Part shown: in pieces, positions 1 through 64,000 of the stretch
Position numbering within the stretch: the stretch's first letter is position 1
Layout: the number at the start of each line of letters is the position of its first letter
Source: Comamonas testosteroni
GTDB lineage: Bacteria; Pseudomonadota; Gammaproteobacteria; Burkholderiales; Burkholderiaceae_C
Reading direction: 5' to 3'
Length of the DNA stretch: 64,000 nucleotides
NCBI RefSeq assembly: GCF_014076415.1
Contig: NZ_CP043568.1
Coordinates: 4,526,001-4,590,000 of the forward strand
The notes under the pieces: generated by a model
The model's database searches: none
Told to the model about the DNA's origin: nothing
The model's input: the letters and a program-made list of their open reading frames with translations, nothing else
Made by a program: the position numbers and the translations under genes

Positions 1-548
1 CCTTCCTGGCTCCAGCCAGAACGACCTCTGGCGATCAGCACATGCACATGCTGCCTCGGTCATTTCGGAGTGGTATCCCCATTCATTGACTCCCCCTCCT
101 AGCGCCGCCGAATAGGGTGTAGTGGCCAGCTCGGGCCTGCCTCATAAGGAAGAAGCCTCACAACCTTCCGTCCCGCCCACTTGTTGAACATCTCGAACAG
201 CTCTTGCAACGGGGCAACCTCATTCTTGTCACCGGCAATGAAGAGGCCGGCAAACGAATCCGCACCATGCCTATGTGCGACATGCGCAACTTCACGGCCG
301 CCCCATCCATGACTTTGATGAAGCGTCAAAGCTGCTGGATCGCAGCCATGTGAAAGCAGCGCGCAAGCTTTGCCCAAGAAGGACCACATGATCGAAATCA
401 GTCAGGTACAACTCCTTCCACCTCATGAAAGAAATTTCCCTATCAAGAAACCTTCAAACAAATACTTCAAATTCAAATATCATTTCAATTTCCAATGTCA
501 GACAAAGTATTCTTACGTATAAGAATCGAACGCAGCCAATAACAGCAT
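1..548. other. Left-edge region without a confident gene
   Basis: This stretch carries no gene I can defend. A minus-strand frame (about 99-389) could encode a 96-residue protein with no recognisable motif, no signal peptide and no clear ribosome-binding site. It could be a small hypothetical gene or the remnant of a larger one. From about 400 onwards the DNA turns AT-rich, which continues through the 3' flank of the response-regulator gene that ends at 549. Nothing resembling a tRNA or transposase was seen. Confidence 0.4.
99..389 (-). CDS. Possible small hypothetical protein (96 aa)
   Basis: An open frame of 96 codons on the minus strand, soluble in character, with a His-rich stretch near residues 24-41 and no motif I recognise. 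No Shine-Dalgarno sequence is evident before the ATG. It lies downstream of, and on the same strand as, the response-regulator gene but separated by 160 bases of AT-rich DNA. It may be spurious, or the remnant of an eroded gene; base composition alone does not decide it. Confidence 0.2.
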   Translation of the reverse strand: MWSFLGKACALLSHGCDPAALTLHQSHGWGGREVAHVAHRHGADSFAGLFIAGDKNEVAPLQELFEMFNKWAGRKVVRLLPYEAGPSWPLHPIRRR

Positions 549-1316
549 TCAAATAATTCCTATCAGGATTGCACATCTGACGGCTTGCGCTCTGGTTCTT
601 ACTTGCATTTTTCCGTAAATATTTTTTATATGCGTTGACACAGTCAAAGGGCTTATTTGCAAGGAGGAAGCAACCTCGAGAGAGCTCTTCCCTTGAGCTA
701 TCAACTTCAATATTTCCACCTCTCTTTCAGTCAGCGACTCAAAGCTCTTGTTTTTGAAGGTACTTTCCTCATGCAAATTGGCTTTGAATATTTTCGGAAT
801 GATTTTCTTCGCCACTACTGGAGATATAGCCGCTCCACCATTGGCCACTTCCAGCACCGCTTGCGAGTAACTTCCAAACCATGAGTTTTTCACCAGGTAT
901 CCAACAGCGCCTCTTTTAAGAGCATTCATTGCCGCATCATCGTTTTCACTTGCAGAAATTGCAATGCTCAGCACGTCGGGCCTCTTTAGTTGGATCGATT
1001 CCAGTAACTCTGTTCCTTGGCCTTCACCAATAGATAGGTCAATGAGGAGCACATCGAACTCTTGCAAAAAGACGTTCTTACGAGCCTCTCTGTAGCTGCA
1101 GGCCTGCCCGACCAGAAGAGTGCGCGGGTCACGCATGAGCTCCTGCGAGATCACATTGCTGACATGGCTGTCTTCGTCAACCAGAAAGACCTGCACGGGC
1201 TGGTTCTGCTGCCCCTTCATGTCGGACGGCCACATGCGCCCAGAGACTGTAGATGTGACTTCTGCACTTGCTGCATCATCAAACCGTGAGTTCATAAATG
1301 CGTCGGATAGATACAT
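549..1316 (-). CDS. LuxR/NarL-type response regulator, orphan
   Basis: Predicted two-component response regulator of 255 residues. A receiver domain covers roughly residues 41-160, with acidic pocket D47/D49, phospho-acceptor D93 (context LLIDLS), a Ser at the Thr/Ser switch position near 121-123 and the conserved Lys K143. A LuxR-type helix-turn-helix follows at about 193-250 (LTEREVEILKLIAQGKS, then the recognition helix with TVSTHIKNIYGK). I chose ATG 1316 because GGAG lies 6 bases upstream; the frame stays open to 1391. A 30-residue Ser/Ala-rich tail precedes the receiver. No histidine kinase is nearby. The gene is divergent from the exported-protein cassette beginning at 1835, so control of that cassette is a reasonable inference. 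Its base composition is more AT-rich than the rest of the window. Confidence 0.9.
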   Translation of the reverse strand: MYLSDAFMNSRFDDAASAEVTSTVSGRMWPSDMKGQQNQPVQVFLVDEDSHVSNVISQELMRDPRTLLVGQACSYREARKNVFLQEFDVLLIDLSIGEGQGTELLESIQLKRPDVLSIAISASENDDAAMNALKRGAVGYLVKNSWFGSYSQAVLEVANGGAAISPVVAKKIIPKIFKANLHEESTFKNKSFESLTEREVEILKLIAQGKSSLEVASSLQISPLTVSTHIKNIYGKMQVRTRAQAVRCAILIGII

Positions 1317-1834
1317 GTGACACTCCATTTGATGAGTCGATTGCCTAGGAATCTCGCGAAAAATAGAATTCGTCTCATTGAAAATCCACAAAAAACAAAT
1401 AAAGAAAAATAAGGTTCAGATTTTTACAAATTAATACTGGAATACAAGGTATTAAGCTGTTTTCATCAGAAAATAGATGTAAACCCTTTATTTTTGAAAC
1501 AATGGATAGATGAAATAAAAAGAAATATAGATTACATTTTTTAGCATTGTAAGAATTTTCCAACAAGCACTATTATTTCAATAGCACATCACCCACAAAC
1601 CACAACAAATCAATCATTTTTTTCATCATTTTTAATTCTTCAAAAAACATCTTTGAATGGGGGATTACTGTTTCCCCGTCGTTTTCTGAAACTGCCTTCA
1701 CCGAAAGCAGTTTTGGAACGTAACAAAGCACTCCAGAACTTGTTGACGGTTAACACTGGCCTTTGCGAAATTGCATAGGTCTCTCGCTCACACACTCTCA
1801 GTTTTCTGAGAACTCGCTATTCAAAGGAATGATC
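1317..1834. promoter_or_regulatory. AT-rich divergent regulatory region
   Basis: About 520 bases between the divergent response-regulator gene and the exported-protein cassette. From 1380 to 1680 the sequence is strikingly AT-rich (well under one-third G+C by eye) against a window that is otherwise around 60% or more. Near its cassette-proximal end is an 11-bp inverted repeat with a 3-base loop and one mismatch (arms 1689-1699 AAACTGCCTTC and 1703-1713 GAAAGCAGTTT). A TTGACG hexamer at 1743-1748 lies in a short imperfect palindrome (TGTTGACGGTTAACA). These are candidate regulator or promoter sites; no convincing -10/-35 pair could be fixed. AT-richness of this kind is typical of acquired DNA silenced by H-NS-like proteins; that link is inference. 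Confidence 0.5.
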
Positions 1835-2518
1835 ATGAAAAAGTCTCTGATTGCCATGGCGGTTATTGCGTTGGCTGGTGTTGCATCTGCTGCCGTGAGC
1901 AGCTCAAGCATTGCAGCCACAAACACGACGTCGAGCGCATCGTCTGCCACGCTGTCGGGAGCTGCCAGCTCGGGCAACGGAAGTGCGCTGAGCATGAATA
2001 GTGCAACCTCCGGTGCAACGTCGAATGCAAACGCTGCTGGAGGTGCGATCGGCGCAGGCGGTTTTGGCATCGGTGGGGCAGCTGTCGACGGTAGCGCAAC
2101 TACTTTTGGTAATGTGAAGAGCCTTTCCGCAACCACCGGCAACGGTGTTGCTGGCGGCGTAGCGGCTACCAATGCCAATGCGGGCTCGGCTGCTGCTGCC
2201 GGCTATAACGCAGGACCCGTCAACGGTACTGCGTTCGGCGGCGCCTCTTCTCAGACCGCGAATGTTGCTGCAACTGGCGCAGGCCCTGGCGGCGGCTTGG
2301 CCTACGTCAACAACAATGCTGGCACCACCTCCGGCTACAACGCCACATCGGGAGCCATTTCCTCACCTTGGGGCTCGTTGACCAACACCACATCGAACGC
2401 AGGCTCTGTGGGTACCGTCCACCAAAATGCCGGCTCCTGGGGTAACGCGGGCTACTTCTCCAACGGTGGCGGCACCTCCGGTACTGCTGGTGCAGGCTCT
2501 ACTGCCAATGCCAACTAA
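1835..2518 (+). CDS. Exported Gly/Ala/Ser/Asn-rich low-complexity protein
   Basis: A 227-residue protein with a clear Sec signal peptide (MKKSLIAMAVIALAGVASA, cleavage near residue 19). The mature chain consists almost entirely of Gly, Ala, Ser, Thr and Asn, with very few charged residues, no Cys, and aromatic residues mostly in the C-terminal half. Short degenerate repeats such as NANAG, GAGG and TTSNAG recur. ATG 1835 is preceded by AAAGGA at a good distance; an upstream in-frame ATG at 1829 is less well placed. This composition is seen in fibre-forming, amyloid-like or glycine-rich matrix proteins, but I recognise no family. It heads a same-strand cassette with 2595 and 3366, both also exported, and is divergent from a LuxR-type regulator, an arrangement reminiscent of csgD with curli genes. 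An extracellular structural role is inference. Confidence 0.75.
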   Translation: MKKSLIAMAVIALAGVASAAVSSSSIAATNTTSSASSATLSGAASSGNGSALSMNSATSGATSNANAAGGAIGAGGFGIGGAAVDGSATTFGNVKSLSATTGNGVAGGVAATNANAGSAAAAGYNAGPVNGTAFGGASSQTANVAATGAGPGGGLAYVNNNAGTTSGYNATSGAISSPWGSLTNTTSNAGSVGTVHQNAGSWGNAGYFSNGGGTSGTAGAGSTANAN

Positions 2519-2594
2519 GGCAGCTGTCCCAAGATAGTTGTGTTTGTCCCGGGCCTGGCTGCCTGGCCGGGCTCGGGCAACGTAGGAGCAAAGC

Positions 2595-3335
2595 ATGAAA
2601 TTCTCAATAGCTCTGTTAAGTCTTTGCGTTCCTTTGTGCAGTTATGCGCAAAATGCCGACAGCAGCGCGCAAAGCTCCTCTAGCTCCTCTTCCGTGGGGG
2701 CGCAACAGAATCAGTCGGTCACCATTGTCAATCCGGTCGTTGCCCCGGCGGAAAGTCGATCTGTATCCACGATGGACAGCAGATCCACTTCAACCTCCGA
2801 TCAAAACATAACAACGAACGGCACGACCACCCAGAACCTGAACAGCACTGTGTCCGGAACGTCCAAGAACATTGTGGAGTACACAGGCACTTACACCATG
2901 AAGAACGTTCCCAGCGTGAACGGCCCCAACCTCACGACCAGCAACGACACCTGCATGGGTAGCAGCAGCGGCAGTGCCAACGGCCCTGGCTTTGGCGTGA
3001 GCTTCGGCACAACCTGGACGGACGAGCATTGCAAACGCCTGAAAATGAGCCGTGAGCTCTGGAACAAGGGCATGAAGGCAGCCTCGCTGGCTATGGACTG
3101 CATGGATCCTGCCGCTCGCGTGGCACTGGAGATCACGGGTTCGAAGTGCCCACAATCCATGACCGTAGAAGAGCGGCGCAACAACTACGGGCCGGATGCT
3201 TCGGCACAAGGTAGCCCCACGCCCGCTTCAGTCCCCGCAGAGGTTCAGTCAAGTTTGGCACCTGAAGTCACTCGCCCCTCGCTTGTAACATCTGTGATGG
3301 AAGATCCACGTACAGCACAGCTGTACGACAATTAG
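2595..3335 (+). CDS. Exported Ser/Thr-rich protein with four-cysteine domain
   Basis: A 246-residue protein with a signal peptide (residues 1-18, ending CSYA). A Ser/Thr/Gln/Asn-rich low-complexity region follows (about 20-95), then a compact domain at about 97-187 with four cysteines: C120, C146, C169 and C185. Its core reads NDTCMGSSSG ... GFGVSFGTTW ... C-x(22)-C and it ends in SKCP. A Pro/Ser-rich tail closes the chain. AGGAG lies 6 bases before the ATG. The gene follows the Gly/Ala-rich protein by 76 bases and precedes a third exported protein by 30 bases, so the three are probably co-transcribed. I cannot name the family. The cysteine pattern suggests a disulphide-stabilised periplasmic or surface domain, perhaps an assembly or nucleator partner of the upstream protein; this is inference. 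Confidence 0.75.
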   Translation: MKFSIALLSLCVPLCSYAQNADSSAQSSSSSSSVGAQQNQSVTIVNPVVAPAESRSVSTMDSRSTSTSDQNITTNGTTTQNLNSTVSGTSKNIVEYTGTYTMKNVPSVNGPNLTTSNDTCMGSSSGSANGPGFGVSFGTTWTDEHCKRLKMSRELWNKGMKAASLAMDCMDPAARVALEITGSKCPQSMTVEERRNNYGPDASAQGSPTPASVPAEVQSSLAPEVTRPSLVTSVMEDPRTAQLYDN

Positions 3336-3365
3336 TGGGCGTGATTCCTAATCTAGGAGGCCGCG

Positions 3366-3698
3366 ATGGGCAAGACTCTAGCTCTTTTAGCGATTGCACT
3401 ATGCTGCGCTTCGTCTTTGGCTGCACCCGACTCCAGGGCCATCAATGAACCGTTGAGCATTCAACGCCAGATCTTCGGAAGTGGCGAGCAAGGTGCAGCA
3501 GGCTCGCAGCAAGCAGAGCCAGTAGGTGACTATGGGGTATGGCATGTGCCGCAGTACCTGCCTGGTTACCCTACTGCAGCAACTATCTGGCCCCGCGCCA
3601 TACCTGTGAAATGCAAGGACAGGCAATGCGAAGGCTATGTGATTACCCCGCAGATGGGGCCAGGTGAGTACCTGTTTTTCGTGCCTACAAGCGAATAG
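3366..3698 (+). CDS. Small exported protein, third gene of the cassette
   Basis: A 110-residue protein beginning with a signal peptide (MGKTLALLAIALCCASSLAA). The mature part is about 90 residues with a conserved-looking C-terminal half: GVWHVPQYLPGYPTAATIWP, a close cysteine pair (VKCKDRQCEGY) and an aromatic end (GEYLFFVP). AGGAGG sits directly upstream, the strongest ribosome-binding site in the cassette. No known domain is recognised. Two tandem hairpins follow the stop codon, which marks this as the last gene of the unit. Its size, export signal and position suggest an accessory or chaperone-like role for the two upstream products, but this is only inference from context. Confidence 0.7.
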   Translation: MGKTLALLAIALCCASSLAAPDSRAINEPLSIQRQIFGSGEQGAAGSQQAEPVGDYGVWHVPQYLPGYPTAATIWPRAIPVKCKDRQCEGYVITPQMGPGEYLFFVPTSE

Positions 3699-3723
3699 AC
3701 TGGTCAAAGGCATAACAGGACGG

Positions 3724-3786
3724 CAGCACCCCATTGGTGCTGACAGCAACTCACCTAACAAGGGCGGGCTTCAACCCGCCCTTGTT
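3724..3786 (+). terminator. Tandem hairpins ending the exported-protein cassette
   Basis: Two perfect stem-loops follow the third cassette gene. The first has arms 3724-3730 (CAGCACC) and 3736-3742 (GGTGCTG). The second is a 12-bp perfect stem with a 6-base loop, arms 3757-3768 (AACAAGGGCGGG) and 3775-3786 (CCCGCCCTTGTT). There is no long T tract after the second stem, so termination may be partial or work from either direction. Confidence 0.65.
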
Positions 3787-4582
3787 GATTGGTGCTCTGC
3801 AAATATGCTGCCACTCAGCACCGATAGCGACACCAGAAAAGTATCTGCCGATAAAGCGACTTAGCCTCGCCCCCCATGTCGACATCATGGGCGCAACGCG
3901 TTTTTGTCCAAAGGAACGCCACGACAATTTTTTGCGCCTAAATATCGAATACAATCCGCATCCCTCCAGGGCGAGTGCTGGGAATTGAAATCCCGCAGCA
4001 GGGCGTTCCGGTCCAATCCGGCACGACATACCCAAGCCGAGAAGGCAGCCTCGCGCCATCCAGCCTTCCGTTCTCCACGCGAAAAGCCGGCGAATCAATG
4101 ACGCCACAGCCGCATGCCTTTCCCTTGCCGGGGTAAGGCAGGATCTCTCTTGCTCGCTCATCTTTTCGAAGTTGCACAGTCACTGTGCATAACTTTGCAT
4201 AATCTGGTGCAGACCTATATCTTGCAATGCCATGCTCAGCACCGACAGCATCACCCATCTGGCAAACATCCATTCGCTTCCAGCCTTTAGCACATAGCAG
4301 GTCACCAGGTTCATTTCTCTCTGAAAAATGCTTTTTGAGCATCGCTGCGCCAGTACTGTCAACGAGATCCTTTGCTGTCAATCCGAGCAACCCTGGCTTG
4401 AGTCAAGCCACAAAAAAAGCGCTGTCCATGGCAGCGCTTTTTTCCACAGATCATGTGGACATGATTGTGGATATCCGGTGAAATCCTGGTGATAACAGCA
4501 CACAAGCCCTTGTACTTGCGGGTTGAAAGGTAGGTTGCCTCCAAATCAGGCAATTGCAAATCAAGGGTTAACCCCGGGCATT
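3787..4582. other. Gap without a confident gene, containing one terminator
   Basis: About 800 bases in which neither strand gives a gene I can support. A minus-strand frame at 3938-4390 (150 codons) has no recognisable motif and no good ribosome-binding site; it may be a decayed gene. The only clear structure is the hairpin at 4412-4443. No transposase, integrase, tRNA or repeat unit was identified, although the position beside the AT-rich accessory segment fits a boundary of acquired DNA. Confidence 0.4.
4412..4443. terminator. Bidirectional intrinsic terminator
   Basis: Seven A residues followed by GCGCTG (arm 4412-4424), a 7-base loop, then CAGCGC followed by six T residues (4432-4443). 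The stem carries A-rich and T-rich flanks on both sides and should terminate transcription from either strand. On the minus strand it lies about 140 bases beyond the stop of the small gene at 4583-4801. Confidence 0.8.
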
Positions 4583-4801
4583 TCAGAGCTGGCGCCGGAT
4601 CACCATACGTCCCGACTCGGTGATATGCCAGTGCTTTTCTGCATCCTGCTCCACCAGCCCCCGCTCCAGCAGGCGCCTGGAGAGATATTCCTTGGCGGCA
4701 GACCACAGGGAGACATCCTCACCCAGCTCCAGCTTCTTGAGTGTTTCCAATTCATCGACCGTAGGTTCATACACAGGTGCGCGATAGACTGCGGTTTGCA
4801 T
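4583..4801 (-). CDS. Small hypothetical protein, winged-helix-like
   Basis: A 72-residue protein. ATG 4801 is chosen because GGAGA lies 7 bases upstream, although the frame continues open to 4960. The sequence is mixed charged/aliphatic with a plausible helix (DELETLKKLELGEDVSLWSA), a basic stretch (KEYLSRRLLERGLVE) and a short C-terminal segment (HWHITESGRMVIRRQL) that together look like a small winged-helix fold. No family can be named. It stands alone, divergent from the LrgA/LrgB pair, and is followed by the terminator at 4412-4443. The function is unknown. Confidence 0.65.
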   Translation of the reverse strand: MQTAVYRAPVYEPTVDELETLKKLELGEDVSLWSAAKEYLSRRLLERGLVEQDAEKHWHITESGRMVIRRQL

Positions 4802-4997
4802 GGTGACTTCTCCTAAGCTCGTGCGATGACTGGCCGCTCCGGCTCCTAAGCGCCTGAGATCCAAGATAAACCTGTCATCTGCGACGCGCAATAGCTGCAC
4901 GCCTGCTTTACCTTTATTCACCCGACAATCCCCACCACACCGACCTGGCAGCCCAGCCATCGGCTGCGACTCTTCATTTCAGGAGCTGACCACCTTT

Positions 4998-5387
4998 ATG
5001 CTGTATGCGCTTGCTGTACTTTTCGCCTTTCAGCTACTGGGAGAGTTCCTGGCCCGCGTCACGGGCCTACCCCTGCCCGGTGCGCTGATCGGCATCCTGC
5101 TTTTGCTGCTGGGTCTGCTGTTTTACAAACGCCTACCCAAGACACTGGAAGATACTGCCCAGGTTCTGTTGCAGAACATGATGCTGCTTTTCATCCCCGT
5201 CATTGCGGGAGTGATGCTGGAATTCGACCACCTGCGCCGCGAATGGCTGCCGTTTGTGCTGGCCTGCATTGCCGGAGCTGCCATCACATTCACCGCAACC
5301 GCCCTCACCTTCCGCTTCTGCCTGCAGCGCCAGCGCACTCGCAAGCCGGATGACGATTCCGCCGCAAAGCAGGAGCCCGGCGCATGA
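4998..5387 (+). CDS. CidA/LrgA family membrane protein
   Basis: A 129-residue integral membrane protein with about four hydrophobic segments (roughly residues 5-25, 30-48, 60-80 and 88-112) and a charged C-terminus. The TGLPLPGALIGILLLLLGLLFYK segment near residues 18-40 and the later MMLLFIPVIAGVM are typical of the CidA/LrgA (holin-like) family. The stop overlaps the start of the LrgB gene by four bases (ATGA at 5384-5387), so the two are translationally coupled. In characterised bacteria such pairs influence murein hydrolase activity, autolysis, or export of pyruvate/glycolate-like acids; which applies here cannot be read from the sequence. Confidence 0.9.
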   Translation: MLYALAVLFAFQLLGEFLARVTGLPLPGALIGILLLLLGLLFYKRLPKTLEDTAQVLLQNMMLLFIPVIAGVMLEFDHLRREWLPFVLACIAGAAITFTATALTFRFCLQRQRTRKPDDDSAAKQEPGA

Positions 5388-6124
5388 GCACACCTTTGCT
5401 TGAACGCCTGCACACCGCCTGGCTGAGCCTGGCCGAAGGCTCGCCCCTGCCCTGGCTGGTGCTGACCATGCTGGTCTATATGGCGGCCATGGCCATCTAC
5501 CGAAAAAGCGGCAACCGCCCCATGCTGATTCCGGTGTTTACCGGCGTGGTCGTCATCGTCGCGATTCTGTTGCTCACGGGCACGCCTTATGAAACCTATC
5601 GAAACGGCGTATCCCTGCTGGGTCTGATGATAGGCCCGGCCACCGTGGCCCTGGCGATCCCGCTGTACGCCCAGCGCGAGCGCATCAGTCAGCTGTGGTT
5701 GCCCATCAGTGTCGCGTTGCTGGTGGGCTGTCTGGTCGCTCTTTTTTCAGCGCTGGGCATTGCCTGGGCCTTTGGCGGCTCGCAAGCTACGCTGATCGCC
5801 GTGGCGCCCAAGTCGGCCACCATTCCCATCGCCCTGCCCATGGCCGAGCGCTTTGGCGGAACACCCTCGCTGGCCGCCGTGGCCGTGGCCATTACCGGCA
5901 TCAGCGGCACCATGATGGCACCGCTGCTGTGCCGCGTCCTGCGTCTCAAGGATCCAGCGGTTCAGGGCTTTGCCATCGGACTTACGGCCCATGCGATTGG
6001 CACGGCACGCGCCATTCAGCTCAACCCCACGGCCGCAGCATTCTCCGCTTTGGCCATGGGCTTGAACGGCGTGGCAACGGCTGTACTGATGCCACTGGTG
6101 CTGGCGATTACCCCTTGGATCTAA
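5384..6124 (+). CDS. LrgB family protein
   Basis: A 246-residue hydrophobic protein with several membrane segments and the hallmark LrgB features GPATVALAIPLY (near residues 84-95), APKSATIPIALPMAERFGG in the middle and AITGISGTMMAPLL. The C-terminal part AIGTARAIQLNPTAAAFSALAMGLNG is also typical. It overlaps the CidA/LrgA gene by four bases and the pair is expected to work together in the inner membrane. A 14-bp perfect hairpin immediately after the stop ends the unit. No LysR-type CidR or two-component LytSR regulator lies directly beside it, so its control is unclear. Confidence 0.92.
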   Translation: MSTPLLERLHTAWLSLAEGSPLPWLVLTMLVYMAAMAIYRKSGNRPMLIPVFTGVVVIVAILLLTGTPYETYRNGVSLLGLMIGPATVALAIPLYAQRERISQLWLPISVALLVGCLVALFSALGIAWAFGGSQATLIAVAPKSATIPIALPMAERFGGTPSLAAVAVAITGISGTMMAPLLCRVLRLKDPAVQGFAIGLTAHAIGTARAIQLNPTAAAFSALAMGLNGVATAVLMPLVLAITPWI

Positions 6125-6127
6125 AAC

Positions 6128-6171
6128 AATAGCTGCCAGCGCTTGGTAAATAACCGCTGGCAGCTATTTTT
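6128..6171. terminator. Bidirectional terminator (member of a dispersed repeat family)
   Basis: A perfect 14-bp stem: arm 6128-6141 (AATAGCTGCCAGCG) and arm 6155-6168 (CGCTGGCAGCTATT), with a 13-base loop and a T run after it. It sits between convergent genes (LrgB and the DMT exporter) and can serve both. The arm sequence recurs in related form at 9691, 45383 and 61519. Confidence 0.85.
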
Positions 6172-6173
6172 GA

Positions 6174-7130
6174 CTAACTTTTACGCTCGCTACGTCGGTA
6201 GGCTGCAAGCGCCCCAAGAATCAGCGCCATCCCCAGCCACTGCACCGGCTGCGGCTTGGCACCAAACCAGAGCAAATCCACCAGCAAAGCCATGACGGGG
6301 TAAATAAAGGACAGGCCGGCGATCGCCTGCGCCTGAAGTCTTTGAAATGCCGTGTACATCAGCGTGTACATCCAGGCCGTATGCACCAGGCCCAGCAACA
6401 GCACCGCAACCCAGACCTTGGGACTGAAGAGTGCCTGGGCGCGCAGCTCCCACACCCAGGGCAGCAAGCTCAGCGCCCCCACCAGCATCTGCAGCATGGC
6501 AATCTGCGCCGGCGCAAGCCGCCTGAGCCGCTGTGTGGCCAGGGTGGCCATGGCATAAAGACCGGCGGCCAGCAGTGCCAGCACAATGCCCAGGGATTGC
6601 CCTTGCGACGCCTGCTGGTCAGTCAGCCCGATCAGACCGCTGCTCAAACCTACGCCTACCAGTGCCAATACCAGCCATGGCAGCCGACTGAGAGGCAGAG
6701 GCTCGCCCTGCAACAGAGCCGCCAGCAGCAACAGCAAGAAGGGCTGTACGTGATAGACCACCGTGGCAATGGCAATGCCGCTGTATTCATAGGCACGAAA
6801 CAGGCACAGCCAATTGACGATGAGCGCCGCCGCCCCTAGCAAGAGCCAGCCGCTCTCGCGCCAGGTCGGCCTGGACCACTGGCCAGACCAAAGCACCCAG
6901 GCTGCCAGCCCGAGGCCGCCGAGCAGACAACGCAACCACACCACCCACAGCACAGGCAGGCCGCTCTCCAACACCAGCAGGCCAATGGTTCCGGAAAGCG
7001 CCATGGCCAGCACCATGCGCCAGTTGCCGCCAGCTGCATTGGACGGAGAGGTGGCGGCCAAAGCTGGTTTGGAAGCCAGCACTTGCAAAGAGGAAGAGGT
7101 CTGGGAAGTCATGATGGCATGGTCCATCAA
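6174..7130 (-). CDS. DMT superfamily (EamA) transporter
   Basis: A 318-residue inner-membrane protein with about ten hydrophobic segments and the two-fold EamA repeat. The first repeat starts around residue 38 and the second around residue 180, where SLGIVLALLAAGLYAMATLATQ opens it. It is most like exporters of amino acids or small metabolites in the drug/metabolite transporter superfamily; the substrate cannot be told. The start may be ATG 7130 or ATG 7112, neither with a strong ribosome-binding site. It is divergent from a LysR regulator with only 69 bases between the two starts, so that regulator probably controls it. It converges on the LrgB gene across a shared terminator. Confidence 0.9.
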   Translation of the reverse strand: MMDHAIMTSQTSSSLQVLASKPALAATSPSNAAGGNWRMVLAMALSGTIGLLVLESGLPVLWVVWLRCLLGGLGLAAWVLWSGQWSRPTWRESGWLLLGAAALIVNWLCLFRAYEYSGIAIATVVYHVQPFLLLLLAALLQGEPLPLSRLPWLVLALVGVGLSSGLIGLTDQQASQGQSLGIVLALLAAGLYAMATLATQRLRRLAPAQIAMLQMLVGALSLLPWVWELRAQALFSPKVWVAVLLLGLVHTAWMYTLMYTAFQRLQAQAIAGLSFIYPVMALLVDLLWFGAKPQPVQWLGMALILGALAAYRRSERKS

Positions 7131-7199
7131 TCACACTCAAGCATCAATACAGCCTTATTCCACTTACTATTACCTATAAATCAACAATCAATCCGAACC

Positions 7200-8144
7200 A
7201 TGAGCACAGAGCCCGGCCTGCTGCCTGAAATGCTGGTTTTCGCCAAGGTAGTCGAGCTGCGCAGCTTTGCCGCCGCCGCACGGCAACTGGATCTGACCAC
7301 CTCGGCCGTCAGCCGCAGCGTGGGACGACTGGAAGCCCACTGGGGCGTGCAGCTGCTGCATCGCACGACCCGCTCCCTGTCCCTGACCGAGCTGGGTGCC
7401 GAGATCTATGCCGCCTGCAGCCAGCTGGCTCAGACCGCCAGCGATATCCATGCCATTGCCGGCCATTACAGCGGCGTGCCGCGCGGCACGGTGCGGCTGA
7501 CGGCACCGACCATCTTTGGGGAAATCTGGCTCAGCGCACAGCTGCCCGCCCTGCGCCGCCAATGGCCCGAGCTCGAGGTCGCCGTCAGCCTCAGCGACCA
7601 GATGCAGGACCTGGCTCAGCAAGGCCTGGATCTGGCCATTCGCCTGACCCGGCCCGAACAGCTGCCGCCGCATATGGTGGCGCGCGAGTTGCGCCAGGTG
7701 CGCTATATCGCCGTGGCCTCGCCAGCCTACCTCAGGGGCCTGATCAAGCCGCCCGAGCATCCGCAAGAGCTGGGACGCGAGCATGGCGTGGCATGCATCA
7801 CGCTGGGCTATGGCGACTTTCAGAGCCGGCTGCAATGGATGCACGGCCATGCTCGCAGTCCAGAGGCTGTCGTGACCGAGGTCGCTGTTCACTCTCCTTT
7901 GTCCATGGACAGCAGCACCGGAATCATCAATCTGGCGCTGCAGCACCAGGGCATAGGCCTGGTGGCAGACTTTGCCGCCCAGGCCGTATTGCACAGTGGC
8001 GCGCTGGTACAGGTTCTGCCCGACTGGCAGCTGACGGGCAACTACGCGCCGCGCACCGCTTATGCACTGTATATGCCCTCGCGCCACCTGCCGCTCAAGG
8101 TGCGGGCGCTGATCGATCATCTGGTCGAGGCAGGCAAGCATTAA
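7200..8144 (+). CDS. LysR-type transcriptional regulator
   Basis: A 314-residue LysR-family regulator. The winged helix-turn-helix spans about residues 8-67 (LPEMLVFAKVVELRSFAAAARQL, TTSAVSRSVGRLEAHWGVQLLHRTTR), followed by the type-2 periplasmic-binding-like effector domain from about residue 95. ATG 7200 is used because the conserved helix-turn-helix begins eight residues after it; the longer open frame upstream overlaps the DMT gene. It is divergent from the DMT transporter gene, the standard arrangement in which a LysR protein activates its neighbour in response to a substrate-derived ligand. The effector is unknown. Confidence 0.92.
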   Translation: MSTEPGLLPEMLVFAKVVELRSFAAAARQLDLTTSAVSRSVGRLEAHWGVQLLHRTTRSLSLTELGAEIYAACSQLAQTASDIHAIAGHYSGVPRGTVRLTAPTIFGEIWLSAQLPALRRQWPELEVAVSLSDQMQDLAQQGLDLAIRLTRPEQLPPHMVARELRQVRYIAVASPAYLRGLIKPPEHPQELGREHGVACITLGYGDFQSRLQWMHGHARSPEAVVTEVAVHSPLSMDSSTGIINLALQHQGIGLVADFAAQAVLHSGALVQVLPDWQLTGNYAPRTAYALYMPSRHLPLKVRALIDHLVEAGKH

Positions 8145-8153
8145 ACCCATGAC

Positions 8154-8624
8154 TCAAACTGGCCCAGTCGCAGCGGCCTGATGGCCAGCCGTATCGACAG
8201 TCGCTGCAGCGGCTTGCGGCCAGAAAAGAGCACGCACGTCAGCGCAGGCATAAGGCAGGATCAGAGCCATACCGCTCAGCAGAGTGCCGACACTGGCGAC
8301 AGCGCTGCCCAGACCCGATTGCAAGACAGGCCCCGTAAAACAGGACACCAGCAAGCAGGCTAGCGTCGAGCTGACAGCCAGACTCGGCGCCCAGTTCCTG
8401 AAGCGCAGCTGCCCGTAAAAAGACACCAGCATGGTCACAGTCACCACCGCCATGGCAAGCCATACCCCTGGCGGATGACTCTTGATGCCACCGAACTGCG
8501 CCATGCTGTCATACACCGACTTCAGACTCGCCGGGATCAGTGGGTAAAAGGAATCCAGGCACAGGCCCGCCACAGGGATGAGCATGGAGGCAAGAACAAT
8601 GGCCCGGTATGTCGATTTCGTCAA
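8154..8624 (-). CDS. Hypothetical inner-membrane protein
   Basis: A membrane protein of about 156 residues with four or five hydrophobic segments (AIVLASMLIPVAGLCLDSFYP, GVWLAMAVVTVTMLVSFYGQL, LAVSSTLACLLVSCFTG, LLSGMALILPYACA). I prefer the TTG start at 8624, which has GAGGGAGAGG just upstream; the frame is open to 8708 and an ATG at 8654 lacks a ribosome-binding site. No family is recognised. It converges on the LysR gene with nine bases between the stops and stands upstream of an intergenic region with an 18-bp direct repeat. Confidence 0.6.
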   Translation of the reverse strand: MTKSTYRAIVLASMLIPVAGLCLDSFYPLIPASLKSVYDSMAQFGGIKSHPPGVWLAMAVVTVTMLVSFYGQLRFRNWAPSLAVSSTLACLLVSCFTGPVLQSGLGSAVASVGTLLSGMALILPYACADVRALFWPQAAAATVDTAGHQAAATGPV

Positions 8625-8994
8625 TTCCCTCTCCCTCGATGCTTTACCGGGCATCGTATCGGGATATCCCCATTCGCCCGCTACAAGCTTGTGGACAATA
8701 CCAACCACTCACCGGGATAAGCATATCAAGCCATTGTTCTGCAACGACTTTTCAATACGCGCTTAAATTTTAAGCAAACCACACCACAAGACACTCAAAG
8801 CCTGCCAACTCCGCATTTCATAGCAGCTCATGCTTGCCAAAATTGGACTGCAGCCCAGTTTTCCCCATCAAATCACTACAAGCTTGTGGACAAACCCCGG
8901 CAACACCTTGAATAAGCAAGCTAAGTCCTTGTCAGCGCAGGACAATCGGGAGGCTGATCATTTTTTAATCAACCCCCATCGGGCCACCAGGCTC
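8625..8994. repeat. Intergenic region with an 18-bp direct repeat
   Basis: The sequence CTACAAGCTTGTGGACAA occurs perfectly at 8681-8698 and again at 8876-8893. Its complement contains TTGTCCACA, one base different from the DnaA-box consensus TTATCCACA, and AAGCTT adds a palindromic core. The sequence after each copy also keeps a loose similarity. Nothing else in this 370-base gap looks like a gene or structured RNA. Confidence 0.6.
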
Positions 8995-9666
8995 TCAGCG
9001 CAGCGGCCCTTGCCAATCGGCCAGGCGATGGGCACTGTCCCAGAACTGCCATTCCAGCCGGGCCGCATCCTTGTAGGCTGCATGCATGGCCGCACGTGTG
9101 GCCTCGCTCGCATCGACTGCCAGACGATCCACCGTGGCGCAGACGCCGCGCACCGCCGCGTGGAACTCCTCGCTGGCATAGGTATCGACCCAGGCCTGAT
9201 ATGGATTGTCTTTGGCCGAGCGCGCATGAATGTCGCGCCCCACCTCGGCATAAATCCAGAAGCAGGGCAGCAGCGCGGCCACGGCCACCGGGTAAGTGGC
9301 GCTCCAGGCCGTGGCCAACAGATAGCTGGTGTAGTGATGGCAGGCCGGCGTCAGCGGCGTGGCCGCAAACTGCTCGGGCGTGATGCCGAAATCGCGCATG
9401 AAGCCGCCATGCAGGGCCCGCTCCACCACCACGGCCTCATTGGCGGCATTGGCAAACTGCACCACGCCTTCGGCGTTATCGGATTTGGCCGCCGTCACGG
9501 CCAGCGCGCGGCCATAGGCTACGAGGTAGTGCGCATCCTGAATCATATAGTGGCAAAAACGCTCCCGACTCAGCGTGCCGGCCGCCAGTTCCTGGTTGAA
9601 GGGCAGCTCCAGGGTGCTTTGAAACAGCGCCTGGTTGGCATTCCACAGGCTTTGGCTGAAGGACAT
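8995..9666 (-). CDS. TenA family (thiaminase II-like) protein
   Basis: A 223-residue all-helical TenA/PQQC-type protein. The N-terminal SFSQSLWNANQALFQSTLELPFNQELAAGTL, the RFCHYMIQDAHYLVAYGRAL motif, the central TPACHHYTSYLLATA segment and the C-terminal EEFHAAVRGVCATVDRLA are all typical of the family. ATG 9666 has GGAG nine bases upstream. TenA enzymes hydrolyse thiamine degradation products (aminopyrimidine salvage). No other thiamine gene is in the window and no TPP riboswitch is visible upstream, so a thiamine role rests on homology only. It is divergent from the Rieske oxygenase gene across about 316 bases. Confidence 0.88.
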   Translation of the reverse strand: MSFSQSLWNANQALFQSTLELPFNQELAAGTLSRERFCHYMIQDAHYLVAYGRALAVTAAKSDNAEGVVQFANAANEAVVVERALHGGFMRDFGITPEQFAATPLTPACHHYTSYLLATAWSATYPVAVAALLPCFWIYAEVGRDIHARSAKDNPYQAWVDTYASEEFHAAVRGVCATVDRLAVDASEATRAAMHAAYKDAARLEWQFWDSAHRLADWQGPLR

Positions 9667-9982
9667 GATTCGACTCTCCACTGCAAAAATTCATAGCAGC
9701 CAGCGCTTTGCTGACTGCTCTAGAAACTGTTTTTACCTGAAATAAGCCATTTGCTATTCATACCGCTGCGGCTTTGAGGTCAAAGCTGTATTGCAGCGGA
9801 TGTGCTCCATTCCCCCTCGAACTTGTCCGTCGACTCACACGAGCGCCAAAGCGATGAACAAGGCAGGGGAAACCATAGGCTCCAAAAACCTCGTCAGCCC
9901 CATTGACCGACTGATCAGTCAGTTCATAGACTTGAATCAAGGAATCACCAAAACATCACATGTATTGCAAGGAGGCAGGGGA
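9667..9982. promoter_or_regulatory. Divergent promoter region with operator-like palindrome
   Basis: The gap between the tenA-like and oxygenase genes holds a perfect 12-bp palindrome GACTGATCAGTC at 9909-9920, 63 bases before the oxygenase start. Its ACTGATCAGT core resembles TetR-family operators, and a TetR gene lies downstream of the oxygenase. The tenA-proximal part contains TAGCAGCCAGCGCTTTG (about 9694-9710), a half-copy of the dispersed hairpin repeat seen at 6128. No TPP riboswitch was found. Confidence 0.5.
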
Positions 9983-11170
9983 ATGGACATCCATTTTGCA
10001 AACGAGCTTTACCGCCGCGCCACACATGCCATGCAAACCGGACTGGCCGACGCCGATACACAGGGCGGACAGGTCGCAGTCTCCCAATACACCAGCGACG
10101 AGCAGACCACCCAGGAATTGCGCTTGTTGCGCCAGTTTCCCCAGCCCGTGGCCGGTAGCTCATCCATTCCCACGCCCGGCGCCTGGCTGTCGCTGACTCC
10201 ATTTGATGTTCCGCTGCTTTTGGTCAGGCAGTCCGACGGAGCCGTCCACGCGTTCTTGAATGTCTGCCGCCACCGCGGCGCACGCGTTGTGGCCGAGGGC
10301 AGCGGCACCGAAACACGAGCCTTCACCTGCCCCTACCACGCATGGACTTACCAGCCCGATGGTGGCTTGCGAGGTGTTCCCGACTCCTTCGGCTTCCCCC
10401 AACTGAAGAAAGAGAAATCCGGTCTCAAAGGGCTGACCGCCGTCGAGCGGGGCGGCATCATCTGGGTGGTGCTGGACCCCACATCACCCATCAGAGATAT
10501 CGACACACACCTGGGTCCGCTCATGGAAAACCTGGAGTCGCTGGACGGGCTCCACTCCCCCGTGTCCTATGCGCAGCGCTCGCTCGAAGTCAACGCCAAC
10601 TGGAAGCTGCTGACAGATGGCATCTTTGAAGCCTATCACTTCAAGGTTGCGCACCGCCAGACCATTGCCCACATGTTCATGAACAACCTGCAACTGGTGG
10701 ACGAATTTGACCTGCACCGGCGCTTGTACCTCATCAAGTCCCGCTTTCCAAAAGAGCAACCCGAAGCAAACGGCTTCGACCCGCGCAAGTATGGCAACCT
10801 GACTTATTACTTCTTTCCCAACACGATGATCCTGGTCCAGCCCGACCACGGGCAGCTCAGCTACCTGGAGCCGCTCAGCGCCTCCCGCACACGGATTCAT
10901 GAGATCACACTGATTCCGACCGAGCCCGCCACAGACAAGGCCGCAGCGTACTGGAACGCCAACGTGGACCTTTACCGCCGAACCCTGGCCGAAGACTACG
11001 CCCTCGCTGAGTCCATACAGGCCGGCCTGGCATCAGGCGCCAATGACAGCCTCACCTTTGGCTCCTTCGAGTACAGCGCGCCCCGCTTTCACACGCAACT
11101 CCAACAGCAGCTGGACTCGCTCCACCCCCGCCCTCTGAGCCATAAGCCTGTGAAGACAGCCTCTAGCTGA
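9983..11170 (+). CDS. Rieske non-heme iron aromatic-ring oxygenase, alpha subunit
   Basis: A 395-residue oxygenase large subunit. The Rieske [2Fe-2S] ligands are C95-x-H97 and C116-x2-H119 (NVCRHRGAR and FTCPYHAW). The mononuclear iron site is in the segment EAYHFKVAH (H219 and H224). ATG 9983 is chosen because GGAGG lies 7 bases upstream; the frame is open further 5'. Such enzymes hydroxylate or demethylate aromatic and related substrates, with electrons from a separate reductase. No reductase or beta subunit is adjacent (the nearest flavin/2Fe-2S reductase is at 26477). Downstream lie an acyl-CoA synthetase remnant and a TetR gene, suggesting a formerly larger catabolic unit. The substrate is unknown. 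Confidence 0.92.
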   Translation: MDIHFANELYRRATHAMQTGLADADTQGGQVAVSQYTSDEQTTQELRLLRQFPQPVAGSSSIPTPGAWLSLTPFDVPLLLVRQSDGAVHAFLNVCRHRGARVVAEGSGTETRAFTCPYHAWTYQPDGGLRGVPDSFGFPQLKKEKSGLKGLTAVERGGIIWVVLDPTSPIRDIDTHLGPLMENLESLDGLHSPVSYAQRSLEVNANWKLLTDGIFEAYHFKVAHRQTIAHMFMNNLQLVDEFDLHRRLYLIKSRFPKEQPEANGFDPRKYGNLTYYFFPNTMILVQPDHGQLSYLEPLSASRTRIHEITLIPTEPATDKAAAYWNANVDLYRRTLAEDYALAESIQAGLASGANDSLTFGSFEYSAPRFHTQLQQQLDSLHPRPLSHKPVKTASS

Positions 11171-11234
11171 CCCCTGACCTCTGCATTTGCCTCTGCGTTT
11201 ACTGCTGCATTAGGTTGAGCCACGACCACCTGTT

Positions 11235-11449
11235 GTGCTTGAAGATTCGGACGCCCGCGTGCTGATCATCGACACGAAGTTTCTGGACCGTATCGGCACT
11301 CGCAGCACTTCGTCAGGCAAGTGGGGTACGTCAAACGCCCGAAAAGCATGGACTTTCTGACAAGCCTACCGCGCACGGAATCAGGCAAGCTGCTCAAGCG
11401 CCAACTGCGCGCACCGTACTGGGCGGGACAAGAGCGGGCCATCAACTGA
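11235..11449 (+). pseudogene. Decayed acyl-CoA synthetase (AMP-binding) remnant
   Basis: Two fragments in different frames carry recognisable pieces of an AMP-forming acyl-CoA ligase. From 11235 one frame reads VLEDSDARVLIIDTKFLDR, which resembles an N-terminal region of these enzymes. From 11306 another frame reads through FVRQVGYVKRP and then MDFLTSLPRTESGKLLKRQLR to a stop at 11447-11449, an unmistakable C-terminal tail with the catalytic-lysine motif (TESGKLLKR). More than 400 intervening codons are missing. The gene was therefore lost by internal deletion. Its position after the Rieske oxygenase suggests it was once part of that pathway. Confidence 0.75.
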
Positions 11450-11497
11450 ACGAGCCACTGCACACGCGCCGCCCTCCGGCCTGTGCCCTCCCATTTC

Positions 11498-11503
11498 TAT
11501 AAT
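11498..11503 (+). promoter_or_regulatory. Candidate -10 box of a leaderless transcript
   Basis: A perfect TATAAT ends seven bases before the A of ATG 11510 of the TetR gene, which has no Shine-Dalgarno sequence. Initiation at the usual distance from this box would start the mRNA at the ATG itself. No good -35 hexamer is visible 17 bases upstream. Confidence 0.4.
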
Positions 11504-11509
11504 CACTGG

Positions 11510-12136
11510 ATGCCCTGCAAACCGCTCTCTCGTAAAGAACTGATCCTGGATCGTGCCGAACAGCATTTTGCCGACCACGGATTTCAGGGGGCATCACTAT
11601 CGGCCATCGCCCGGGACTGCCAGATCGGCAACCCCGGCCTGCTGCACCACTTTCCCAGCAAGGAAGTGCTGTACCGCACCGTGCTCGAGGCTCAGGCACA
11701 CGAGCTGATGCAGCGCATGGAGCAAGGCGTCCAGTCCGAGGCGCTGCTGCAACAGCGCCTGCAGGCCTTCATCTTGCTGCAGATCGAATGGATGCAGGCC
11801 CGCCCTTCGGGCTTCAAACTCATTACTCGCGAGCTGTTGGACAATTCCGAGCGCATTGAACTGGCTCATACCCGGCCGCTAGAGACCTTTTTGCTTCTGA
11901 GTGTGGCCTTGATTGAGGAAGGTCAGGCAGCCGGATTGCTACGTCAAGACATCGCTGCCGTTGCTTTGCTGACCATTATTCTGGGCAGCCTCAATTACGC
12001 ACAGATTGTGCGCCCCACCTTCAGCAGAGCCTTTACCGAGCCAGACCTCAAGATCAACAGCCACTGGATGCGGCGTATCGCTGCAGATGTACTACTACTC
12101 ATCAGCACTTCAAGCTTCGTCTCAAAAAAGGCATAA
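11510..12136 (+). CDS. TetR family transcriptional regulator
   Basis: A 208-residue TetR-type repressor. The N-terminal helix-turn-helix covers about residues 8-55 (SRKELILDRAEQHFADHGFQGASLSAIARDCQIGNPGLLHHFPSKEVLY), followed by an all-helical ligand and dimerisation domain. The start is ATG 11510; an upstream in-frame ATG at 11483 adds nine residues. No ribosome-binding site is seen and a TATAAT lies just upstream, so translation may be leaderless. It lies downstream of the Rieske oxygenase and the acyl-CoA synthetase remnant and may repress the oxygenase through the palindrome at 9909-9920; this is inference. Confidence 0.88.
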   Translation: MPCKPLSRKELILDRAEQHFADHGFQGASLSAIARDCQIGNPGLLHHFPSKEVLYRTVLEAQAHELMQRMEQGVQSEALLQQRLQAFILLQIEWMQARPSGFKLITRELLDNSERIELAHTRPLETFLLLSVALIEEGQAAGLLRQDIAAVALLTIILGSLNYAQIVRPTFSRAFTEPDLKINSHWMRRIAADVLLLISTSSFVSKKA

Positions 12137-12150
12137 CGCAGCCAGTTCAA

Positions 12151-13107
12151 TCACTCTGTTTTTCCACCACGAATTTCCTGTGCGCGGCCCTGCAGCCACT
12201 GGCTGAACACCCGCAGCGCCGGAGATGGCTGTGCCTCGGTCGCCAGCGCAGGCGTTACCAGGTAATAGGCGCGGTTGCCGCGCAGCGGCTGGGGGCAGGC
12301 GATGATGAGATCGCCACGCGCGATCTCCTGCTCGATCAGCATGGGCGGGATCAGCGCCACGCCCAGCCCCTGGCTGGCGGCCACGGCCAGCATGGAAAAC
12401 AGTTCGAGCCGCATGCCGTCGAGCGCGCGCGGTGCATCGACATGCATCGCGTCGAACCACTGGCGCCAGCCCTGGGGGCGCGTACTTTGCTGCAGCAGCG
12501 GCAGGCGCGCAATCACCTCGGGGCCCACCGGCAGCCAGGCGCGGCCTGGATCACGCTGCTGGGCCGTGGCTAGCAGTTGCGGGCTGCACACGGGCACAAC
12601 TTCCTCGTCCATCAGCCACTGCGCTTGCACGCCGGGCCAGCGGGCCACCTGCTCGGGCGTGCCCGCATAAAGGGCTGCGTCAAACACGGTGTCGGCAAAC
12701 AGAAACGGCCGGGTCTGCACGTCGATGTGCACTGTGATGTCAGGGTGCTGCTGGGCCAGTTGCGGCAGGCGCGGCAGCAACCAGCGTGTGGCAAAGGTGG
12801 GCACTGCCGCCAGATTGATGGGGCCACCCTCGCCCTGATGACTCATCAGATCCAGCGTGTCGCGCTCCAGCCCCTGCAGCCAGCGACCAACCTGGGTGGA
12901 GTAATGCCGGCCCGCATCGGTGAGCAGCACGCCATGGCGCGTGCGCTTGAACAGGGCCACGCCCACAAACTCCTCCAGCGCAATGATCTGGCGCGAGACG
13001 GCACTTTGCGTCAGCGACAACTCCTGTGCGGCCTTGGTGTAGCTGACATGGCGGGCGGCCGATTCAAAGCAGGCCAGGGCCTGGGTGGAAGGGAGAACTC
13101 TGCGCAT
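12151..13107 (-). CDS. LysR/GcvA-type regulator of the glutarate genes
   Basis: A 318-residue LysR-family regulator of the GcvA subgroup ([41 protein letters not shown] at the N-terminus, effector domain from about residue 92). It is divergent from the glutaryl-CoA dehydrogenase gene with 197 bases between the starts. In many Proteobacteria a LysR regulator (GcdR) sits in exactly this position and activates gcdH and the CoA-transferase in response to glutarate. The intergenic region holds an imperfect palindrome GATGATTATTCATC (13197-13210) that could be its binding site. The assignment is from context and family; the inducer is inferred. Confidence 0.88.
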
Positions 13108-13196
13108 ATCTCTTGTGCCTAGAACGCATCAATCAATTTCAAAACAACGGGAAAACCCTGAATAATTCGTTTATACATGCGTTTTACTCATCCATA

Positions 13197-13210
13197 GATG
13201 ATTATTCATC
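13197..13210. promoter_or_regulatory. Operator-like palindrome upstream of gcdH
   Basis: GATGATTATTCATC is a near-perfect 14-bp palindrome between the divergent LysR gene and gcdH, preceded by a second short dyad (CATCCATAGATG). It lies about 95 bases before the gcdH start, a usual distance for LysR activator binding. No experimental support. Confidence 0.4.
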
Positions 13211-13304
13211 GTTTGCCAGCCCCTGTTCTGCAAACCTAATATGTGTGCAAGCACTCAGGCGGAAATGCGCCTGCAACCCGACACCTTGCATTCAGGAGAT
13301 GAAC

Positions 13305-14498
13305 ATGGCCAATGGCTACCAGTGGGACGACTGCTTCCAGCTCGACCAGCAACTGACCGAAGACGAGCGCATGATCCGCGACGCAGCGCGCGAGTACTGC
13401 CAGGACAAGCTCAAGCCTCGCGTGCAAGCCATGTTCCGCAACGAGTCCGTGGACATCAGCATCTTCCGCGAGATGGGTGAGCTGGGCCTGCTGGGCCCCA
13501 CCATCCCCACGCAATACGGTGGCGCGGGCCTGAACTACGTGAGCTACGGCCTGGTGGCGCGCGAGATCGAGCGTGTGGACTCGGGATACCGCTCCATGGC
13601 CTCCGTGCAATCGTCTCTGGTGATGGTGCCCATCAACGAATTCGGCACCGAAGCGCAGAAGCAGAAATACCTGCCCAAGTTGGCCTCAGGCGAGTTCATC
13701 GGCTGCTTCGGCCTGACCGAGCCCGACCACGGCTCCGACCCTGGCTCCATGGCCGCACGCGCCTACAAGGTCGACGGCGGCTATCGCCTCAAGGGCAACA
13801 AGATGTGGATCACCAACAGCCCTGTGGCCGACGTGTTCGTGGTCTGGGCCAAGGAAGTGAGCGAAGACGGCACTGTGGGTCAGATCCGCGGCTTTGTGCT
13901 GGAAAAGGGCATGAAGGGTCTGTCCGCCCCGGCCATCCACGGCAAGGTGGGCCTGCGCGCCTCCATCACCGGTGAAATCGTGATGGACGATGTGTTCTGC
14001 CCTGAAGAGAACGCCTTCCCCGATGTTCGCGGCCTCAAGGGCCCTTTCACCTGCCTGAACAGCGCCCGCTTCGGCATTGCCTGGGGCGCGCTGGGTGCGG
14101 CAGAAGACTGCTGGCACACCGCCCGCCAGTACACGCTGGACCGCAAACAGTTCGGCCGCCCACTGGCCGCCAACCAGCTGATCCAGAAGAAGCTGGCCGA
14201 TATGCAGACCGAGATCACGCTGGGCCTGCAAGCCGCGCTGCGCGTGGGCCGCATGAAGGACGAGCACCAGAACGTGATCGAGATCACCTCGCTGATCAAG
14301 CGCAACAACTGCGGCAAGTCGCTGGACATCGCCCGCATGGCGCGCGACATGCTGGGCGGCAACGGCATCAGCGACGAGTTCGGCGTGGCCCGCCACCTGG
14401 TGAACCTGGAAGTGGTGAACACCTATGAAGGCACGCACGATGTGCATGCGCTGATTCTGGGTCGCGCCCAGACCGGCATTGCGGCGTTTGCCAACTGA
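13305..14498 (+). CDS. Glutaryl-CoA dehydrogenase
   Basis: A 397-residue acyl-CoA dehydrogenase of the glutaryl-CoA type, which oxidatively decarboxylates glutaryl-CoA to crotonyl-CoA with FAD, in lysine, hydroxylysine, tryptophan and glutarate degradation. The FAD/substrate motifs [16 protein letters not shown] and [13 protein letters not shown] are present, as are [18 protein letters not shown] and [12 protein letters not shown] segments. The catalytic Glu is E375 in [20 protein letters not shown], the GCDH signature. The length matches the family. ATG 13305 is preceded by AGGAG six bases upstream. It is followed by a CaiB/BaiF CoA-transferase and divergent from its probable LysR regulator. 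One copy of a dispersed GC-rich repeat follows the stop. Confidence 0.95.
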
Positions 14499-14501
14499 TG
14501 G

Positions 14502-14621
14502 CTCCCCCTGAGCGGCTACGCCGCTTTCCCCCTCCCTGGCGCTTCGCGCCGGAGGGGGACGGCAACCTCGCTGCGGGGCGGCGGGGCCGCCCAGGCCCTT
14601 GCTTGTTGCCCTGGCCTCGGG
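14502..14621 (+). repeat. Dispersed GC-rich 3'-end repeat, copy 1
   Basis: About 120 bases directly after gcdH, beginning CCCCCTGAGCGGC and containing paired blocks (CCCCCTCC ... GGAGGGGG, GCGCTTCGCGC) and the trailer TCGCTGCGGGGCGGC ... CCTTGCTTG. Closely related blocks occur at 25303, 37681 (inverted) and 56143. The palindromic parts would form strong hairpins in RNA. Confidence 0.75.
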
Positions 14622-14786
14622 ATGATGGCAAAGATTGCTGTCACCGTCACCTTCTGCTCACTATCTATTAACGAGCTAGTACCGTTTGATTTGTCTGGGT
14701 TTTGAATAGTTTTCAGCTCAGAACCCAGACAAATAAAGCGCAAGCAGCTATTTATTTCATTGTTTCGCTTTACGGGATCATCCGAC

Positions 14787-16049
14787 ATGAACGCAAGCTC
14801 CACCACTCCCACCGGCGCACTGGCAGGCATCAAGGTGCTGGATCTGTCGCGCGTGCTGGCGGGTCCATGGGCCACGCAGATGCTGGCCGATCTGGGTGCC
14901 GATGTGGTCAAGGTGGAGCGCCCGGTTGCCGGCGACGATACGCGCCACTGGGGCCCTCCGTTCCTCAAGGACGATGCGGGCAACGACACCCGCGAAGCCA
15001 GCTACTTCACGGCCTGCAACCGCAACAAGCGCTCCATCACCGTGGACATGGCCCACCCCGAGGGCCGGGCTCTGCTGCAGCGCATGGCGCAAGAGGCCGA
15101 TGTGGTGGTGGAGAACTTCAAGACCGGAGGACTCGCGCAATACGGCCTGGACTATGACAGTCTCAAGGCTCTGAACCCGCGCCTGGTGTACTGCTCCATC
15201 ACAGGTTTCGGCCAGGACGGCCCCTACGCCGAGCGCGCCGGCTATGACCTCATGGTGCAGGCCATGTGCGGCCTGATGAGCATCACCGGCCATGCAGATG
15301 GCGAACCCGGCGGAGGCCCGCTCAAGGTCGGCGTGGCCGTGATCGACGTGTTCACGGGGCTCTATGCCAGCAACGCCATCCTGGCCGCGCTCAACGCCCG
15401 TGACAATGCGAGAAACGGCAGCGGTCAGGGCCAGTACATCGATATGGCGCTGCTGGATGTGGGCATGGCTGTGCTGGCCAACCAGGCTGCAGGTTTTCTG
15501 GCCACCGGCCAGGCGCCGGGCCGCGCCGGCAACACCCATCCCAGCTTGGCGCCCTATCAAGACTTTCCGACATTGGACGGCAATGTGCTGCTGGCCATCG
15601 GCAATGACGGTCAGTTCGCGCGCTTCTGCGCAGCCATCGGCCAGGACGGCTGGGCCCAGGATGCACGCTTTGCCACCAATACCGCCCGTGTACAGAACCG
15701 TGCGGCACTGCTGGCGTTGATGAAGCCACAGATGCTTCAGCGCAGCACGGCTGACTGGATTGCGCTGCTGGAAGACAAGGCCGTGCCCTGTGGCCCCATC
15801 AACACCGTTGCCCAGGCCTTTGAAGACCCCCAGGTCAGGGCGCGCGGCATTCAGAAAAGTCTGCCGCGAAACGCCAGTGACGGCATTGGCCATATTGCCA
15901 CCGTCGCCAATCCCATACGTCTGTCGGCCACGCCGGTGACTTACCGCAACGCCCCGCCTGCCCTCGGCCAGCACACCGATGAGGTGCTGCGCGAATTCGG
16001 ACTTGATGACAACGCCATTGTTGCGTTGCATGAGCAGGGAGTGGTTTGA
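14787..16049 (+). CDS. CaiB/BaiF family CoA-transferase, probably glutarate-specific
   Basis: A 420-residue class III CoA-transferase. The N-terminal LAGIKVLDLSRVLAGPWATQ and LADLGADVVKVERP motifs, CNRNKRSITVDMAHPEG, and the PLKVGVAVIDVFTGLYASNAI segment are diagnostic. ATG 14787 fits the family start. Directly downstream of gcdH, its likely role is to activate glutarate to glutaryl-CoA using succinyl-CoA, as for the human SUGCT and Pseudomonas GcdG proteins. The specificity is inferred from context. About 290 bases separate it from gcdH, most of that occupied by the dispersed repeat and an AAGCGCAAGCAGCTATT half-repeat. Confidence 0.9.
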   Translation: MNASSTTPTGALAGIKVLDLSRVLAGPWATQMLADLGADVVKVERPVAGDDTRHWGPPFLKDDAGNDTREASYFTACNRNKRSITVDMAHPEGRALLQRMAQEADVVVENFKTGGLAQYGLDYDSLKALNPRLVYCSITGFGQDGPYAERAGYDLMVQAMCGLMSITGHADGEPGGGPLKVGVAVIDVFTGLYASNAILAALNARDNARNGSGQGQYIDMALLDVGMAVLANQAAGFLATGQAPGRAGNTHPSLAPYQDFPTLDGNVLLAIGNDGQFARFCAAIGQDGWAQDARFATNTARVQNRAALLALMKPQMLQRSTADWIALLEDKAVPCGPINTVAQAFEDPQVRARGIQKSLPRNASDGIGHIATVANPIRLSATPVTYRNAPPALGQHTDEVLREFGLDDNAIVALHEQGVV

Positions 16050-16161
16050 GGCCTTCACGGCCAAAGCAACCTCCTGACAACAAAAGAGGGCCCAAGCCCC
16101 GAAAACCGCAGGCAATTTCAGCAGAAATGCACTGCCAATCACACTTTCCAAGGAGACATTG

Positions 16162-17130
16162 ATGTTCAAGTTCACAGCCACCGTTCTGGCTGCCATGGCT
16201 TTTTGCGGCGCTGCACAGGCACAAGGCGCTTATCCCAACAAGCCCATCCGTCTGCTGGTTCCCTTTGCCGCTGGCGGCACGACCGACCTGATTGCCCGCG
16301 TCATTGCCGAGCCACTGAGCCGTGAGCTGGGCCAGTCCGTGGTGGTGGAAAACAAGGGCGGCGGCGGCGGCACCATTGGCGCAGCTGAAACGGCACGCGC
16401 CAAGCCCGATGGCTACAACCTGGGCATTGCCACCGTGTCCACAACGGCCACCAACCCGGCCATCAACCCCAAGATCACCTACAACGTCGCCACCGATTTC
16501 ACGCCCATCGTGAACATCGCCGCCACGCCCAACATCATTGCCGCCAATCCCAAGTTTGCGGGCAAGGATTACAAGAGCTTCCTGGCTGAGGTCAAGAGCA
16601 ACCCCGGCAAGTACTCTTACGCATCGCCCGGTCAAGGCTCCATCACCCATCTGATGATGGAAATGTTCAAGCTGGAAACCAAGACCGACATAGCCCACGT
16701 GCCTTACCGTGGCTCCGGCCCTGCGCTGAACGACGCGGTTGCCGGCCAGGTGCCGCTGATTTTTGACAACCTGCCCTCTACCCTGCCCTTCGTCAAGGAA
16801 AAGCGCCTGACGGCCCTCGTCGTCGCCGCTCCCCAGCGTCTGGCTGCACTGCCTGATGTGCCTACCTTCAAGGAAATGGGTCTGCCCCAGGTCAACCGCA
16901 TGGCGTACTACGGCATCGTTGGCCCCAAGAACCTGCCAAAGGAAGTGGTGGACAAGATCAACGCCGCCGTGCGCAAGGCGGTGCAAGATCCTGCGGTGAA
17001 AAAGCGCATCGAGGAAAGCGGCTCCATCATCATGGCCGACACACCCGAAGCCTTTGCCAAGCAAATGGCCGAAGAGCTGGCCGTCTACAAGAACGTGGTG
17101 CAAAAGCAGAACCTGAAGATGGAAGACTAA
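16162..17130 (+). CDS. Bug-type tripartite tricarboxylate transporter binding protein
   Basis: A 322-residue periplasmic binding protein of the Bug/TctC family, with a signal peptide ending near residue 21 (GAAQAQG) and family motifs YPNKPIRLLVPFAAGGTTDL, GGGGTIGAAETARAKPDGY, ASPGQGSITHLMMEMFK and VPYRGSGPALNDAVAGQV. ATG 16162 has AAGGAGA six bases upstream. No TctA/TctB membrane genes are adjacent, which is common for these proteins in Burkholderiales. Following gcdH and the CoA-transferase and preceding a porin, it may capture glutarate or another dicarboxylate; this is contextual inference. A good terminator follows. Confidence 0.92.
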   Translation: MFKFTATVLAAMAFCGAAQAQGAYPNKPIRLLVPFAAGGTTDLIARVIAEPLSRELGQSVVVENKGGGGGTIGAAETARAKPDGYNLGIATVSTTATNPAINPKITYNVATDFTPIVNIAATPNIIAANPKFAGKDYKSFLAEVKSNPGKYSYASPGQGSITHLMMEMFKLETKTDIAHVPYRGSGPALNDAVAGQVPLIFDNLPSTLPFVKEKRLTALVVAAPQRLAALPDVPTFKEMGLPQVNRMAYYGIVGPKNLPKEVVDKINAAVRKAVQDPAVKKRIEESGSIIMADTPEAFAKQMAEELAVYKNVVQKQNLKMED

Positions 17131-17148
17131 GCGTCTTCATCCCCAAGA

Positions 17149-17188
17149 AGTCCTCGCAGGTGTGAATGCCTGCGAGGACTTTTTCTTT
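17149..17188 (+). terminator. Intrinsic terminator of the glutarate unit
   Basis: A perfect 12-bp stem (arms 17149-17160 AGTCCTCGCAGG and 17169-17180 CCTGCGAGGACT) with an 8-base loop followed by TTTTCTTT. It lies 18 bases after the Bug-protein stop and between that gene and the convergent porin gene. Confidence 0.9.
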
Positions 17189-17236
17189 GTACCGCTCATG
17201 CACAAGCAAGGTGCTGGTGCATGAAACTGGTGCAGC

Positions 17237-18286
17237 TTAGAAACGATGGCGGATACCCACCACCGCGCTGGTGCCGGACTTGTTGGGAATGTCCATGCTC
17301 ACGCGGTCGTACATGGCCACGGCATAGACATCGGTGCGCTTGGACAGGAAATGGTCGTAGCCCAGGCTGACTGTGGTGCGCGTGCCGCTGACGCTGCCCA
17401 CTTCCGACTTGGTACGTGCAGCCGCTGCCTTGAAGGTACCGGGCGTGCCGCTGACGGGGATGTCCAGACCCAGTGAGTAGGTGGTGTTCTCGCGATCCTG
17501 GGCGTTGATCTTGGCCTGGCCATAAGTGGCATAGAGCTTGGCCACGCTGAAGTCATAGCTGCCGCCCACCATCCAGTTGCTCTTGGTCGGCATCACCGCC
17601 AGCGATACCGGGTTGTTGATCTGCGCACGCTCGTAGAACGCGGTCAGGCTCAGCGGGCCGCCGAAGTACATCAGGTTCAGGCCCACATTCTTCTTGCCCT
17701 TGTTGCCACTGCTGGTCTGCTCGCCGAACTGGTAGTGCACATTGGCCTTCAGGCCGCCGAAGCTGGGCGTGGAATACAGGATCTGGTTGCTCCAGCCGGT
17801 GTTGGAGGCTGTGGTCAGGCTGTCCGTTCCCCAGGCCGCAGTCGTCATATTCGCATGCAGCACCAGTGGCGAGACCGTGAAGGAGTCGCCGAACGGGTTG
17901 GTCAGCACCGTGGGCAGGAAGTTCGGTGCCAGGCCACGACCCAGGCTCACGCGGCCAAAGCCGCCGGCCAGGCCCACATTGGCATCACGCGAGAAAAAGG
18001 GATCGGCATCAAAGCGGCCGGGGGTACCGGTATCGGCACGAAAAAAGCTGGTGATATTGAAGTCGGCCTTGAGACCGCCGCCCAGATCTTCCACGCCCTT
18101 CACACCCCACCAGGAAGTGGTCAAACCGCCGGAGCCGACCGAGGCCACACGCTCCTGCCCTGCCAGCTTCATGGAGCCCGCATAGCTATCGATGGTGCCG
18201 GTGAGCTGCACGGAACTCTGGGCCTGGGCCGACAGGCTGGCCACAGCCAGGGCGATGGTGGTGAAGGTAGCGACAAACGCTTTCAT
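17237..18286 (-). CDS. Gram-negative general porin
   Basis: A 349-residue outer-membrane porin of the Burkholderiales Omp32-like type. It has a signal peptide (MKAFVATFTTIALAVASLSAQAQ) followed by SSVQLTGTIDSYAGSMK, a strand-rich body with alternating polar/hydrophobic segments (GFGRVSLGRGLAPNF, NQILYSTPSFGGLKANVHYQFGE, SLGYDHFLSKRTDVYAVAMYDR) and the C-terminal VVGIRHRF ending in Phe, the outer-membrane insertion signal. ATG 18286 has GAGGA eight bases upstream. An 18-bp perfect palindrome with a TTGTATACAA core lies about 55 bases before the start and probably binds a GntR-type repressor. The porin probably admits the small carboxylates used by neighbouring genes. Confidence 0.93.
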   Translation of the reverse strand: MKAFVATFTTIALAVASLSAQAQSSVQLTGTIDSYAGSMKLAGQERVASVGSGGLTTSWWGVKGVEDLGGGLKADFNITSFFRADTGTPGRFDADPFFSRDANVGLAGGFGRVSLGRGLAPNFLPTVLTNPFGDSFTVSPLVLHANMTTAAWGTDSLTTASNTGWSNQILYSTPSFGGLKANVHYQFGEQTSSGNKGKKNVGLNLMYFGGPLSLTAFYERAQINNPVSLAVMPTKSNWMVGGSYDFSVAKLYATYGQAKINAQDRENTTYSLGLDIPVSGTPGTFKAAAARTKSEVGSVSGTRTTVSLGYDHFLSKRTDVYAVAMYDRVSMDIPNKSGTSAVVGIRHRF

Positions 18287-18341
18287 GGGTGGTTTCCTCT
18301 CTAAAAAATTTGAGACAAACCACCCATGCAAGAGTCAGGCC

Positions 18342-18359
18342 AGTTTTGTATACAAAACT
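18342..18359. promoter_or_regulatory. 18-bp perfect palindrome, GntR-type operator candidate
   Basis: AGTTTTGTATACAAAACT is a perfect palindrome just upstream of the porin gene. The TTGTATACAA core matches the form of operators bound by FadR/FCD-type GntR regulators. It overlaps the stop codon of the MFS gene (18358-18360). No GntR gene is present in the window, so the regulator would act from elsewhere. Confidence 0.6.
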
Positions 18360-19566
18360 AGGACTTCAAACGGAAGCTGTCGGCCAGCTTCAGCATCATG
18401 AACAACCAGAGCGCACCGCCCATGGCAATCAGCAGGCCGCCCACCAGGCCGATATGCGTCATGCCCCATTGCTGGCTGACGATGCTGCCCAGCAGTGCGC
18501 CGCCGCCAATGCCGATATTGAAAATGCCAGAGAACATGGACATGGCCACATCGGTGGCATCCGGCGCCAGATTCAGCACCTTGGACTGCATGGACAGCGC
18601 AAAGCAGATCATGGCAATGCCCCAGACCGAGCTTTGCAGATACAGGCTCCAGACCTGCGTGCTGCTCATGACCAGCAGCAACAGGCTCAGCGCCAGCACA
18701 CCGATGGAAGCCAGCAGAAAGCCGCGCGGAAAGCGCAGACCGAACCAGCCGAACAGCACGCTGCCCACAATGCCCATGCCGCCATACAGCAGCAGCACAG
18801 CCGTGGTCACATCGCCGGCGTGGCCGGCAACGTCCTGCACAAAGGGCTCGATATAGCTATACGCCGTGAACTGGCCGGTAATCACCAGCACCAGCAGCAC
18901 ATAGATGCCGACCAGGGCCGGGCGCCTGAACAGCATGGGCACACTGGACAGGGAGCCGGCGTTCTCGCTGGGCAGCAGAGGTAACAGCTTGCCCAGCACC
19001 AGCATCACCGCCGCCGCCACCGCGCCAATGGCCAGAAACGTCATGCGCCAGCCCAGCCATTCGCCCACGATGCGACCCAGCGGAATGCCCAGCACCATGG
19101 CCACGGAAGTGCCCGTGGCCAGCAGGCTCAATGCCATGGCCTTCTTGCCCGGAGGCGCCACCCGCACGGCCAGCGAGGCAGTGATGGACCAAAACACAGC
19201 ATGCGACAGCGCAATGCCGATACGGCTGATGACCAAAGACGCATAGCTCCAGGCCACACCCGAGAGCAGATGGCTGAGTACGAACACCGCGAACACGCCC
19301 ATCAGCAGCTTGCGCCGCTCCACCTTGCGCGTGAGCAGCATGAAGGGCAGCGAGGCCAGCGCGACCACCCAGGCATAGATGGTGAGCATAAGCCCCACCT
19401 GCTCGACCTGCATGTCAAAACTGGCGCCGATGCTGCTGAGCAGGCCGACCGGCACGAACTCGCTGGTATTGAAAACAAAAGCCCCCAGCGCCAGCGCAAT
19501 CACGCTGAGCCAGGCCTGGGTGGGAGATCGGGTCGATTCGATAGGGGCAGTCAAGGTTTCTGTCAT
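18358..19566 (-). CDS. MFS transporter, sugar-efflux (SotB-like) type
   Basis: A 402-residue major facilitator with twelve hydrophobic segments. The opening [29 protein letters not shown], the motif-A-like loop [19 protein letters not shown], and [30 protein letters not shown] are typical of the SotB/arabinose-efflux group of drug and sugar exporters. ATG 19566 starts the conserved part; the frame runs open 11 codons further. It is on the same strand as the porin, 71 bases upstream of it, but the palindrome and probable porin promoter lie between them, so they may be separate units. The substrate is unknown. Confidence 0.9.
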
Positions 19567-19695
19567 GCAATAAGGGCTTGCCGGCGTCTGGCGCCGCAAA
19601 ACCCGAAATTGTGCGCTTGCAGCATGACAGCGGACAGACAGCCCGGCCTTGCCCCGCCAATCAATGGGGTCGGGCCTGGCGAAGGCAGGGCCTGA

Positions 19696-20349
19696 TCAAT
19701 GCGCGACGGTGAAGCGTGCCTTGACGTGTTTGCTCCTGTCCAGTGCATCGATCAGCGCCACGGCCAGGTCCTGCACCGAAATATCGCCGGGCTGACCGTC
19801 AGCCTGCATCAACGGTTCGTCCTTGCCCGTGCGGTACTCGGCAGTGCGGCCCCTGGATTGCGCATCGGAGCCGCCATGAAAGCCCACGGCCGGGCTCAGC
19901 ATGGTCCAGTCCAGAGCGGACTCCTTTTGCAACTCGGCAAACATGTCGCGCGCCGCCGAGGCTCCGGGCTTGATAAACGCCGGGAAGTTGGGCGAATCCA
20001 CCAACTGCTGGCCATTCACATACAGGCTGCCGGCGCCGCCCACGACCAGATAGCGCTTGATGCCCGCAGCCTTGACGCCTTGCACGATGGCACGCGAGCC
20101 CTGCATGAAATCGTCATAGATATTGGGATTTTTCCAGCCTGCGTTATAGGCGCTGACCACCGCGTCGCAACCGGTCACGGCACGCTGCACCTCGTCGGCC
20201 TTGAGCACATCGGCCTTGACGAACTGCACATGCTCGCGTGCGGCAGCGGCCTTGCGAACCAGGGCCACGACTTCATGACCGCGACGCAGCAGCTCATCCA
20301 GCAATCCGGCACCGACAAAACCCGTGGCGCCAATCAATGCAACCTTCAT
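19696..20349 (-). CDS. NAD(P)-binding SDR-type epimerase/reductase
   Basis: A 217-residue Rossmann-fold protein beginning MKVALIGATGFVGAGLLDELLRRGHEV, with the GxxGxxG dinucleotide motif at residues 8-14 and later VVSAYNAG, KRYLVVGGAGSLYV and the C-terminal ISVQDLAVALIDALD. It resembles the YwnB/YwnB-like atypical short-chain dehydrogenases (NAD(P)H-binding, PF13460 type) often involved in quinone or stress responses. It is divergent from a LysR gene starting 108 bases away, which probably regulates it. The substrate cannot be read from the sequence. Confidence 0.88.
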   Translation of the reverse strand: MKVALIGATGFVGAGLLDELLRRGHEVVALVRKAAAAREHVQFVKADVLKADEVQRAVTGCDAVVSAYNAGWKNPNIYDDFMQGSRAIVQGVKAAGIKRYLVVGGAGSLYVNGQQLVDSPNFPAFIKPGASAARDMFAELQKESALDWTMLSPAVGFHGGSDAQSRGRTAEYRTGKDEPLMQADGQPGDISVQDLAVALIDALDRSKHVKARFTVAH

Positions 20350-20457
20350 GGAAAAACCCCTTGTATCTTCAAAAGAGCTAAAGATTAATCGGCATCAATC
20401 GCGAGAAAAACCCCTTTCAGCCACCATGACCTTGAAGCAGCACTTCAAAATAGCCTC

Positions 20458-21369
20458 ATGGAAGATTTCAGACGCATGGCCATTTTTGCCGCCGTGGTGG
20501 AGCGCGGCAGCATGAGCGCGGCCGCCCGCCAGCTCGACATGACGCCCTCGGCCGTCAGCCAGCATATCCGTCAGCTGGAGCACGATGCTGGCCTGACGCT
20601 GCTGCACCGCTCCACGCGCCAGCTGACGCTGACAGATGCCGGCCAGCGCTTTTACATACAATGCGCCGCCATGTGCGAAGCGGCCAACCGGGCTCGCGCC
20701 GAGTTGGCCGCCGAGCATCAGCGGCCCAGCGGCGAACTGCGTCTGGCTGCCCCGGCCGGCTTTACCCAGCATGCGGCCCCTGCGCTGCGCCGATGGCTGG
20801 CCATGCATCCTGAGCTACGGCTGCGCCTGCTGATGGATGACACTCCCATAGACCTGATCCAGGCGCGCGTGGATCTGGCGCTGCGCTTCGGCAATCTGCA
20901 GGATTCCAGTTGGGTGGCCCGCCACCTGGGACGCAGCGCCACCGTGCTCTGCGCCTCGCCGCATTGGATCAAGGCCCACGGCAGCACGCCTCGACACCCC
21001 AGCGAGCTGGCACAACTGCCCTGGCTGGAAATGAGCCGCAGCGACGATCCCCAGGCCGACTTTCTGTGGCGCCAGCAGGGCACGGCGCAGGAGTACCGGC
21101 TGCAGGTGCGGCCGCTCATGGTCAGCAACCACCGCAGCGCGGTGCAGCAGTTCTGCGAAGCGGGCCTGGGGCTTGCCCTGCTCTCGGCCCATGACGTGGC
21201 GGCAAGCCTGGAAACGGGCAGCCTGGTGCGCCTGCTGCCTGACTGGGATATGGGTATGCTGGATATCTGGGTCGTCACCGCCAGCCGCGACAGCCTGCCC
21301 GCCAAGGTGCGCGAGGCCATCGAGGTGCTGCGCGAGTATTTCGCGCAGCTAGAGGGCATGCAGAACTAG
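20458..21369 (+). CDS. LysR-type transcriptional regulator
   Basis: A 303-residue LysR-family protein: helix-turn-helix at about residues 4-62 (FRRMAIFAAVVERGSMSAAARQLDMTPSAVSQHIRQLEHDAGLTLLHRSTR) and an effector domain from about residue 88. It belongs to the large CrgA/PecT-like subgroup. It is divergent from the SDR gene at 19696-20349 with a shared promoter region, the usual arrangement for control of that gene and of itself. The effector is unknown. Confidence 0.92.
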   Translation: MEDFRRMAIFAAVVERGSMSAAARQLDMTPSAVSQHIRQLEHDAGLTLLHRSTRQLTLTDAGQRFYIQCAAMCEAANRARAELAAEHQRPSGELRLAAPAGFTQHAAPALRRWLAMHPELRLRLLMDDTPIDLIQARVDLALRFGNLQDSSWVARHLGRSATVLCASPHWIKAHGSTPRHPSELAQLPWLEMSRSDDPQADFLWRQQGTAQEYRLQVRPLMVSNHRSAVQQFCEAGLGLALLSAHDVAASLETGSLVRLLPDWDMGMLDIWVVTASRDSLPAKVREAIEVLREYFAQLEGMQN

Positions 21370-21436
21370 CGCAATCCTCGCACACGCAAGGACCCAACCA
21401 GCAGCCATCCAGGCCCGCCCCCCAAGGGTCGAAAGC

Positions 21437-21472
21437 AAAAAAGCCTGCAAATGCGAGGCATCCGCAGGCTTT
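21437..21472 (-). terminator. Intrinsic terminator of the Liv-type binding-protein gene
   Basis: Minus-strand hairpin with arms AAAGCCTGC (21472 to 21464 read leftward) and GCAGGCTTT, ending in a T tract (the A run 21437-21442 on the plus strand). It lies about 43 bases after the minus-strand stop at 21515. Confidence 0.85.
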
Positions 21473-21514
21473 GCAAAACAGGCCACACCACATGGCCCGG
21501 TGCACTCAAGGCAA

Positions 21515-22651
21515 TCAGTTCAGGTCGATAGGCGTCTTGTTGCCGTTCACATAGCGGCTCAGCGTATAGCTGGGGTTCTTCATCTCGCCATTCTTCTCGA
21601 ACTGGATCTTGGAGGTCACCCCCGAGAAGTCGGACTTCTGCAGGAAGGGGATATAGACCTTGGGGTCCCATGAATTGGCACGTTTCATGGCGTCGGCCAG
21701 CAGCATGGTGCCGTCATAGAAATAGGGGCTGTAGACCTGGAACTGGCCAGGATACTTGGCGTCATAGCGCTTCTTCCACTCCGTGCCGCCAGGCATCTTG
21801 GCAATGGAGGCACCGCCATCGGCGCAGACCACGTTCTCCAGCGGCTTGGCGCCGGCAGCCACCTTGGCCAGCTCGGTCACGCAAATACCGTCACCGCCAA
21901 ACATCTTGACGTCATTCATGCCCAGCTGGGCCATCTGGCGCAGCATGGGGCCGGCCTGACCATACATGCCGCCGTAGAAGATGGCATCGGGTTTCTTGGC
22001 CTTGATGGAGGTCAGAATGGCCATGAAGTCCGTGGCCTTGTCGTTGGTGAACTCGTTGGCCACGATCTTGATGCCGTGCTTTGCGGCATCCTTCTTGAAC
22101 ACATTGGCCAGGCCCTGGCCATAGGCCGTGCGGTCGTCAATCACGGCCACATTCTTGAGCTTGAGATTCTTGGCCGCATAGCTAGCCAGTGCCGCACCCA
22201 GGGCGTTGTCGTTGGCAATCACGCGGTAGGTGGTGTTCCAGCCGGGTTTGGTCAGATCGGGATTGGTCGCCGCGCCCGTGATCATGGGAATGCCACAGTC
22301 CTGGAACACCTTGGAAGAAGGAATCGCCACACCGGAGTTCACAAAGGCCACTGCACCGGCCACCTTGTCATCGCACAGTTTTTGCGAAGCCGCCGTGCCC
22401 TGCTTGGGATCAGCCACATCGTCCTCGGCCACCAGCACGAACTTGACCTTCTTGCCGCCGATTTCCATGCCTTTGGCGTTCAGGTCCTCGATGGCCATGC
22501 GCACGCCGTTTTCATCGTCCTTGCCGAAGTGAGCCTGAGGGCCGGAGGTCGGGCCGATATGGCCGATCTTGATGATCTGCTCCTGGGCCATCACGCCCCC
22601 TGCCATACCTGCTACGACTGTCGCGATACACAACTTGCCAAAATTCTTCAT
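21515..22651 (-). CDS. Branched-chain amino-acid-type ABC transporter binding protein
   Basis: A 378-residue periplasmic type I binding protein (LivJ/LivK-like). The signal peptide ends near residue 22 (AGGVMAQEQ), followed by IIKIGHIGPTSGPQAHFGKDDENGVRMAIEDLN, the hallmark start of the family; KLCDDKVAGAVAFVNSGVAIP and TYGQGLANVFKKDAAKHGIKIV-like segments follow. ATG 22651 has a GGAG ribosome-binding site. No Liv permease or ATPase genes are adjacent, so it either serves a system elsewhere or stands as an isolated gene, which is common in Comamonadaceae. It ends at a strong terminator. Confidence 0.93.
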   Translation of the reverse strand: MKNFGKLCIATVVAGMAGGVMAQEQIIKIGHIGPTSGPQAHFGKDDENGVRMAIEDLNAKGMEIGGKKVKFVLVAEDDVADPKQGTAASQKLCDDKVAGAVAFVNSGVAIPSSKVFQDCGIPMITGAATNPDLTKPGWNTTYRVIANDNALGAALASYAAKNLKLKNVAVIDDRTAYGQGLANVFKKDAAKHGIKIVANEFTNDKATDFMAILTSIKAKKPDAIFYGGMYGQAGPMLRQMAQLGMNDVKMFGGDGICVTELAKVAAGAKPLENVVCADGGASIAKMPGGTEWKKRYDAKYPGQFQVYSPYFYDGTMLLADAMKRANSWDPKVYIPFLQKSDFSGVTSKIQFEKNGEMKNPSYTLSRYVNGNKTPIDLN

Positions 22652-22845
22652 TGCGCACTCCACTCGGTTGAGACAAGACGCAACCTTATGCCCCGCGGCA
22701 GGCAATTGGCAATGAGGCAATCACATAGGTGCGGCGAGTGCTACACCGGCACAACAATCAGTGTTTTCAGGGATCGGCAAGTGCGCCGGGCTGTGCTGGA
22801 CAAACCCGCCGCCAGCCCTTGCTCGCAAAATGGCAGCAGGGCCCC

Positions 22846-22871
22846 AAAAAAACGCCCCAGACTGGGGCGTT
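22846..22871 (-). terminator. Intrinsic terminator of ribH
   Basis: A minus-strand hairpin with 9-bp arms AACGCCCCA and TGGGGCGTT around a 3-base loop (22851-22871), followed on the minus strand by a T run (A tract 22846-22852). It starts 20 bases after the lumazine synthase stop. Confidence 0.85.
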
Positions 22872-22891
22872 CTTGCATCAACACGTGCCGC

Positions 22892-23434
22892 TCAGGCTGC
22901 CTTGGCCTGCAGGATCGCATCCACCCTGGCATGCTGGTCCAGCGTGCTCAGGCAGGCATGAGCCACCTCCACGCCCTTCTTCACGAAGTGCTGGCGGAAG
23001 AACTCCACATGATCGCCATGTTCATGGAAGTCACGCGGCGTCAGCACGGCGGAGAACACGGGCACTTCGGTATCCATCTGCACGCGCATCAGGCCGTCGA
23101 TCACAGCCGTGGTCACGAATTCATGGCGATAGATGCCGCCGTTGACGATCAGTGCCGTGGCGATCACGGCGTCGAAACGACCGCTTTGCGCCAGCTTCTT
23201 GGCCAGCAGCGGGATTTCAAAGGCACCGGGCACGCTGAAATGCGTGATGTTGCCAGCCTGCACGCCCTGCGCCTGAAGCTCGGCCTGGGCAGCATCGCGG
23301 GCCTGGTAGACCACTTCGGTGTGCCAGCTGGCGCTGATGATGGCAATGCGGCTGCGGCCTGCTACGGTCTTCCAGGGCGTACCTTCGGAAGTCGCGTGAG
23401 TGGCAAAATTCATGGAGATAGGGGTCTGATTCAT
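22892..23434 (-). CDS. 6,7-dimethyl-8-ribityllumazine synthase (type II-like)
   Basis: A 180-residue lumazine synthase, which condenses 5-amino-6-ribitylaminouracil with 3,4-dihydroxy-2-butanone phosphate in riboflavin synthesis. Family features are RIAIISASWHTEVVYQARDAAQAEL, the substrate loop VPGAFEIPLLAKKLA, and IVNGGIYRHEFVTTAVIDGLM, whose His is the usual catalytic one. The divergence from classical RibH and the GIYRHEFV motif are more like the decameric RibH2 type of Brucella and rhizobia. ATG 23434 is used; the frame continues to 23491. It is preceded by a complete FMN riboswitch and followed by a terminator, so it is a single-gene, flavin-regulated unit separate from the main rib operon. 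Confidence 0.92.
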   Translation of the reverse strand: MNQTPISMNFATHATSEGTPWKTVAGRSRIAIISASWHTEVVYQARDAAQAELQAQGVQAGNITHFSVPGAFEIPLLAKKLAQSGRFDAVIATALIVNGGIYRHEFVTTAVIDGLMRVQMDTEVPVFSAVLTPRDFHEHGDHVEFFRQHFVKKGVEVAHACLSTLDQHARVDAILQAKAA

Positions 23435-23534
23435 GGTGGTATTTCCAGAAAATTCCAATGAATCAGGGCGTGCGCTGGTACACCTGCCCATGCGGCAGCG
23501 ATAGCTGCTGCACCACGGACCGATGCTGCGCGAT

Positions 23535-23691
23535 CTCTTTCATCCGGACTATGACCGTCGGCTCTGGCATCTCACCAGATCTGCTGACCCTTCAGCCTCT
23601 GGCGAGACTTCAGGCGCTCGCGGGCTGCCGCAGTCAATGCAATGCATTGCCGCAGATACCGCCGGTGGGGAATTGCACCCCGCCCTGAGAA
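23535..23691 (-). promoter_or_regulatory. FMN riboswitch (RFN element)
   Basis: Read on the minus strand, the element opens with TCTCAGGGCGGGGTGCAATT and CCCACCGGCGGTAT and closes with GGTGAGATGCCAGAGCCGAC, GGTCATAGTCCGGATGAAAG, matching the conserved core and closing stem of the RFN element across about 157 bases. It lies about 100 bases upstream of the lumazine synthase start. In this family FMN binding represses the downstream gene by termination or by hiding the ribosome-binding site. Recognition is by conserved sequence and very secure. Confidence 0.95.
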
Positions 23692-23942
23692 CGCTGCTTT
23701 GCAGTGAACCTGAATTCACCGCAAGACGAAGTCATTCTAGCGACGCTTTGGCAGCGCTTTTGACAAAAGGGTCACTATGGCGTCCATCCAAAAATCAAGG
23801 TAAAACCGCCCATATCGCACACCCAAAAAGCGAATCAAGCTCTCATTTAATGAGCACTCTGCATCATGAAGTCAACCCGGAACAGCCGCCGGACGTTAAG
23901 AGCACAAGGGATTGCGCCCACCCACACCTCACCAGACAAGCC

Positions 23943-24527
23943 ATGAGACCATCCTTGCAGGCATTGATGTCCACCCCCACACGCTGGGCCAGCATGGGGG
24001 CTTTGGCCGCCCTGTGCACGGCCTGCGCGGTTCCCGGCGAGTATGACTCCGGCTATGGCGGAGGCTACGGTGGCAGCTATGGCTCCACCACCATCTACAA
24101 CAGCCAGCCCGTTTATCCGGCCTATCCCGCCTACCCGGTGTACCAGGGCCAGGACCGCAATGACTGGGCATGGCGCGAACGTGAGCGCCGTCAATGGGAG
24201 CGCCAGCGCGAGCTGGAACGCGATCGCGCCCAGAACATGCGCGATCGTGAGCAATGGCAGCGTCAGATGGAACGCGACCGCGACCAGCAGCGTATGCAGG
24301 ATCAGCAGCGCCGCGAATGGGATCGTCAGCAATCCCAGAATCGTCGTGACCAAGACCAGATGCGCCGCCAGCAGGAGCGCGAGCAGCAGCAGCAGCAGTC
24401 GCAGCAACGCGAGCGTGACCGCATGCAGGCCGATCGTGATCGTGATCGTGATCGCGATCAGCGCCAGCAGCAACGCCAACGCGAAGGCCAGCAACAAGGC
24501 TTTCCTCCTCGCGGTGACTGGCGCTGA
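23943..24527 (+). CDS. Exported Arg/Asp/Gln-rich low-complexity protein
   Basis: A 194-residue protein. After a hydrophobic segment (WASMGALAALCTACAVPG), whose LCTAC could be a lipobox, comes a Gly/Tyr-rich stretch (SGYGGGYGGSYGS), a Pro/Tyr stretch (QPVYPAYPAYPVYQG), then over 110 residues made almost wholly of Arg, Gln, Asp and Glu with runs such as RDRDRDRDQ and QQQQQ. ATG 23943 is likely; 23967 is an alternative. The long charged region should form an extended helix or coiled coil. The DNA has a TGATCG hexamer microsatellite near 24433-24460. Possibly an envelope lipoprotein; the function is unknown. Confidence 0.65.
   Translation: MRPSLQALMSTPTRWASMGALAALCTACAVPGEYDSGYGGGYGGSYGSTTIYNSQPVYPAYPAYPVYQGQDRNDWAWRERERRQWERQRELERDRAQNMRDREQWQRQMERDRDQQRMQDQQRREWDRQQSQNRRDQDQMRRQQEREQQQQQSQQRERDRMQADRDRDRDRDQRQQQRQREGQQQGFPPRGDWR
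24433..24460. repeat. Hexanucleotide microsatellite inside a coding region
   Basis: Four to five tandem copies of a GATCGT-type unit lie within the Arg/Asp-rich gene and encode its RDRDRD segment. Units of six bases keep the frame, so copy-number change would lengthen or shorten the charged region without a frameshift. Confidence 0.6.
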
Positions 24528-24614
24528 CCGGACGCTGCGGCACGGCACCGCTTCTGCTTTTCTTGCCGCCACTTCATAATTTGCAGGCACTTAAACGCCT
24601 TTGAAGGAGCGTTC

Positions 24615-25301
24615 ATGTCAGAGCCTCTATCTCCCGCCGCCATCATGCGCAAGCTGCCGCTGGGCTTGCTGCTGGGCTGGGCGCTGATCGCAGGCACGGC
24701 CCAGGCTCAGGTCATGCGCTGTGTCGATGCCAAGACCGGCGAGGTGACCTATACCAACGGCCGCTGCATCTCGGGCGAAATGAGCACGCAGATTCAGGCG
24801 GCGCAAAGCGCCGAGGAAATTGCGACCGAGCGTGCCAATGCCAGCCAGGCTCGGGAGCGCAGCAAGGCCCAGATGGCGCGCGACGATGCCCAGCGCCGCC
24901 AGCGTGAAGAGCAGGAGCGCAAGGAACGCGAGGCCGCCGAGAGAGCCCAGGCCCGGGCCGGAGTCAATCTGGAAAACACGCCCGCCTGCCGCCAGGCCCG
25001 CGAGCGCTACAACGCCATCCTGGCCGAAGCCAGCCCCGACCCAGCCACCTGGGGTGAGCGCAGCCAGGCAGCCCAGGCCCAGATGGAGATGAGCTGCCTG
25101 GGTGCTGCCGCCTACCAACAGTTGCAGCAAAGCCGGGCCCTGCATCCCAATGCCATCAACCGCCCGCAGTGGGGCTATGGCTATCCTCCCAACCGCTACC
25201 CGCCGGCACGTCCCACGCCATCGCAGCCGCCCGCCAAGATCGTCAACTGCAATGTCTTCCGCTGCTATGACAACCGCGGCGGCGTGCATCCGATACCGTA
25301 A
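24615..25301 (+). CDS. Exported DUF4124-type protein
   Basis: A 228-residue protein with a signal peptide (about residues 11-32, ending GTAQAQ), then VMRCVDAKTGEVTYTNGRC, the short DUF4124-like motif typical of Burkholderiales envelope proteins. A long charged helical stretch follows (about 55-120, rich in Arg, Glu and Ala: RQREEQERKEREAAERAQAR), then a helical part with cysteines and a Pro-rich tail. ATG 24615 is preceded by GGAG; ATG 24645 (MRKLPLG) is an alternative. It lies 87 bases after the Arg/Asp-rich gene; both appear to be envelope proteins with coiled regions. The function is unknown. Confidence 0.8.
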   Translation: MSEPLSPAAIMRKLPLGLLLGWALIAGTAQAQVMRCVDAKTGEVTYTNGRCISGEMSTQIQAAQSAEEIATERANASQARERSKAQMARDDAQRRQREEQERKEREAAERAQARAGVNLENTPACRQARERYNAILAEASPDPATWGERSQAAQAQMEMSCLGAAAYQQLQQSRALHPNAINRPQWGYGYPPNRYPPARPTPSQPPAKIVNCNVFRCYDNRGGVHPIP

Positions 25302-25302
25302 T

Positions 25303-25390
25303 CCCCTGAAGCGCTTTGCGCCTTCCCCCAGGGGACGACAGCTTCGCCGCGCGGCGGCGTTTGCTTGTCACCCCTTGCTTGGCCGAGCCC
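25303..25390 (+). repeat. Dispersed GC-rich 3'-end repeat, copy 2 (shortened)
   Basis: Begins CCCCTGAAGCGC two bases after the DUF4124-type gene and keeps the blocks TTCCCCC ... AGGGGACGACAG, CTTCGCCGCGCGGCGGCG and CCTTGCTTGG. It lacks the internal CTTCGC hairpin of copies 1 and 4. Confidence 0.65.
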
Positions 25391-25419
25391 ATGTTTGAGG
25401 GTTGTGCTCTTGGCTCTGC

Positions 25420-26367
25420 CTAGCTTTGCAGGCCCTCGGTCACCGTGGGATAGCGCAGCCTGAGTCGCAACTCACGCTTGAGCCGCTGATTCGACAGCCG
25501 CCGCGACTCGCTCATGAAGCTCAGCAGACTTGCCGGCAGTTCTGTCTGCGCCTGCTCGCGCGAAATGCGCGGCGGCCGGGCCAGGCCGTAGAGATCGGCC
25601 GCCAGATCGAAGTAATCCCCCATCTTCAGCTGCGTGTCGTCGCTGGCGTGATAGATGCGCTGCGGCTTGCCGCGCCACAGCGCAAGCAGGCAGGCACGTG
25701 CCAGATCGTCGGCATGAATATGGTTGGTATAGACGTCGTCGTCGGCCTGCAGCACGGCGGTGCCTCGCTGCAGCCGGGCGCGGGGCGTACCGCCCTCACG
25801 ATCCGGTGCGTAGATGCCGGGAATGCGCAAGATGCTGGCCCGCAGACCCAAGCGACCGGCAAAGCGCACGGCGAGCTCGGCATTCACACGGCGCTGAGCT
25901 CTGGCGGTCGTCGGCGCAACGGACCGGCTCTCGCTCACCCACTGCCCCTCGCAGTCGCCATAGACCCCCGAGGTCGATGCATAGACCAGGCTGCGCGGCA
26001 GACTGCGCAGGCGCAGTGCCCGCATGAGAGCCGTGGTGCGGGTGTCCAGCCACCTGTTGGCATCCTCGGCAGCCAGTGTCGGAGGCGGTGCCAGATGCAG
26101 CACCCGCGTCGCGATACCTGCCAGCCTGCGCAGACTGGCCGGATCGTCCAGATCTCCCCACAAAGGCCTCACGGACTGTGCGTGCAGCACCCCGGCCCGC
26201 TCCGGGTTGCGGCTCAAGGCCAGCACCTGAATGCCGTGCCTGCCACGACCCGAAGCAACCAGCAATCGGGCCACGCGCCGACCCACATCGCCGTGGCCGA
26301 CGATCAATAAGCGTTCACGACGAAAGCGCGCTGGCAGCGCGCCCAATGGGCTTTGGTTTGAAGGCAA
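25420..26367 (-). CDS. NAD-dependent epimerase/dehydratase family protein (YeeZ-like)
   Basis: A Rossmann-fold protein of about 315 residues. The dinucleotide motif is RLLIVGHGDVGRRVARLLVA, followed by VLHLAPPP, SLVYASTSGVYGD (Ser/Tyr of the extended SDR type) and the C-terminal NHIHADDLARACLLALWRG and RIYHASDD. I prefer the TTG start at 26367, which leaves a short leader before the Rossmann fold as in relatives and frees a divergent promoter; ATG 26427 is an alternative, and the frame stays open to 26541. It is divergent from the flavin/2Fe-2S reductase gene. The substrate is unknown, and YeeZ-type proteins are themselves poorly characterised. Confidence 0.85.
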   Translation of the reverse strand: MPSNQSPLGALPARFRRERLLIVGHGDVGRRVARLLVASGRGRHGIQVLALSRNPERAGVLHAQSVRPLWGDLDDPASLRRLAGIATRVLHLAPPPTLAAEDANRWLDTRTTALMRALRLRSLPRSLVYASTSGVYGDCEGQWVSESRSVAPTTARAQRRVNAELAVRFAGRLGLRASILRIPGIYAPDREGGTPRARLQRGTAVLQADDDVYTNHIHADDLARACLLALWRGKPQRIYHASDDTQLKMGDYFDLAADLYGLARPPRISREQAQTELPASLLSFMSESRRLSNQRLKRELRLRLRYPTVTEGLQS

Positions 26368-26476
26368 AATCGGGACCTGCTGCGTACAAGTTCTAAGGAG
26401 CCACTGGCGTTGCTGCGACTGCAGCATTGCCGACAAAAAGGCTGCCGTATACGCCTTCAAGGATAACCAAAACGTC

Positions 26477-27523
26477 ATGACCGAGATTGCCCACGCTTCG
26501 TTTGAAATTACCGTCCAGCCCAGCGGACGTGCTTTTGCCACTCAGGGCGCTGAAACCATTCTGGCCGCAGCCATTCGCACCGGCGTCGGCCTGCCCTATG
26601 GCTGCAAGGACGGTGCTTGCGGCTCCTGCAAGTGCAAGAAGCTCAGCGGCGAAGTCAGCCACGGTACGCACTCGGACAAGGCTCTGACAGCCGAAGAGGA
26701 AGCCAGCGGCTATGTGCTGACCTGCTGCGCCACGCCCCACAGCGATGTGGTGCTGGAGTCGCGCCAGGTCACGGACGCCAGCTCCTTCCCCATCAAGAAG
26801 ATGCCCGTGCGCGTGGCCGCTCTCGAGAAGAAGTCGCATGACGTGATGCAGGTGCGCCTGCAGCTGCCGGCCAGCGAGAAGTTCCGCTACCACGCCGGCC
26901 AGTATGTGGAGTTCATACTGCGCGACGGTGCCCGCCGAGCCTATTCCATGGCCACCGCGCCCCATGTGCAGGAGACGGCGCCCGGCATCGAGCTGCATAT
27001 CCGTCACATGGAAGGCGGCAAGTTCACCGATCATGTCTTCGGCGGCATGAAGGAAAAGGAAATCCTGCGGGTGGAGGGCCCGTTCGGCAGCTTCTTCCTG
27101 CGCGAGGACTCGGACAAGCCCATCATCCTGCTCGCCTCGGGCACGGGCTTTGCCCCTATCAAGGCACTGATCGAGCATATGCGCCACAAGGGCATCAACC
27201 GCCCCGTCACGCTGTACTGGGGTGGCCGCCGCCCCACCGACCTGTATGACGCCAGCTGGATTGCCGAGCACACGGCCGCCATGCCCCAATTCAGGTATGT
27301 ACCCGTGATCTCCGATGCCCTGGCCGAAGACGCCTGGACGGGCCGCACAGGCTTTGTCCATCAGGCCGTGCTGGACGACTTTGCCGACCTGTCCGGCTAC
27401 CAGGTCTATGCCTGCGGTGCTCCCATCGTCGTGGATTCGGCCCGCGCCGCTTATACCAGCGAACGCGCGCTGCCTGCCGAAGAGTTCTACGCCGACGCCT
27501 TTACCTCCGAAGCGGACAAGTAA
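26477..27523 (+). CDS. Flavin/2Fe-2S oxidoreductase (CDP-6-deoxy-glucoseen reductase-like)
   Basis: A 348-residue electron-transfer protein. The N-terminal plant-type ferredoxin domain has ligands C43, C48, C51 and C83 (YGCKDGACGSCKC and LTCC). Next is a ferredoxin-reductase-type FAD domain with RRAYSMATAP, and an NAD domain with ILLASGTGFAPIKALIEH and the C-terminal YACGAPIVVDSAR. The arrangement is that of AscD/DdhD-like and oxygenase reductases. In Burkholderiales this orthologue is usually named CDP-6-deoxy-delta-3,4-glucoseen reductase, but no other deoxysugar gene is present and the true partner is unknown. It could supply electrons to an oxygenase such as the one at 9983. Confidence 0.9.
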   Translation: MTEIAHASFEITVQPSGRAFATQGAETILAAAIRTGVGLPYGCKDGACGSCKCKKLSGEVSHGTHSDKALTAEEEASGYVLTCCATPHSDVVLESRQVTDASSFPIKKMPVRVAALEKKSHDVMQVRLQLPASEKFRYHAGQYVEFILRDGARRAYSMATAPHVQETAPGIELHIRHMEGGKFTDHVFGGMKEKEILRVEGPFGSFFLREDSDKPIILLASGTGFAPIKALIEHMRHKGINRPVTLYWGGRRPTDLYDASWIAEHTAAMPQFRYVPVISDALAEDAWTGRTGFVHQAVLDDFADLSGYQVYACGAPIVVDSARAAYTSERALPAEEFYADAFTSEADK

Positions 27524-27643
27524 GAACGCTGTTTTGCGCAAACCCCGATGCATTCCATGCCGCATCAGGGTTTACGCGCATTTTTCTTGCACAAGTAACC
27601 GCCAGTTCCGGAGCCGCTGCAATTTTTTGCACAATAGAACTCT

Positions 27644-28612
27644 ATGAACCGTAGAAACAGCCTTCTCTCGGTCATGGCGGCCGCTGCTGCCTTGGCCTCT
27701 CCCCTCTCCCAGGCCCAAGAACCCATCCGTCTGATCGTGCCCTATGCGCCCGGTGGTCCGCTGGACATCACCTCCCGCGCACTGGCAGAGCGGGTGCGCG
27801 ATTCCCTGGGCGTCGTCATCATCGACAACAAGGCCGGTGCAGGCGGCAACATCGGCGCAGACGCCATTGCCAAGGCCCAGCCCGACGGCATGACCATCGG
27901 CCTGGCCGCCACGGCCACCCATGCCGTCAACCCCTGGCTCTACACCAAGATGCCCTATGACGCGGGCAAGGACTTTGCCGGCATCACCCAGATGGTGCGC
28001 GTGCCCAATGTGCTGGTGATGAATGCAGCCAAGGCCGAGCAGCTCAAGATCCATGGCGTGGCCGATCTGATCGCCTACGCCAAGAGCCATCCCGGCAAGC
28101 TCAACTACGGCAGCGGCGGCAATGGCTCTGCAGGCCATCTGGCGGGCGAGATGCTCAAGCAAAAGGCCGGCATCTTTGCCCTGCACGTGCCCTACCGTGG
28201 CGCCAATCCTGCCCAGCTGGCCCTGCTGTCTGGCGAGGTGGACTTCAATATCGACAACCTGGCTGCGGCCGCGCCCAATATCAAGAGCGGCAAGCTGGTG
28301 GCTCTGGCTGTGACTTCGCTCAATGCCTCGCCGCTGCTGCCCGGCGTGCCCGCGCTGTCCAAGACCTACCCCGGTTTTGCCATCGACACATGGTGGGGAC
28401 TGGTTGCCCCGGCCGGCACCCCCAAGCCCGTGCTGGACAAGCTGAGCAAGGCCTTCAATGATGCCCTGCAAGCACCGGAAACCAAGACCCGCTTCAACGC
28501 CCTGATGGCCGAACCCGTGGGCTCCACGCCCGCCGAATTCGACAAGTTCATGGCCTCCGAGCGCGCCAAATACCAGCCCATCGTCAAGGCCTCCGGCGCC
28601 AAGGTCGACTGA
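27644..28612 (+). CDS. Bug-type tripartite tricarboxylate transporter binding protein
   Basis: A 322-residue binding protein of the Bug/TctC family: a signal peptide ending near residue 24 (ASPLSQAQE), then PIRLIVPYAPGGPLDITSRALAERV, DNKAGAGGNIGADAIAKAQPDG, NYGSGGNGSAGHLAGEMLKQKAG and VPYRGANPAQLALLSGEVDF. It is an isolated gene, unconnected with membrane components, and is followed by a strong terminator. It is one of two Bug proteins in the window (the other is at 16162). The ligand is unknown. Confidence 0.92.
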   Translation: MNRRNSLLSVMAAAAALASPLSQAQEPIRLIVPYAPGGPLDITSRALAERVRDSLGVVIIDNKAGAGGNIGADAIAKAQPDGMTIGLAATATHAVNPWLYTKMPYDAGKDFAGITQMVRVPNVLVMNAAKAEQLKIHGVADLIAYAKSHPGKLNYGSGGNGSAGHLAGEMLKQKAGIFALHVPYRGANPAQLALLSGEVDFNIDNLAAAAPNIKSGKLVALAVTSLNASPLLPGVPALSKTYPGFAIDTWWGLVAPAGTPKPVLDKLSKAFNDALQAPETKTRFNALMAEPVGSTPAEFDKFMASERAKYQPIVKASGAKVD

Positions 28613-28631
28613 CTGGCCCTGACGCTGATTG

Positions 28632-28669
28632 AAAAAGCCCCGGCAGCCTTACGGCCCCGGGGCTTTTTT
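28632..28669. terminator. Bidirectional intrinsic terminator
   Basis: A 12-bp perfect stem (AAAAAGCCCCGG at 28632-28643, CCGGGGCTTTTT at 28657-28668). It lies between the convergent Bug-protein and folK genes and has A and T tracts on the two sides, so it can end both transcripts. Confidence 0.9.
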
Positions 28670-28722
28670 ATAGGTGATTTCAGTCTCTATCGATTGCCAG
28701 GCAATCCCAACAAGCTATTAAA

Positions 28723-29241
28723 TCAGAACTGCGCTGACTGCTCTGTCCACCAACCCTGAGCCAGACTGCGTTCTATGCCCTGGTCTGCCACGGCCTGCAA
28801 TTGCTCGGCGCTCACGCAGCCTGGCGCAATTTCGGCCAGCGGCAGCAGCACAAAGGCTCGCTGCCACATGCGCGGGTGGGGAAGGATCAGCTCGGGATCC
28901 TCCGACTGCCGGTCCCCCCATAGCTCGATATCCAGATCCAGAGTGCGCGGCGCATTGCGGTAGGGACGCTCACGTCCGGCCTGCAGCTCGATCGCCTGCA
29001 GCGCGTGCAGCAGATCCAGCGGCTCCTGCCCGGTGCGCAGCAGCGCCACCGCATTCAGATAGTCAGGCCCGGACGAATCAATGGGTTTGCTGCTGTAGAG
29101 CGAGGACACGGCCAGCAGCTCGGTCCGGGCCAGCCCGGCCATCGCCGCCACGGCCCAGGACAGGGTCCGGCGTGCATCGCCGAGGTTGGCCCCGAGACCG
29201 ACCGCAACCATGTCGGCCGCCAAGGCGGCCGGTTTACTCAT
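28723..29241 (-). CDS. HPPK (folK), 6-hydroxymethyl-dihydropterin pyrophosphokinase
   Basis: A 172-residue enzyme that transfers pyrophosphate from ATP to 6-hydroxymethyl-7,8-dihydropterin in folate synthesis. Family motifs are [40 protein letters not shown] (ATP/pterin contacts), [21 protein letters not shown] (the metal-binding D-x-D) and [22 protein letters not shown] 29241 is used; the longer open frame 5' is within pcnB. The start overlaps the end of pcnB by eight bases, implying translational coupling in an operon HAD-pcnB-folK, a conserved order in Burkholderiales. Confidence 0.95.
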
Positions 29242-30799
29242 CACCACCGGCGGCAGGAGCAGCACCGGCAGATGGCTTGCGGCGACGGCGGCGGCGCTTT
29301 TTGGGAGCGGCTGCATCGCCTTCTGCGGCGACCTGATCCAGCGGGCTGTCCTGATCGCCTTCGGCTTTTTTCTTGGCCACGCGATGGACCTTGGGAGCCG
29401 TTTGCTGCTGGGCACGCTGGCGGGCGCGCTGCTCGTCGCGTGCCTGGGCAATCAGGTCATCGCGCTGGGCATCGTCGGCCTGCTGGAACTCCTGCCACCA
29501 GCTGGCCAGACTTTCCTCGACCTCGCCGATATCGGCACGCAGGCGCATGAAGTCAAAACCGGCACGGAAGCGCGGCTGCGCCACCATGGAGTGCGGGGTG
29601 GCTCCGGTGCGCTTGTCAAAGCGCGGCTGCATGACCCAGATTTCGCGCATATCGGCAGCCAGCTTGCCCCGGCCCGACACATCGCCGATGCGCTGATCGA
29701 ACACTTCGTCGATCGACTCCTGCAGCGCCGGGAAAGGGTGATAGCTCTTGGCCAGACGCTTTTCCCAGCCTTGCTTGACATCCTGCCAAAGCACGCAGGC
29801 CAGCAAAAAGCTGGGCGCCACGGGCTTGCCTTCGGCCACACGGCGGTCGGTATCCATCAGTGCGGCCTGCACGAAGGGATGGTCGGCGCGCTCCATGACC
29901 ACGTCCAGCAGCGGATAGATGCCGCGCGACAGGCCCAGCTCCTTGAGTTGAGCCACCGAGGCCAGCGCGTGACCAGTCTGCAGCAGCTTGAGCATTTCGT
30001 CGAACAAGCGGCTTTGCGGCACTTCCTGCAGCAGCGGCTCGCACTCGACCAGAGGCTTGGCGGTCTTGGCTTCGAGCTTGAAGCCCTTGCCGCTGAGCTT
30101 GGCGGCAAAACGCACGGCACGAATGATGCGCACCGGATCTTCGCGGTAGCGCGTGGCCGGATCGCCGATCATGCGCAGCACCTTCTTCTTGGCGTCCGCA
30201 ATGCCGCCGTGATAGTCGACCACGATCTGTGTCTCGGGATCGTAGTACATGGCGTTGATGGTGAAGTCGCGGCGCGTGGCATCCTGATCCTGCGGGCCCC
30301 AGACGTTGTCGCGCAGCACGCGGCCGCTGGCATCCACGGCATGCTTCAGCCCCGCCAGCTGATTCTTGCTGGTACGTTCGTTGCCGCTGACCTGCTCGGC
30401 CGCGCTGTTGTCCAGAAAGGCGCGGAAGGTGGAAACCTCGATGACTTCGTTTTCACGGCCGCGGCCGTAGACCACGTGCACGATGCGAAAACGCTTGCCG
30501 ATGATGAAGGCGCGGCGAAACAGGTTCTTGACCTGTTCAGGCGTGGCATCGGTGGCCACGTCGAAGTCCTTGGGACGCAGGCCCAGCAGCAGATCGCGCA
30601 CGGCGCCGCCGACGATATAGGCCTCGTGGCCCGAGCGCTTGAGGGTCTGCACCACGTCGATGGCGCGACGGTCAACCAGATTCGGGTCTATGCCATGCAC
30701 CTGAACCGGCACTTCCTCACGCTTGCCGAACTTGGGCTTGCGCGAGCGGGGGGCTGCGGGCGCCTTGCCCAGCAGCTTGTCAATAATGGTCTTGATCAT
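29234..30799 (-). CDS. Poly(A) polymerase I
   Basis: A 521-residue enzyme that adds poly(A) tails to RNA 3' ends and promotes RNA decay. The nucleotidyltransferase signature is [30 protein letters not shown], with [28 protein letters not shown], the ERRD-like region [20 protein letters not shown] and a basic C-terminal tail ([14 protein letters not shown]). The length is typical of proteobacterial PcnB and longer than the related CCA-adding enzyme. It overlaps the HAD gene by four bases (ATGA) and folK by eight. Confidence 0.95.
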
Positions 30800-31497
30800 G
30801 GTGCTTCGCTAAATAGGTCCACGATGCGCCAGCCGCGTTCCTCGGCCAGGGCACGCAAGCGCGCATCGGGGTTGGTGGCCACAGGGTGATCCACTTTTTC
30901 AAGCAGGGGCACATCGTTCATGGAGTCGCTGTAGAAGGTCGCCTCGACATCCTCCCAGCGCAGGCCGCGCTGGGTCAGCCATTCGGTCATGCGCACGACC
31001 TTGCCCTCGCGCATATTGGGAGTGCCGGCGATCTCGCCTGTGAACCAGCCGCTGCCATCACGCACCAGCTCGGTCGCCAGCAGATGCTGCACACCGAAAG
31101 CCTGGGCGATGGGACGCGTCACAAACTCGTTGGTGGCCGAGGTGATGACCACGGTATCGCCTGCATCCAGGTGCTGCTGCACCAAGGCCAGGGCGGCAGG
31201 CTTCATTGCAGGGCGAATCACCTCGTCCATGAAGCGCTGATGCGCGGCCGTGGCCTCGGCCTCGCCGCGCTGCACCACGGCAGCCGTGGCAAAGCGCACA
31301 TAGTCGGGGATGTTGAGACGGCCGGCCAGATAGTCGTCAAAAAAGGCATCGTTCTGGCGCCCGAACTCCTCGCGGTCGCACCAACCGATGGCAATGGAGA
31401 ACTCGCCCCAGCCATGGTCGGAGTCCAGCGGCAGCAGCGTATGGTCCAGGTCAAACAGGGCCAGCCTGGGCTTGATAGCCAATTCAGAAGTCGACAT
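30796..31497 (-). CDS. HAD-IB family phosphatase (SerB-like)
   Basis: A 233-residue haloacid-dehalogenase superfamily protein with nucleophile motif I FDLDHTLLPLDSDHGW (near residues 15-30), motif II ITSATNEFVTRPIA and motif IV FYSDSMNDVPLLEKV. It is of the HAD-IB subgroup, which includes phosphoserine and other small-molecule phosphatases. It sits between hda and pcnB and overlaps pcnB by four bases, a conserved Burkholderiales arrangement. The physiological substrate is not known. Confidence 0.93.
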   Translation of the reverse strand: MSTSELAIKPRLALFDLDHTLLPLDSDHGWGEFSIAIGWCDREEFGRQNDAFFDDYLAGRLNIPDYVRFATAAVVQRGEAEATAAHQRFMDEVIRPAMKPAALALVQQHLDAGDTVVITSATNEFVTRPIAQAFGVQHLLATELVRDGSGWFTGEIAGTPNMREGKVVRMTEWLTQRGLRWEDVEATFYSDSMNDVPLLEKVDHPVATNPDARLRALAEERGWRIVDLFSEAP

Positions 31498-31554
31498 TCA
31501 AATCCAACAAAAAGTGCTGTGGCATGGCCAAAGCGGTGAGCGTGACCGGGGGCC

Positions 31555-32262
31555 TCACTCGGTTTCCAGCATGGTCTTGAGCAGCGGGATGGTGATGGCG
31601 CGCTTGTTACGCAAGGCAAAACCGTCCAGCATGTCCAGCAGCTGCATCAGCGAGCCCAGATCCCGCGAAAAGCGTCTGAGCATGTAATCCATCACTTCGT
31701 CGCTCAGGAACACGCCACGGGCATCTGCCTCCTGACGCAGCACGGCACGCCGTGCCGATTCATCGAGCAGATGCAGCTGATAGACATGCCCCCAGCCAAG
31801 ACGGGTGCGCAAGTCCTCGCGCATCTTGAGATCGGCCACCGGCAACTGACCCGCAGCCAGCACCCAGCGCGGCAGGCCGGTGGCGGGGCTGGTGGCATTC
31901 ACAAACCAGTTGAAGGCACGCGCCTGCTGGAACGGGGTGTAGATGTCCACATCGTCCATGAGCACGGCGGCCCAGCGTTCGTCGAACTCGGGCGGGAACG
32001 GCGTGGATGCATCCATCCAGCCCACCATGGCTCCTTGCTCGCGCAGGGCTTCACGCACCGCCTTGAGCAAATGACTCTTGCCGGACCCGGCCTCTCCCCA
32101 GAGATAGGTGGGCACCGGCGTGCGCGACTGCTGCAACTGGCCATCGCCCACCCAGTGACGCAGGTGATCGATCAATGCAGCATTGGGGCCGACAAAGAAA
32201 CGCGCAAGCGTCGGGCCGGGCGCCATGCTGATATCCAGAGCCAGCTGCTTCATCTGCGACAT
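31555..32262 (-). CDS. DnaA regulatory inactivator Hda
   Basis: A 235-residue DnaA-like AAA+ protein lacking the DNA-binding domain IV. Walker A is YLWGEAGSGKSHLLKAV, the Walker B-like region is WAAVLMDDVDIY, and arginine-rich sensor segments follow (DLKMREDLRTRLGWGHVYQL). The N-terminal MKQLALDI is the clamp-binding type motif (QLxLxI) of Hda, which tethers it to the beta clamp to promote hydrolysis of DnaA-ATP. ATG 32262 is preferred over 32253. It stands upstream of the HAD-pcnB-folK unit. Confidence 0.94.
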   Translation of the reverse strand: MSQMKQLALDISMAPGPTLARFFVGPNAALIDHLRHWVGDGQLQQSRTPVPTYLWGEAGSGKSHLLKAVREALREQGAMVGWMDASTPFPPEFDERWAAVLMDDVDIYTPFQQARAFNWFVNATSPATGLPRWVLAAGQLPVADLKMREDLRTRLGWGHVYQLHLLDESARRAVLRQEADARGVFLSDEVMDYMLRRFSRDLGSLMQLLDMLDGFALRNKRAITIPLLKTMLETE

Positions 32263-32878
32263 ACGCGCAGCGCCCCCTTTCCTGGGCACTCAACAGCCCA
32301 TGCGGCGAAATCTGGCAGGAGATTCATCAGCATCAATGGTGGAAGATACAAAGGCCCGGACGCGCACCAGAACGTGTTGACAATCTCCTCGCACCGCGAC
32401 AGCGGCTTTGCGGAGTGGAATGCTAGGCGCGATACCGCAGCAATAGCGCTGCTATTGCGAGGATTCGCAACGCCGCAGACCGTCCGCCAAGCCGCTGTCC
32501 CGAAGGGTTGGAGCGAAATCGGGCGATTTCTGCGCGCTGACTCTTGCTTGCACCCCGGTGCAAGCGGCGAGCCATCGCATCAAACTCATCCCGATTGCGC
32601 TCCAACGCGGCTGCGTAGAGATCGTCAACACGTTCTTAGATCAGGCCCTGCAATATGCCCTAGCATGATCACTCGGTAACAAAAGCACCAATTTTAGTCT
32701 GCACTCGCAGCCCCCGAGCGGCTTCGGGCTGATTTTGCCTACTGCCGTTGTTGTAGTCAGGCCATGAATGCTCCAGCAAAACCCTTTGACGCATGTCCGG
32801 GCGCCCCCGCTGCACGGGCAAGCGCCGTAGAATCCCGGGGTTTCCGCCCAGCAGGGCGCCCCCGCACCGGATCCATCG
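32263..32878. other. Long gap between hda and purM
   Basis: About 616 bases between the divergent hda and purM genes. The central part is filled by a 266-bp inverted-repeat element (32370-32635). The flanks (32263-32369 and 32636-32878) should hold the promoters of hda and purM; I could not identify convincing -10/-35 pairs. A 61-codon minus-strand frame inside the element is most likely not a real gene. Confidence 0.6.
32370..32635. repeat. 266-bp multi-hairpin inverted-repeat element
   Basis: Imperfect terminal inverted repeats of about 30 bases bound it: 32370-32398 (starting GAACGTGTTGACAATCTCC) and 32606-32635 (ending GAGATCGTCAACACGTTC). Inside are perfect hairpins GCAATAGC/GCTATTGC (32440-32458), AAATCG/CGATTT (32516-32529) and GCTTGCACC/GGTGCAAGC (32546-32565), plus a second long pair GTTGGAGCGAAATC (32507-32520) with GATTGCGCTCCAAC (32593-32606). 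It looks like a non-autonomous mobile element (MITE or IS remnant) or a structured RNA. No target duplication is evident. Confidence 0.65.
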
Positions 32879-33931
32879 ATGAGCTCTTCCGCATCCTCCT
32901 CTACCCCCATTTCCTACAAAGACGCCGGTGTTGACATCGACGCAGGCGACGCCCTGGTCGAACGCATCAAGCCCCTGGCCAAGAAAACCATGCGCGAAGG
33001 CGTGATGGCCGGCATCGGCGGCTTCGGCGCCCTGTTCGAAGTGCCCAAGCGCTACAAGGAACCCGTGCTGGTGTCCGGCACCGACGGCGTGGGCACCAAG
33101 CTCAAGCTGGCCTTCGAGTGGAATATGCACGACACCGTGGGCATCGACCTGGTGGCCATGAGCGTGAACGATGTGCTGGTGCAGGGCGCCGAGCCCCTGT
33201 TCTTCCTCGATTATTTCGCCTGCGGCAAGCTGCATGTGGACACCGCTGCTGCCGTGGTGGGCGGTATTGCCAAGGGTTGCGAGCTGTCCGGCTGTGCACT
33301 GATCGGCGGTGAAACCGCCGAGATGCCCGGCATGTACCCCGATGGCGAATATGATCTGGCCGGCTTTGCCGTCGGTGCAGTCGAAAAGTCCAAGATCCTC
33401 AGCGGTCAGAACGTCAAGCCTGGCGATGTGGTGCTGGGTCTGGCCTCGCACGGCGTGCACTCCAACGGTTTCTCGCTGGTGCGCAAATGCATCGAGCGCG
33501 CCGAGGCCCAGGGCAGCCTGCCCGAGACTCTGGACGGCAAGCCCTTCAAGGCCGCCATCATGGAACCCACCCGTCTGTATGTGAAGAACGTGCTGGCCGC
33601 ACTGGACAAGCACCCCATCAAGGCCCTGGCCCACATCACCGGCGGCGGCCTGCTGGAAAACATTCCCCGCGTGCTGCCCGAAGGCACCGCAGCCCATCTC
33701 AAGGCTGGCAGCTGGCCTCAGACCGAGCTGTTCGCCTGGCTGCAAAAGACCGCCGGCATTGACGACATCGAGATGAACCGCACGTTCAACAACGGTATCG
33801 GCATGGTGGTTGTGGTGGCCGCTGAAGACGCGGAAGCCACGACGGCCACACTGGCCGAACTGGGCGAGAAGGTCTACAGCATTGGCGCCATCACGGAAAT
33901 CGGCTCCGGCAAGCCCGTTGAAGTTCGCTAA
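32879..33931 (+). CDS. Phosphoribosylaminoimidazole synthetase (AIR synthase)
   Basis: A 350-residue PurM, which closes the imidazole ring of formylglycinamidine ribonucleotide with ATP to give AIR in purine synthesis. Typical segments are [85 protein letters not shown] and the C-terminal [16 protein letters not shown] with [15 protein letters not shown]. The start at 32879 gives the family's usual N-terminus. It is followed 37 bases later by an AI-2E-type permease, as in other Burkholderiales. Confidence 0.97.
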
Positions 33932-33968
33932 GCAAATCTTCATCACAGCCCCTCTACCCCGAGCCTGA

Positions 33969-35027
33969 ATGACGCAGCATTTGCCCGCCCCCATCACTAC
34001 GCAACCGGGCCCTTCGCCCAAGGTCATACTGGCCAGTTACATATTGATGGGAGCAGCATTGCTGCTCGTCATGCATCAGGGAATACTCCCCGGCCTGCTG
34101 TGTGTGTGCGTAGGCTTCATGCTTACCCGCTCGCTGTCGCGTCTGCTGTCACGCGCCAACCCTCGCGCCTTTGCCAGCCACCAGCTGCCACGCTGGGCCC
34201 AGGTGGTTGCCACCACCATCGTGATTCTGGCGCCGCTGGCCCTGCTCAGCGGCGCACTCTCCCAGACCCGAACCTATATCACCGAAGCCCCCGCCCAGTA
34301 CAAGGAACTGCTGGACTATCTGGCGGCCACGGTGCTGGAGCTGCGGGAAAAACTGCCTTCGGACATTGCCGACCAACTGCCTGACGGCGCTCAGGAAATT
34401 CAAAGCAAGCTGGCCGGCTATCTGGCCGCCAAGGCCGGTGTGCTGGCCACTGCAGGCAGGGCCTGGCTCACTGGCTTGCTCTATGCCTATGTGGGCCTGA
34501 TCATCGGCGCGCTGGCAGCCGTTCGCCCCATCGCCACGCGCCACCCGCCGCTGGTGCAGGCCCTGCAGCAGCGCATCGGTCACTTTGCCCTGGCCTTCAA
34601 GCAGATCGTGGCCGCCCAGTTCTGGATTGCGGCCTTCAACACTCTGCTGACGTCCATATTCCTGTTGGCCATATTGCCGATCTGGAAGCTGCAACTGCCT
34701 TACACCCCCGCGCTGATCACGCTGACTTTTATCGCCGGGCTGATCCCCATCGTCGGCAACTTGCTGTGCAATGCCGTGCTGACGCTGGTTGGCCTGTCCG
34801 TATCGCCCATAGCTGCCGCCGCCTGCCTGGGCTTCCTGATCCTGATTCACAAGGCTGAATACGTGATCAACGCCAAGGTGGTGGGAACACGCACGCATAT
34901 GGGCGTATGGGAGCTGCTGGCCGTGATGTTTGTGGCCGAGTCCGTCTTCGGCCCCGCTGGTCTGGTGGCAGCGCCGCTGTTCTATGCCTATCTCAAGAAA
35001 GAGCTGGAAGCCGCACAACTGGTGTAA
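33969..35027 (+). CDS. AI-2E family (PerM-like) transporter
   Basis: A 352-residue polytopic membrane protein of the AI-2E/PerM family. Hydrophobic segments flank a central soluble region (about 95-155), followed by more helices with LGFLILIHKAEYVINAKVVG and the signature-like FIAGLIPIVGNLLCNAVLTLVGLSVSP. It follows purM by 37 bases and is probably co-transcribed. It converges on the SirB1-like gene with only 24 bases between stops. Family members have been linked to transport of autoinducer 2 or to Na+/H+ antiport; the substrate here is not known. Confidence 0.9.
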   Translation: MTQHLPAPITTQPGPSPKVILASYILMGAALLLVMHQGILPGLLCVCVGFMLTRSLSRLLSRANPRAFASHQLPRWAQVVATTIVILAPLALLSGALSQTRTYITEAPAQYKELLDYLAATVLELREKLPSDIADQLPDGAQEIQSKLAGYLAAKAGVLATAGRAWLTGLLYAYVGLIIGALAAVRPIATRHPPLVQALQQRIGHFALAFKQIVAAQFWIAAFNTLLTSIFLLAILPIWKLQLPYTPALITLTFIAGLIPIVGNLLCNAVLTLVGLSVSPIAAAACLGFLILIHKAEYVINAKVVGTRTHMGVWELLAVMFVAESVFGPAGLVAAPLFYAYLKKELEAAQLV

Positions 35028-35051
35028 GCAAGCTGCCTGCCACCAAGGCGC

Positions 35052-35900
35052 TCAACCCGCGCGGCGCAGCCGGGCAATGGTTTTGGCGATGTAATTGGCC
35101 TCCTGCCCCTGTGCGGCAGGCGCATAACGCTCCAGATCCGATAGCGCTCTTTCAATCACTCCCCATTGGGCATACGCCATGCCGCGGTCCCGGAACAGCT
35201 CCTCGCGGCCGGGCTGCAGCAGGATCAGGCGATTGAGCACGGCCACCAGCATGGGCCAGTCTTTCTGGACCTGATGAATCTCCTGCAGATTGCGCAGCAT
35301 GCGCGCCACGACATCGCGCGGATGAGCGGCCTGCAGATACAGACCCAGCGGCGGCGCATCATCGGGCGTTATGCCTGCCTGATCAAGAAACGGCTGCAGG
35401 CGCTCTGCCAAGGCGCTTGCGGAATAGGAATCGCCTGTCAACGGATCCTGCACCACCTGCCCCTGCGGCAGCATGACCTTGACCAGAAAATGCCCTGGAA
35501 AGCCTATGCCCTCCACCGTCAGACCGATGCCGGCAGCCAGCTCCAGCCAGATCAGCGCCACGCTGATGGGAATGCCGCGCCTGGTCTGCAGCACATGGTG
35601 GATATAGCTGTTGGCAGGGTCGTAATAGTTGTTGAGGTTGCCGGCAAAGCCCAACTCACCGTAGAAGAACTTGTTGAGCGCACTGAGCTTGCGCAAACCA
35701 TCCTCCTCGCCAGCCAGACGCTGCACCAAGCGCACTTGCAGCCTGTCCAGTTCCGCCAGCACGGCCTGCAGGTCAAGATCAGGTTCGGCATCCTGAGCAA
35801 TGCTGATGGCGGCTTCCATCAAGGCAAAGTTATCGTCGCTCTGCACCAGGGACGCAAAATACTGCAGGGCCGTGGGGTACTCGTCTATCGTCCAGCTCAT
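35052..35900 (-). CDS. SirB1 family protein (transglutaminase-like/TPR)
   Basis: A 282-residue protein of the SirB1 (YchA) family. The N-terminal half has a transglutaminase-like fold: LNKFFYGELGFAGNLNNYYDPANSYIHHVLQTRRGIPISVALIWLELA, then IGLTVEGIGFPGHFLVKVML, where the family's Gly-His-Phe-Leu motif lies. The C-terminal part contains tetratricopeptide-like helices (RDRGMAYAQWGVIERALSDLERYA). ATG 35900 is chosen; the frame opens a further 12 codons. It ends tail-to-tail with the permease gene. The biochemical role of the family is uncertain. Confidence 0.88.
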   Translation of the reverse strand: MSWTIDEYPTALQYFASLVQSDDNFALMEAAISIAQDAEPDLDLQAVLAELDRLQVRLVQRLAGEEDGLRKLSALNKFFYGELGFAGNLNNYYDPANSYIHHVLQTRRGIPISVALIWLELAAGIGLTVEGIGFPGHFLVKVMLPQGQVVQDPLTGDSYSASALAERLQPFLDQAGITPDDAPPLGLYLQAAHPRDVVARMLRNLQEIHQVQKDWPMLVAVLNRLILLQPGREELFRDRGMAYAQWGVIERALSDLERYAPAAQGQEANYIAKTIARLRRAG

Positions 35901-36004
35901 AGGCTGATTTGTAAGCCGCCTTGGCAGGTCATGCAAGCGAAATCCCCTTGATACGCCTGTAAAACCTGCGCTGACCGCTCACTTTTCCATGAGCAGCCCA
36001 AGCT

Positions 36005-37570
36005 TTAGCGGCGCAGCAATTGACGCAGATTCAGGCCCGACAGCATCAGCACGCCAAAGTAAAGCACGGCGGCACCGACCATCATCACAGCCAGCAGACC
36101 TGCGCGCAGCAAGCCATTGCTGCGCAAGCCCACCCAGTCGAAGTGCTGACTGCCCCAGAGCAGCAGCACCGCCAGCAAGGCACTGGCCGCAATCACCTGC
36201 ACGATGAACTTCAACCAGCCCGGCCTGGGCTTGTAGGTACCGCGACGCAGCAAGCCCGTGAGCAACCAGCTCGCGTTGACCAGTGCAGCCAGACCGATGG
36301 ACAGGGCCAGCCCTGTGTGCTTGAGCCAGGGCACCAGCACCAGATTGAGCAACTGCGTAATCACCAGCACCACGATCGCAATCTTCACGGGTGTGCGGAT
36401 GTCCTGGCTGGCGTAGTAGCCGGGGGCCAGCACCTTGATGGCCACCAGGCCCAGCAGGCCGGCGCCGTAGCCCATCAGCGCCAGGGCAATCTGCCCCACA
36501 TCGCTGTCATGCAAGGCACCGCGATGGAATAGCGTGGCCACCAGCGGCGTGGCAAAGGTCAGCAGGCCCACGGCGCAGGGCACGGCCAGCAGCACGACCA
36601 GGCGCAGACCCCAGTCCAGCATATTGGAATAGCGTTCGCCATCACCTGCCGCCTTGGCTGAAGCCAGCTGCGGCGTCAGCACCACCCCCAGAGCCACGCC
36701 CAGCAAGGCCGTGGGAAACTCCATCAGACGGTCGGCATAGAACAACCAGGTCACGCTGCCGGGCGCCATATAGGAAGCGATCTGGGTGTTGATCATCAAC
36801 GAAACCTGGGCCACCCCTACCCCCAGCAGCGCCGGCCCCATCAGCGTCAGGATGCGACGCACGCCCGCCTCATCCCAGGCTGCGCGAACGGCTGCAGGCG
36901 AAAAGCCGATGCGCGGCATCAGCCCCATGGAGCGCAACGCAGGAATCTGCACCGCCAGTTGCAGCACGCCGCCCAGCATCACGCCGCCAGCCATGGCATA
37001 GATGGGTTCTATGCCCTGCTTTTCGAACCAGGGCGCTCCCAGCAGGGCCGCCACGATCATGCTGAGATTGAGCAGCACGGGCGTGGCTGCCGACACCGCG
37101 AACTTCTTCCAGGTATTGAGAATGCCTGCCGACAGAGCCACAAGCGACATAAAACCGATATAGGGGAACATCCAGCGCGTCATCACCACGGCTGCGTGAT
37201 AGCCGTCGGGTGACTGGCGCATGCCGCTGGCCAGCAGCCAGACCAGCAGCGGCGCGCCGATCACGCCCAAGACGCAGACCACCAGCAGAGCCCAGAACAG
37301 CATGGTCGCGACATGGCTGATCAGGTGGCGCGTGGCCTCCTCGCCATCCCGAGTCTTGCTGGCGGCCAGCACCGGCACAAAGGCCTGGCTGAAAGCCCCT
37401 TCGGCGAAGAGGCGCCGGAACAGGTTGGGAATTCTGAAGGCGACATTGAACGCGTCTGTAAGGGCATTGGCTCCAAACATGGAGGCCATGAGCAGATCGC
37501 GAACCAGCCCCGAAACACGGGAGGCCAGCGTCATCAGGGATACGGTGGAGGCGGCTTTGAACAGTGACAC
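36005..37570 (-). CDS. Lipid II flippase MurJ
   Basis: A 521-residue polytopic protein of the MVF/MurJ family, with about fourteen membrane segments. The opening FKAASTVSLMTLASRVSGLVRDLLMASMFGANALTDAFNVAFRIPNLFRRLFAEGAFSQAFVPV is diagnostic. It flips the lipid-linked peptidoglycan precursor across the inner membrane. Its start faces the start of rpsT (divergent), with an inverted copy of the dispersed GC-rich repeat between them. murJ beside rpsT is the usual arrangement in Burkholderiales. Confidence 0.96.
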   Translation of the reverse strand: MSLFKAASTVSLMTLASRVSGLVRDLLMASMFGANALTDAFNVAFRIPNLFRRLFAEGAFSQAFVPVLAASKTRDGEEATRHLISHVATMLFWALLVVCVLGVIGAPLLVWLLASGMRQSPDGYHAAVVMTRWMFPYIGFMSLVALSAGILNTWKKFAVSAATPVLLNLSMIVAALLGAPWFEKQGIEPIYAMAGGVMLGGVLQLAVQIPALRSMGLMPRIGFSPAAVRAAWDEAGVRRILTLMGPALLGVGVAQVSLMINTQIASYMAPGSVTWLFYADRLMEFPTALLGVALGVVLTPQLASAKAAGDGERYSNMLDWGLRLVVLLAVPCAVGLLTFATPLVATLFHRGALHDSDVGQIALALMGYGAGLLGLVAIKVLAPGYYASQDIRTPVKIAIVVLVITQLLNLVLVPWLKHTGLALSIGLAALVNASWLLTGLLRRGTYKPRPGWLKFIVQVIAASALLAVLLLWGSQHFDWVGLRSNGLLRAGLLAVMMVGAAVLYFGVLMLSGLNLRQLLRR

Positions 37571-37680
37571 GCAGCGAAGTGTATGCGTTCACGCCAGCCG
37601 CTGCTTGCCCAGATCGCGGTGCCTTGCACTCTGTAGCAAACCACACTCTTCGGCCAGGCACACCTCACACCAGGACAGCG

Positions 37681-37747
37681 AGCAAGAGCCGCCTCGCAGC
37701 GCAGCTGTCGTCCCCCTTTGGGGGAGGCGGCGCAGCCATTCAGGGGG
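37681..37747 (-). repeat. Dispersed GC-rich repeat, copy 3 (inverted, 5' of genes)
   Basis: On the minus strand this reads CCCCCTGAATGGCTGCGCCG, then CTCCCCC/GGGGGAC blocks, CTGCGCTGCGAGGCGGC and CTTGCT. Unlike the other copies it lies between divergent genes (murJ and rpsT) rather than at a 3' end. It abuts the extended -10 promoter of rpsT. Confidence 0.65.
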
Positions 37748-37749
37748 TA

Positions 37750-37758
37750 TGCTACAAT
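37750..37758 (+). promoter_or_regulatory. Extended -10 promoter element of rpsT
   Basis: TGCTACAAT (extended -10 TGnTACAAT) at 37750-37758, about 47 bases before the rpsT start. A -35 hexamer would fall inside the adjoining repeat, and none is convincing, which fits an extended -10 promoter. Confidence 0.6.
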
Positions 37759-37804
37759 CCACTGTTTTGCTGACATCATCCTCAGACACACAAGGAAATA
37801 AATC

Positions 37805-38098
37805 ATGGCAACTAAAGCCAAAAAGAACCCCCGCCTGGCTTCTGGCCGCAAGCGCGCCCGCCAGAACGTCAAGCTGAACGCTGCGAACACTTCGCTGCGT
37901 TCCAAGTACCGCACTGCTGTCAAGAATGTCGAGAAGGCTGTTGTGGCCGGCGACAAGACCAAGGCAGCTGAACTGTTTGCCAAGGCTCAGTCCGTGATCG
38001 ACACGATCGCTGACAAGGGCATCTTCCACAAGAACAAGGCAGCTCGCGACAAGAGCCGCCTGTCCGCCAAGGTCAAGACCCTGGCTCTGGCTGCTTAA
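37805..38098 (+). CDS. Ribosomal protein S20
   Basis: A 97-residue basic protein of the small ribosomal subunit, binding the 5' domain of 16S rRNA. The sequence [20 protein letters not shown], ...[22 protein letters not shown] and [25 protein letters not shown] is canonical S20, slightly longer than the E. coli form. An AAGGAA ribosome-binding site precedes the ATG. An extended -10 element (TGCTACAAT, 37750-37758) lies just upstream and a clear terminator follows, so it is a monocistronic unit. Confidence 0.98.
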
Positions 38099-38172
38099 TA
38101 CCAGCCTCCCTCAAGCACGGATGACTTCGGTCATCTGCCGTTTGTAACGGGTGCGCTGTCAGCAAAAACATC

Positions 38173-38197
38173 AAAACCGCCTCATGGCGGTTTTTTT
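38173..38197 (+). terminator. Intrinsic terminator of rpsT
   Basis: Stem AAAACCGCC (38173-38181) and GGCGGTTTT (38186 onward) around a 4-base loop, followed by a run of seven T residues. It lies about 75 bases after the rpsT stop. Confidence 0.92.
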
Positions 38198-38298
38198 GTT
38201 GCCTGTACCCGACGGTGACTGCCTCATCAAGGCATGCACAGATGCGCCACACGCCTAGCACAAAGCGCCCTAATACGAATTGATTAGCGTCATATTTT

Positions 38299-38398
38299 GA
38301 CTTCCCTAGGACAATCCCTAGGTCGGGGAGTCTCATGTCTTTTATAGGACTTGCCCCGTATCTTCGCAAAAAGCCTGCCGCCTGCCCGCAGGCTTTTT
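38299..38398 (+). ncRNA. Structured leader or small RNA upstream of mqo
   Basis: Three segments could form two mutually exclusive stems. GACTTCCC (38299-38306) pairs fully with GGGGAGTC (38325-38332), enclosing a second stem TAGG/CCTA. GGGGAGTC can instead pair with GACTTGCCCC (38348-38357). About 10 bases on comes a strong terminator: stem AAAGCCTGC/GCAGGCTTT with a T run (38368-38398), ending only 25 bases before the mqo start. This is the layout of a transcription attenuator, or of a small RNA with its own terminator. No known riboswitch class is recognised. Confidence 0.5.
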
Positions 38399-38422
38399 TG
38401 ATAGTCAAGTCTAGAAAAAGTC

Positions 38423-40117
38423 ATGAAAAAGTCGATCAAAGCAGGACTGGGAGCCGTCGCGGCCCTGGTCCTGGCCGCGCTGTTATTTTTGTTTTGGCCA
38501 ATATTTCCTCGCTCCGTGCCCAAGGCCGAGAACGAGCAGCCCGTCGATGTGGTGATGGTAGGCGCCGGCGTGATGAGCACGACGCTGGCCACCTACCTGC
38601 AGGAGCTGCAGCCCGACTGGAAGATCGAGGTCTTCGAGCGCCTGGACGGCGTGGCCCTGGAAAGCTCCAACGGCTGGAACAACGCCGGCACCGGCCACTC
38701 CGGCTTTGCCGAGCTCAACTACACGCCCCAGCTGCCCGACGGCAGCGTGGAAACCAAGCGTGCCGTGAGCATTGCCGAGCAGTTCGAGGTGACGCGCCAG
38801 TTCTGGGCCCACCAGGTCGGCCGCGGCCACCTGCAGTCGCCTGAAACTTTCGTGAATGCCACGCCCCACATGAGCTTCGTCTGGGGTGACGACAACATCG
38901 CCTTCCTCAAGAAGCGCCAGCAGGCCCTGGTCCAGAACCCCCTGTTCTACGGCATGGAGTACTCCGAAGACCAGGCACAGATCAAGAAGTGGGCCCCGCT
39001 GATGATCGAAGGCCGTGACCCGGCCCAGAAGATCGCCGCCACCTACATGCCCCTGGGCACCGACGTGAACCATGGCGTCTGGACCGAGCAGCTGATGGCC
39101 TCGCTCCAGAAGAGTCCCAACTTCCAGCTGCACCTGCAAAGCGAAGTCACGGCACTGCGCCAGAACGCCGACAAGACCTGGAACGTGACCGTGGCCGATC
39201 TGGCCAAGGGCGGCCAGGAAAAGACCGTCAAGGCCAAGTTCGTCTTCGTCGGTGCCGGCGGTGCCGCACTCAAGCTGCTGCAGGCCTCGGGCATCCCAGA
39301 ATCCAAGAACTACGCCGGCTTCCCCGTGGGCGGCCAGTTCCTGGCCATCGAGAACCCCGAGCTGGCCAAGCGCCACGACGTCAAGGCCTACGGCATTGCC
39401 TCCACCGGCTCGCCTCCCATGTCCGTACCCCATCTGGACGCCCGCCAGCTCGACGGCAAGCCCGTGGTGCTGTTCGGCCCCTTTGCACTGGCCACCACCA
39501 AGTTCCTCAAGAACGGCTCCTGGTGGGACCTGTTCTCCTCGGTCACCCATGACAATCTGATGGGCATGCTGCGCGTGGGCATCCACAACCTGGATCTGGT
39601 CCAGTACCTGATGCAGCAGGCCGAGCTGACCGACGCAGACCGTCAGGCCGTGCTGGCCCAGTACTTCCCCGAAGCCAAGCGCGAGGACTGGAAGCTGGTC
39701 ACCGCCGGCCAGCGTGTGCAGATCATCAAGCGCGACCCTGAAAAAGGCGCCGTGCTGCAGTTCGGCACCGAAATCGTGGGCTCGGAAGACGGCAGCATCG
39801 CCGCCCTGCTGGGTGCATCGCCCGGCGCCTCGACCGCTCCGCACATCATGCTGAACCTGCTCAAGAAGTCCTTCCCCGAGCAGATGGCCAGCGCCGAGTG
39901 GAAGACCCACATCCAGCAGATCGTGCCCTCCTACGGCCGCAAGATCAACGAGGATGCTGCCTATACCAACGAGATCCGCCGCATGACCAGCTCGGCCCTG
40001 AAGCTGCCCTATGTGGATGTCCCTGCCGATCTGGGCAAAAAGGCCGAAGCGGCTCCCGCGCCTGCCGCCGCCCCCCAGAACCCGACCCAGCTCAACAAGG
40101 AAATGCAGGCGCTCTAA
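38423..40117 (+). CDS. Malate:quinone oxidoreductase
   Basis: A 564-residue FAD-dependent enzyme that oxidises malate to oxaloacetate and passes electrons to quinone, at the inner membrane. An N-terminal hydrophobic anchor or signal-like segment ([22 protein letters not shown], residues 7-28) precedes the FAD-binding [21 protein letters not shown]. Other family segments include [36 protein letters not shown] and GCSPGASTA-like [14 protein letters not shown]. The tail is Ala/Pro-rich. A transcription terminator lies just 25 bases before the ATG, so its expression may depend on read-through of the structured leader at 38299-38398 or on an unseen promoter. Confidence 0.95.
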
Positions 40118-40152
40118 GCCCGGCTCTCCCCGCACCGGCCCGCCGGTGCCCA

Positions 40153-40183
40153 CCCCGCCGGCCTGTGCCGCGCGGGGTTTTTT
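40153..40183 (+). terminator. Intrinsic terminator of mqo
   Basis: Stem CCCCGC (40153-40158) and GCGGGG (40172-40177), with an inner CGGC/GCCG pair, followed by TTTTTT. It lies 36 bases after the mqo stop. Confidence 0.85.
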
Positions 40184-40228
40184 CTTGCCAAGCCCCAGCG
40201 CTTGAGCTTGCGCCGCCTCCTTTTGTCC

Positions 40229-41605
40229 ATGCACCAGCCACTGACCCACGCACCGATAGGCCGCGCCCTGCTGCGTTTTTCCCTGCCTCTGTGGGGCGGT
40301 TATGTGCTGCAGTCGCTCAATACCTCGGTCAATGCCTTCTGGATCGGACGCCATCTGGGCGAAACCGCGCTGTCCGCGGCCGTGCATGCCAACAACCTGC
40401 TGTTTGCGCTGATCGCCCTGGTCTTCGGCATCAGCCAGGCCGCCAATCTGCTCGTGGCTCAGGCCGTGGGCGCGGACCGCTGGGCCCTGGCACGCCGCAT
40501 CACGGGCACCAGTGCCAGCCTGTTTCTGGGCATGTCCCTGCTGATGGCCACCCTGGGCTGGCCGCTTGCCGCCCCCATGCTGGGCGCCATGGGGGCTGAG
40601 CCTGCCACCGCCACACTGGCCGTGGACTATCTGAGGGTGCTCTTTCTCGCACTCCCACCCATGCTGCTGCTGATCTTCGTGACCGCCGTGCTGCGCGGCA
40701 CGGGCGACAGCCGCACACCTTTCGTAGCCCTGCTGGGCGTGGCGCTGGGCGATGCCCTGCTCAACCCCTTGTTCATCTTCGGCGCCGGCCCCCTGCCCGG
40801 TCTGGGTATGGCGGGCTCGGCACTGGCCACCCTGGCGGCCAACAGCCTCGGCCTTGCGGGCCTGCTGGTCTGGCTGCGTCGACGGCGCCTGCCGCTATGG
40901 ATAGGCTGGCGCCAGCGCCGCCATCTACGGCCCGAACCGGCACTGGTGCGCTGCCTGGTCACCAAGGGCCTGCCCATGGGCCTGCAGATGCTGGTGGTCT
41001 CGCTCTCCCTGGTGTTGATGCTGGCCCTGATCAACACCCATGGCGCCCAGGTTTCGGCCGCCTACGGCGCGGCCCTGCAGCTGTGGGCCTATGTCCAGAT
41101 GCCGGCCATTGCCGTGGCCTCGGCCTGCACCACCATCGCTGCCCAGAACGTGGGCGCCGGCCACTGGCCGCGTGTGGCGCGCACCGCACGCGCCGGCGTG
41201 ACGTGCCACCTGTTGCTGACCGGCGCCTGCGTGGCCCTGATCCTGGCCTGCGACCGCTCCGTGCTGGCCCTGTTCCTGCCCGAGGACAGCAAGGCTCTGG
41301 AGCCCGCACGCCACCTCAACCACATCGTGCTGGGCTCGTTCATGCTGCTGGGCGTGAGCAGCGTGCTGGCCGGCGTGGTGCGCTCCACGGGCGCGGTGCT
41401 GGCGCCCCTGAGCATCCTGGCCCTGGCGCTGTGGGGACTGCGCCTGCCCCTGGCCTGGGGGCTGCAGCCGCTGTGGGGGCAGGATGCGCTGTGGTGGAGC
41501 TTTCCGCTCAGCGCGCTGGCATCCATGCTGCTGTCCATCGCCTACTACCGCTGGGGCCCGTGGCGCCGTTCACGGCTGCTGGACAGCACGACAGCGCAGA
41601 GCTAG
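40229..41605 (+). CDS. MATE family efflux transporter
   Basis: A 458-residue polytopic inner-membrane protein of the multidrug and toxic compound extrusion family, with twelve hydrophobic segments and two-fold pseudo-repeat. The family opening is PIGRALLRFSLPLWGGYVLQSLNTSVNAFWIGRHLGETALSA, and a second-half counterpart is GLPMGLQMLVVSLSLVLMLALINTHGAQVSAAYGA. ATG 40229 is the likely start, with no clear ribosome-binding site; a TTG at 40202 is possible. Such proteins export cationic drugs or metabolites with Na+ or H+. The substrate is unknown. Confidence 0.9.
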   Translation: MHQPLTHAPIGRALLRFSLPLWGGYVLQSLNTSVNAFWIGRHLGETALSAAVHANNLLFALIALVFGISQAANLLVAQAVGADRWALARRITGTSASLFLGMSLLMATLGWPLAAPMLGAMGAEPATATLAVDYLRVLFLALPPMLLLIFVTAVLRGTGDSRTPFVALLGVALGDALLNPLFIFGAGPLPGLGMAGSALATLAANSLGLAGLLVWLRRRRLPLWIGWRQRRHLRPEPALVRCLVTKGLPMGLQMLVVSLSLVLMLALINTHGAQVSAAYGAALQLWAYVQMPAIAVASACTTIAAQNVGAGHWPRVARTARAGVTCHLLLTGACVALILACDRSVLALFLPEDSKALEPARHLNHIVLGSFMLLGVSSVLAGVVRSTGAVLAPLSILALALWGLRLPLAWGLQPLWGQDALWWSFPLSALASMLLSIAYYRWGPWRRSRLLDSTTAQS

Positions 41606-41624
41606 ACCCGCAGCGCACAGATAC

Positions 41625-41650
41625 AAAAAAAGCTTCCCGTGGAAGCCTTT
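41625..41650. terminator. Short bidirectional terminator
   Basis: Stem GCTTCC (41632-41637) and GGAAGC (41641-41646) around a 3-base loop, flanked by an A run before and TTT after. It lies between the convergent MATE and DUF3579 genes. Confidence 0.7.
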
Positions 41651-41684
41651 GTCGTTTGCGCGGCGCCTCTGGGCACCTGAAAAA

Positions 41685-42098
41685 TCACTTCTTGCCGGCT
41701 GGCAGCTTGTCTGGCAGCAGGCAGGCCTCGGCCACTTGCAGATCGTTGTCCTTGGCGAAATTCAGGCAGAAGTCCCATGCCATCGGTTCGTAGTCGCGCA
41801 GATCCCGGTTGATGACCACGCATTTGGTGCCGTTCATCACCGTGGGCACACACCAGGGAGAGTAGCTCAGATGGCTTCCGGCGCAGGCACCACCAGGGCG
41901 GAACTGACTCATGACACCGGCCAAGCGCTCGGCCCAGTCGCTGGGTCGAAAGGTTTTTCCGGCATGGGTCATACCCATGATGAACAGTTCTTTGCTGGAA
42001 GGGGTAACCATCAAATATTCGCCAAAAAGATCCGGCAACCAGGCGGGATCCCCGCCAACATGCCTAAACGAGCATTCTAACTCTTGTATAAGAGCCAT
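41685..42098 (-). CDS. DUF3579 domain protein
   Basis: A 137-residue soluble protein of the DUF3579 family, conserved in Burkholderiales. ATG 42098 (MALIQELECSFR) is preferred over the longer open frame to 42155. The conserved parts are ELFIMGMTHAGKTFRPSDWAERLAGVMSQFRPGG and VVINRDLRDYEPMAWDFCLNFAKDNDLQVAEACLLPD. It is divergent from argD, and the DUF3579-argD-argF order is a conserved neighbourhood. Its function is unknown; proximity to arginine genes hints at a link that has not been shown. Confidence 0.9.
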   Translation of the reverse strand: MALIQELECSFRHVGGDPAWLPDLFGEYLMVTPSSKELFIMGMTHAGKTFRPSDWAERLAGVMSQFRPGGACAGSHLSYSPWCVPTVMNGTKCVVINRDLRDYEPMAWDFCLNFAKDNDLQVAEACLLPDKLPAGKK

Positions 42099-42247
42099 GC
42101 TGTCAACCCCACAATGGCGTAGGTTGATTGCATGGCAGCGATGCGCAATCCGCAATGTTGGGGTTATCCGGGCACTCTAGAATCAAAGCTCTCATTTTTC
42201 AGGCGCCGCCGTGCGCCATTGACCTTCCTTCTCAGGAGATTCTTGCA

Positions 42248-43444
42248 ATGACCGCTTTCATCGAGGCAGCTTCGCCCCACGTTATGCCCACTTACGGCCG
42301 CGTACCCATCGCGCTGGAGCGCGGCCAGGGCTGCCGCGTTTGGGACGTGAACGGCAAGGAATACCTGGACGCGCTGGGCGGCATTGCCGTCAACACCCTG
42401 GGGCACAACCACCCCAAGCTGGTGCCCGCGCTGCAAGAGCAGGTGGCCAAGCTGATCCACACCAGCAACTACTACCATGTGCCCGGCCAGGAGACTCTGG
42501 CCAAGCTGCTGACCGAGCGCTCGGGCATGACCAATGTGTTCTTCTGCAACACCGGCCTGGAAGCCAACGAGGCGGCGATCAAGATCGCCCGCAAGTACGG
42601 CGTGGACAAGGGCATTGCCAAGCCCGAGATCGTGGTCTATGACCATGCTTTCCACGGCCGCTCCATCGCCACCATGAGCGCCACGGCCAACCCCAAGGTA
42701 CGCAACGGCTTTGGCGATCTGCTCGCCGGCTTCACCCGCATCGCCCCCAATGACTACGAAGCCCTGATCGACGCGACCGAAGGCAATCCCAACATCGTCG
42801 CCATCATGATGGAGCCCATCCAGGGCGAAGGCGGTCTGCATCCCATGCGCGCCGACTATCTGAAGAAGGTGCGCGAGCTGTGCGATGCCAAGGGCTGGCT
42901 GCTGATCATGGACGAGGTGCAGGCCGGCATGGGCCGCACCGGCAAGTGGTTTGCCCACCAGTGGGCCGGCATCACCCCCGATGTGATGACCCTGGCCAAG
43001 GGCCTGGGCTCTGGCGTGCCCGTGGGTGCCGTGGTGGCGCACAAGGCGGCTGCCGAAGTGCTCAAGGCCGGCAACCATGGCTCCACTTTTGGTGGCAACC
43101 CGCTGTCCATGCGCGCCGGCGTGGAAACCATCCGCATCATGGAAGAAGATGGTCTGCTGGCTCACACCACTGAAGTGGGCGAATATCTGAAGGCTAAACT
43201 GCAGGCTGAACTGGGCAGCCTCGAAGGCTTTGTCGAAGTGCGCGGACAGGGTCTGATGATTGGCGTGGAGCTGACCAAGCCCTGTGGCGAGCTGATTGGC
43301 CAGGCCGCAGAAGCCGGCCTGCTGCTGAGCGTGACCGCTGACACCGTGATTCGCCTGGTGCCGCCGCTGATCCTGAGCAAGCCCGAAGCCGATGAAATCG
43401 TCGCCAGGCTCAAGCCCCTGGTTCAAGCCATTCTGGCTGCCTGA
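42248..43444 (+). CDS. Acetylornithine aminotransferase
   Basis: A 398-residue PLP-dependent class III aminotransferase, which makes N-acetylornithine from N-acetylglutamate semialdehyde and glutamate in arginine synthesis. Family features are VPIALERGQGCRVWDVNGKEYLDALGGIAVNTLGHNHPKLV, FFCNTGLEANEAAIKIARKYG, the cofactor motif LLIMDEVQAGMGRTGKWFAHQ and the PLP-lysine in DVMTLAKGLGSGVPVGAVV. AGGAG precedes ATG 42248. It is followed 18 bases later by argF, forming an operon. Confidence 0.95.
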   Translation: MTAFIEAASPHVMPTYGRVPIALERGQGCRVWDVNGKEYLDALGGIAVNTLGHNHPKLVPALQEQVAKLIHTSNYYHVPGQETLAKLLTERSGMTNVFFCNTGLEANEAAIKIARKYGVDKGIAKPEIVVYDHAFHGRSIATMSATANPKVRNGFGDLLAGFTRIAPNDYEALIDATEGNPNIVAIMMEPIQGEGGLHPMRADYLKKVRELCDAKGWLLIMDEVQAGMGRTGKWFAHQWAGITPDVMTLAKGLGSGVPVGAVVAHKAAAEVLKAGNHGSTFGGNPLSMRAGVETIRIMEEDGLLAHTTEVGEYLKAKLQAELGSLEGFVEVRGQGLMIGVELTKPCGELIGQAAEAGLLLSVTADTVIRLVPPLILSKPEADEIVARLKPLVQAILAA

Positions 43445-43462
43445 TCCTCCAAGGAATTCCGC

Positions 43463-44383
43463 ATGAAGCATTACCTGCAATTTAGCGACTTCACCGCCGA
43501 CGAATACGACTACCTGCTGGAACGTGCAGCCCTGATCAAGAAGAAATTCAAGGGCTACGAAAAGCACCACACGCTGACCGACCGCACCATGGCCATGATC
43601 TTCGAGAAGGCCAGCACGCGCACGCGTGTGAGCTTCGAGGCCGGCATGTACCAGCTAGGCGGCTCCGTGGTGCATCTGACCACGGGCGACAGCCAGTTGG
43701 GCCGTTCCGAGCCCATCGAGGACAGCGCACGCGTCATCAGCCGCATGACCGACCTGGTCATGATCCGCACCTTCGGCCAGGACAAGATTGAGCGCTTTGC
43801 CCAGTACTCGCGCGTGCCCGTCATCAACGGTCTGACCAACGAGTTCCACCCCTGCCAGATCCTGGCCGACATCTTCACCTTCATCGAGCACCGCGGCTCG
43901 ATCAAGGGCAAGGTGGTGGCCTGGGTGGGCGACGGCAACAACATGGCCAACACCTGGCTGCAGGCCGCCGATCTGCTGGGCTTCACGGTCCATGTCAGCA
44001 CGCCCGGCGGCTACGAGGTGGACGAACAGCTGGCATTCAACGGCAAGCCCGTCAACCCCGGCTGCTACAAGGTATTCAAGGACCCTCTCGAAGCCTGCAA
44101 GGGTGCCGACCTGGTCACCACCGATGTGTGGACCAGCATGGGCTACGAGGCCGAGAACGAAGCGCGCAAAAAGGCTTTTGCCGACTGGTGCGTGGATGCC
44201 GAGATGATGGCCTCTGCCAAGGCCGACGCCCTGTTCATGCACTGCCTGCCTGCCCACCGCGGCGAGGAAGTGGAGGCCGAAGTCATCGACGGCCCCCAAT
44301 CCGTGGTCTGGGACGAGGCCGAGAATCGCATGCATGTGCAAAAGGCTCTCATGGAGTACCTTTTGCTGGGCCGCGTGGACTGA
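43463..44383 (+). CDS. Ornithine carbamoyltransferase
   Basis: A 306-residue enzyme that forms citrulline from ornithine and carbamoyl phosphate. The carbamoyl-phosphate site is FEKASTRTRVSFEAGMYQLGG; HPCQILADIFTF and the ornithine-site HCLPAHRGEEVEAEVIDG motif are present, with the C-terminal NRMHVQKALMEYLLLGRVD. The length is typical. It is 18 bases after argD. The last 50 or so bases of the gene, including the C-terminal helix, are repeated almost exactly downstream at about 44497-44548. Confidence 0.96.
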   Translation: MKHYLQFSDFTADEYDYLLERAALIKKKFKGYEKHHTLTDRTMAMIFEKASTRTRVSFEAGMYQLGGSVVHLTTGDSQLGRSEPIEDSARVISRMTDLVMIRTFGQDKIERFAQYSRVPVINGLTNEFHPCQILADIFTFIEHRGSIKGKVVAWVGDGNNMANTWLQAADLLGFTVHVSTPGGYEVDEQLAFNGKPVNPGCYKVFKDPLEACKGADLVTTDVWTSMGYEAENEARKKAFADWCVDAEMMASAKADALFMHCLPAHRGEEVEAEVIDGPQSVVWDEAENRMHVQKALMEYLLLGRVD

Positions 44384-44534
44384 TGGCGCAGACATCGGTC
44401 CACGCGGCGGCTCGCCAGAGCCCGCATGCGATTCAGGCGCAGGCTCATACCCGCTTCGCGGGTGTGAAGCGGCAGCATGCCGCGTGCCATAGCCAAAATC
44501 GCATGCATGTGCAAAAGGCTCTCATGGAGTACCT
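44324..44534 (+). repeat. Duplicated argF 3' tail
   Basis: A 38-base sequence (starting AATCGCATGCATGTGCAAAA, ending CTCATGGAGTACCT) occurs inside argF at 44324-44361 and again, identical, at 44497-44534; similarity extends about 15 more bases. The second copy encodes NRMHVQKALMEYLLLGR before ending differently (QPG, stop at 44557-44559). It is a partial duplication of the argF end, not a second gene. Confidence 0.85.
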
Positions 44535-44981
44535 GCTGCTGGGCCGCCAGCCAGGCTGATTCGCCGCGTCCGGGCTCATCTGCATACCACCACACCCATG
44601 CACCTGAGCCACATCACATCCCCACACCGCCAGCGGGCCCTGCGCCAGCTGGCGGTGTTTCTGTTTCCGCTGCGCCCCGCCCAGGGCGATGCCCGCTACG
44701 GCCAGCGCGGCGGCCTGCTGGCACTGCGCCAGCCGCATATGGCACGCCACACGCGCGTGCCATCCGTCTTCGGCCCGCGCAAATCCTTTGCTGCGCGCGT
44801 GCGTGCGCTTTATGTACGCATCCACACCTTCTATCTGAAGTTTCTTCAAGGCCACACCTAGTGACCCAGGCACCGGAAGCCGCAGGCAAGCCTGCGCACC
44901 GGTCTCCCTCGCTCCCTCACAAGCCGTCCTCGCCCGAGGAGGACGGCGCGACCCCGATGCCTGAACCCTTGAAGAAACACC
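44384..44981. other. Gap after argF with remnant and low-support frame
   Basis: About 600 bases between argF and the YkgJ-like gene. The first part holds the duplicated argF tail (to about 44559). A plus-strand frame at 44598-44861 (87 codons, Arg/His/Leu-rich) has no ribosome-binding site or motif and is probably not translated. Nothing else was recognised. The region may be scar tissue from recombination involving another argF copy. Confidence 0.5.
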
Positions 44982-45347
44982 ATGTCCGAATCCGTCCACC
45001 CCTGCCTGCGCTGCGGCGTCTGCTGCCAGAACTACCGCGTGGAGTTTTCCATCTACGAGCTGCAATCCATGGGCGGCACCGTCCCCGATGAGCTGGCCCA
45101 TGAGGTGCCCGGCAAGGGCAACCGCGCGCGCATGAACGGCACGGAGCGCCACCCGGTGCGCTGCGTGGCGCTGCGCGAGCTGCCCGAGGTGGGCGCGGGC
45201 TGCATAGGCTGCGGCATCTACGAACAGCGCTCGCGCCCCTGCCGCGACTTCCCGTTTGCCTCCTACGGCTGCCACGACACGCGCGAGAAGTTCGGCCTGT
45301 CGGCACTCAGCGTCGAGGAAGTCCAGCCCTGGCTGGAAGCCGCCTGA
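44982..45347 (+). CDS. YkgJ family cysteine-cluster protein
   Basis: A 121-residue small protein with a YkgJ/zinc-iron-chelating type cysteine cluster. The N-terminal HPCLRCGVCCQNYRVEFS gives C-x2-C-x3-CC, followed later by CVAL, GCIGCGIYEQRSRPCRDFPFASYGC. It closely resembles the second YkgJ-type protein at 48217 in its opening (HPCLxCGxCCxxxRVxFSxxE). It converges on the feo operon across a large hairpin. The family binds Zn or Fe but its function is poorly known. Two such genes bracketing feo suggest an iron-related role; this is inference. Confidence 0.85.
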   Translation: MSESVHPCLRCGVCCQNYRVEFSIYELQSMGGTVPDELAHEVPGKGNRARMNGTERHPVRCVALRELPEVGAGCIGCGIYEQRSRPCRDFPFASYGCHDTREKFGLSALSVEEVQPWLEAA

Positions 45348-45382
45348 GCTTTCGACAAACCAACAGGTGCTATCAAATAAAA

Positions 45383-45458
45383 AGCTGCCTGCGCTTGCCA
45401 CTTAAGCATTTCAGATACAAAAGCATCTGAAATGCAGATATGACAAGCGCAGGCAGCT
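45383..45458. terminator. Large two-stem hairpin between convergent genes
   Basis: Outer arms AGCTGCCTGCGCTTG (45383-45397) and CAAGCGCAGGCAGCT (45444-45458) are perfect complements, as are inner arms GCATTTCAGAT (45406-45416) and ATCTGAAATGC (45425-45435). T-rich sequence follows on the plus strand. It separates the convergent YkgJ-like and FeoC-like genes, so is probably a bidirectional terminator, and belongs to the dispersed hairpin repeat family. Confidence 0.75.
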
Positions 45459-45485
45459 ATGTTTTTATGCAAGGTCGGTACCACC

Positions 45486-45680
45486 TCAAGCCTTGCGCGT
45501 ATCCGAGCAGCTATCGCCGCCACAGGCGCTGCAACCTCCACAGCTGCCGCTCTTGGCCGCCGGCGCCAGCGAAGGATGAACCCGCGTCAGCCTGCGGCGC
45601 AGACCGGCGGGCATGAAACGCCAGGTCAGCGACACGGCGGCCACCAGGACGATGGCGCCCACTATCAGTTCCTGCCACAT
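45486..45680 (-). CDS. FeoB-associated Cys-rich membrane protein
   Basis: A 64-residue protein with one membrane segment (ELIVGAIVLVAAVSLTWRF) and a Cys-rich tail (SGSCGGCSACGGDSCSDTR), matching the small FeoB-associated Cys-rich family sometimes called FeoC-type. It starts 13 bases after feoB. It probably takes part in the ferrous-iron uptake complex at the inner membrane. ATG 45680 has GGA upstream. Confidence 0.85.
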   Translation of the reverse strand: MWQELIVGAIVLVAAVSLTWRFMPAGLRRRLTRVHPSLAPAAKSGSCGGCSACGGDSCSDTRKA

Positions 45681-45693
45681 AGACAATCCTTTC

Positions 45694-47628
45694 TCAGCCC
45701 CAGCCCAGGGCCACGGCGACGCGATAGGTCACGAAGCTGGCCAGATAGGCCAGACCAAACAGATAGCCGGCCATCAGCAGGGGATAACGCCAGCCATTGG
45801 TTTCGCGCTTGACCATGGCCAGCGTGGAGATGCACTGGGGCGCAAACACAAACCAGACCAGCAGCGACAGCGCGGTCGCCATCGACCAGCTGCTGGCGAT
45901 CAGCGGGCTCAGCTGCTGGGCCATGGCATCGTCGCCCACGGCCGACAGCGCATACACCGTACCGAGCGCCCCCACAGCCACCTCGCGCGCGGCCATGCCG
46001 GGCACCAGCGCAATCGCGATCTGCCAGTTGAAGCCGATGGGCGCCAGCACCACTTCCAGCGCACGGCCGATCTGGCCCGCGAAGCTGTAGCGAATCGCAC
46101 CTTCGGTCACGCCCTCGGGAGCGCCGGGGTAGCTGGAGAGGAACCACAGCACGATGCTGACGGTCAGGATGATGCCGCCGACGCGGCGCAGGAAGATCAT
46201 GGCCCGCTCGTACAGGCCCAGCACCAGGCTGCGCAGGCTGGGGATGCGGTAGGAAGGCAGCTCCATCAGCAGCGGCGTGCGGGTCTTGACCTTGGTGGCC
46301 AGCTTGCCCACCCAGGCCACGGCCATGGCGCTGGCAATGCCGCCCACATAGAGGGCAAACAGCACCAGACCCTGCAGATTGAAGAAGCCGGCCACGGTCT
46401 GCTCGGGGATGAAGGCACCGATCAACAGCGTGTACACGGGCAGGCGTGCCGAGCAGGTCATCAGCGGCGCGATCATGATGGTCAGCAGACGGTCGCGCCA
46501 GCTGGAGATCGAACGCGTGGCCATGATGCCGGGCACGGCGCAGGCAAAGCTGGACAGCAGCGGAATGAAGGAGCGTCCGGACAGGCCCACGCTGCCCATG
46601 ATGCGGTCCAGCAAAAACGCGGCGCGCGGCAGATAACCCGAGTCTTCCAGCACCAGGATGAAGAAGAACAGAATCAGGATCTGCGGCAGAAAGACCACCA
46701 CCGAGCCGGTGCCGGCGATCACGCCGTCGACCAGCAGGCTGCGCAGCACGCCATCGGGCATCACGCCATGCACCCACTGGCCGAAGTCGCTGACCAGGCC
46801 TTCGATGCCGTCCATCAGGGGCTCGGCCCAGCTGAACACGGCCTGGAACATCAGGAACAGCGTCACCACCAACAGCAGAGTACCCCACAGCGGGTGCAGC
46901 ACCACGGAATCGATGCGATCGTCACGCTGCGTGGGAGCTGCGGGCTCCTGCACGGTCAGGCGCATGATCTCGGCCACCTGCTGATGCAGGGCCAGCAGCT
47001 GGGCGCGCGAGTTGCTGCCCGTCACGGGCTTGAACTGGCCTTCGAGCGTCGGAGCCTTGAGCTGCCTGGCCTGCTCGCTGTCCAGCCAGGCCAGCAGATC
47101 CCTGGCACCGGACAGATGCACGCCCACGCTCTCCACCACGGGCACGCCCAGCAGCTCGCTGAGCCGGGCCTTGTCGATGACCAATCCCTGGCGACGCGCC
47201 ATATCGCTCATATTGAGCACCACCACCATGGGCAGACCCAGGGCGCGTGCCTCCAGCACCAGGCGCAGGTTCAGGCGCAGATGGGTGGCATCGGTCACGC
47301 AGACCAGCAGCTCGGGCGGAGCTTCGCGCGGATGCTGGCCCTTGACGATGTCGCGCGTGATGCGCTCGTCCTCGCTGTGCGCATCCAGGCTGTAGGTGCC
47401 AGGCAGGTCCAGCACGCGCACGCGGCGCTTGCCGGGCGTGCTCAGCCAGCCTTCCTTGCGCTCCACGGTCACGCCCGCGTAGTTGGCCACCTTCTGGCGG
47501 GCGCCGGTCAGCAGATTGAACAGCGCCGTCTTGCCGCAGTTCGGGTTGCCCAGCAACGCGGCGCGCAAGGGCGCCTGCTCCGCGGCCTGAGGGCTCATCA
47601 TGGTGATCTGGGATTCGCGCGCGTTCAT
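45694..47628 (-). CDS. Ferrous iron transporter FeoB
   Basis: A 644-residue GTP-driven Fe(II) transporter. The N-terminal G domain has G1 LLGNPNCGKTALFNLLTG, the switch segment NYAGVTVERKEG, G3 DLPGTYSL and G4 VVVLNMSD. A long membrane part follows with GRSFIPLLSSFACAVPGIMATR and the second Gate-like repeat. It is somewhat shorter than the 770-residue E. coli protein. The start overlaps the end of feoA by four bases (ATGA). Order feoA-feoB-feoC on the minus strand. Confidence 0.96.
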   Translation of the reverse strand: MNARESQITMMSPQAAEQAPLRAALLGNPNCGKTALFNLLTGARQKVANYAGVTVERKEGWLSTPGKRRVRVLDLPGTYSLDAHSEDERITRDIVKGQHPREAPPELLVCVTDATHLRLNLRLVLEARALGLPMVVVLNMSDMARRQGLVIDKARLSELLGVPVVESVGVHLSGARDLLAWLDSEQARQLKAPTLEGQFKPVTGSNSRAQLLALHQQVAEIMRLTVQEPAAPTQRDDRIDSVVLHPLWGTLLLVVTLFLMFQAVFSWAEPLMDGIEGLVSDFGQWVHGVMPDGVLRSLLVDGVIAGTGSVVVFLPQILILFFFILVLEDSGYLPRAAFLLDRIMGSVGLSGRSFIPLLSSFACAVPGIMATRSISSWRDRLLTIMIAPLMTCSARLPVYTLLIGAFIPEQTVAGFFNLQGLVLFALYVGGIASAMAVAWVGKLATKVKTRTPLLMELPSYRIPSLRSLVLGLYERAMIFLRRVGGIILTVSIVLWFLSSYPGAPEGVTEGAIRYSFAGQIGRALEVVLAPIGFNWQIAIALVPGMAAREVAVGALGTVYALSAVGDDAMAQQLSPLIASSWSMATALSLLVWFVFAPQCISTLAMVKRETNGWRYPLLMAGYLFGLAYLASFVTYRVAVALGWG

Positions 47629-47957
47629 GCTGCGGCCTCCAGTTGCACCAGCACCTGGGCCGCCTCATGGCGACGCAGCGCAAATGTCGCCTGACCTATG
47701 CGCACGGCCAACGGATCGGGGCCGGGAAAGCCGGTGGCCACGATGCGCACGGACTCACCGGGCAGAAAGCCGATTTCCATGAGTCTGAGCAGCAGGCTTT
47801 CATCCTCGCCTTCGCAGGAAGCCAGATCCACCACCCGGGCCGGCTGATTCACCACCAGCTGATCCAGGCCCATCACCGGTGCGCTGGCTGCGGCCGTGGC
47901 CGCTGCGCCGCAAGATTGCACGCCGGATTCAGACGCTTGAACAGAAAGAGCATTCAT
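47625..47957 (-). CDS. Ferrous iron transport protein FeoA
   Basis: A 110-residue FeoA-domain protein; the SH3-like fold covers about residues 35-108 (ARVVDLASCEGEDESLLLRLMEIGFLPGESVRIVATGFPGPDPLAVRIGQATFALRRHEAAQVLV). I choose ATG 47957 because the likely transcription start lies near 48012, just inside the alternative ATG 48014. The N-terminal Ala/Ser-rich extension is unusual. A Fur box lies 70-90 bases upstream. Confidence 0.9.
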   Translation of the reverse strand: MNALSVQASESGVQSCGAAATAAASAPVMGLDQLVVNQPARVVDLASCEGEDESLLLRLMEIGFLPGESVRIVATGFPGPDPLAVRIGQATFALRRHEAAQVLVQLEAAA

Positions 47958-48028
47958 GGACGAAGTAACTGACACTGCCTCAGACCTCGCCGAGGGGGAC
48001 TGCAAAGAACTCATAGCGCATTATTAAT

Positions 48029-48047
48029 TGATTTTGATTCTCATTTT
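48029..48047 (-). promoter_or_regulatory. Fur box upstream of feoA
   Basis: The minus-strand sequence centred on AAATGAGAATCAAAATC matches the core TAATGATAATCATTATC of the Fur consensus at 13 of 17 positions. A TAATAAT -10-like stretch (about 48019-48025) lies just inside, so Fe-Fur bound here would block feoA transcription. The divergent YkgJ-like gene starts 170 bases away. Confidence 0.8.
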
Positions 48048-48216
48048 CCATTTACTGTAGGCGATTGGGGGACAGCGGTGGCGAATTGACACCAGCAGCA
48101 TGGATTTTTGGGCGGGTATTGCGCAAGGCGGTTGACAAATCTGCAGCCCAGCGCGCGCAAAGGGCTTGCACAGCTGCGAAAATCTCACCCCTCACCGGAA
48201 GTATTGCGCCCCTGCC

Positions 48217-48537
48217 ATGACCCATCCCTGCCTCAGCTGCGGCGCCTGCTGCGCGTCCTTTCGTGTCGATTTTTCCGTACACGAGTCCCAGGAGCATGGG
48301 GGCAGCGTCCCTGCAGGACTGATTGAGGAAGTCACCGACTACACCTGTCGCATGCGCGGCACGGACTGGGCCAGGCCGCGTTGCGCCGCCCTGGTGGGCA
48401 AGGTCGGAGAGAAGGCATACTGCGGCATCTATGAATGGCGCCCTTCCCCTTGCCGGGAATTTGCTGCGGGTTCGGACGCCTGCAACCGCGTGCGCCAGCG
48501 CCACAATCTGCCTCAGCTGGAAAGCGGTCTGATCTAA
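48217..48537 (+). CDS. YkgJ family cysteine-cluster protein, paralogue
   Basis: A 106-residue protein with the cluster HPCLSCGACCASFRVDFS near the N-terminus (C-x2-C-x2-CC) and CRMRG, CAAL, YCGIYEWRPSPCREF further on. It is a shorter paralogue of the protein at 44982. It starts 200 or so bases from the divergent feoA gene, with the Fur box between. ATG 48217 is preferred over the open frame to 48166. It converges on the PP2C gene. The function is unknown, probably metal-binding. Confidence 0.85.
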   Translation: MTHPCLSCGACCASFRVDFSVHESQEHGGSVPAGLIEEVTDYTCRMRGTDWARPRCAALVGKVGEKAYCGIYEWRPSPCREFAAGSDACNRVRQRHNLPQLESGLI

Positions 48538-48559
48538 GAGTTCCCGCCAGATCCGGGGA

Positions 48560-49342
48560 TCAGGCGTCCTGCTCGATCAGCACCACACCGATATTGTCCT
48601 TGCCGCCCGCGGCGTTGGCCGCTTCGATCAAGGCCTCCTTCAATCGCGCCAGCGGCAGGTTTTCCTCGAACAGGGATTCAAGACTGGCGTCGCTCAGCAT
48701 ATCGGTCAGGCCGTCCGAACACAGCAAAATGCGATCTCCCTGCTGCAGCAGCCAGTGACTGAGCTCGGGCTCCACCTGGGGCATCACACCCAGCGCTCTT
48801 GTCACCAGATGACCGTAGCGAGAGGTCTTGGCATCTGCCTCGGTGATCAGGCCTGCATCGATATCCTGCTGTACCAGGGAGTGATCCCGCGTCAGGCGCT
48901 GCAGCCGACCGGCACGCCAGGCGTAGGCCCTGGAGTCGCCCAGATGCGCGATCAGCACCTCACGTGCCAGCACGAGGGCGACCACCACCGTGGTGCCCAT
49001 GCCACTGTAGCCGGGCGTGGATTGCGCGGCAGCATAGATGGCCGTATTGGCCATGTGCAGGGCGTCGGCCAACTCCTTGGCAACCAGATCCGGCGAATCC
49101 TCACTATCGGAGCAGTGCTGTACTGCCGCCGCAATCAGGTCCACCGCCATGGTACTGGCCACCTCGCCCGCGTTATAGCCGCCCATGCCATCGGCCAACA
49201 CGGCAGCAGGCCATGGCTGAAGCTGGGGATGGATGCCAACGGCGTCCTCGTTATTGAGGCGCTGCTGGCCAATATCGGCACGGGCCACCATGCGCACGGC
49301 GGGCCACACGCTGGAAGAACCGGGGGGGGCAGCTAGGGACAT
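48560..49342 (-). CDS. PP2C-type Ser/Thr phosphatase (Stp1-like)
   Basis: A 260-residue PPM-family phosphatase with the metal-site motifs ARADIGQQRLNNEDAVG, VLADGMGGYNAGEVASTMAVDLI, VLIAHLGDSRAYAWRAGRLQRLTRDHS and LLCSDGLTDMLSDA, and DNIGVVLI near the C-terminus. These provide the acidic residues for Mn/Mg. Such enzymes reverse Ser/Thr phosphorylation, often by a partner kinase, but no kinase is next to it here. It lies in a monocistronic position between YkgJ-like and Lrp-type genes. Confidence 0.93.
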   Translation of the reverse strand: MSLAAPPGSSSVWPAVRMVARADIGQQRLNNEDAVGIHPQLQPWPAAVLADGMGGYNAGEVASTMAVDLIAAAVQHCSDSEDSPDLVAKELADALHMANTAIYAAAQSTPGYSGMGTTVVVALVLAREVLIAHLGDSRAYAWRAGRLQRLTRDHSLVQQDIDAGLITEADAKTSRYGHLVTRALGVMPQVEPELSHWLLQQGDRILLCSDGLTDMLSDASLESLFEENLPLARLKEALIEAANAAGGKDNIGVVLIEQDA

Positions 49343-49475
49343 CTGAGAATCAGGGGACGACGAAAAATAGTGTCAGCCCTCAAGCGTAGCGCAGCCAATG
49401 GCAGACCAGACATCAGAATATTCCCATATTTTAGGCTGCGCGAAGCCTTACGTGCTCCTAGGCCCGAAACGTCTC

Positions 49476-49961
49476 TCACAGCGGCACCGGCAGGCCTCCT
49501 ATGCGCCCCTTGAACTCCTGCAGCGAGAAATGCGTGTGCACCTGGCGCACGCCCGGCAGGCGGTGCAGCTTGCGTTGCAGCAGGTCCGAATAAGCATCGA
49601 GATCGCGGGCCACGATGACCAGCAAAAAGTCCTCGGGACCCGAGATGCCGTGGAACATCACCACCTCGGGAATAGCGCACACGGCCTTCTCGAAGTTCAG
49701 CGACGACTCTTCGTTCTGGTGATCGATCGCCACCATCACAAAGGCCAGCACGCCAAAGCCCACGGCCCGCCGGTCCAGCGCAGCGTGATAGCCGGTGATC
49801 ACGCCCTCGTCCTCGAGATGCTTGATGCGCCGCCATGAAGGCGACTGCGACAGATTGACTCGCTGCGCCAGCTCGCCGGAAGTCAGCCGTGCGTTGTCCT
49901 GCAGCGCGTGGACCAGCAAACGGTCGGTCTTGTCAAGCTCACCTTGCATAAAAACACTCAT
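49476..49961 (-). CDS. Lrp/AsnC family transcriptional regulator
   Basis: A 161-residue Lrp/AsnC protein: N-terminal helix-turn-helix (LDKTDRLLVHALQDNARLTSGELAQRVNLSQSPSWRRIKHLEDEGVITGY) and C-terminal RAM ligand domain (about 75-150). It is divergent from the aromatic amino-acid permease gene at 50083 with about 120 bases between, so probably controls that unit in response to an amino acid. In some bacteria an Lrp-type protein (KynR) regulates kynurenine genes; kynB, kynU and kynA lie further on, but a link is only inference. An inverted repeat TTATCCA-N16-TGGATAA lies in the divergent region. Confidence 0.9.
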   Translation of the reverse strand: MSVFMQGELDKTDRLLVHALQDNARLTSGELAQRVNLSQSPSWRRIKHLEDEGVITGYHAALDRRAVGFGVLAFVMVAIDHQNEESSLNFEKAVCAIPEVVMFHGISGPEDFLLVIVARDLDAYSDLLQRKLHRLPGVRQVHTHFSLQEFKGRIGGLPVPL

Positions 49962-49983
49962 TCATCTTTAACAATTAAATTAA

Positions 49984-50013
49984 TTATCCAATTTAATAGA
50001 AGTTTATGGATAA
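49984..50013. promoter_or_regulatory. Inverted repeat in the Lrp/permease divergent region
   Basis: TTATCCA (49984-49990) and TGGATAA (50007-50013) form an inverted repeat separated by 16 bases within an AT-rich patch, about 70 bases before the permease start. This spacing fits a site for an Lrp-type dimer; it is a candidate only. Confidence 0.45.
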
Positions 50014-50082
50014 CCATTAAATCATCCCACAAGCCGGCAAATAGCATGGCTCTCCAAAGCCAAAACCACCACGGAGACACCC

Positions 50083-51480
50083 ATGCCGGCCTTTGAGGAA
50101 ATCGTCCAGCGAGAGTCTGGACTCAAGCAACAACTGTCCGCAGGACAGATGACCATGATCGCCATCGGCGGTGCCGTCGGCACCGGCCTGTTCCTGGGCA
50201 GCGGCTTCGCCATAGGCTTTGCCGGGCCTAGCGTGCTCATCAGCTATGCCGTCGGCGCCGTGATCTCGCTGTTGCTCATGGGCTGCCTGGCCGAGATGAC
50301 CGTGGCCCACCCGACCTCTGGCTCGTTCGGCGCCTATGCAGAGCACTACATCGCGCCCATCGCCGGCTTTCTCGTGCGCTATGCCTACTGGGCAGCCGTG
50401 GTGCTGGCCGTGGGCACCGAGGTGACGGCCATAGGCCTGTACATGGGCTACTGGTTCCCCGAAGTGCCGCGCTGGACCTGGGTGGTACTGTTCTCGGCCC
50501 TGCTGATAGGCGTGAACATGATGAGTGTCAAGGCCTTCGGTGCCGTGGAGTACAGTTTCTCCCTGGTAAAGATCGTGGCCATCGTGGCCTTCATACTGAT
50601 CGGCGCCTGGGTCGTCTTCGGCACTCGGCCCGCCGGCGTGGGTTTTGGCAACTACGTCAACAACGGTGGCTTCTTCCCCAACGGTGCCTGGGGAACCTGG
50701 GTGGGCGTGATCATCGCCATCTTTAGCTACCTGAGCATCGAAATGATCGCCGTCGCTGCAGGCGAAGCCAAGGACCCGCAACGCGCCGTCACCAGTGCCT
50801 TTCGCTCCACCATGGTGCGCCTGGTGGTTTTCTACCTGACCACCATCGCGCTGATGCTGGCCATCGTGCCCTGGGCCACGGCTGGCAAGGAAGGCAGCCC
50901 CTTTGTAAAGGTGATGGAGATCATCGGTATCCCGGGCGCGGCCAGCGTGATCAACTTCGTGGTGCTCGTCGCCGCACTGTCGGCCATGAACAGCCAGCTC
51001 TACATCACCACACGCATGATGTTCAGCCTCGCGCGCGCCGGCCATGCGCCCGCCGTGCTGGGACGCGTCAACTCGCGCGGCGTGCCCCTGCCAGCGCTGC
51101 TGCTGTCCTGCCTGGGAATTGCCGTGGCCACGCTGTTCAATATCGTGAACCCCGAGCAGTCCTTCATGCTGATGATGGCCGTGTCCATGTTCGGAGCCAT
51201 GTTCACCTGGTTCATGATCTTCGTGACCCACCTGTTCTTCCGCACCCGCCGCGCACGCCAAGGCGCTGCGCCGCTGGCCTTCCGCATGTGGGGCTTCCCG
51301 GCGCTGACACTGCTCGGTGCCGCACTCATGCTGGCCGCGCTGGTGTCCACGCTGTTCACAGACATATTCCGCCTCACGCTGCTGACCGGCGTGCCTTTCT
51401 TGCTGCTGCTGGCTGCCGTCTATGGACTGTGGTATCGCAAGCCCACCGCAGCGGCCACTGCGGCCCAGACCATTGTCTAG
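50083..51480 (+). CDS. Amino acid permease (APC family), copy 1
   Basis: A 465-residue APC-superfamily permease with about twelve membrane segments, AAT subgroup (GABA/aromatic amino acid type). Opening segments QMTMIAIGGAVGTGLFLGSGFAIGFAGPSVLISYAVGAVI and EMTVAHPTSGSFGAYAEHYIAP are diagnostic. GGAG lies seven bases before ATG 50083. It begins a same-strand run with aminotransferase, RidA, LysE-type exporter and AraC, suggesting uptake of an aromatic amino acid followed by transamination. It is strikingly similar to the permease at 54768. Confidence 0.92.
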   Translation: MPAFEEIVQRESGLKQQLSAGQMTMIAIGGAVGTGLFLGSGFAIGFAGPSVLISYAVGAVISLLLMGCLAEMTVAHPTSGSFGAYAEHYIAPIAGFLVRYAYWAAVVLAVGTEVTAIGLYMGYWFPEVPRWTWVVLFSALLIGVNMMSVKAFGAVEYSFSLVKIVAIVAFILIGAWVVFGTRPAGVGFGNYVNNGGFFPNGAWGTWVGVIIAIFSYLSIEMIAVAAGEAKDPQRAVTSAFRSTMVRLVVFYLTTIALMLAIVPWATAGKEGSPFVKVMEIIGIPGAASVINFVVLVAALSAMNSQLYITTRMMFSLARAGHAPAVLGRVNSRGVPLPALLLSCLGIAVATLFNIVNPEQSFMLMMAVSMFGAMFTWFMIFVTHLFFRTRRARQGAAPLAFRMWGFPALTLLGAALMLAALVSTLFTDIFRLTLLTGVPFLLLLAAVYGLWYRKPTAAATAAQTIV

Positions 51481-51528
51481 GCCGCAGCCGCCCGTTCTAT
51501 CCGATTTCATCTGCAAGCAAACAACACC

Positions 51529-52746
51529 ATGACGACTGCCTCAGCCTCCGTTTTCGCCCATGTCCCCTCCTACCCCGGCGACCCCATACTCTCGCTGATG
51601 GAAGCCTTCCAGCAGGATGCACGCGCCGACAAGGTCAGCCTGAGCATCGGCCTGTACTTCGACGAGCAGGGCCGCCTGCCCGTGCTCAACTGCGTGCGCC
51701 AGGCCGCCCAGGCCCTGGCAGGGCACATCATCCCCTGCGGCTATCTGCCCATCGAAGGCATTTGCGAGTATCGCCAACTGGTGCAGAACCTGGTGTTCGG
51801 TGCCGACCACGAGGCCGTGCACGCAAAGCGCATCGCCACACTGCAGACCTTGGGTGGCTCTGGCGCGCTCAAGGTCGGCGCCGATTTCATCAAGCACTAT
51901 TTCCCCGATGCCGAGATCTGGATCAGCGACCCGACCTGGGAGAACCACCTGGCCATCTTCGAAGGTGCAGGTCTGCACACGCACAGCTACCCCTACTACG
52001 ACCCGGCCACGGGCGGCCTGCGTTTCGATGCCATGCTGGATACGCTGCGCGGCATCCCCTCGGGCAGCGTGGTGCTGCTGCATGCGAGCTGTCACAACCC
52101 CACGGGCGTGGACCTGTCACGCGAGCAGTGGCAGCAGCTGATTCCCGTGATCGTCGGGCGCGGCCTGATCCCCTTTGTCGACATGGCCTACCAGGGCTTC
52201 GGCGACGGGATCGATGACGACGCCTGGTCCGTGCGCGCTCTGGCTGCTGCCGGTGCCCAGGCCTTTGTGGCCAATTCGTTCTCAAAGAACTTCTCGTTGT
52301 ACGGCGAACGCGTGGGCGGCCTGAGCGTGGTCTGCAACGACGCGGCCACGGCCTCCAATGTGTTGGGCCAGCTCAAGGCCACGGTACGCCGCAACTATTC
52401 CTCGCCGCCCACCCAGGGCGCGCGCCTGGTGCAGCAGGTGTTGCAGTCTGCCGAGCTCAGCCAGTTGTGGGTCGAGGAGCTGGCAGAGATGCGCGGCCGC
52501 ATCAAGGACATGCGCGCCCAGCTGCAGCAAGCGCTGCACGAGCGCTTCGGCGAGCGCCGTGACTTCGGCTTTCTACTGAGCCAGCGCGGCATGTTCAGCT
52601 ACACCGGCATCCCCGAACCCCAGGTCAACCGCCTGCGTGAGGAGCACGGTGTCTACCTGATCCGCTCGGGCCGGATGTGCATGTCGGGCCTGTCTCGGGC
52701 CAATGTGCAGCATGTGGCCGACTCCATCGCACACGTGCTGGCCTGA
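51529..52746 (+). CDS. Aromatic amino acid/aspartate aminotransferase
   Basis: A 405-residue class I PLP-dependent aminotransferase of the TyrB/AspC type. Marks are SLSIGLYFDEQGRLPVL, LQTLGGSGALKVGADFI, DPTWENHLAIFEGAG, LLHASCHNPTGVDLS, and the PLP-lysine NSFSKNFSLYGERVGG. It probably interconverts aromatic amino acids and aryl-pyruvates, in line with the permease 48 bases before it and RidA after it. The exact substrate is unknown. Confidence 0.92.
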   Translation: MTTASASVFAHVPSYPGDPILSLMEAFQQDARADKVSLSIGLYFDEQGRLPVLNCVRQAAQALAGHIIPCGYLPIEGICEYRQLVQNLVFGADHEAVHAKRIATLQTLGGSGALKVGADFIKHYFPDAEIWISDPTWENHLAIFEGAGLHTHSYPYYDPATGGLRFDAMLDTLRGIPSGSVVLLHASCHNPTGVDLSREQWQQLIPVIVGRGLIPFVDMAYQGFGDGIDDDAWSVRALAAAGAQAFVANSFSKNFSLYGERVGGLSVVCNDAATASNVLGQLKATVRRNYSSPPTQGARLVQQVLQSAELSQLWVEELAEMRGRIKDMRAQLQQALHERFGERRDFGFLLSQRGMFSYTGIPEPQVNRLREEHGVYLIRSGRMCMSGLSRANVQHVADSIAHVLA

Positions 52747-52754
52747 GGTCCGCC

Positions 52755-53132
52755 ATGAAGCAAGTGATTGATATAGGCCTGCCGCCACTCAAGCAGCCCT
52801 TCTCCTGGGCCGTCAAGGCCGGCGGCAGCATGCTGTTCACGGCCCATGGTCCCGTGCGCGAGGACGGAAGCATAGACACCGGCACCATAGCGGAGCAGGC
52901 GCGCCTGACATTTGCCAACCTGCGCCGAGCCGTGCACGCGGCCAATGGCACGCTCGCCGACGTGACACAGGTGCTCATCTACATGACCGAGGTAGGCGAC
53001 ATGCCTGTGATCGACGCCGTGTATCGCGAGTTCTTCGATGCCCCCTACCCCAACCGCTCCAGCATGGGCGTGGCCGCGCTCGTCGTGCCGGGCATGAAGA
53101 TCGAAATCGTGGCCTACGCCATGCTACCCTGA
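52755..53132 (+). CDS. RidA/YjgF family protein
   Basis: A 125-residue protein of the YjgF/YER057c/UK114 family, with AGGSMLFTAHGPVREDGSIDTGTIAEQARLTFANLRRAVHAANGTLADVTQVLIYMTEV and NRSSMGVAALVVPGMKIEIVAYA. RidA hydrolyses reactive enamine/imine intermediates released by PLP enzymes, which fits its place eight bases after the aminotransferase gene. The RSS/R arginine of the active site (NRSS) is present. Confidence 0.92.
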   Translation: MKQVIDIGLPPLKQPFSWAVKAGGSMLFTAHGPVREDGSIDTGTIAEQARLTFANLRRAVHAANGTLADVTQVLIYMTEVGDMPVIDAVYREFFDAPYPNRSSMGVAALVVPGMKIEIVAYAMLP

Positions 53133-53238
53133 CGAGCACTGGCATGCCAGCCCGCCGAGCGCAATTGCGTTCAATACAGGGCTGGTGCGCCGCGCGACAC
53201 TGCAGCCCTTGTGCAGTTCCGCGTCCGCGCGCATCCTC

Positions 53239-53853
53239 ATGTCCTCCTCACTGCTCGCCATGGGCATCTTCACCCTCGTCGGAGCCATCACCCCCGGCCC
53301 GGTCAACGTGCTGGCCCTTCGCCACGGCGCAGCAAGGTCCCGCCTGGCCTGTGCCTGCTATGTGCTGGGCGCCAGCGGAAGCTATGCCGCTGTGGTCTGG
53401 GCCATGGGCCAGGGTGCCCATTGGCTGATGCAAGCCCTGCCGCACCTGTCCACTGCGGCCGAGTGGCTGTGCGCCGCCTATCTGCTATGGCTGGCCTGGC
53501 GGCTGGCCAATGCGCCCGTGGAGACTCCTGTCACTGAAGCGCAGAGGCACAACGATTCGGCCCGCATGCTCCAGCTTCTGCTGCAGGGGGTGGCCGTCCA
53601 GGCCCTCAACCCCAAGGCCTGGCTGGTGGCGCTGGCCGGTATCGGCCTGTTCGTGCTGCCTCAGGCCAATAGGGCCATGGCGCAGTGGCAGTTCTGTACC
53701 ATGTCACTGCTGGCCTGCCTGATCGGTGTGGGCTGCTGGGCGCTGCTGGGCCAGTGGCTGTCGGGCTGGCTGCAGACACCGCTCCGCCAGCGGCGGTTTT
53801 ACCGGCTGCTGGCCCTGCTGCTGGTGGCCAGCGTGGCGGCCATGCTGGCATGA
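53239..53853 (+). CDS. LysE family amino acid exporter
   Basis: A 204-residue membrane protein of the LysE/RhtB exporter family: AMGIFTLVGAITPGPVNVLALRHGAARSRLACACYVLGA and LLQGVAVQALNPKAWLVALAGIGLFVLP are the family's opening and middle motifs, with six hydrophobic segments. ATG 53239 is the likely start. Its place in the permease-aminotransferase-RidA run suggests it disposes of an excess amino acid; the substrate is unknown. Confidence 0.9.
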   Translation: MSSSLLAMGIFTLVGAITPGPVNVLALRHGAARSRLACACYVLGASGSYAAVVWAMGQGAHWLMQALPHLSTAAEWLCAAYLLWLAWRLANAPVETPVTEAQRHNDSARMLQLLLQGVAVQALNPKAWLVALAGIGLFVLPQANRAMAQWQFCTMSLLACLIGVGCWALLGQWLSGWLQTPLRQRRFYRLLALLLVASVAAMLA

Positions 53854-53880
53854 TGGCCGACAGCGCTCACCGACACAGCC

Positions 53881-54666
53881 ATGACTACCTCGCCACACCG
53901 CTTTCACCGCCACCCAGCCGCCCCCTGGGCCGAGCTGCGAGAGAGCACACCTTCGCCACATTGTTTCCGGCTGCACATGCATGCCGAGTATTCGATAGGC
54001 ATCGTCGATGCGGGCTGCACCGTCTTCCACCATGCGCATGGACCGCAGCCCATCGAAGCCGGAGGCGTAGTACTGCTAGAGCCCGGTGCCTGGCATGCCT
54101 GCAATCCCGAGCCCGGCGCCCCCTGGGCCTACCGCATGCTGTTCGTCGATGCTGACTGGCTGCACGCGCGGCTGGGCGTCACCGCGATGCGCTTTGCGCA
54201 GCGGGCGCTTGCCGACGCGAACATTGCCTGCCTGGTGGACAGCCTGTGCCGTCCCGTCAACGGACCGACCGCGGCGCGGCGACTGGCCCTGGGATTGGAG
54301 CGGTTGATGGCCCGCTGTGCTGAACCTGCTGCAGCGCCTTTGCACGCCAATAGTGCCGAACTCCAAGCCGCTTTGAGGCGCCTGCATGCAGAGCCCGATG
54401 CCGGGATCACCGTGCAGTCCCTGGCCCAGGAATGCGGCATGAGCGCCACGCGCTTCATCCGCCGCTTCAAGGCCGCCACGGGCATGACTCCCGGCAGCTA
54501 CCGGCTCAATCTGCGCCTCAACGGAGCTCGCCGCCTGCTGGCCCAGGGCGAGCCCCTGGCCTCGGTCGCGCAACAGATGGGCTTTGCCGACCAGGCCCAT
54601 ATGCAGCGCGCCTTCAAGGCCCACCATGCGCTGACCCCCGGCAACTACGCCGCGATGCCGCGCTGA
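53881..54666 (+). CDS. AraC family transcriptional regulator
   Basis: A 261-residue regulator with an N-terminal cupin-type effector domain (SPHCFRLHMHAEYSIGIVDAG) and a C-terminal AraC double helix-turn-helix (about 160-258: VQSLAQECGMSATRFIRRFKAATGMTPGSYRLNLRLNGARRLL and LASVAQQMGFADQAHMQRAFKAHHALTPGNY). It follows the LysE-type gene by 28 bases and precedes the second permease. It may control the LysE-type exporter or that permease. Confidence 0.9.
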   Translation: MTTSPHRFHRHPAAPWAELRESTPSPHCFRLHMHAEYSIGIVDAGCTVFHHAHGPQPIEAGGVVLLEPGAWHACNPEPGAPWAYRMLFVDADWLHARLGVTAMRFAQRALADANIACLVDSLCRPVNGPTAARRLALGLERLMARCAEPAAAPLHANSAELQAALRRLHAEPDAGITVQSLAQECGMSATRFIRRFKAATGMTPGSYRLNLRLNGARRLLAQGEPLASVAQQMGFADQAHMQRAFKAHHALTPGNYAAMPR

Positions 54667-54767
54667 GCCGGCAGCTCCTTCGCCAGGGACATTCGCCGCC
54701 ACGCCGCTTTGGCCGACCATTCGCGGGATACTTGCCGCTTCGATTTTTTCGCACGCCCAAGTCAGCA

Positions 54768-56147
54768 ATGGCCAACTTTGACAGTATTCAGCAACGCGAG
54801 ACAGGCTTGCAGCAGCACCTGAACTCCGCCCAGATGACCATGATCGCCATCGGCGGCGCCATCGGCACAGGCCTCTTCATGGGCAGCGCCTTTGCCATCG
54901 GCTTTGCCGGCCCCAGCGTGCTCATCAGCTACGCCATCGGCGCCTTCATCGGCCTGCTGCTCATGGGATGCCTGGCCGAGATGACCGTGGCCCACCCCAC
55001 CTCGGGCTCCTTCGGTGCCTACGCCGAGCACTACATCAGTCCGCTGGCCGGCTTTGTGGTGCGCTATGCCTACTGGGGTGCCGTGGTGCTGGCCGTGGGC
55101 ATGGAGGTCACGGCCGTGGGCAAGTACATGGCTTACTGGTTCCCGGCCGTGGACCCCTGGATCTGGGTGGCGCTGTTCTCGGTCCTGCTGGCCGCCGTCA
55201 ATGCCACCAGCGTCAAGGCTTTCGGCCAGGTCGAGTACTGGTTTTCCATGGTCAAGGTGATTGCCATCGTGGCTTTTATCCTGGTTGCGGCCTATGTGGT
55301 CTTCGGCACGCGCCCCGAGGGCGTGGGCTTCGACAACTACTTTGTCGACGGCGGCTTCTTCCCCAACGGCTGGTGGGGCACCTGGGTGGGCGTGATCGTG
55401 GCCATCTTCAGCTATCTGAGCCTGGAATCCATTGCCATTGCTGCCGGCGAGGCCCAGAACCCCAAGCAGGCCGTGACCCGCGCCTTCCGCACCACGGTAC
55501 TGCGCCTGGTGCTGTTCTATCTGCTGTCGCTGGCCCTGATGCTGGCCGTCGTGCCCTGGAGCCATGCAGGCACCGACAAGAGCCCCTTCGTCAAGGTGAT
55601 GGAGATTTTGCAGATCCCCGGCGCGGCTGCGGCGCTCAACTTCGTGGTGCTGCTGGCCTCGCTGTCGGCCATGAACAGCCAGCTCTACGTCACCTCGCGC
55701 ATGATGTTCAGCCTCTCGCGCGGCGGCTATGCCCCCAAGGGGCTGAGCAAGCTCAGCAAAAGCGGCGTGCCGCTGGGCGCGATTGCCGTCTCCTGCCTGG
55801 GCATGGCCGTGGCCATGGTGCTCAATGTGCTCAAGCCCGAGCAGTCGCTGGAGCTGATGATGTCTATCGCCATGTTCGGCGCCATGTTTGCCTGGTTCAT
55901 GGTGTTCGTGACCCATCTGTTCTTCCGCCCGCGCTGGCAGCGCGAGCATCCGGGCCAGAAGCTGGAGTTCCGCATGTGGGGCTTTCCCGTGCTGACCCTG
56001 GTCGGGGCGCTGCTGATGGCGGGCGTGATCATCACCACGCTGTTTACCAAGGAGTTCCACACCACCGTGCTGGTGGGCGTGCCGTTTCTGATCGTGCTGG
56101 TACTGGTCTATGCTCTTTGGTATAGGAAGAAGAAGGTGGCCCCCTGA
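54768..56147 (+). CDS. Amino acid permease (APC family), copy 2
   Basis: A 459-residue APC-superfamily permease closely similar to the copy at 50083 over its whole length: QMTMIAIGGAIGTGLFMGSAFAIGFAGPSVLISYAIGAF, EMTVAHPTSGSFGAYAEHYISP. The stop codon TGA is provided by the first bases of the dispersed GC-rich repeat (GGCCCCCTGAGCC), so the natural C-terminus may have been trimmed or changed by insertion of the repeat. It lies upstream of kynB/kynU; tryptophan or kynurenine uptake is a fair guess but unproven. Confidence 0.92.
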   Translation: MANFDSIQQRETGLQQHLNSAQMTMIAIGGAIGTGLFMGSAFAIGFAGPSVLISYAIGAFIGLLLMGCLAEMTVAHPTSGSFGAYAEHYISPLAGFVVRYAYWGAVVLAVGMEVTAVGKYMAYWFPAVDPWIWVALFSVLLAAVNATSVKAFGQVEYWFSMVKVIAIVAFILVAAYVVFGTRPEGVGFDNYFVDGGFFPNGWWGTWVGVIVAIFSYLSLESIAIAAGEAQNPKQAVTRAFRTTVLRLVLFYLLSLALMLAVVPWSHAGTDKSPFVKVMEILQIPGAAAALNFVVLLASLSAMNSQLYVTSRMMFSLSRGGYAPKGLSKLSKSGVPLGAIAVSCLGMAVAMVLNVLKPEQSLELMMSIAMFGAMFAWFMVFVTHLFFRPRWQREHPGQKLEFRMWGFPVLTLVGALLMAGVIITTLFTKEFHTTVLVGVPFLIVLVLVYALWYRKKKVAP

Positions 56148-56241
56148 GCCGCTTCGCGGCCTCCCCCTCTCTAACTTGCTTCGCAAGGGAGGGGGACGAC
56201 ACCATCGCTGCGGGGCGGCCCTTGCTCGGTGTCTCTGACAT
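56143..56241 (+). repeat. Dispersed GC-rich 3'-end repeat, copy 4
   Basis: Starts CCCCCTGAGCCGCTTCGCGG at the very end of the permease gene and supplies its stop codon. It has CCTCCCCCTCTC / GAGGGGGACG arms around CTTGCTTCGCAAG, then TCGCTGCGGGGCGGC and CCTTGCT. It is closest to copy 1. Confidence 0.75.
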
Positions 56242-56295
56242 AGGCTGCGCTGCTTGTCACGCTCCCGCTGAAATACACATATTGCTAGTTGCACC

Positions 56296-56928
56296 ATGAC
56301 ACGCCAGATCTGGGATATTTCTCCTGCCATCCATCCTGCCGCACCGGTGTTTCCGGGCGACACGCCCTATAGCCAGGAATGGGTGGCCAGCATTGGCCCG
56401 GGCTGCCCGGTCAATGTCAGCGCCATTCATCTCTCGCCCCATGTGGGCGCGCATGCCGATGCGCCCCTGCACTACGATGCGCAGGGCGCGGCCATTGGCG
56501 CCGTCGATCTGGATGCCTTTCTTGGCCCCTGCCGCGTGATCCACGCCATAGGCTGCGGGCCGTTGATCGAATGGCGTCACATAGCGCATGCCATCGATGC
56601 CGGCCTGCCCGGGCGTGTGCTAGTGCGCACCTACGAGAAAGCGCCCACCGGCTGGGATGCCGACCTCGCCGCCTATGCCCCCGAGACCGTGCAAAAGCTG
56701 GCCGACCTGGGCGTCAGGCTGATCGGCATAGACACAGCCAGCATCGACCCCGCCACCAGCAAGAGCCTGGACAGCCATATGGTGATCCGCCAGCGCGGCC
56801 TGCGCGTGCTCGAGAACCTGGTGCTCGACGAGGTCGGCGAAGGCGACTATGAGCTGATCGCTCTGCCGCTCAAGCTCACCGAAGCCGATGCCTCGCCGGT
56901 GCGTGCCGTGTTGCGCAGCCTGCTCTGA
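56296..56928 (+). CDS. Kynurenine formamidase (arylformamidase)
   Basis: A 210-residue bacterial arylformamidase of the cyclase-like family, which hydrolyses N-formylkynurenine to kynurenine. Motifs: [20 protein letters not shown], the metal-binding [16 protein letters not shown], and [18 protein letters not shown]. The start is ATG 56296. It is 140 bases upstream of kynU and probably co-transcribed with it. The three kyn genes in the window make a complete route from tryptophan to anthranilate plus alanine. Confidence 0.95.
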
Positions 56929-57068
56929 GGCGCTTGGCGCGAGGCAGCGGGGCCGCTCCAGTCTCGGACACCATGGACGAATACAAGTCCAGCCATATTT
57001 GAATCAGAACCGGCTCTGACGTAGACACAATCATCGTCAGTAGCTATCAAAATGAGAGAAGGAAGACA

Positions 57069-58376
57069 ATGACCACTTTGCAAGACTGCCAGGCTCTGGA
57101 CACCCAGGACCCGCTGCGCGCGCTGCGCGAGCGCTTTGCCCTGCCCCAGGGCGTGATCTACCTGGACGGCAACTCCCTGGGCGCCCAGCCCAAGGCCGCC
57201 GCCGCGCGTGTGGCCGAAGTGGTGACGCAGGAATGGGGCCAGGACCTCATCACCTCCTGGAACAAGGCCGGCTGGATCACGCTGCCCGAGCGCCTGGGCA
57301 ACCAGTTCGCACCCTGGCTGGGCGTGGGCCAGGGCGAGCTGGTGTTCACCGACACCACCTCCATCAATCTCTACAAGGTGCTGAGCGCTGCCGCACGCAT
57401 CGCCCGCGAAGATGCGCCCGGCCGCAAGAAGCTGATCAGCGAGCGCAGCAACTTCCCCACCGATCTCTATATCGCCCAGTCCGTCTGCCAGGAATACGGC
57501 CTGGAGCTGGTGCTGCTCGAGCCCGAGGAAATCGCCGGCGCGCTGCAGACCGATGTGGCGATCTCCATGCTCACCCATGTCAACTACCGCACGGGTGCCA
57601 TGCACGATATGGCAGCCGTGACGGCCGCCGCCCATGCCAAAGGCATTCTCTGCGTCTGGGATCTGTGCCACAGTGCAGGTGCCGTGCCCGTGGACCTCAA
57701 GGGCGCCGATGCCGACTTCGCCGTGGGCTGCAGCTACAAATACCTCAACGGCGGCCCCGGTGCGCCGGCCTTTGTCTGGGCGCATCCTCGCCTGATCAAC
57801 CGCTTCTGGCAACCGCTGTCGGGCTGGTTCGGCCACGCCGAGCCCTTCAAGTTCGTGCCCGACTACCACCCCGCCCAGGGTATCCAGCGCTATCTCTGCG
57901 GCACCCAGCCCATGATCAGCATGAGCGTGCTGCAGTGCGGTGTCGACATCTATACCGAGGCCGAGGCTTTCGGCGGCATGACCGCGCTGCGCAAGAAATC
58001 GCTGGCGCTGACCGATCTGTTCATCCAGCTCGTGCAAGAGCGCTGCCAGGGCCATGGCCTGGGTCTGGCGACACCGCGCGAGCATGCGGCACGCGGCTCC
58101 CAGGTCTGCCTGACCCGGGAGGAAGGCCTGGGCCTGGACGGCCAGGGCAGCGGCGCCTACGCGATTGTCCAGGCGCTGATTGCACGCGGCGTGATCGGCG
58201 ACTTCCGCAAGGGCGACGGCGGCACGGGCAGGCACAAGGACATTCTGCGCTTCGGCTTCACGCCGCTGTATGTGGGCTTTGCCGATGTCTGGAATGCCGT
58301 CGAGCATCTGCGCCAGGTACTGGAATCGGGCGAATGGCAACGGCCCGAGTTCAATACCGTGCACGCCGTGACCTGA
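57069..58376 (+). CDS. Kynureninase
   Basis: A 435-residue PLP enzyme cleaving kynurenine to anthranilate and alanine. Family marks: FALPQGVIYLDGNSLGAQP, WGQDLITSWNKAGWITLPERLG, SNFPTDLYIAQSV, HVNYRTGAMHDM, WDLCHSAGAVPVDLKG and the PLP-lysine CSYKYLNGGPGAPAFVW. A good ribosome-binding site precedes ATG 57069. It follows kynB. It converges on the lactate-permease-like gene. Confidence 0.96.
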   Translation: MTTLQDCQALDTQDPLRALRERFALPQGVIYLDGNSLGAQPKAAAARVAEVVTQEWGQDLITSWNKAGWITLPERLGNQFAPWLGVGQGELVFTDTTSINLYKVLSAAARIAREDAPGRKKLISERSNFPTDLYIAQSVCQEYGLELVLLEPEEIAGALQTDVAISMLTHVNYRTGAMHDMAAVTAAAHAKGILCVWDLCHSAGAVPVDLKGADADFAVGCSYKYLNGGPGAPAFVWAHPRLINRFWQPLSGWFGHAEPFKFVPDYHPAQGIQRYLCGTQPMISMSVLQCGVDIYTEAEAFGGMTALRKKSLALTDLFIQLVQERCQGHGLGLATPREHAARGSQVCLTREEGLGLDGQGSGAYAIVQALIARGVIGDFRKGDGGTGRHKDILRFGFTPLYVGFADVWNAVEHLRQVLESGEWQRPEFNTVHAVT

Positions 58377-58412
58377 GGGCTTAGGCCCGGGCACAGGCCG
58401 GCCGGCATCCGC

Positions 58413-59831
58413 TCAGGCCCGCGCCCAGCTCCAATTGAGTACGCCCATCAGCGCCACGGCGGCCAGGTCCAGCATCAGCACGCTTTGCTGCACCCAGCGC
58501 CGCTGGGCAGCGCCTTGCGCCAGCAGTTGCACCGCCATCTCCACCTTGCCGGGCGAAGCCATGAGCAGCAGCGAGGCACTGACGTTGTGCACCGCCATGA
58601 ATGGCAGCAGCGGCGCGCCCAGTGCAAGGGCGATCTCGGCCTGCGTGGCCGCAAACATGGCATTGGCCCCGGTATTGGAGCCGGTCACAAAGCCGCCCAG
58701 CGCTCCCACAAACGGTGCAGCCAGCAGATACAGCGGCCCGCTGCCGGCCAGCGCCTGCGCCAGCTGCGCGGCCATGCCCGAAACCGCCATCAGCACGCCC
58801 AGCACAATGAACAGCGCCGTGACCGGTGCCACCTGCAGCCAGGAGCGCCAGACCTTTGCCAGCGATGGGCGCGCCGGCCGACATCGCGTGAAAAAAGCTG
58901 CCGCCACCAACAGCCACAGTCCCGGCGAAGCCAGCCCATGCCAGGCAGCAGGCAGATCCAGGACGCGCAGCAGCGCTGCGGCCGCCAGCACGCCGCCCAG
59001 CAGCAGCGCATAGGCGGCCAGCGCACGCCGCCCCGGTGCGCTCAGGGGCGGCTTGCCCGCGTCCGCCCGCGACACGCGCAGGCGCAGCAGATGCCAGCCC
59101 ACAACCAGCAAAGCACCGAGCGCCCCCGCGGGCGCCGTGCCGGCAAGGGTATTCATCAAGGCCACGGCCGCCGTCAGAGACAGACCCGACAGCAGGCCCT
59201 GCAGCAGAGCCGGCCAGCGACGCCCCGGCGCACTCGCCAGAGCCGCCGCCGCCATGCCGGTGATGACAAACGGAATCACGCTGACCAGGGCCGAAGCCTG
59301 ACCCAGTTCCTTGAACGGCAGACCTGCCATGGTGGCCGCCACCAGAGTCCCCGGCCCCATGGAGCCCCAGGGAACGGCGCAAAGGCCCAGCAGGCCGATC
59401 AGCACCACCTTGCGCGGCGACAGCCCGAAGTGGGCGAGCAGCGGTATGCCTATGGTCACGCCCACGCCAAAGCCGGTGACCGACTCGGCAAACGGCGTGA
59501 TGCCATGCACCACCAGCAGCACGGCGCCCGTGCCGCTGCCGGCCCTGGCCAGCAGCCAGTCGGCCAGGGCCTTCTGCGCTCCCGACGCGCGCAGCACCTC
59601 GGACAGCAGCAGCCCGCCGGCCACGATCAGCAGCACTTCCAGCAGCACCGGCGCCCAGTGCATGCCCGCGGCCAGCCATGCTGAAGCGGGCTGCGCAAAG
59701 GCTGCGGCAATCACCAGCAGCGCCACCGCCACGCCCAGCGCTGCGGCATGCAGCGAGCGCCAGCCCGCCAGCAGGACGGCGATGACGGTGGCCACGGGCA
59801 AGGCACTGATAAACATGTACATTGCATTCAT
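58413..59831 (-). CDS. L-lactate permease (LctP)-like carrier
   Basis: A 472-residue hydrophobic carrier with about twelve or more membrane segments, resembling the L-lactate permease family: EVLLIVAGGLLLSEVLRASGAQKALADWL, GITPFAESVTGFGVGVTIGIPLLAHFGLSPRKVVLIGLLG and PFVGALGGFVTGSNTGANAMFAATQ are family-like. ATG 59831 is likely; the frame opens to 59858. It is divergent from an XRE-cupin regulator, with paired repeats between, so probably regulated by it. The substrate may be lactate, glycolate or another short acid. Confidence 0.85.
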   Translation of the reverse strand: MNAMYMFISALPVATVIAVLLAGWRSLHAAALGVAVALLVIAAAFAQPASAWLAAGMHWAPVLLEVLLIVAGGLLLSEVLRASGAQKALADWLLARAGSGTGAVLLVVHGITPFAESVTGFGVGVTIGIPLLAHFGLSPRKVVLIGLLGLCAVPWGSMGPGTLVAATMAGLPFKELGQASALVSVIPFVITGMAAAALASAPGRRWPALLQGLLSGLSLTAAVALMNTLAGTAPAGALGALLVVGWHLLRLRVSRADAGKPPLSAPGRRALAAYALLLGGVLAAAALLRVLDLPAAWHGLASPGLWLLVAAAFFTRCRPARPSLAKVWRSWLQVAPVTALFIVLGVLMAVSGMAAQLAQALAGSGPLYLLAAPFVGALGGFVTGSNTGANAMFAATQAEIALALGAPLLPFMAVHNVSASLLLMASPGKVEMAVQLLAQGAAQRRWVQQSVLMLDLAAVALMGVLNWSWARA

Positions 59832-59842
59832 CCTCGAAAAAT

Positions 59843-59881
59843 AATTTCCTATACGCAAAATTATTTTCTCATAGGAAAATT
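59843..59881. promoter_or_regulatory. Paired operator candidate between LctP-like and XRE-cupin genes
   Basis: AATTTCCTAT (59843-59852) and ATAGGAAAAT (59871-59880) form an imperfect inverted repeat (8 of 10), 18 bases apart, with a further ATAATTT/AAATTAT-like pair overlapping. It sits in the short divergent region and probably binds the XRE-cupin protein. Confidence 0.5.
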
Positions 59882-59919
59882 TTCAACACAAGAACAGACG
59901 CCATGACAAGGAGCCAGAC

Positions 59920-60495
59920 TTGAACTCCACCACCGCATCGCAGGCATCGGAGCAGGATGCGCTTTTCGGCGCCGCCGTCCGCGCGCGCCGCGCCCAGTTG
60001 GGCATCACACTGGATCAGCTGGCCCAGGCCAGCGGTGTTTCGCCGGGCGCGCTATCGCGCGTGGAGCGCGGTCTGCTGGCCACCAGCCTGCGCAATGCCA
60101 TGGCGATTGCACAAGGTCTGGGCTGCGAGCTGGGCGAGCTGGTGCAAAGCGCGCCCAGTGCGCAGATCACGCGAGCCGGCGAGAATCTGCGCTTTGTCGA
60201 CGAGACCAGCGGCGTGGAGCGCCTGGCCCTGGCCAGCCCCAGCGCGGGTGTGAACCTCGTGCATTACCGCTTTCCACCGCATGCCGTCTCCAGCCATTTC
60301 GCGGCCCATCGCGCAGGCACACGCGAGGTCTTTCACGTTCTCGAAGGCAGCATCGAAGTCTTCACCGCCCAGGAGCAGGTACTGCTGCATGCGGGCGACA
60401 CGGCCACGCTGGTGGTGGACAGCGAGCACCAGCTGGCCAACGCCTCGGGCCAGCCCGCACGCCTGCTGCTGCTGGTGCTGTCGCCAACGCTCTGA
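59920..60495 (+). CDS. XRE family regulator with cupin domain
   Basis: A 191-residue regulator. The N-terminal helix-turn-helix is about residues 13-68 (VRARRAQLGITLDQLAQASGVSPGALSRVERGLLATSLRNAMAIAQGLG) and a C-terminal cupin domain follows at about 110-188 (HYRFPPHAVSSHFAAHRAGTREVFHVLEGSIEVF). The start is TTG 59920, with AAGGAG six bases upstream. It is divergent from the LctP-like gene. Such regulators sense a small ligand through the cupin domain. Confidence 0.9.
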   Translation: MNSTTASQASEQDALFGAAVRARRAQLGITLDQLAQASGVSPGALSRVERGLLATSLRNAMAIAQGLGCELGELVQSAPSAQITRAGENLRFVDETSGVERLALASPSAGVNLVHYRFPPHAVSSHFAAHRAGTREVFHVLEGSIEVFTAQEQVLLHAGDTATLVVDSEHQLANASGQPARLLLLVLSPTL

Positions 60496-60516
60496 AGCGC
60501 TGCCGCCTGTCGCCTC

Positions 60517-61458
60517 TCAATAGGCGCTGTCGGCCAGCGAGGCCCAGAGGTGCGCGGCCACCAGCGCGCGCCAGGGCCTGAACTGCTCCAGCCAGTCGCT
60601 GGCGGCGCGCGCATCGGGTTTGGCGCCACCCGTGAGCAGGCCTATGGCCCGGCGTACCGCCACATCGCCGTGCAAGCTGCCGTCAGGCCAGCCATAGCCG
60701 CGCAGCAAGGTGTAATTCACCGTCCACGGCCCTATGCCCTTGACCGCCAGCAATTGCGCCGAGGCAGCGGCCACATCCTCCTCGCTCCAGCGCCCGGCGG
60801 CGCTGCGGGCGGCCCAGTCGTCCAGCGGCAGGCTATCGTCGGCGACGGCCTGGGCCACGGCCAGCAGGGTCTGGGCCTTGGCCTGGGAAAAGCCCGCACC
60901 GCGCAGCGCGTCCAGCCCCAAGGCCGCCACGCGCTGTGCATCGGGATAAGCGTGCAGGGCCGGCATGCCCCCGCATTGCGCCAGCGGCTCGCCCGCCAGC
61001 GCTATCAGCTTGCGCCGCAGCGAAACGGCCACGGCCACCGTGATCTGCTGGCCGGTGATGGCCCAGGTCAGCGCCTCGAAGGGCGTGGGCGAGCCGGGCA
61101 CATGCAGGCCGACCTGGCGCGACAGCAGCACTCCCAGCTCGCGGTGATCACCATGCGCCTGCTCCAGCTGGTCGGGCCCGTAGATCAGCCCCAGCATGCG
61201 TTTCACCATGGCTTGCAGCACAGCCCGGTCTGCCTCGGCCGGCTCTGCCTGCGCTGCATGCAAGCTGGCCTGCACCTGTCCGGTCTGCCATTGCAGCTGC
61301 AGCAGGGCGGGGCTGCGTTTCCACATGATGGCCTTGTGCAGGCTGTGCGCTCCGGCATCGACCCGTTCGGCCAGTTGCTGCTCGTCGCGATCATGGAAAT
61401 GCACGAATTCGTCAAAGCGGTAACGCGCGGGCAGGGCAATGGAGACTTCAAGCAGCAT
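60517..61458 (-). CDS. DNA-3-methyladenine glycosylase II (AlkA)
   Basis: A 313-residue base-excision glycosylase of the AlkA/HhH-GPD superfamily. The helix-hairpin-helix with lysine/glycine-rich loop and catalytic Asp is LLAVKGIGPWTVNYTLLRGYGWPDGSLHGDVAVRRAIG. FEALTWAITGQQITVAVAVSLRRKLI is typical of the fold. It removes alkylated bases. It is downstream of, and on the same strand as, the Ada-like gene, separated by about 140 bases containing a large dispersed hairpin. Start ATG 61458; an alternative is 61473. Confidence 0.92.
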   Translation of the reverse strand: MLLEVSIALPARYRFDEFVHFHDRDEQQLAERVDAGAHSLHKAIMWKRSPALLQLQWQTGQVQASLHAAQAEPAEADRAVLQAMVKRMLGLIYGPDQLEQAHGDHRELGVLLSRQVGLHVPGSPTPFEALTWAITGQQITVAVAVSLRRKLIALAGEPLAQCGGMPALHAYPDAQRVAALGLDALRGAGFSQAKAQTLLAVAQAVADDSLPLDDWAARSAAGRWSEEDVAAASAQLLAVKGIGPWTVNYTLLRGYGWPDGSLHGDVAVRRAIGLLTGGAKPDARAASDWLEQFRPWRALVAAHLWASLADSAY

Positions 61459-61515
61459 GCGGTTTTCTATCACACGGGCAGCGCCGTAGCGCGCCTGTGC
61501 CTCATTCGTGAACTT

Positions 61516-61609
61516 AATAGCTGCTGTCGCTCATCAATCAATGGTTTCAGATAGATATCCATTCAGAAACATTGAAGAGCATGCGATAGCAGCTCTCTTT
61601 AAGAGAGCT
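61516..61609. repeat. Dispersed hairpin repeat between ada and alkA
   Basis: Arms AGCTGCTGTCGC (61519-61530) and GCGATAGCAGCT (61583-61594) pair with one mismatch, with a partly paired interior. A second hairpin, AGCTCTCTT/AAGAGAGCT (61591-61609), overlaps the 3' end of the ada-like gene and its stop codon. Together they may attenuate transcription between ada and alkA. Related to the repeats at 6128 and 45383. Confidence 0.6.
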
Positions 61610-62477
61610 TGATTTGGGCCTGCTGGGCCTCGCGCAGCAGCAGCGCACGCTTGCGCTCCACACCCCAGCGATAGCCCGAGATGCTGCCGTCGTTGCGCAG
61701 CACGCGATGGCAGGGTACGGCCACGGCAATCGGGTTGGCAGCCACCGCGCTGGCGACGGCCCGCGTGGCGCTCGGCTGCCCCAGCTGCCGGGCCAGTTCG
61801 CTGTAGCTGACGGTCTGGCCGGCCGGAATGCTCTGCAGCGCCTGCCACACGCGCTGCTGAAACGCCGTGCCCTGAATATCCAGCGGCAGGGCCAGCCCCA
61901 GCCTGGGCTGCTCCATCAGCGCCACCACCTGGGCCACGGTCTGCTCATACTGGGCATCGGCTCCGATCAGTTGCGCCGCCGCAAAACGCTGCTGCAGATC
62001 GTCCACCAGCGCATGCGGGTCATCGCCAAGCAGCACGCAGCACACGCCCTTGTCGGTGCTGGCCACCAGCAGGCTGCCCAGCGAGCATTCGGCAAGCGCA
62101 AAGCGGATACGCTGGTTCTGCCCGCGCTTGCGATAGGACTGCGGCGCCATGCCCAGCATGGCCGGTGCGTCCTTGTAGAAGCTGCTGCTGGCTTCATAAC
62201 CGCTCAGATAGGCCGCATCGGTGACCGACTCGCTGGCCTCCTGCGCCAGCGCGGCACGCACATGCCTGCCGCGATAGGCCTTGGCATAGGCCTTGGGCGT
62301 GAGCCCCGTGGCGCGCTTGAAGTTGCGGTGCAACTGCCAGGGACTGAGCCCCAGGCGCTGCGCCAGTTCTTCCAGAGCGGGCATGGGCTCCTCGCTCTCC
62401 AGCCAGCGGCAGCACTGGATCATGCGCTCATCGGTTTGCGAATTTGCAGCGGCGGTGGAAGGCAGAGGACTGGGCAT
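61599..62477 (-). CDS. Ada-like regulator/O6-methylguanine-DNA methyltransferase, without N-terminal Ada domain
   Basis: A 292-residue protein with an AraC-type helix-turn-helix at about residues 35-115 (LEELAQRLGLSPWQLHRNFKRATGLTPKAYAKAYR) fused to a C-terminal O6-methylguanine methyltransferase domain (about 210-290) with the active-site PCHR (AVAVPCHRVLRNDGSISGYRWG). The classical N-terminal zinc domain with the methylphosphotriester-accepting cysteine of E. coli Ada is absent. It is therefore a repair protein whose role as methylation-sensing activator is uncertain. It is upstream of alkA on the same strand, the usual adaptive-response pairing. Confidence 0.92.
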   Translation of the reverse strand: MPSPLPSTAAANSQTDERMIQCCRWLESEEPMPALEELAQRLGLSPWQLHRNFKRATGLTPKAYAKAYRGRHVRAALAQEASESVTDAAYLSGYEASSSFYKDAPAMLGMAPQSYRKRGQNQRIRFALAECSLGSLLVASTDKGVCCVLLGDDPHALVDDLQQRFAAAQLIGADAQYEQTVAQVVALMEQPRLGLALPLDIQGTAFQQRVWQALQSIPAGQTVSYSELARQLGQPSATRAVASAVAANPIAVAVPCHRVLRNDGSISGYRWGVERKRALLLREAQQAQIKLS

Positions 62478-62632
62478 GGCGTGAATCTCGGCGGAGTGCG
62501 TTTTCTGTCATCGGTCTGTGTCTGGCCTGACTTTACGCAAAGCTATGGCAGCTTGCATCCACGTTCTTGCAGGCTTTGTGTGCCCGGATTCGGTTACGCT
62601 GCGCGCACCTGTCCATCAACAATGACTTCACC

Positions 62633-63508
62633 ATGACGAATGAATCCTCCGGCTGCCCTATGCATGGCGGCGCCGCCATCGTCCGCGACGAGAAAGCCCA
62701 GCTCGACTTCAGCCGTGACATGAGCTATGGCGACTATCTGCATCTGGACCAGATTCTCACGGCCCAGCACCCGCTGTCGCCTGCCCATGACGAGATGCTG
62801 TTCATCGTGCAGCACCAGACCAGCGAGCTGTGGATGAAGCTGATGCTGCACGAGGTGCGCGCGGCTACGGCAGCCATTGCCAATGCCTCGGGCGAGACCA
62901 AGCCCGATGCCTTCAAGATGCTGGCTCGCGTCTCGCGCATCATGGAACAGCTGGTCAGCGCCTGGACCGTGCTGTCCACCATGACGCCGCCCGAGTACTC
63001 GGCCATGCGTCCCTATCTGGCCAACTCCAGCGGCTTTCAGAGCTACCAGTACCGCTGTATCGAGTTTGCGCTGGGCAACAAGAATGCGGCCATGCTCCAG
63101 CCCCACGCACATCGCTCGGACCTGCTGGCCCAGGTACAGGCTGCCTACGAATCGCCGTCGCTGTACGACGTGGCCCTGCAGTTGCTGGCGCGCGAAGGCA
63201 TCGCCGTGCCTGCCGACCGCCTGCAGCGCGACTGGACCCAGCCCTATGAAGCCAGCGAGGGCGTGAAACAGGCCTGGATCACCGTCTACCGCGACCCGCA
63301 CAAGTATTGGGATCTGTACCAGTTGGGCGAAAAGCTGGCCGATATCGAAGATGCCTTCCGTCTCTGGCGCTTCCGCCACCTGACCACGGTGGAGCGCGTC
63401 ATCGGCTTCAAGCGCGGCACGGGCGGCACCGGTGGAGTGAGCTACCTCAAGAAGATGCTGGACGTGGTGCTGTTCCCCGAGATCTGGAGCCTGCGCACCG
63501 AGCTCTAA
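62633..63508 (+). CDS. Tryptophan 2,3-dioxygenase
   Basis: A 291-residue heme dioxygenase converting tryptophan to N-formylkynurenine, the first step of the kynurenine route. Typical stretches are [45 protein letters not shown] (with the heme-ligating and substrate residues), [17 protein letters not shown] and [33 protein letters not shown] 62633 is preferred. It is divergent from the Ada-like gene, and about 4 kb from kynU, with kynA separate from kynBU. Confidence 0.96.
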
Positions 63509-63622
63509 GCCGGCCATCAAGGCCATCGCCATTCAGGCTGCCCCTGCTGCTCTTTCGTGACAGCGCGGGCAGCCTGAATTCTTTAGGCTCCGTGCAAAAC
63601 CTAACATCGCAACCAACTGCCC

Positions 63623-64000
63623 ATGCCCTCCGATCACAGCGCCGTCCCGCCAGGGCCGAACACCAGTCCAAAACCCGACTCTTCCGCCTGGGCCATGCTG
63701 GTCTGCCTGCTCACGGGCTTTGCGCTGAGCCAGGCCTTCAGAACGGTCACCTCCGTCATCGCCGATGGTCTGCGCACGGACTTTGGCCTCTCCGCGCAGT
63801 CGCTGGGCTCGTTTGCCGGGCTGTTTGCGCTGTCCTTCGGCGTGGCCCAGCTGCTCATGGGCATAGGCATGGATATCTACGGCTTGCGCCGTACCGTGCT
63901 GCTGGCCTTTCCGCTGTCGATTGCGGGCGCCGCACTGTCCGCACTCGCACCCAGCTACTCCTGGCTGATGCTGGGCCAGCTGCTGATCGGCGTGGGCTGC
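63623..64000 (+). CDS. MFS transporter, truncated by the window edge
   Basis: The first 126 codons of a major-facilitator protein run off the right edge. After a Pro/Ser-rich N-terminus come hydrophobic segments AWAMLVCLLTGFALSQAFRTVTSVIADGL and GSFAGLFALSFGVAQLLMGIGMDIYGLRRTVLLAFPLSIAGAALSAL, with the motif-A-like loop (GMDIYGLRRT). The rest of the gene lies outside. The start at ATG 63623 has no strong ribosome-binding site. The substrate is unknown. Confidence 0.85.
   Translation, partial: MPSDHSAVPPGPNTSPKPDSSAWAMLVCLLTGFALSQAFRTVTSVIADGLRTDFGLSAQSLGSFAGLFALSFGVAQLLMGIGMDIYGLRRTVLLAFPLSIAGAALSALAPSYSWLMLGQLLIGVGC

Follow-up and report, generated by a model that had tools for sequence, protein, structure and literature searches.

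Layout of the locus and its regulator

The window, the whole 64,000-nucleotide stretch of the Comamonas testosteroni genome that we analysed, carries three consecutive genes, here termed A, B and C, and a divergently oriented response regulator gene (Table 1). Open reading frames for all four are present at the positions given in an initial annotation, which had described a row of three exported-type genes facing such a regulator. Signal peptides and Shine-Dalgarno sequences of A, B and C were assigned by eye.

Table 1. Features of the A-B-C locus, in window coordinates
Feature	Position	Strand	Remarks
Response regulator, NarL/FixJ-type	549..1316	-	255 aa from ATG; divergent from A; Pfam matches and D93
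Candidate promoter/operator block	1682..1756	+	well conserved, within the 518-bp divergent region; conserved also in C. suwonensis
Gene A, predicted exported Gly/Ala/Ser/Thr/Asn protein	1835..2518	+	227 aa; long beta strands predicted; candidate major subunit
Two adjacent RNA hairpins, A-B gap	2520..2580 (2520-2541, 2544-2580)	+	z -3.06; proposed role: more A than B and C
Gene B, predicted exported protein	2595..3335	+	246 aa; Ser/Thr-rich stem, then conserved four-Cys domain
B core domain, residues 94-190	2874..3164	+	stretch of B also present in phages
Gene C, small predicted exported protein	3366..3698	+	110 aa; VWHVPQYLPGYPTAATIWPR motif; Cys83/Cys88
Tandem hairpins 3' of C	3724..3787 (3724-3742, 3756-3787)	+	z -3.35; possible operon end; no T-run

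The regulator starts at the ATG at 1316 (an alternative, longer TTG frame reaches 1391) and scored above cut-off for PF00072 (55.5 bits) and PF00196 (70.8 bits) in a Pfam scan. With its receiver domain, LuxR-type helix-turn-helix and receiver aspartate (D93, numbered from this ATG) it belongs to the NarL/FixJ type, in agreement with the LuxR-type regulator with intact D93 initially described. The accompanying statement that no kinase lies nearby holds for this locus and its near relatives, but not for the 34 genome loci that we compared, since at 21 of them a sensor kinase adjoins the regulator, as in other NarL/FixJ two-component systems. These kinases carry an ER[KR]RIAxxLHD motif, which we take to denote the HisKA_3 class. 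Because the kinase is present at 21 of 34 loci, the regulator in the window was probably orphaned by kinase loss, to judge from these gene neighbourhoods. An intact related regulator/kinase pair lies elsewhere in the same genome (locus L011), with a regulator 47% identical to that of the window. The candidate promoter/operator block was read by eye from an alignment of 7 copies; general scans for promoters (5 sites versus 2.6 expected) and terminators (7 versus 4.4) were not used in the interpretation.

Conservation of the cassette in bacteria and large phages

The C. testosteroni genome holds three complete A-B-C copies (that in the window and two more) plus a fourth A-B pair, and its four B genes are all free of stop codons. 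A-B-C recurs as a conserved unit in Comamonas, Variovorax, Polaromonas and Ramlibacter: among the 34 genome loci, A is found at 34, C at 27 and the regulator at 25, and of the 7 loci lacking C, 4 reach the contig end within 120 bases past B. A chance grouping of the three genes is ruled out, because order, frames and sequence are kept at 34 loci and B and C also occur together on 27 metagenomic viral contigs. That the genes travel together, as the initial annotation implied, is borne out by 250 genomes of the family, in which all 6 genomes with C are among the 7 with B; the linkage is looser at some Comamonas loci, where A-B stands without C and the regulator (L020, L022, L050 and, in the C. 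testosteroni genome itself, L009). The distribution is patchy (15 of 53 genomes in one genus, 33 of 101 in another). Across 274 genomes of the class, the B profile detected the family in just 2, which counts against our reading.

The A-B gap contains a pair of RNA hairpins that is stronger than the hairpins after C and was absent from the initial annotation. Each gap was scored against 60 shuffles; of the A-B gaps, 15 of 34 in bacteria and 13 of 17 in phages fold with z below -2 (18 of the 27 phage loci were covered; L009, L046 and L050 were left out), such that the hairpin recurs in bacterial relatives and in phages alike, while the short B-C gap folded below this threshold in 0 of 7 cases scored. 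The tandem hairpins said to end the cassette do lie 3' of C; their role as a terminator is less clear, as they lack a T-run and a simple terminator scan, which requires one, lists neither.

On the 27 viral contigs, a separate A-like gene and a further gene, D, are each present on 20. Most contigs rest on their IMG/VR classing, since a T4-type capsid gene (gp23) was found on only 5 of 13 viral records tested, on contigs of up to 350 kb, and terminase_6C on 2 of 15, one of them over cut-off. Loci L061-L067, which judging from their names are provirus-like and reside in isolates, were excluded from the phage evidence. From these sequence comparisons, A-B-C is a conserved unit of uncharacterised function that is also carried by very large bacterial viruses. 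A tree of the B core, from which 16 of 63 cores (10 of them phage) were dropped because C was missing or departed from its motif, is midpoint-rooted, and thus the direction of transfer between bacteria and phages cannot be read from it.

D resembles YkuD L,D-transpeptidases (PF03734): its His66 and Cys95 (in GC[IV]N), presumably the catalytic residues of the YkuD type, are invariant in 11 rows, and the XacN1 copy is annotated as an L,D-transpeptidase. Unlike curated members, 4 of 5 D proteins scored 18.9-22.0 bits, under the cut-off of 23.4 (the fifth gave no match), no signal peptide was seen by eye, and four further Cys are invariant. Phage D proteins match phrog_38499 (E down to 1.3e-50) and B matches phrog_20531 (E 5.6e-15, residues 19-195), both phage families without assigned function; the C proteins scanned had no PHROG match and the A proteins at best a marginal one (0.067). 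Among the 34 bacterial loci D was seen at just 1, a result that goes against our reading, although a few of the other 33 stop short of where it could be judged; a search of the C. testosteroni genome gave no convincing copy (best E 0.029 over 28 residues). Low-complexity reading frames are concentrated upstream of D: in 46 of the 48 loci, they account for 40 of 168 same-strand ORFs on that side and for 0 of 156 on the downstream side. The count fixed D's place, and some later ORFs were scored as upstream where D lies near the start.

Predicted properties of the A, B and C proteins

A was described as nearly uncharged and rich in Gly, Ala, Ser, Asn and Thr, and indeed these residues make up 82% of positions 26-227, with a single D, K and H and neither E nor R from residue 21 onward. 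A misread frame is ruled out, since A aligns with 21 relatives at 28-97% identity (43-97% for 19 of them, 28% for the Polaromonas and 31% for the Ramlibacter sequence) and is conserved across the 34 loci. Conservation in A alternates residue by residue: column entropy has a lag-2 correlation of 0.52, matched by 0 of 5000 shuffles, versus 0.12 for the B core used as control (reached by 546 of 5000). A separate alignment of phage A proteins, using 15 of 20 and leaving out 5, gave 0.33 (0 of 3000 shuffles). The alternation rests on the alignments: taken one sequence at a time, small-residue periodicity is weak, with 3 of 15 sequences passing in phages and none of 38 in bacteria.

The AlphaFold model of A (pLDDT 83, pTM 0.72) shows long beta strands. 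Conserved positions change parity near residues 76, 128, 152, 182 and 212, and four of these five flips coincide with breaks between modelled strands, the flip at 152 lying inside one long run; two further breaks (45-49 and 102-104) occur without a flip. Strand limits were set by hand from the model, the 49-residue run E129-177 being split at 151/154. The strand architecture is a prediction, and AlphaFold may over-predict strands in sequences such as A, which counts against it; the alternating conservation and the modelled strands nonetheless agree with the structural character first proposed for A, which is no disordered filler.

For B, the reported Ser/Thr stem and four-Cys domain correspond to 41% Ser/Thr in residues 20-100 and to Cys120, 146, 169 and 185, which lie downstream of the signal and are invariant across 53 alignment rows; the Cys pair noted in C is likewise invariant, in 19 rows. 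General Pfam and NCBIfam scans of A, B and C, which also served as the comparison with the FapA-F gene set of the Pseudomonas Fap amyloid, returned nothing over cut-off, a sequence search of the PDB with B gave no match, and the AlphaFold model of B was unusable (pLDDT 43). Scanning A against Pfam yielded no family at E<=1 (HMMER filters discard most weak matches), and low-complexity words dominated a profile search with A (25 matches from 7993 candidates scored).

A candidate surface structure and its alternatives

The initial annotation likened the layout to curli, in which a divergent LuxR-type regulator faces a short row of small exported subunit genes encoding, among others, a beta-rich major subunit. 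The resemblance to csgBAC/csgDEFG extends to these three traits; the sharing with phages is not something this parallel would lead one to expect. The multiple copies are a further addition to the initial description. Membership is ruled out by the absence of CsgG from the genome (0 matches, in a search that was positive in 4 of 14 named genomes including E. coli). Moreover, A is predicted to form long strands and Pfam found no curlin repeats in it, and neither Pfam nor NCBIfam places B or C in a Csg family, consistent with the earlier remark that no curli component is encoded. It counts against a surface structure that no outer-membrane export channel is known for the cassette, which itself contains no channel gene. 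Nor did the Pfam and NCBIfam scans reveal any other characterised system, as the initial annotation had anticipated, and in the accessible parts of the open literature no work on the cassette, no expression, localisation or phenotype data and no characterised relative appeared among the matches listed.

We infer a fibre, surface-layer or matrix function, with a sheet- or fibre-like assembly at the cell surface as the probable product of A-B-C. In our estimate there is an even chance that phages and bacteria share a surface structure of which A is the over-produced beta-sheet subunit and B and C are minor adaptors. The cassette would encode an exported structural module: A would be secreted in excess, favoured over B and C by the A-B hairpins, and would fold or assemble as long strands whose one conserved Ala/Ser/Gly/Thr face could pack on another sheet, making it the main building block. 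B, with a flexible stem and a putative disulfide domain, and C would nucleate, cap or anchor the A structure. In phages, the YkuD-like D of the same gene row may tie the structure to peptidoglycan. Silk-like and collagen-like structural proteins offer a parallel in the small-residue strands of A and in the collagen-like GDKGDKG stretch fused to B at phage loci L083, L084 and L091 (L074 has a Gly-rich stretch), although A and B have no demonstrated sequence relation to them. In Comamonadaceae the module would be driven by the two-component system, with the local kinase probably lost and the cassette multiplied in C. testosteroni-type genomes.

More tentatively, and with the odds somewhat against it, T4-type large phages may build such an exported beta-sheet structure in the infected cell's envelope or on its surface, with A as major component, B and C as adaptors and D as a transpeptidase-like anchor; Comamonadaceae would share this viral module, having placed it under two-component control and increased its copy number to make a surface structure of their own.

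A related but unlikely alternative, compatible with the structural reading, is that the module forms a coat around the cell that keeps phages from adsorbing, serving phages in superinfection exclusion and bacteria as an inducible defence. Retention by both partners, patchiness and multiplication would follow naturally, but two-component control fits many surface functions. We give still less credence to a phage module for envelope disruption or lysis, later domesticated, that would deploy exported proteins and a peptidoglycan enzyme at the end of infection: D is YkuD-like and remote relatives of B in Pelagibacter-type phages have a terminase or M15 peptidase gene nearby, yet in three large phages the cassette adjoins a CCA-adding-enzyme-like gene and inspection by eye recognised neither lysis nor tail genes, and the bacterium keeps four B genes free of stop codons. 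Small-residue beta proteins can also be soluble protectants, and A might act without polymerising in the periplasm or outside the cell, for instance against drying, freezing or metal stress; this we consider improbable, as the A-hairpin-B-C layout, two conserved partners and collagen-like fusions suit an assembly better. Least probable of all is a membrane pore in which long A hairpins form an oligomeric beta barrel gated by B and C. A shares a hairpin resemblance with MACPF/complement-type pore proteins and has no Pfam match; Foldseek and VIA-align retrieved pore-protein hairpins alongside unrelated beta proteins, matches that neither give nor exclude a known fold. A membrane barrel for A is rejected, as the two strand faces, delimited by hand on the model, are 9% and 21% hydrophobic, whereas an outer-membrane barrel has one strongly hydrophobic face.

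To our knowledge, phages do not encode multi-gene exported structural assemblies other than virion parts, and we know of no counterpart to a phage-encoded extracellular architecture of the A-B-C-D kind. If the reading of an exported structure built by large phages is true, the cassette would represent a class of such architecture. A gene order and a same-gap hairpin common to large phages and free-living bacteria, together with a predicted regular beta subunit, make it a concrete, testable candidate. Its relevance would extend to the ways in which phages alter host surfaces, to where a bacterial surface structure came from and to a small-residue beta-sheet material made in nature.

Cassette genes, own-genome copies and regulation

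The initial annotation described a divergent regulator and three exported-protein genes (A, B and C), and all four are real and stand where they were placed.

Coordinates of the cassette genes and of related gene pairs
Feature	Coordinates	Strand	Remark
Regulator	549-1316	-	gene confirmed as first described
A	1835-2518	+	gene confirmed as first described
B	2595-3335	+	gene confirmed as first described
C	3366-3698	+	gene confirmed as first described
Regulator-kinase pair	L011:5953-7587 = G000:C1:1843952-1845586		intact, own genome; related to cassette regulator
D with Gly/Asn/Ser-rich protein	L095:3334-5345, L096:3820-5342		Xanthomonas and Stenotrophomonas phages

A of C. testosteroni ATCC 11996 (L018) is 98% identical to that of the window and by eye the downstream genes match too, so that these relatives suggest a C. 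testosteroni-type Comamonas. The 5.95-Mb genome, of which the window is G000:C1:4526001-4590000, holds two further complete cassettes at ~2.56 Mb (L007) and ~2.12 Mb (L008), as well as an A-B pair at 2.75 Mb without C and without regulator (L009). Nucleotide identities among these copies are mosaic: the L007 and L008 regulators are 92% identical to each other and either is 82% identical to that of the window, A of the window is 94% identical to that of L007 and A of L008 78-80% to these two, and the A-B gap is 99% identical between window and L008, a pattern for which exchange among the copies would be the simple reading. By eye, an endolysin-like ORF lies ~2 kb off the L008 regulator and an integrase-like ORF ~5 kb off that of the window, on L010, which includes DNA upstream of the window. 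Also upstream (L010:11-2908, G000:C1:4516010-4518907), two mutually similar ORFs whose WSSTQYSR-like end is variable, together with a reverse-transcriptase-like ORF, look by eye like a diversity-generating retroelement within a prophage. Other ORFs recognised by eye are AlpA-like and nucleoside-deoxyribosyltransferase-like ones preceding the regulator (L010:9094-10116, L017:2922-3762, L018:2198-3049) and an overlapping pair resembling CidA/LrgA-LrgB at 4998-6124 of the window.

The A-B gap of the window copies contains a strong hairpin pair (z -2.7 to -3.7), and of the A-B gaps scored overall, 15/34 bacterial and 13/17 phage ones have z < -2. B-C gaps are short and 0/7 scored reached z < -2; we infer that A is made in excess of B and C. 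Within the divergent region, conservation by eye at 1682-1756 exceeds that of most of the remainder. Relatives of the window's regulator adjoin a kinase bearing an ER[KR]RIAxxLHD motif, whereas the window's regulator has no adjoining kinase. In the L011 pair, the natural candidate partner of the orphan cassette regulators, the regulator is 47% identical to the window's and the kinase 42% identical to that of C. suwonensis L021; the pair lies near a tex-like gene, and in Variovorax L030 a tex-like gene adjoins the kinase. The pair may also be a remnant of the ancestral locus.

Conservation in bacteria

Searches of A, B and C against Pfam and NCBIfam gave nothing over cut-off, and B matches phrog_20531, a family of unknown function. 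Among the 120 listed of 471 B relatives, none has a precomputed Pfam domain and the names, where given, are hypothetical or uncharacterized. The B alignment (53 rows) has 50 invariant columns, including the four Cys, and the C alignment (19 rows) 28 invariant positions.

A one-genome-per-species collection yielded 34 loci in Comamonas, Variovorax, Polaromonas, Ramlibacter and Xenophilus, with A in 34/34, C in 27/34, the divergent regulator in 25/34 and a sensor kinase behind it in 21/34. Four of the seven C-less loci stop <=120 bases past B; C is missing at this place in L020, L022 and L050, the last with a match to B broken across frames. In a family sample of 250 genomes, B occurs in 7 and C in 6, all 6 of which also hold B; G079, alone in having B without C, has a distant B (36%). 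B was found in 15/53 genomes within the own genus, 33/101 in the genus of G122 (Variovorax, judged from its sequences) and 2/274 of the class sample. The distribution is thus patchy yet coherent. Regulator, A, B and C are present in 6/7 IMG/VR predicted proviruses (L061-L067), whose hosts are probably Comamonas isolates; four of the seven have it at the end of the contig, and L067 is cut within B.

Viral cassettes and gene D

Named phages hold distant B relatives only (JWDelta, Pelagibacter phages), with a signal-peptide-like start, low-complexity stem and Cys domain, as in the Pelagibacter-type L058:5809-6465, L059:2887-3486 and L060:3737-4327. In these three an acidic ORF (~460 aa) follows the B-domain gene, and terminase or M15 peptidase genes lie near it in two. 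XacN1 ORF391 has the stretch PGNNGGGNGGCG in common with the B relatives of JWDelta and of genome G079 (L056). C of viral locus L069 had 0 matches in 50,697 phage records. IMG/VR has B on 27 metagenomic viral contigs (L068-L094), with a C match behind B in 27/27, a separate low-complexity ORF before it in 20/27, a fourth, YkuD-like gene (D) on 20/27, and no regulator match within flanks of at most 5 kb on each side. The upstream end is missing in 3/7 contigs without separate A. A collagen-like stretch (GDKGDKG repeats) is fused to the B domain in L083:111-1310, L084:4194-5414 and L091:3-839. Phage A proteins, aligned separately, show the same residue-by-residue alternation of conservation as bacterial A (lag-2 correlation of column entropy 0.33, reached by 0/3000 shuffles). 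T4-type capsid gp23 is encoded on 5/13 viral records tested (350, 311, 257, 162 and 142 kb); since three of the five have a common neighbourhood, including by eye CCA-adding-enzyme-like and metallophosphatase-like genes, the cassette seems to be well established in that phage lineage.

D scores at best 22.0 bits against YkuD transpeptidases (cut-off 23.4), and His66, Cys95 and four additional Cys are invariant. Named phages of Stenotrophomonas, Xanthomonas and Erwinia carry D (11 records, with one phage represented twice), and in the two inspected the gene before it codes for a Gly/Asn/Ser-rich protein whose start is signal-peptide-like. Among 48 viral D loci, a set overlapping the 27 B contigs and with D misassigned in position in L149 and L151, B is present in 22 (in 21 together with C), a further 15 have a low-complexity ORF upstream, and the last 11 have neither, three of them being cut off. 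Low-complexity ORFs around D (46/48 loci) numbered 40/168 upstream and 0/156 downstream. Polaromonas L036 is the only one of the 34 bacterial loci with D, and a search of the own genome gave no convincing copy (best E 0.029).

Origin and nature of the cassette

A tree of 47 loci (30 bacterial, 17 viral), built on the B core together with C, places 29 bacterial cassettes in a single clade (support 0.86) and pairs the Ramlibacter cassette with viral L068 (0.98), the remaining phage cassettes being more diverse. The tree supports exchange of the cassette between phage and bacterium but gives no direction for it. The parallel with curli drawn in the initial annotation holds for the similar gene layout and for nothing beyond it. 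The cassette is a conserved exported module outside any characterised family, and is best read as a surface structure whose main subunit is beta-sheet.
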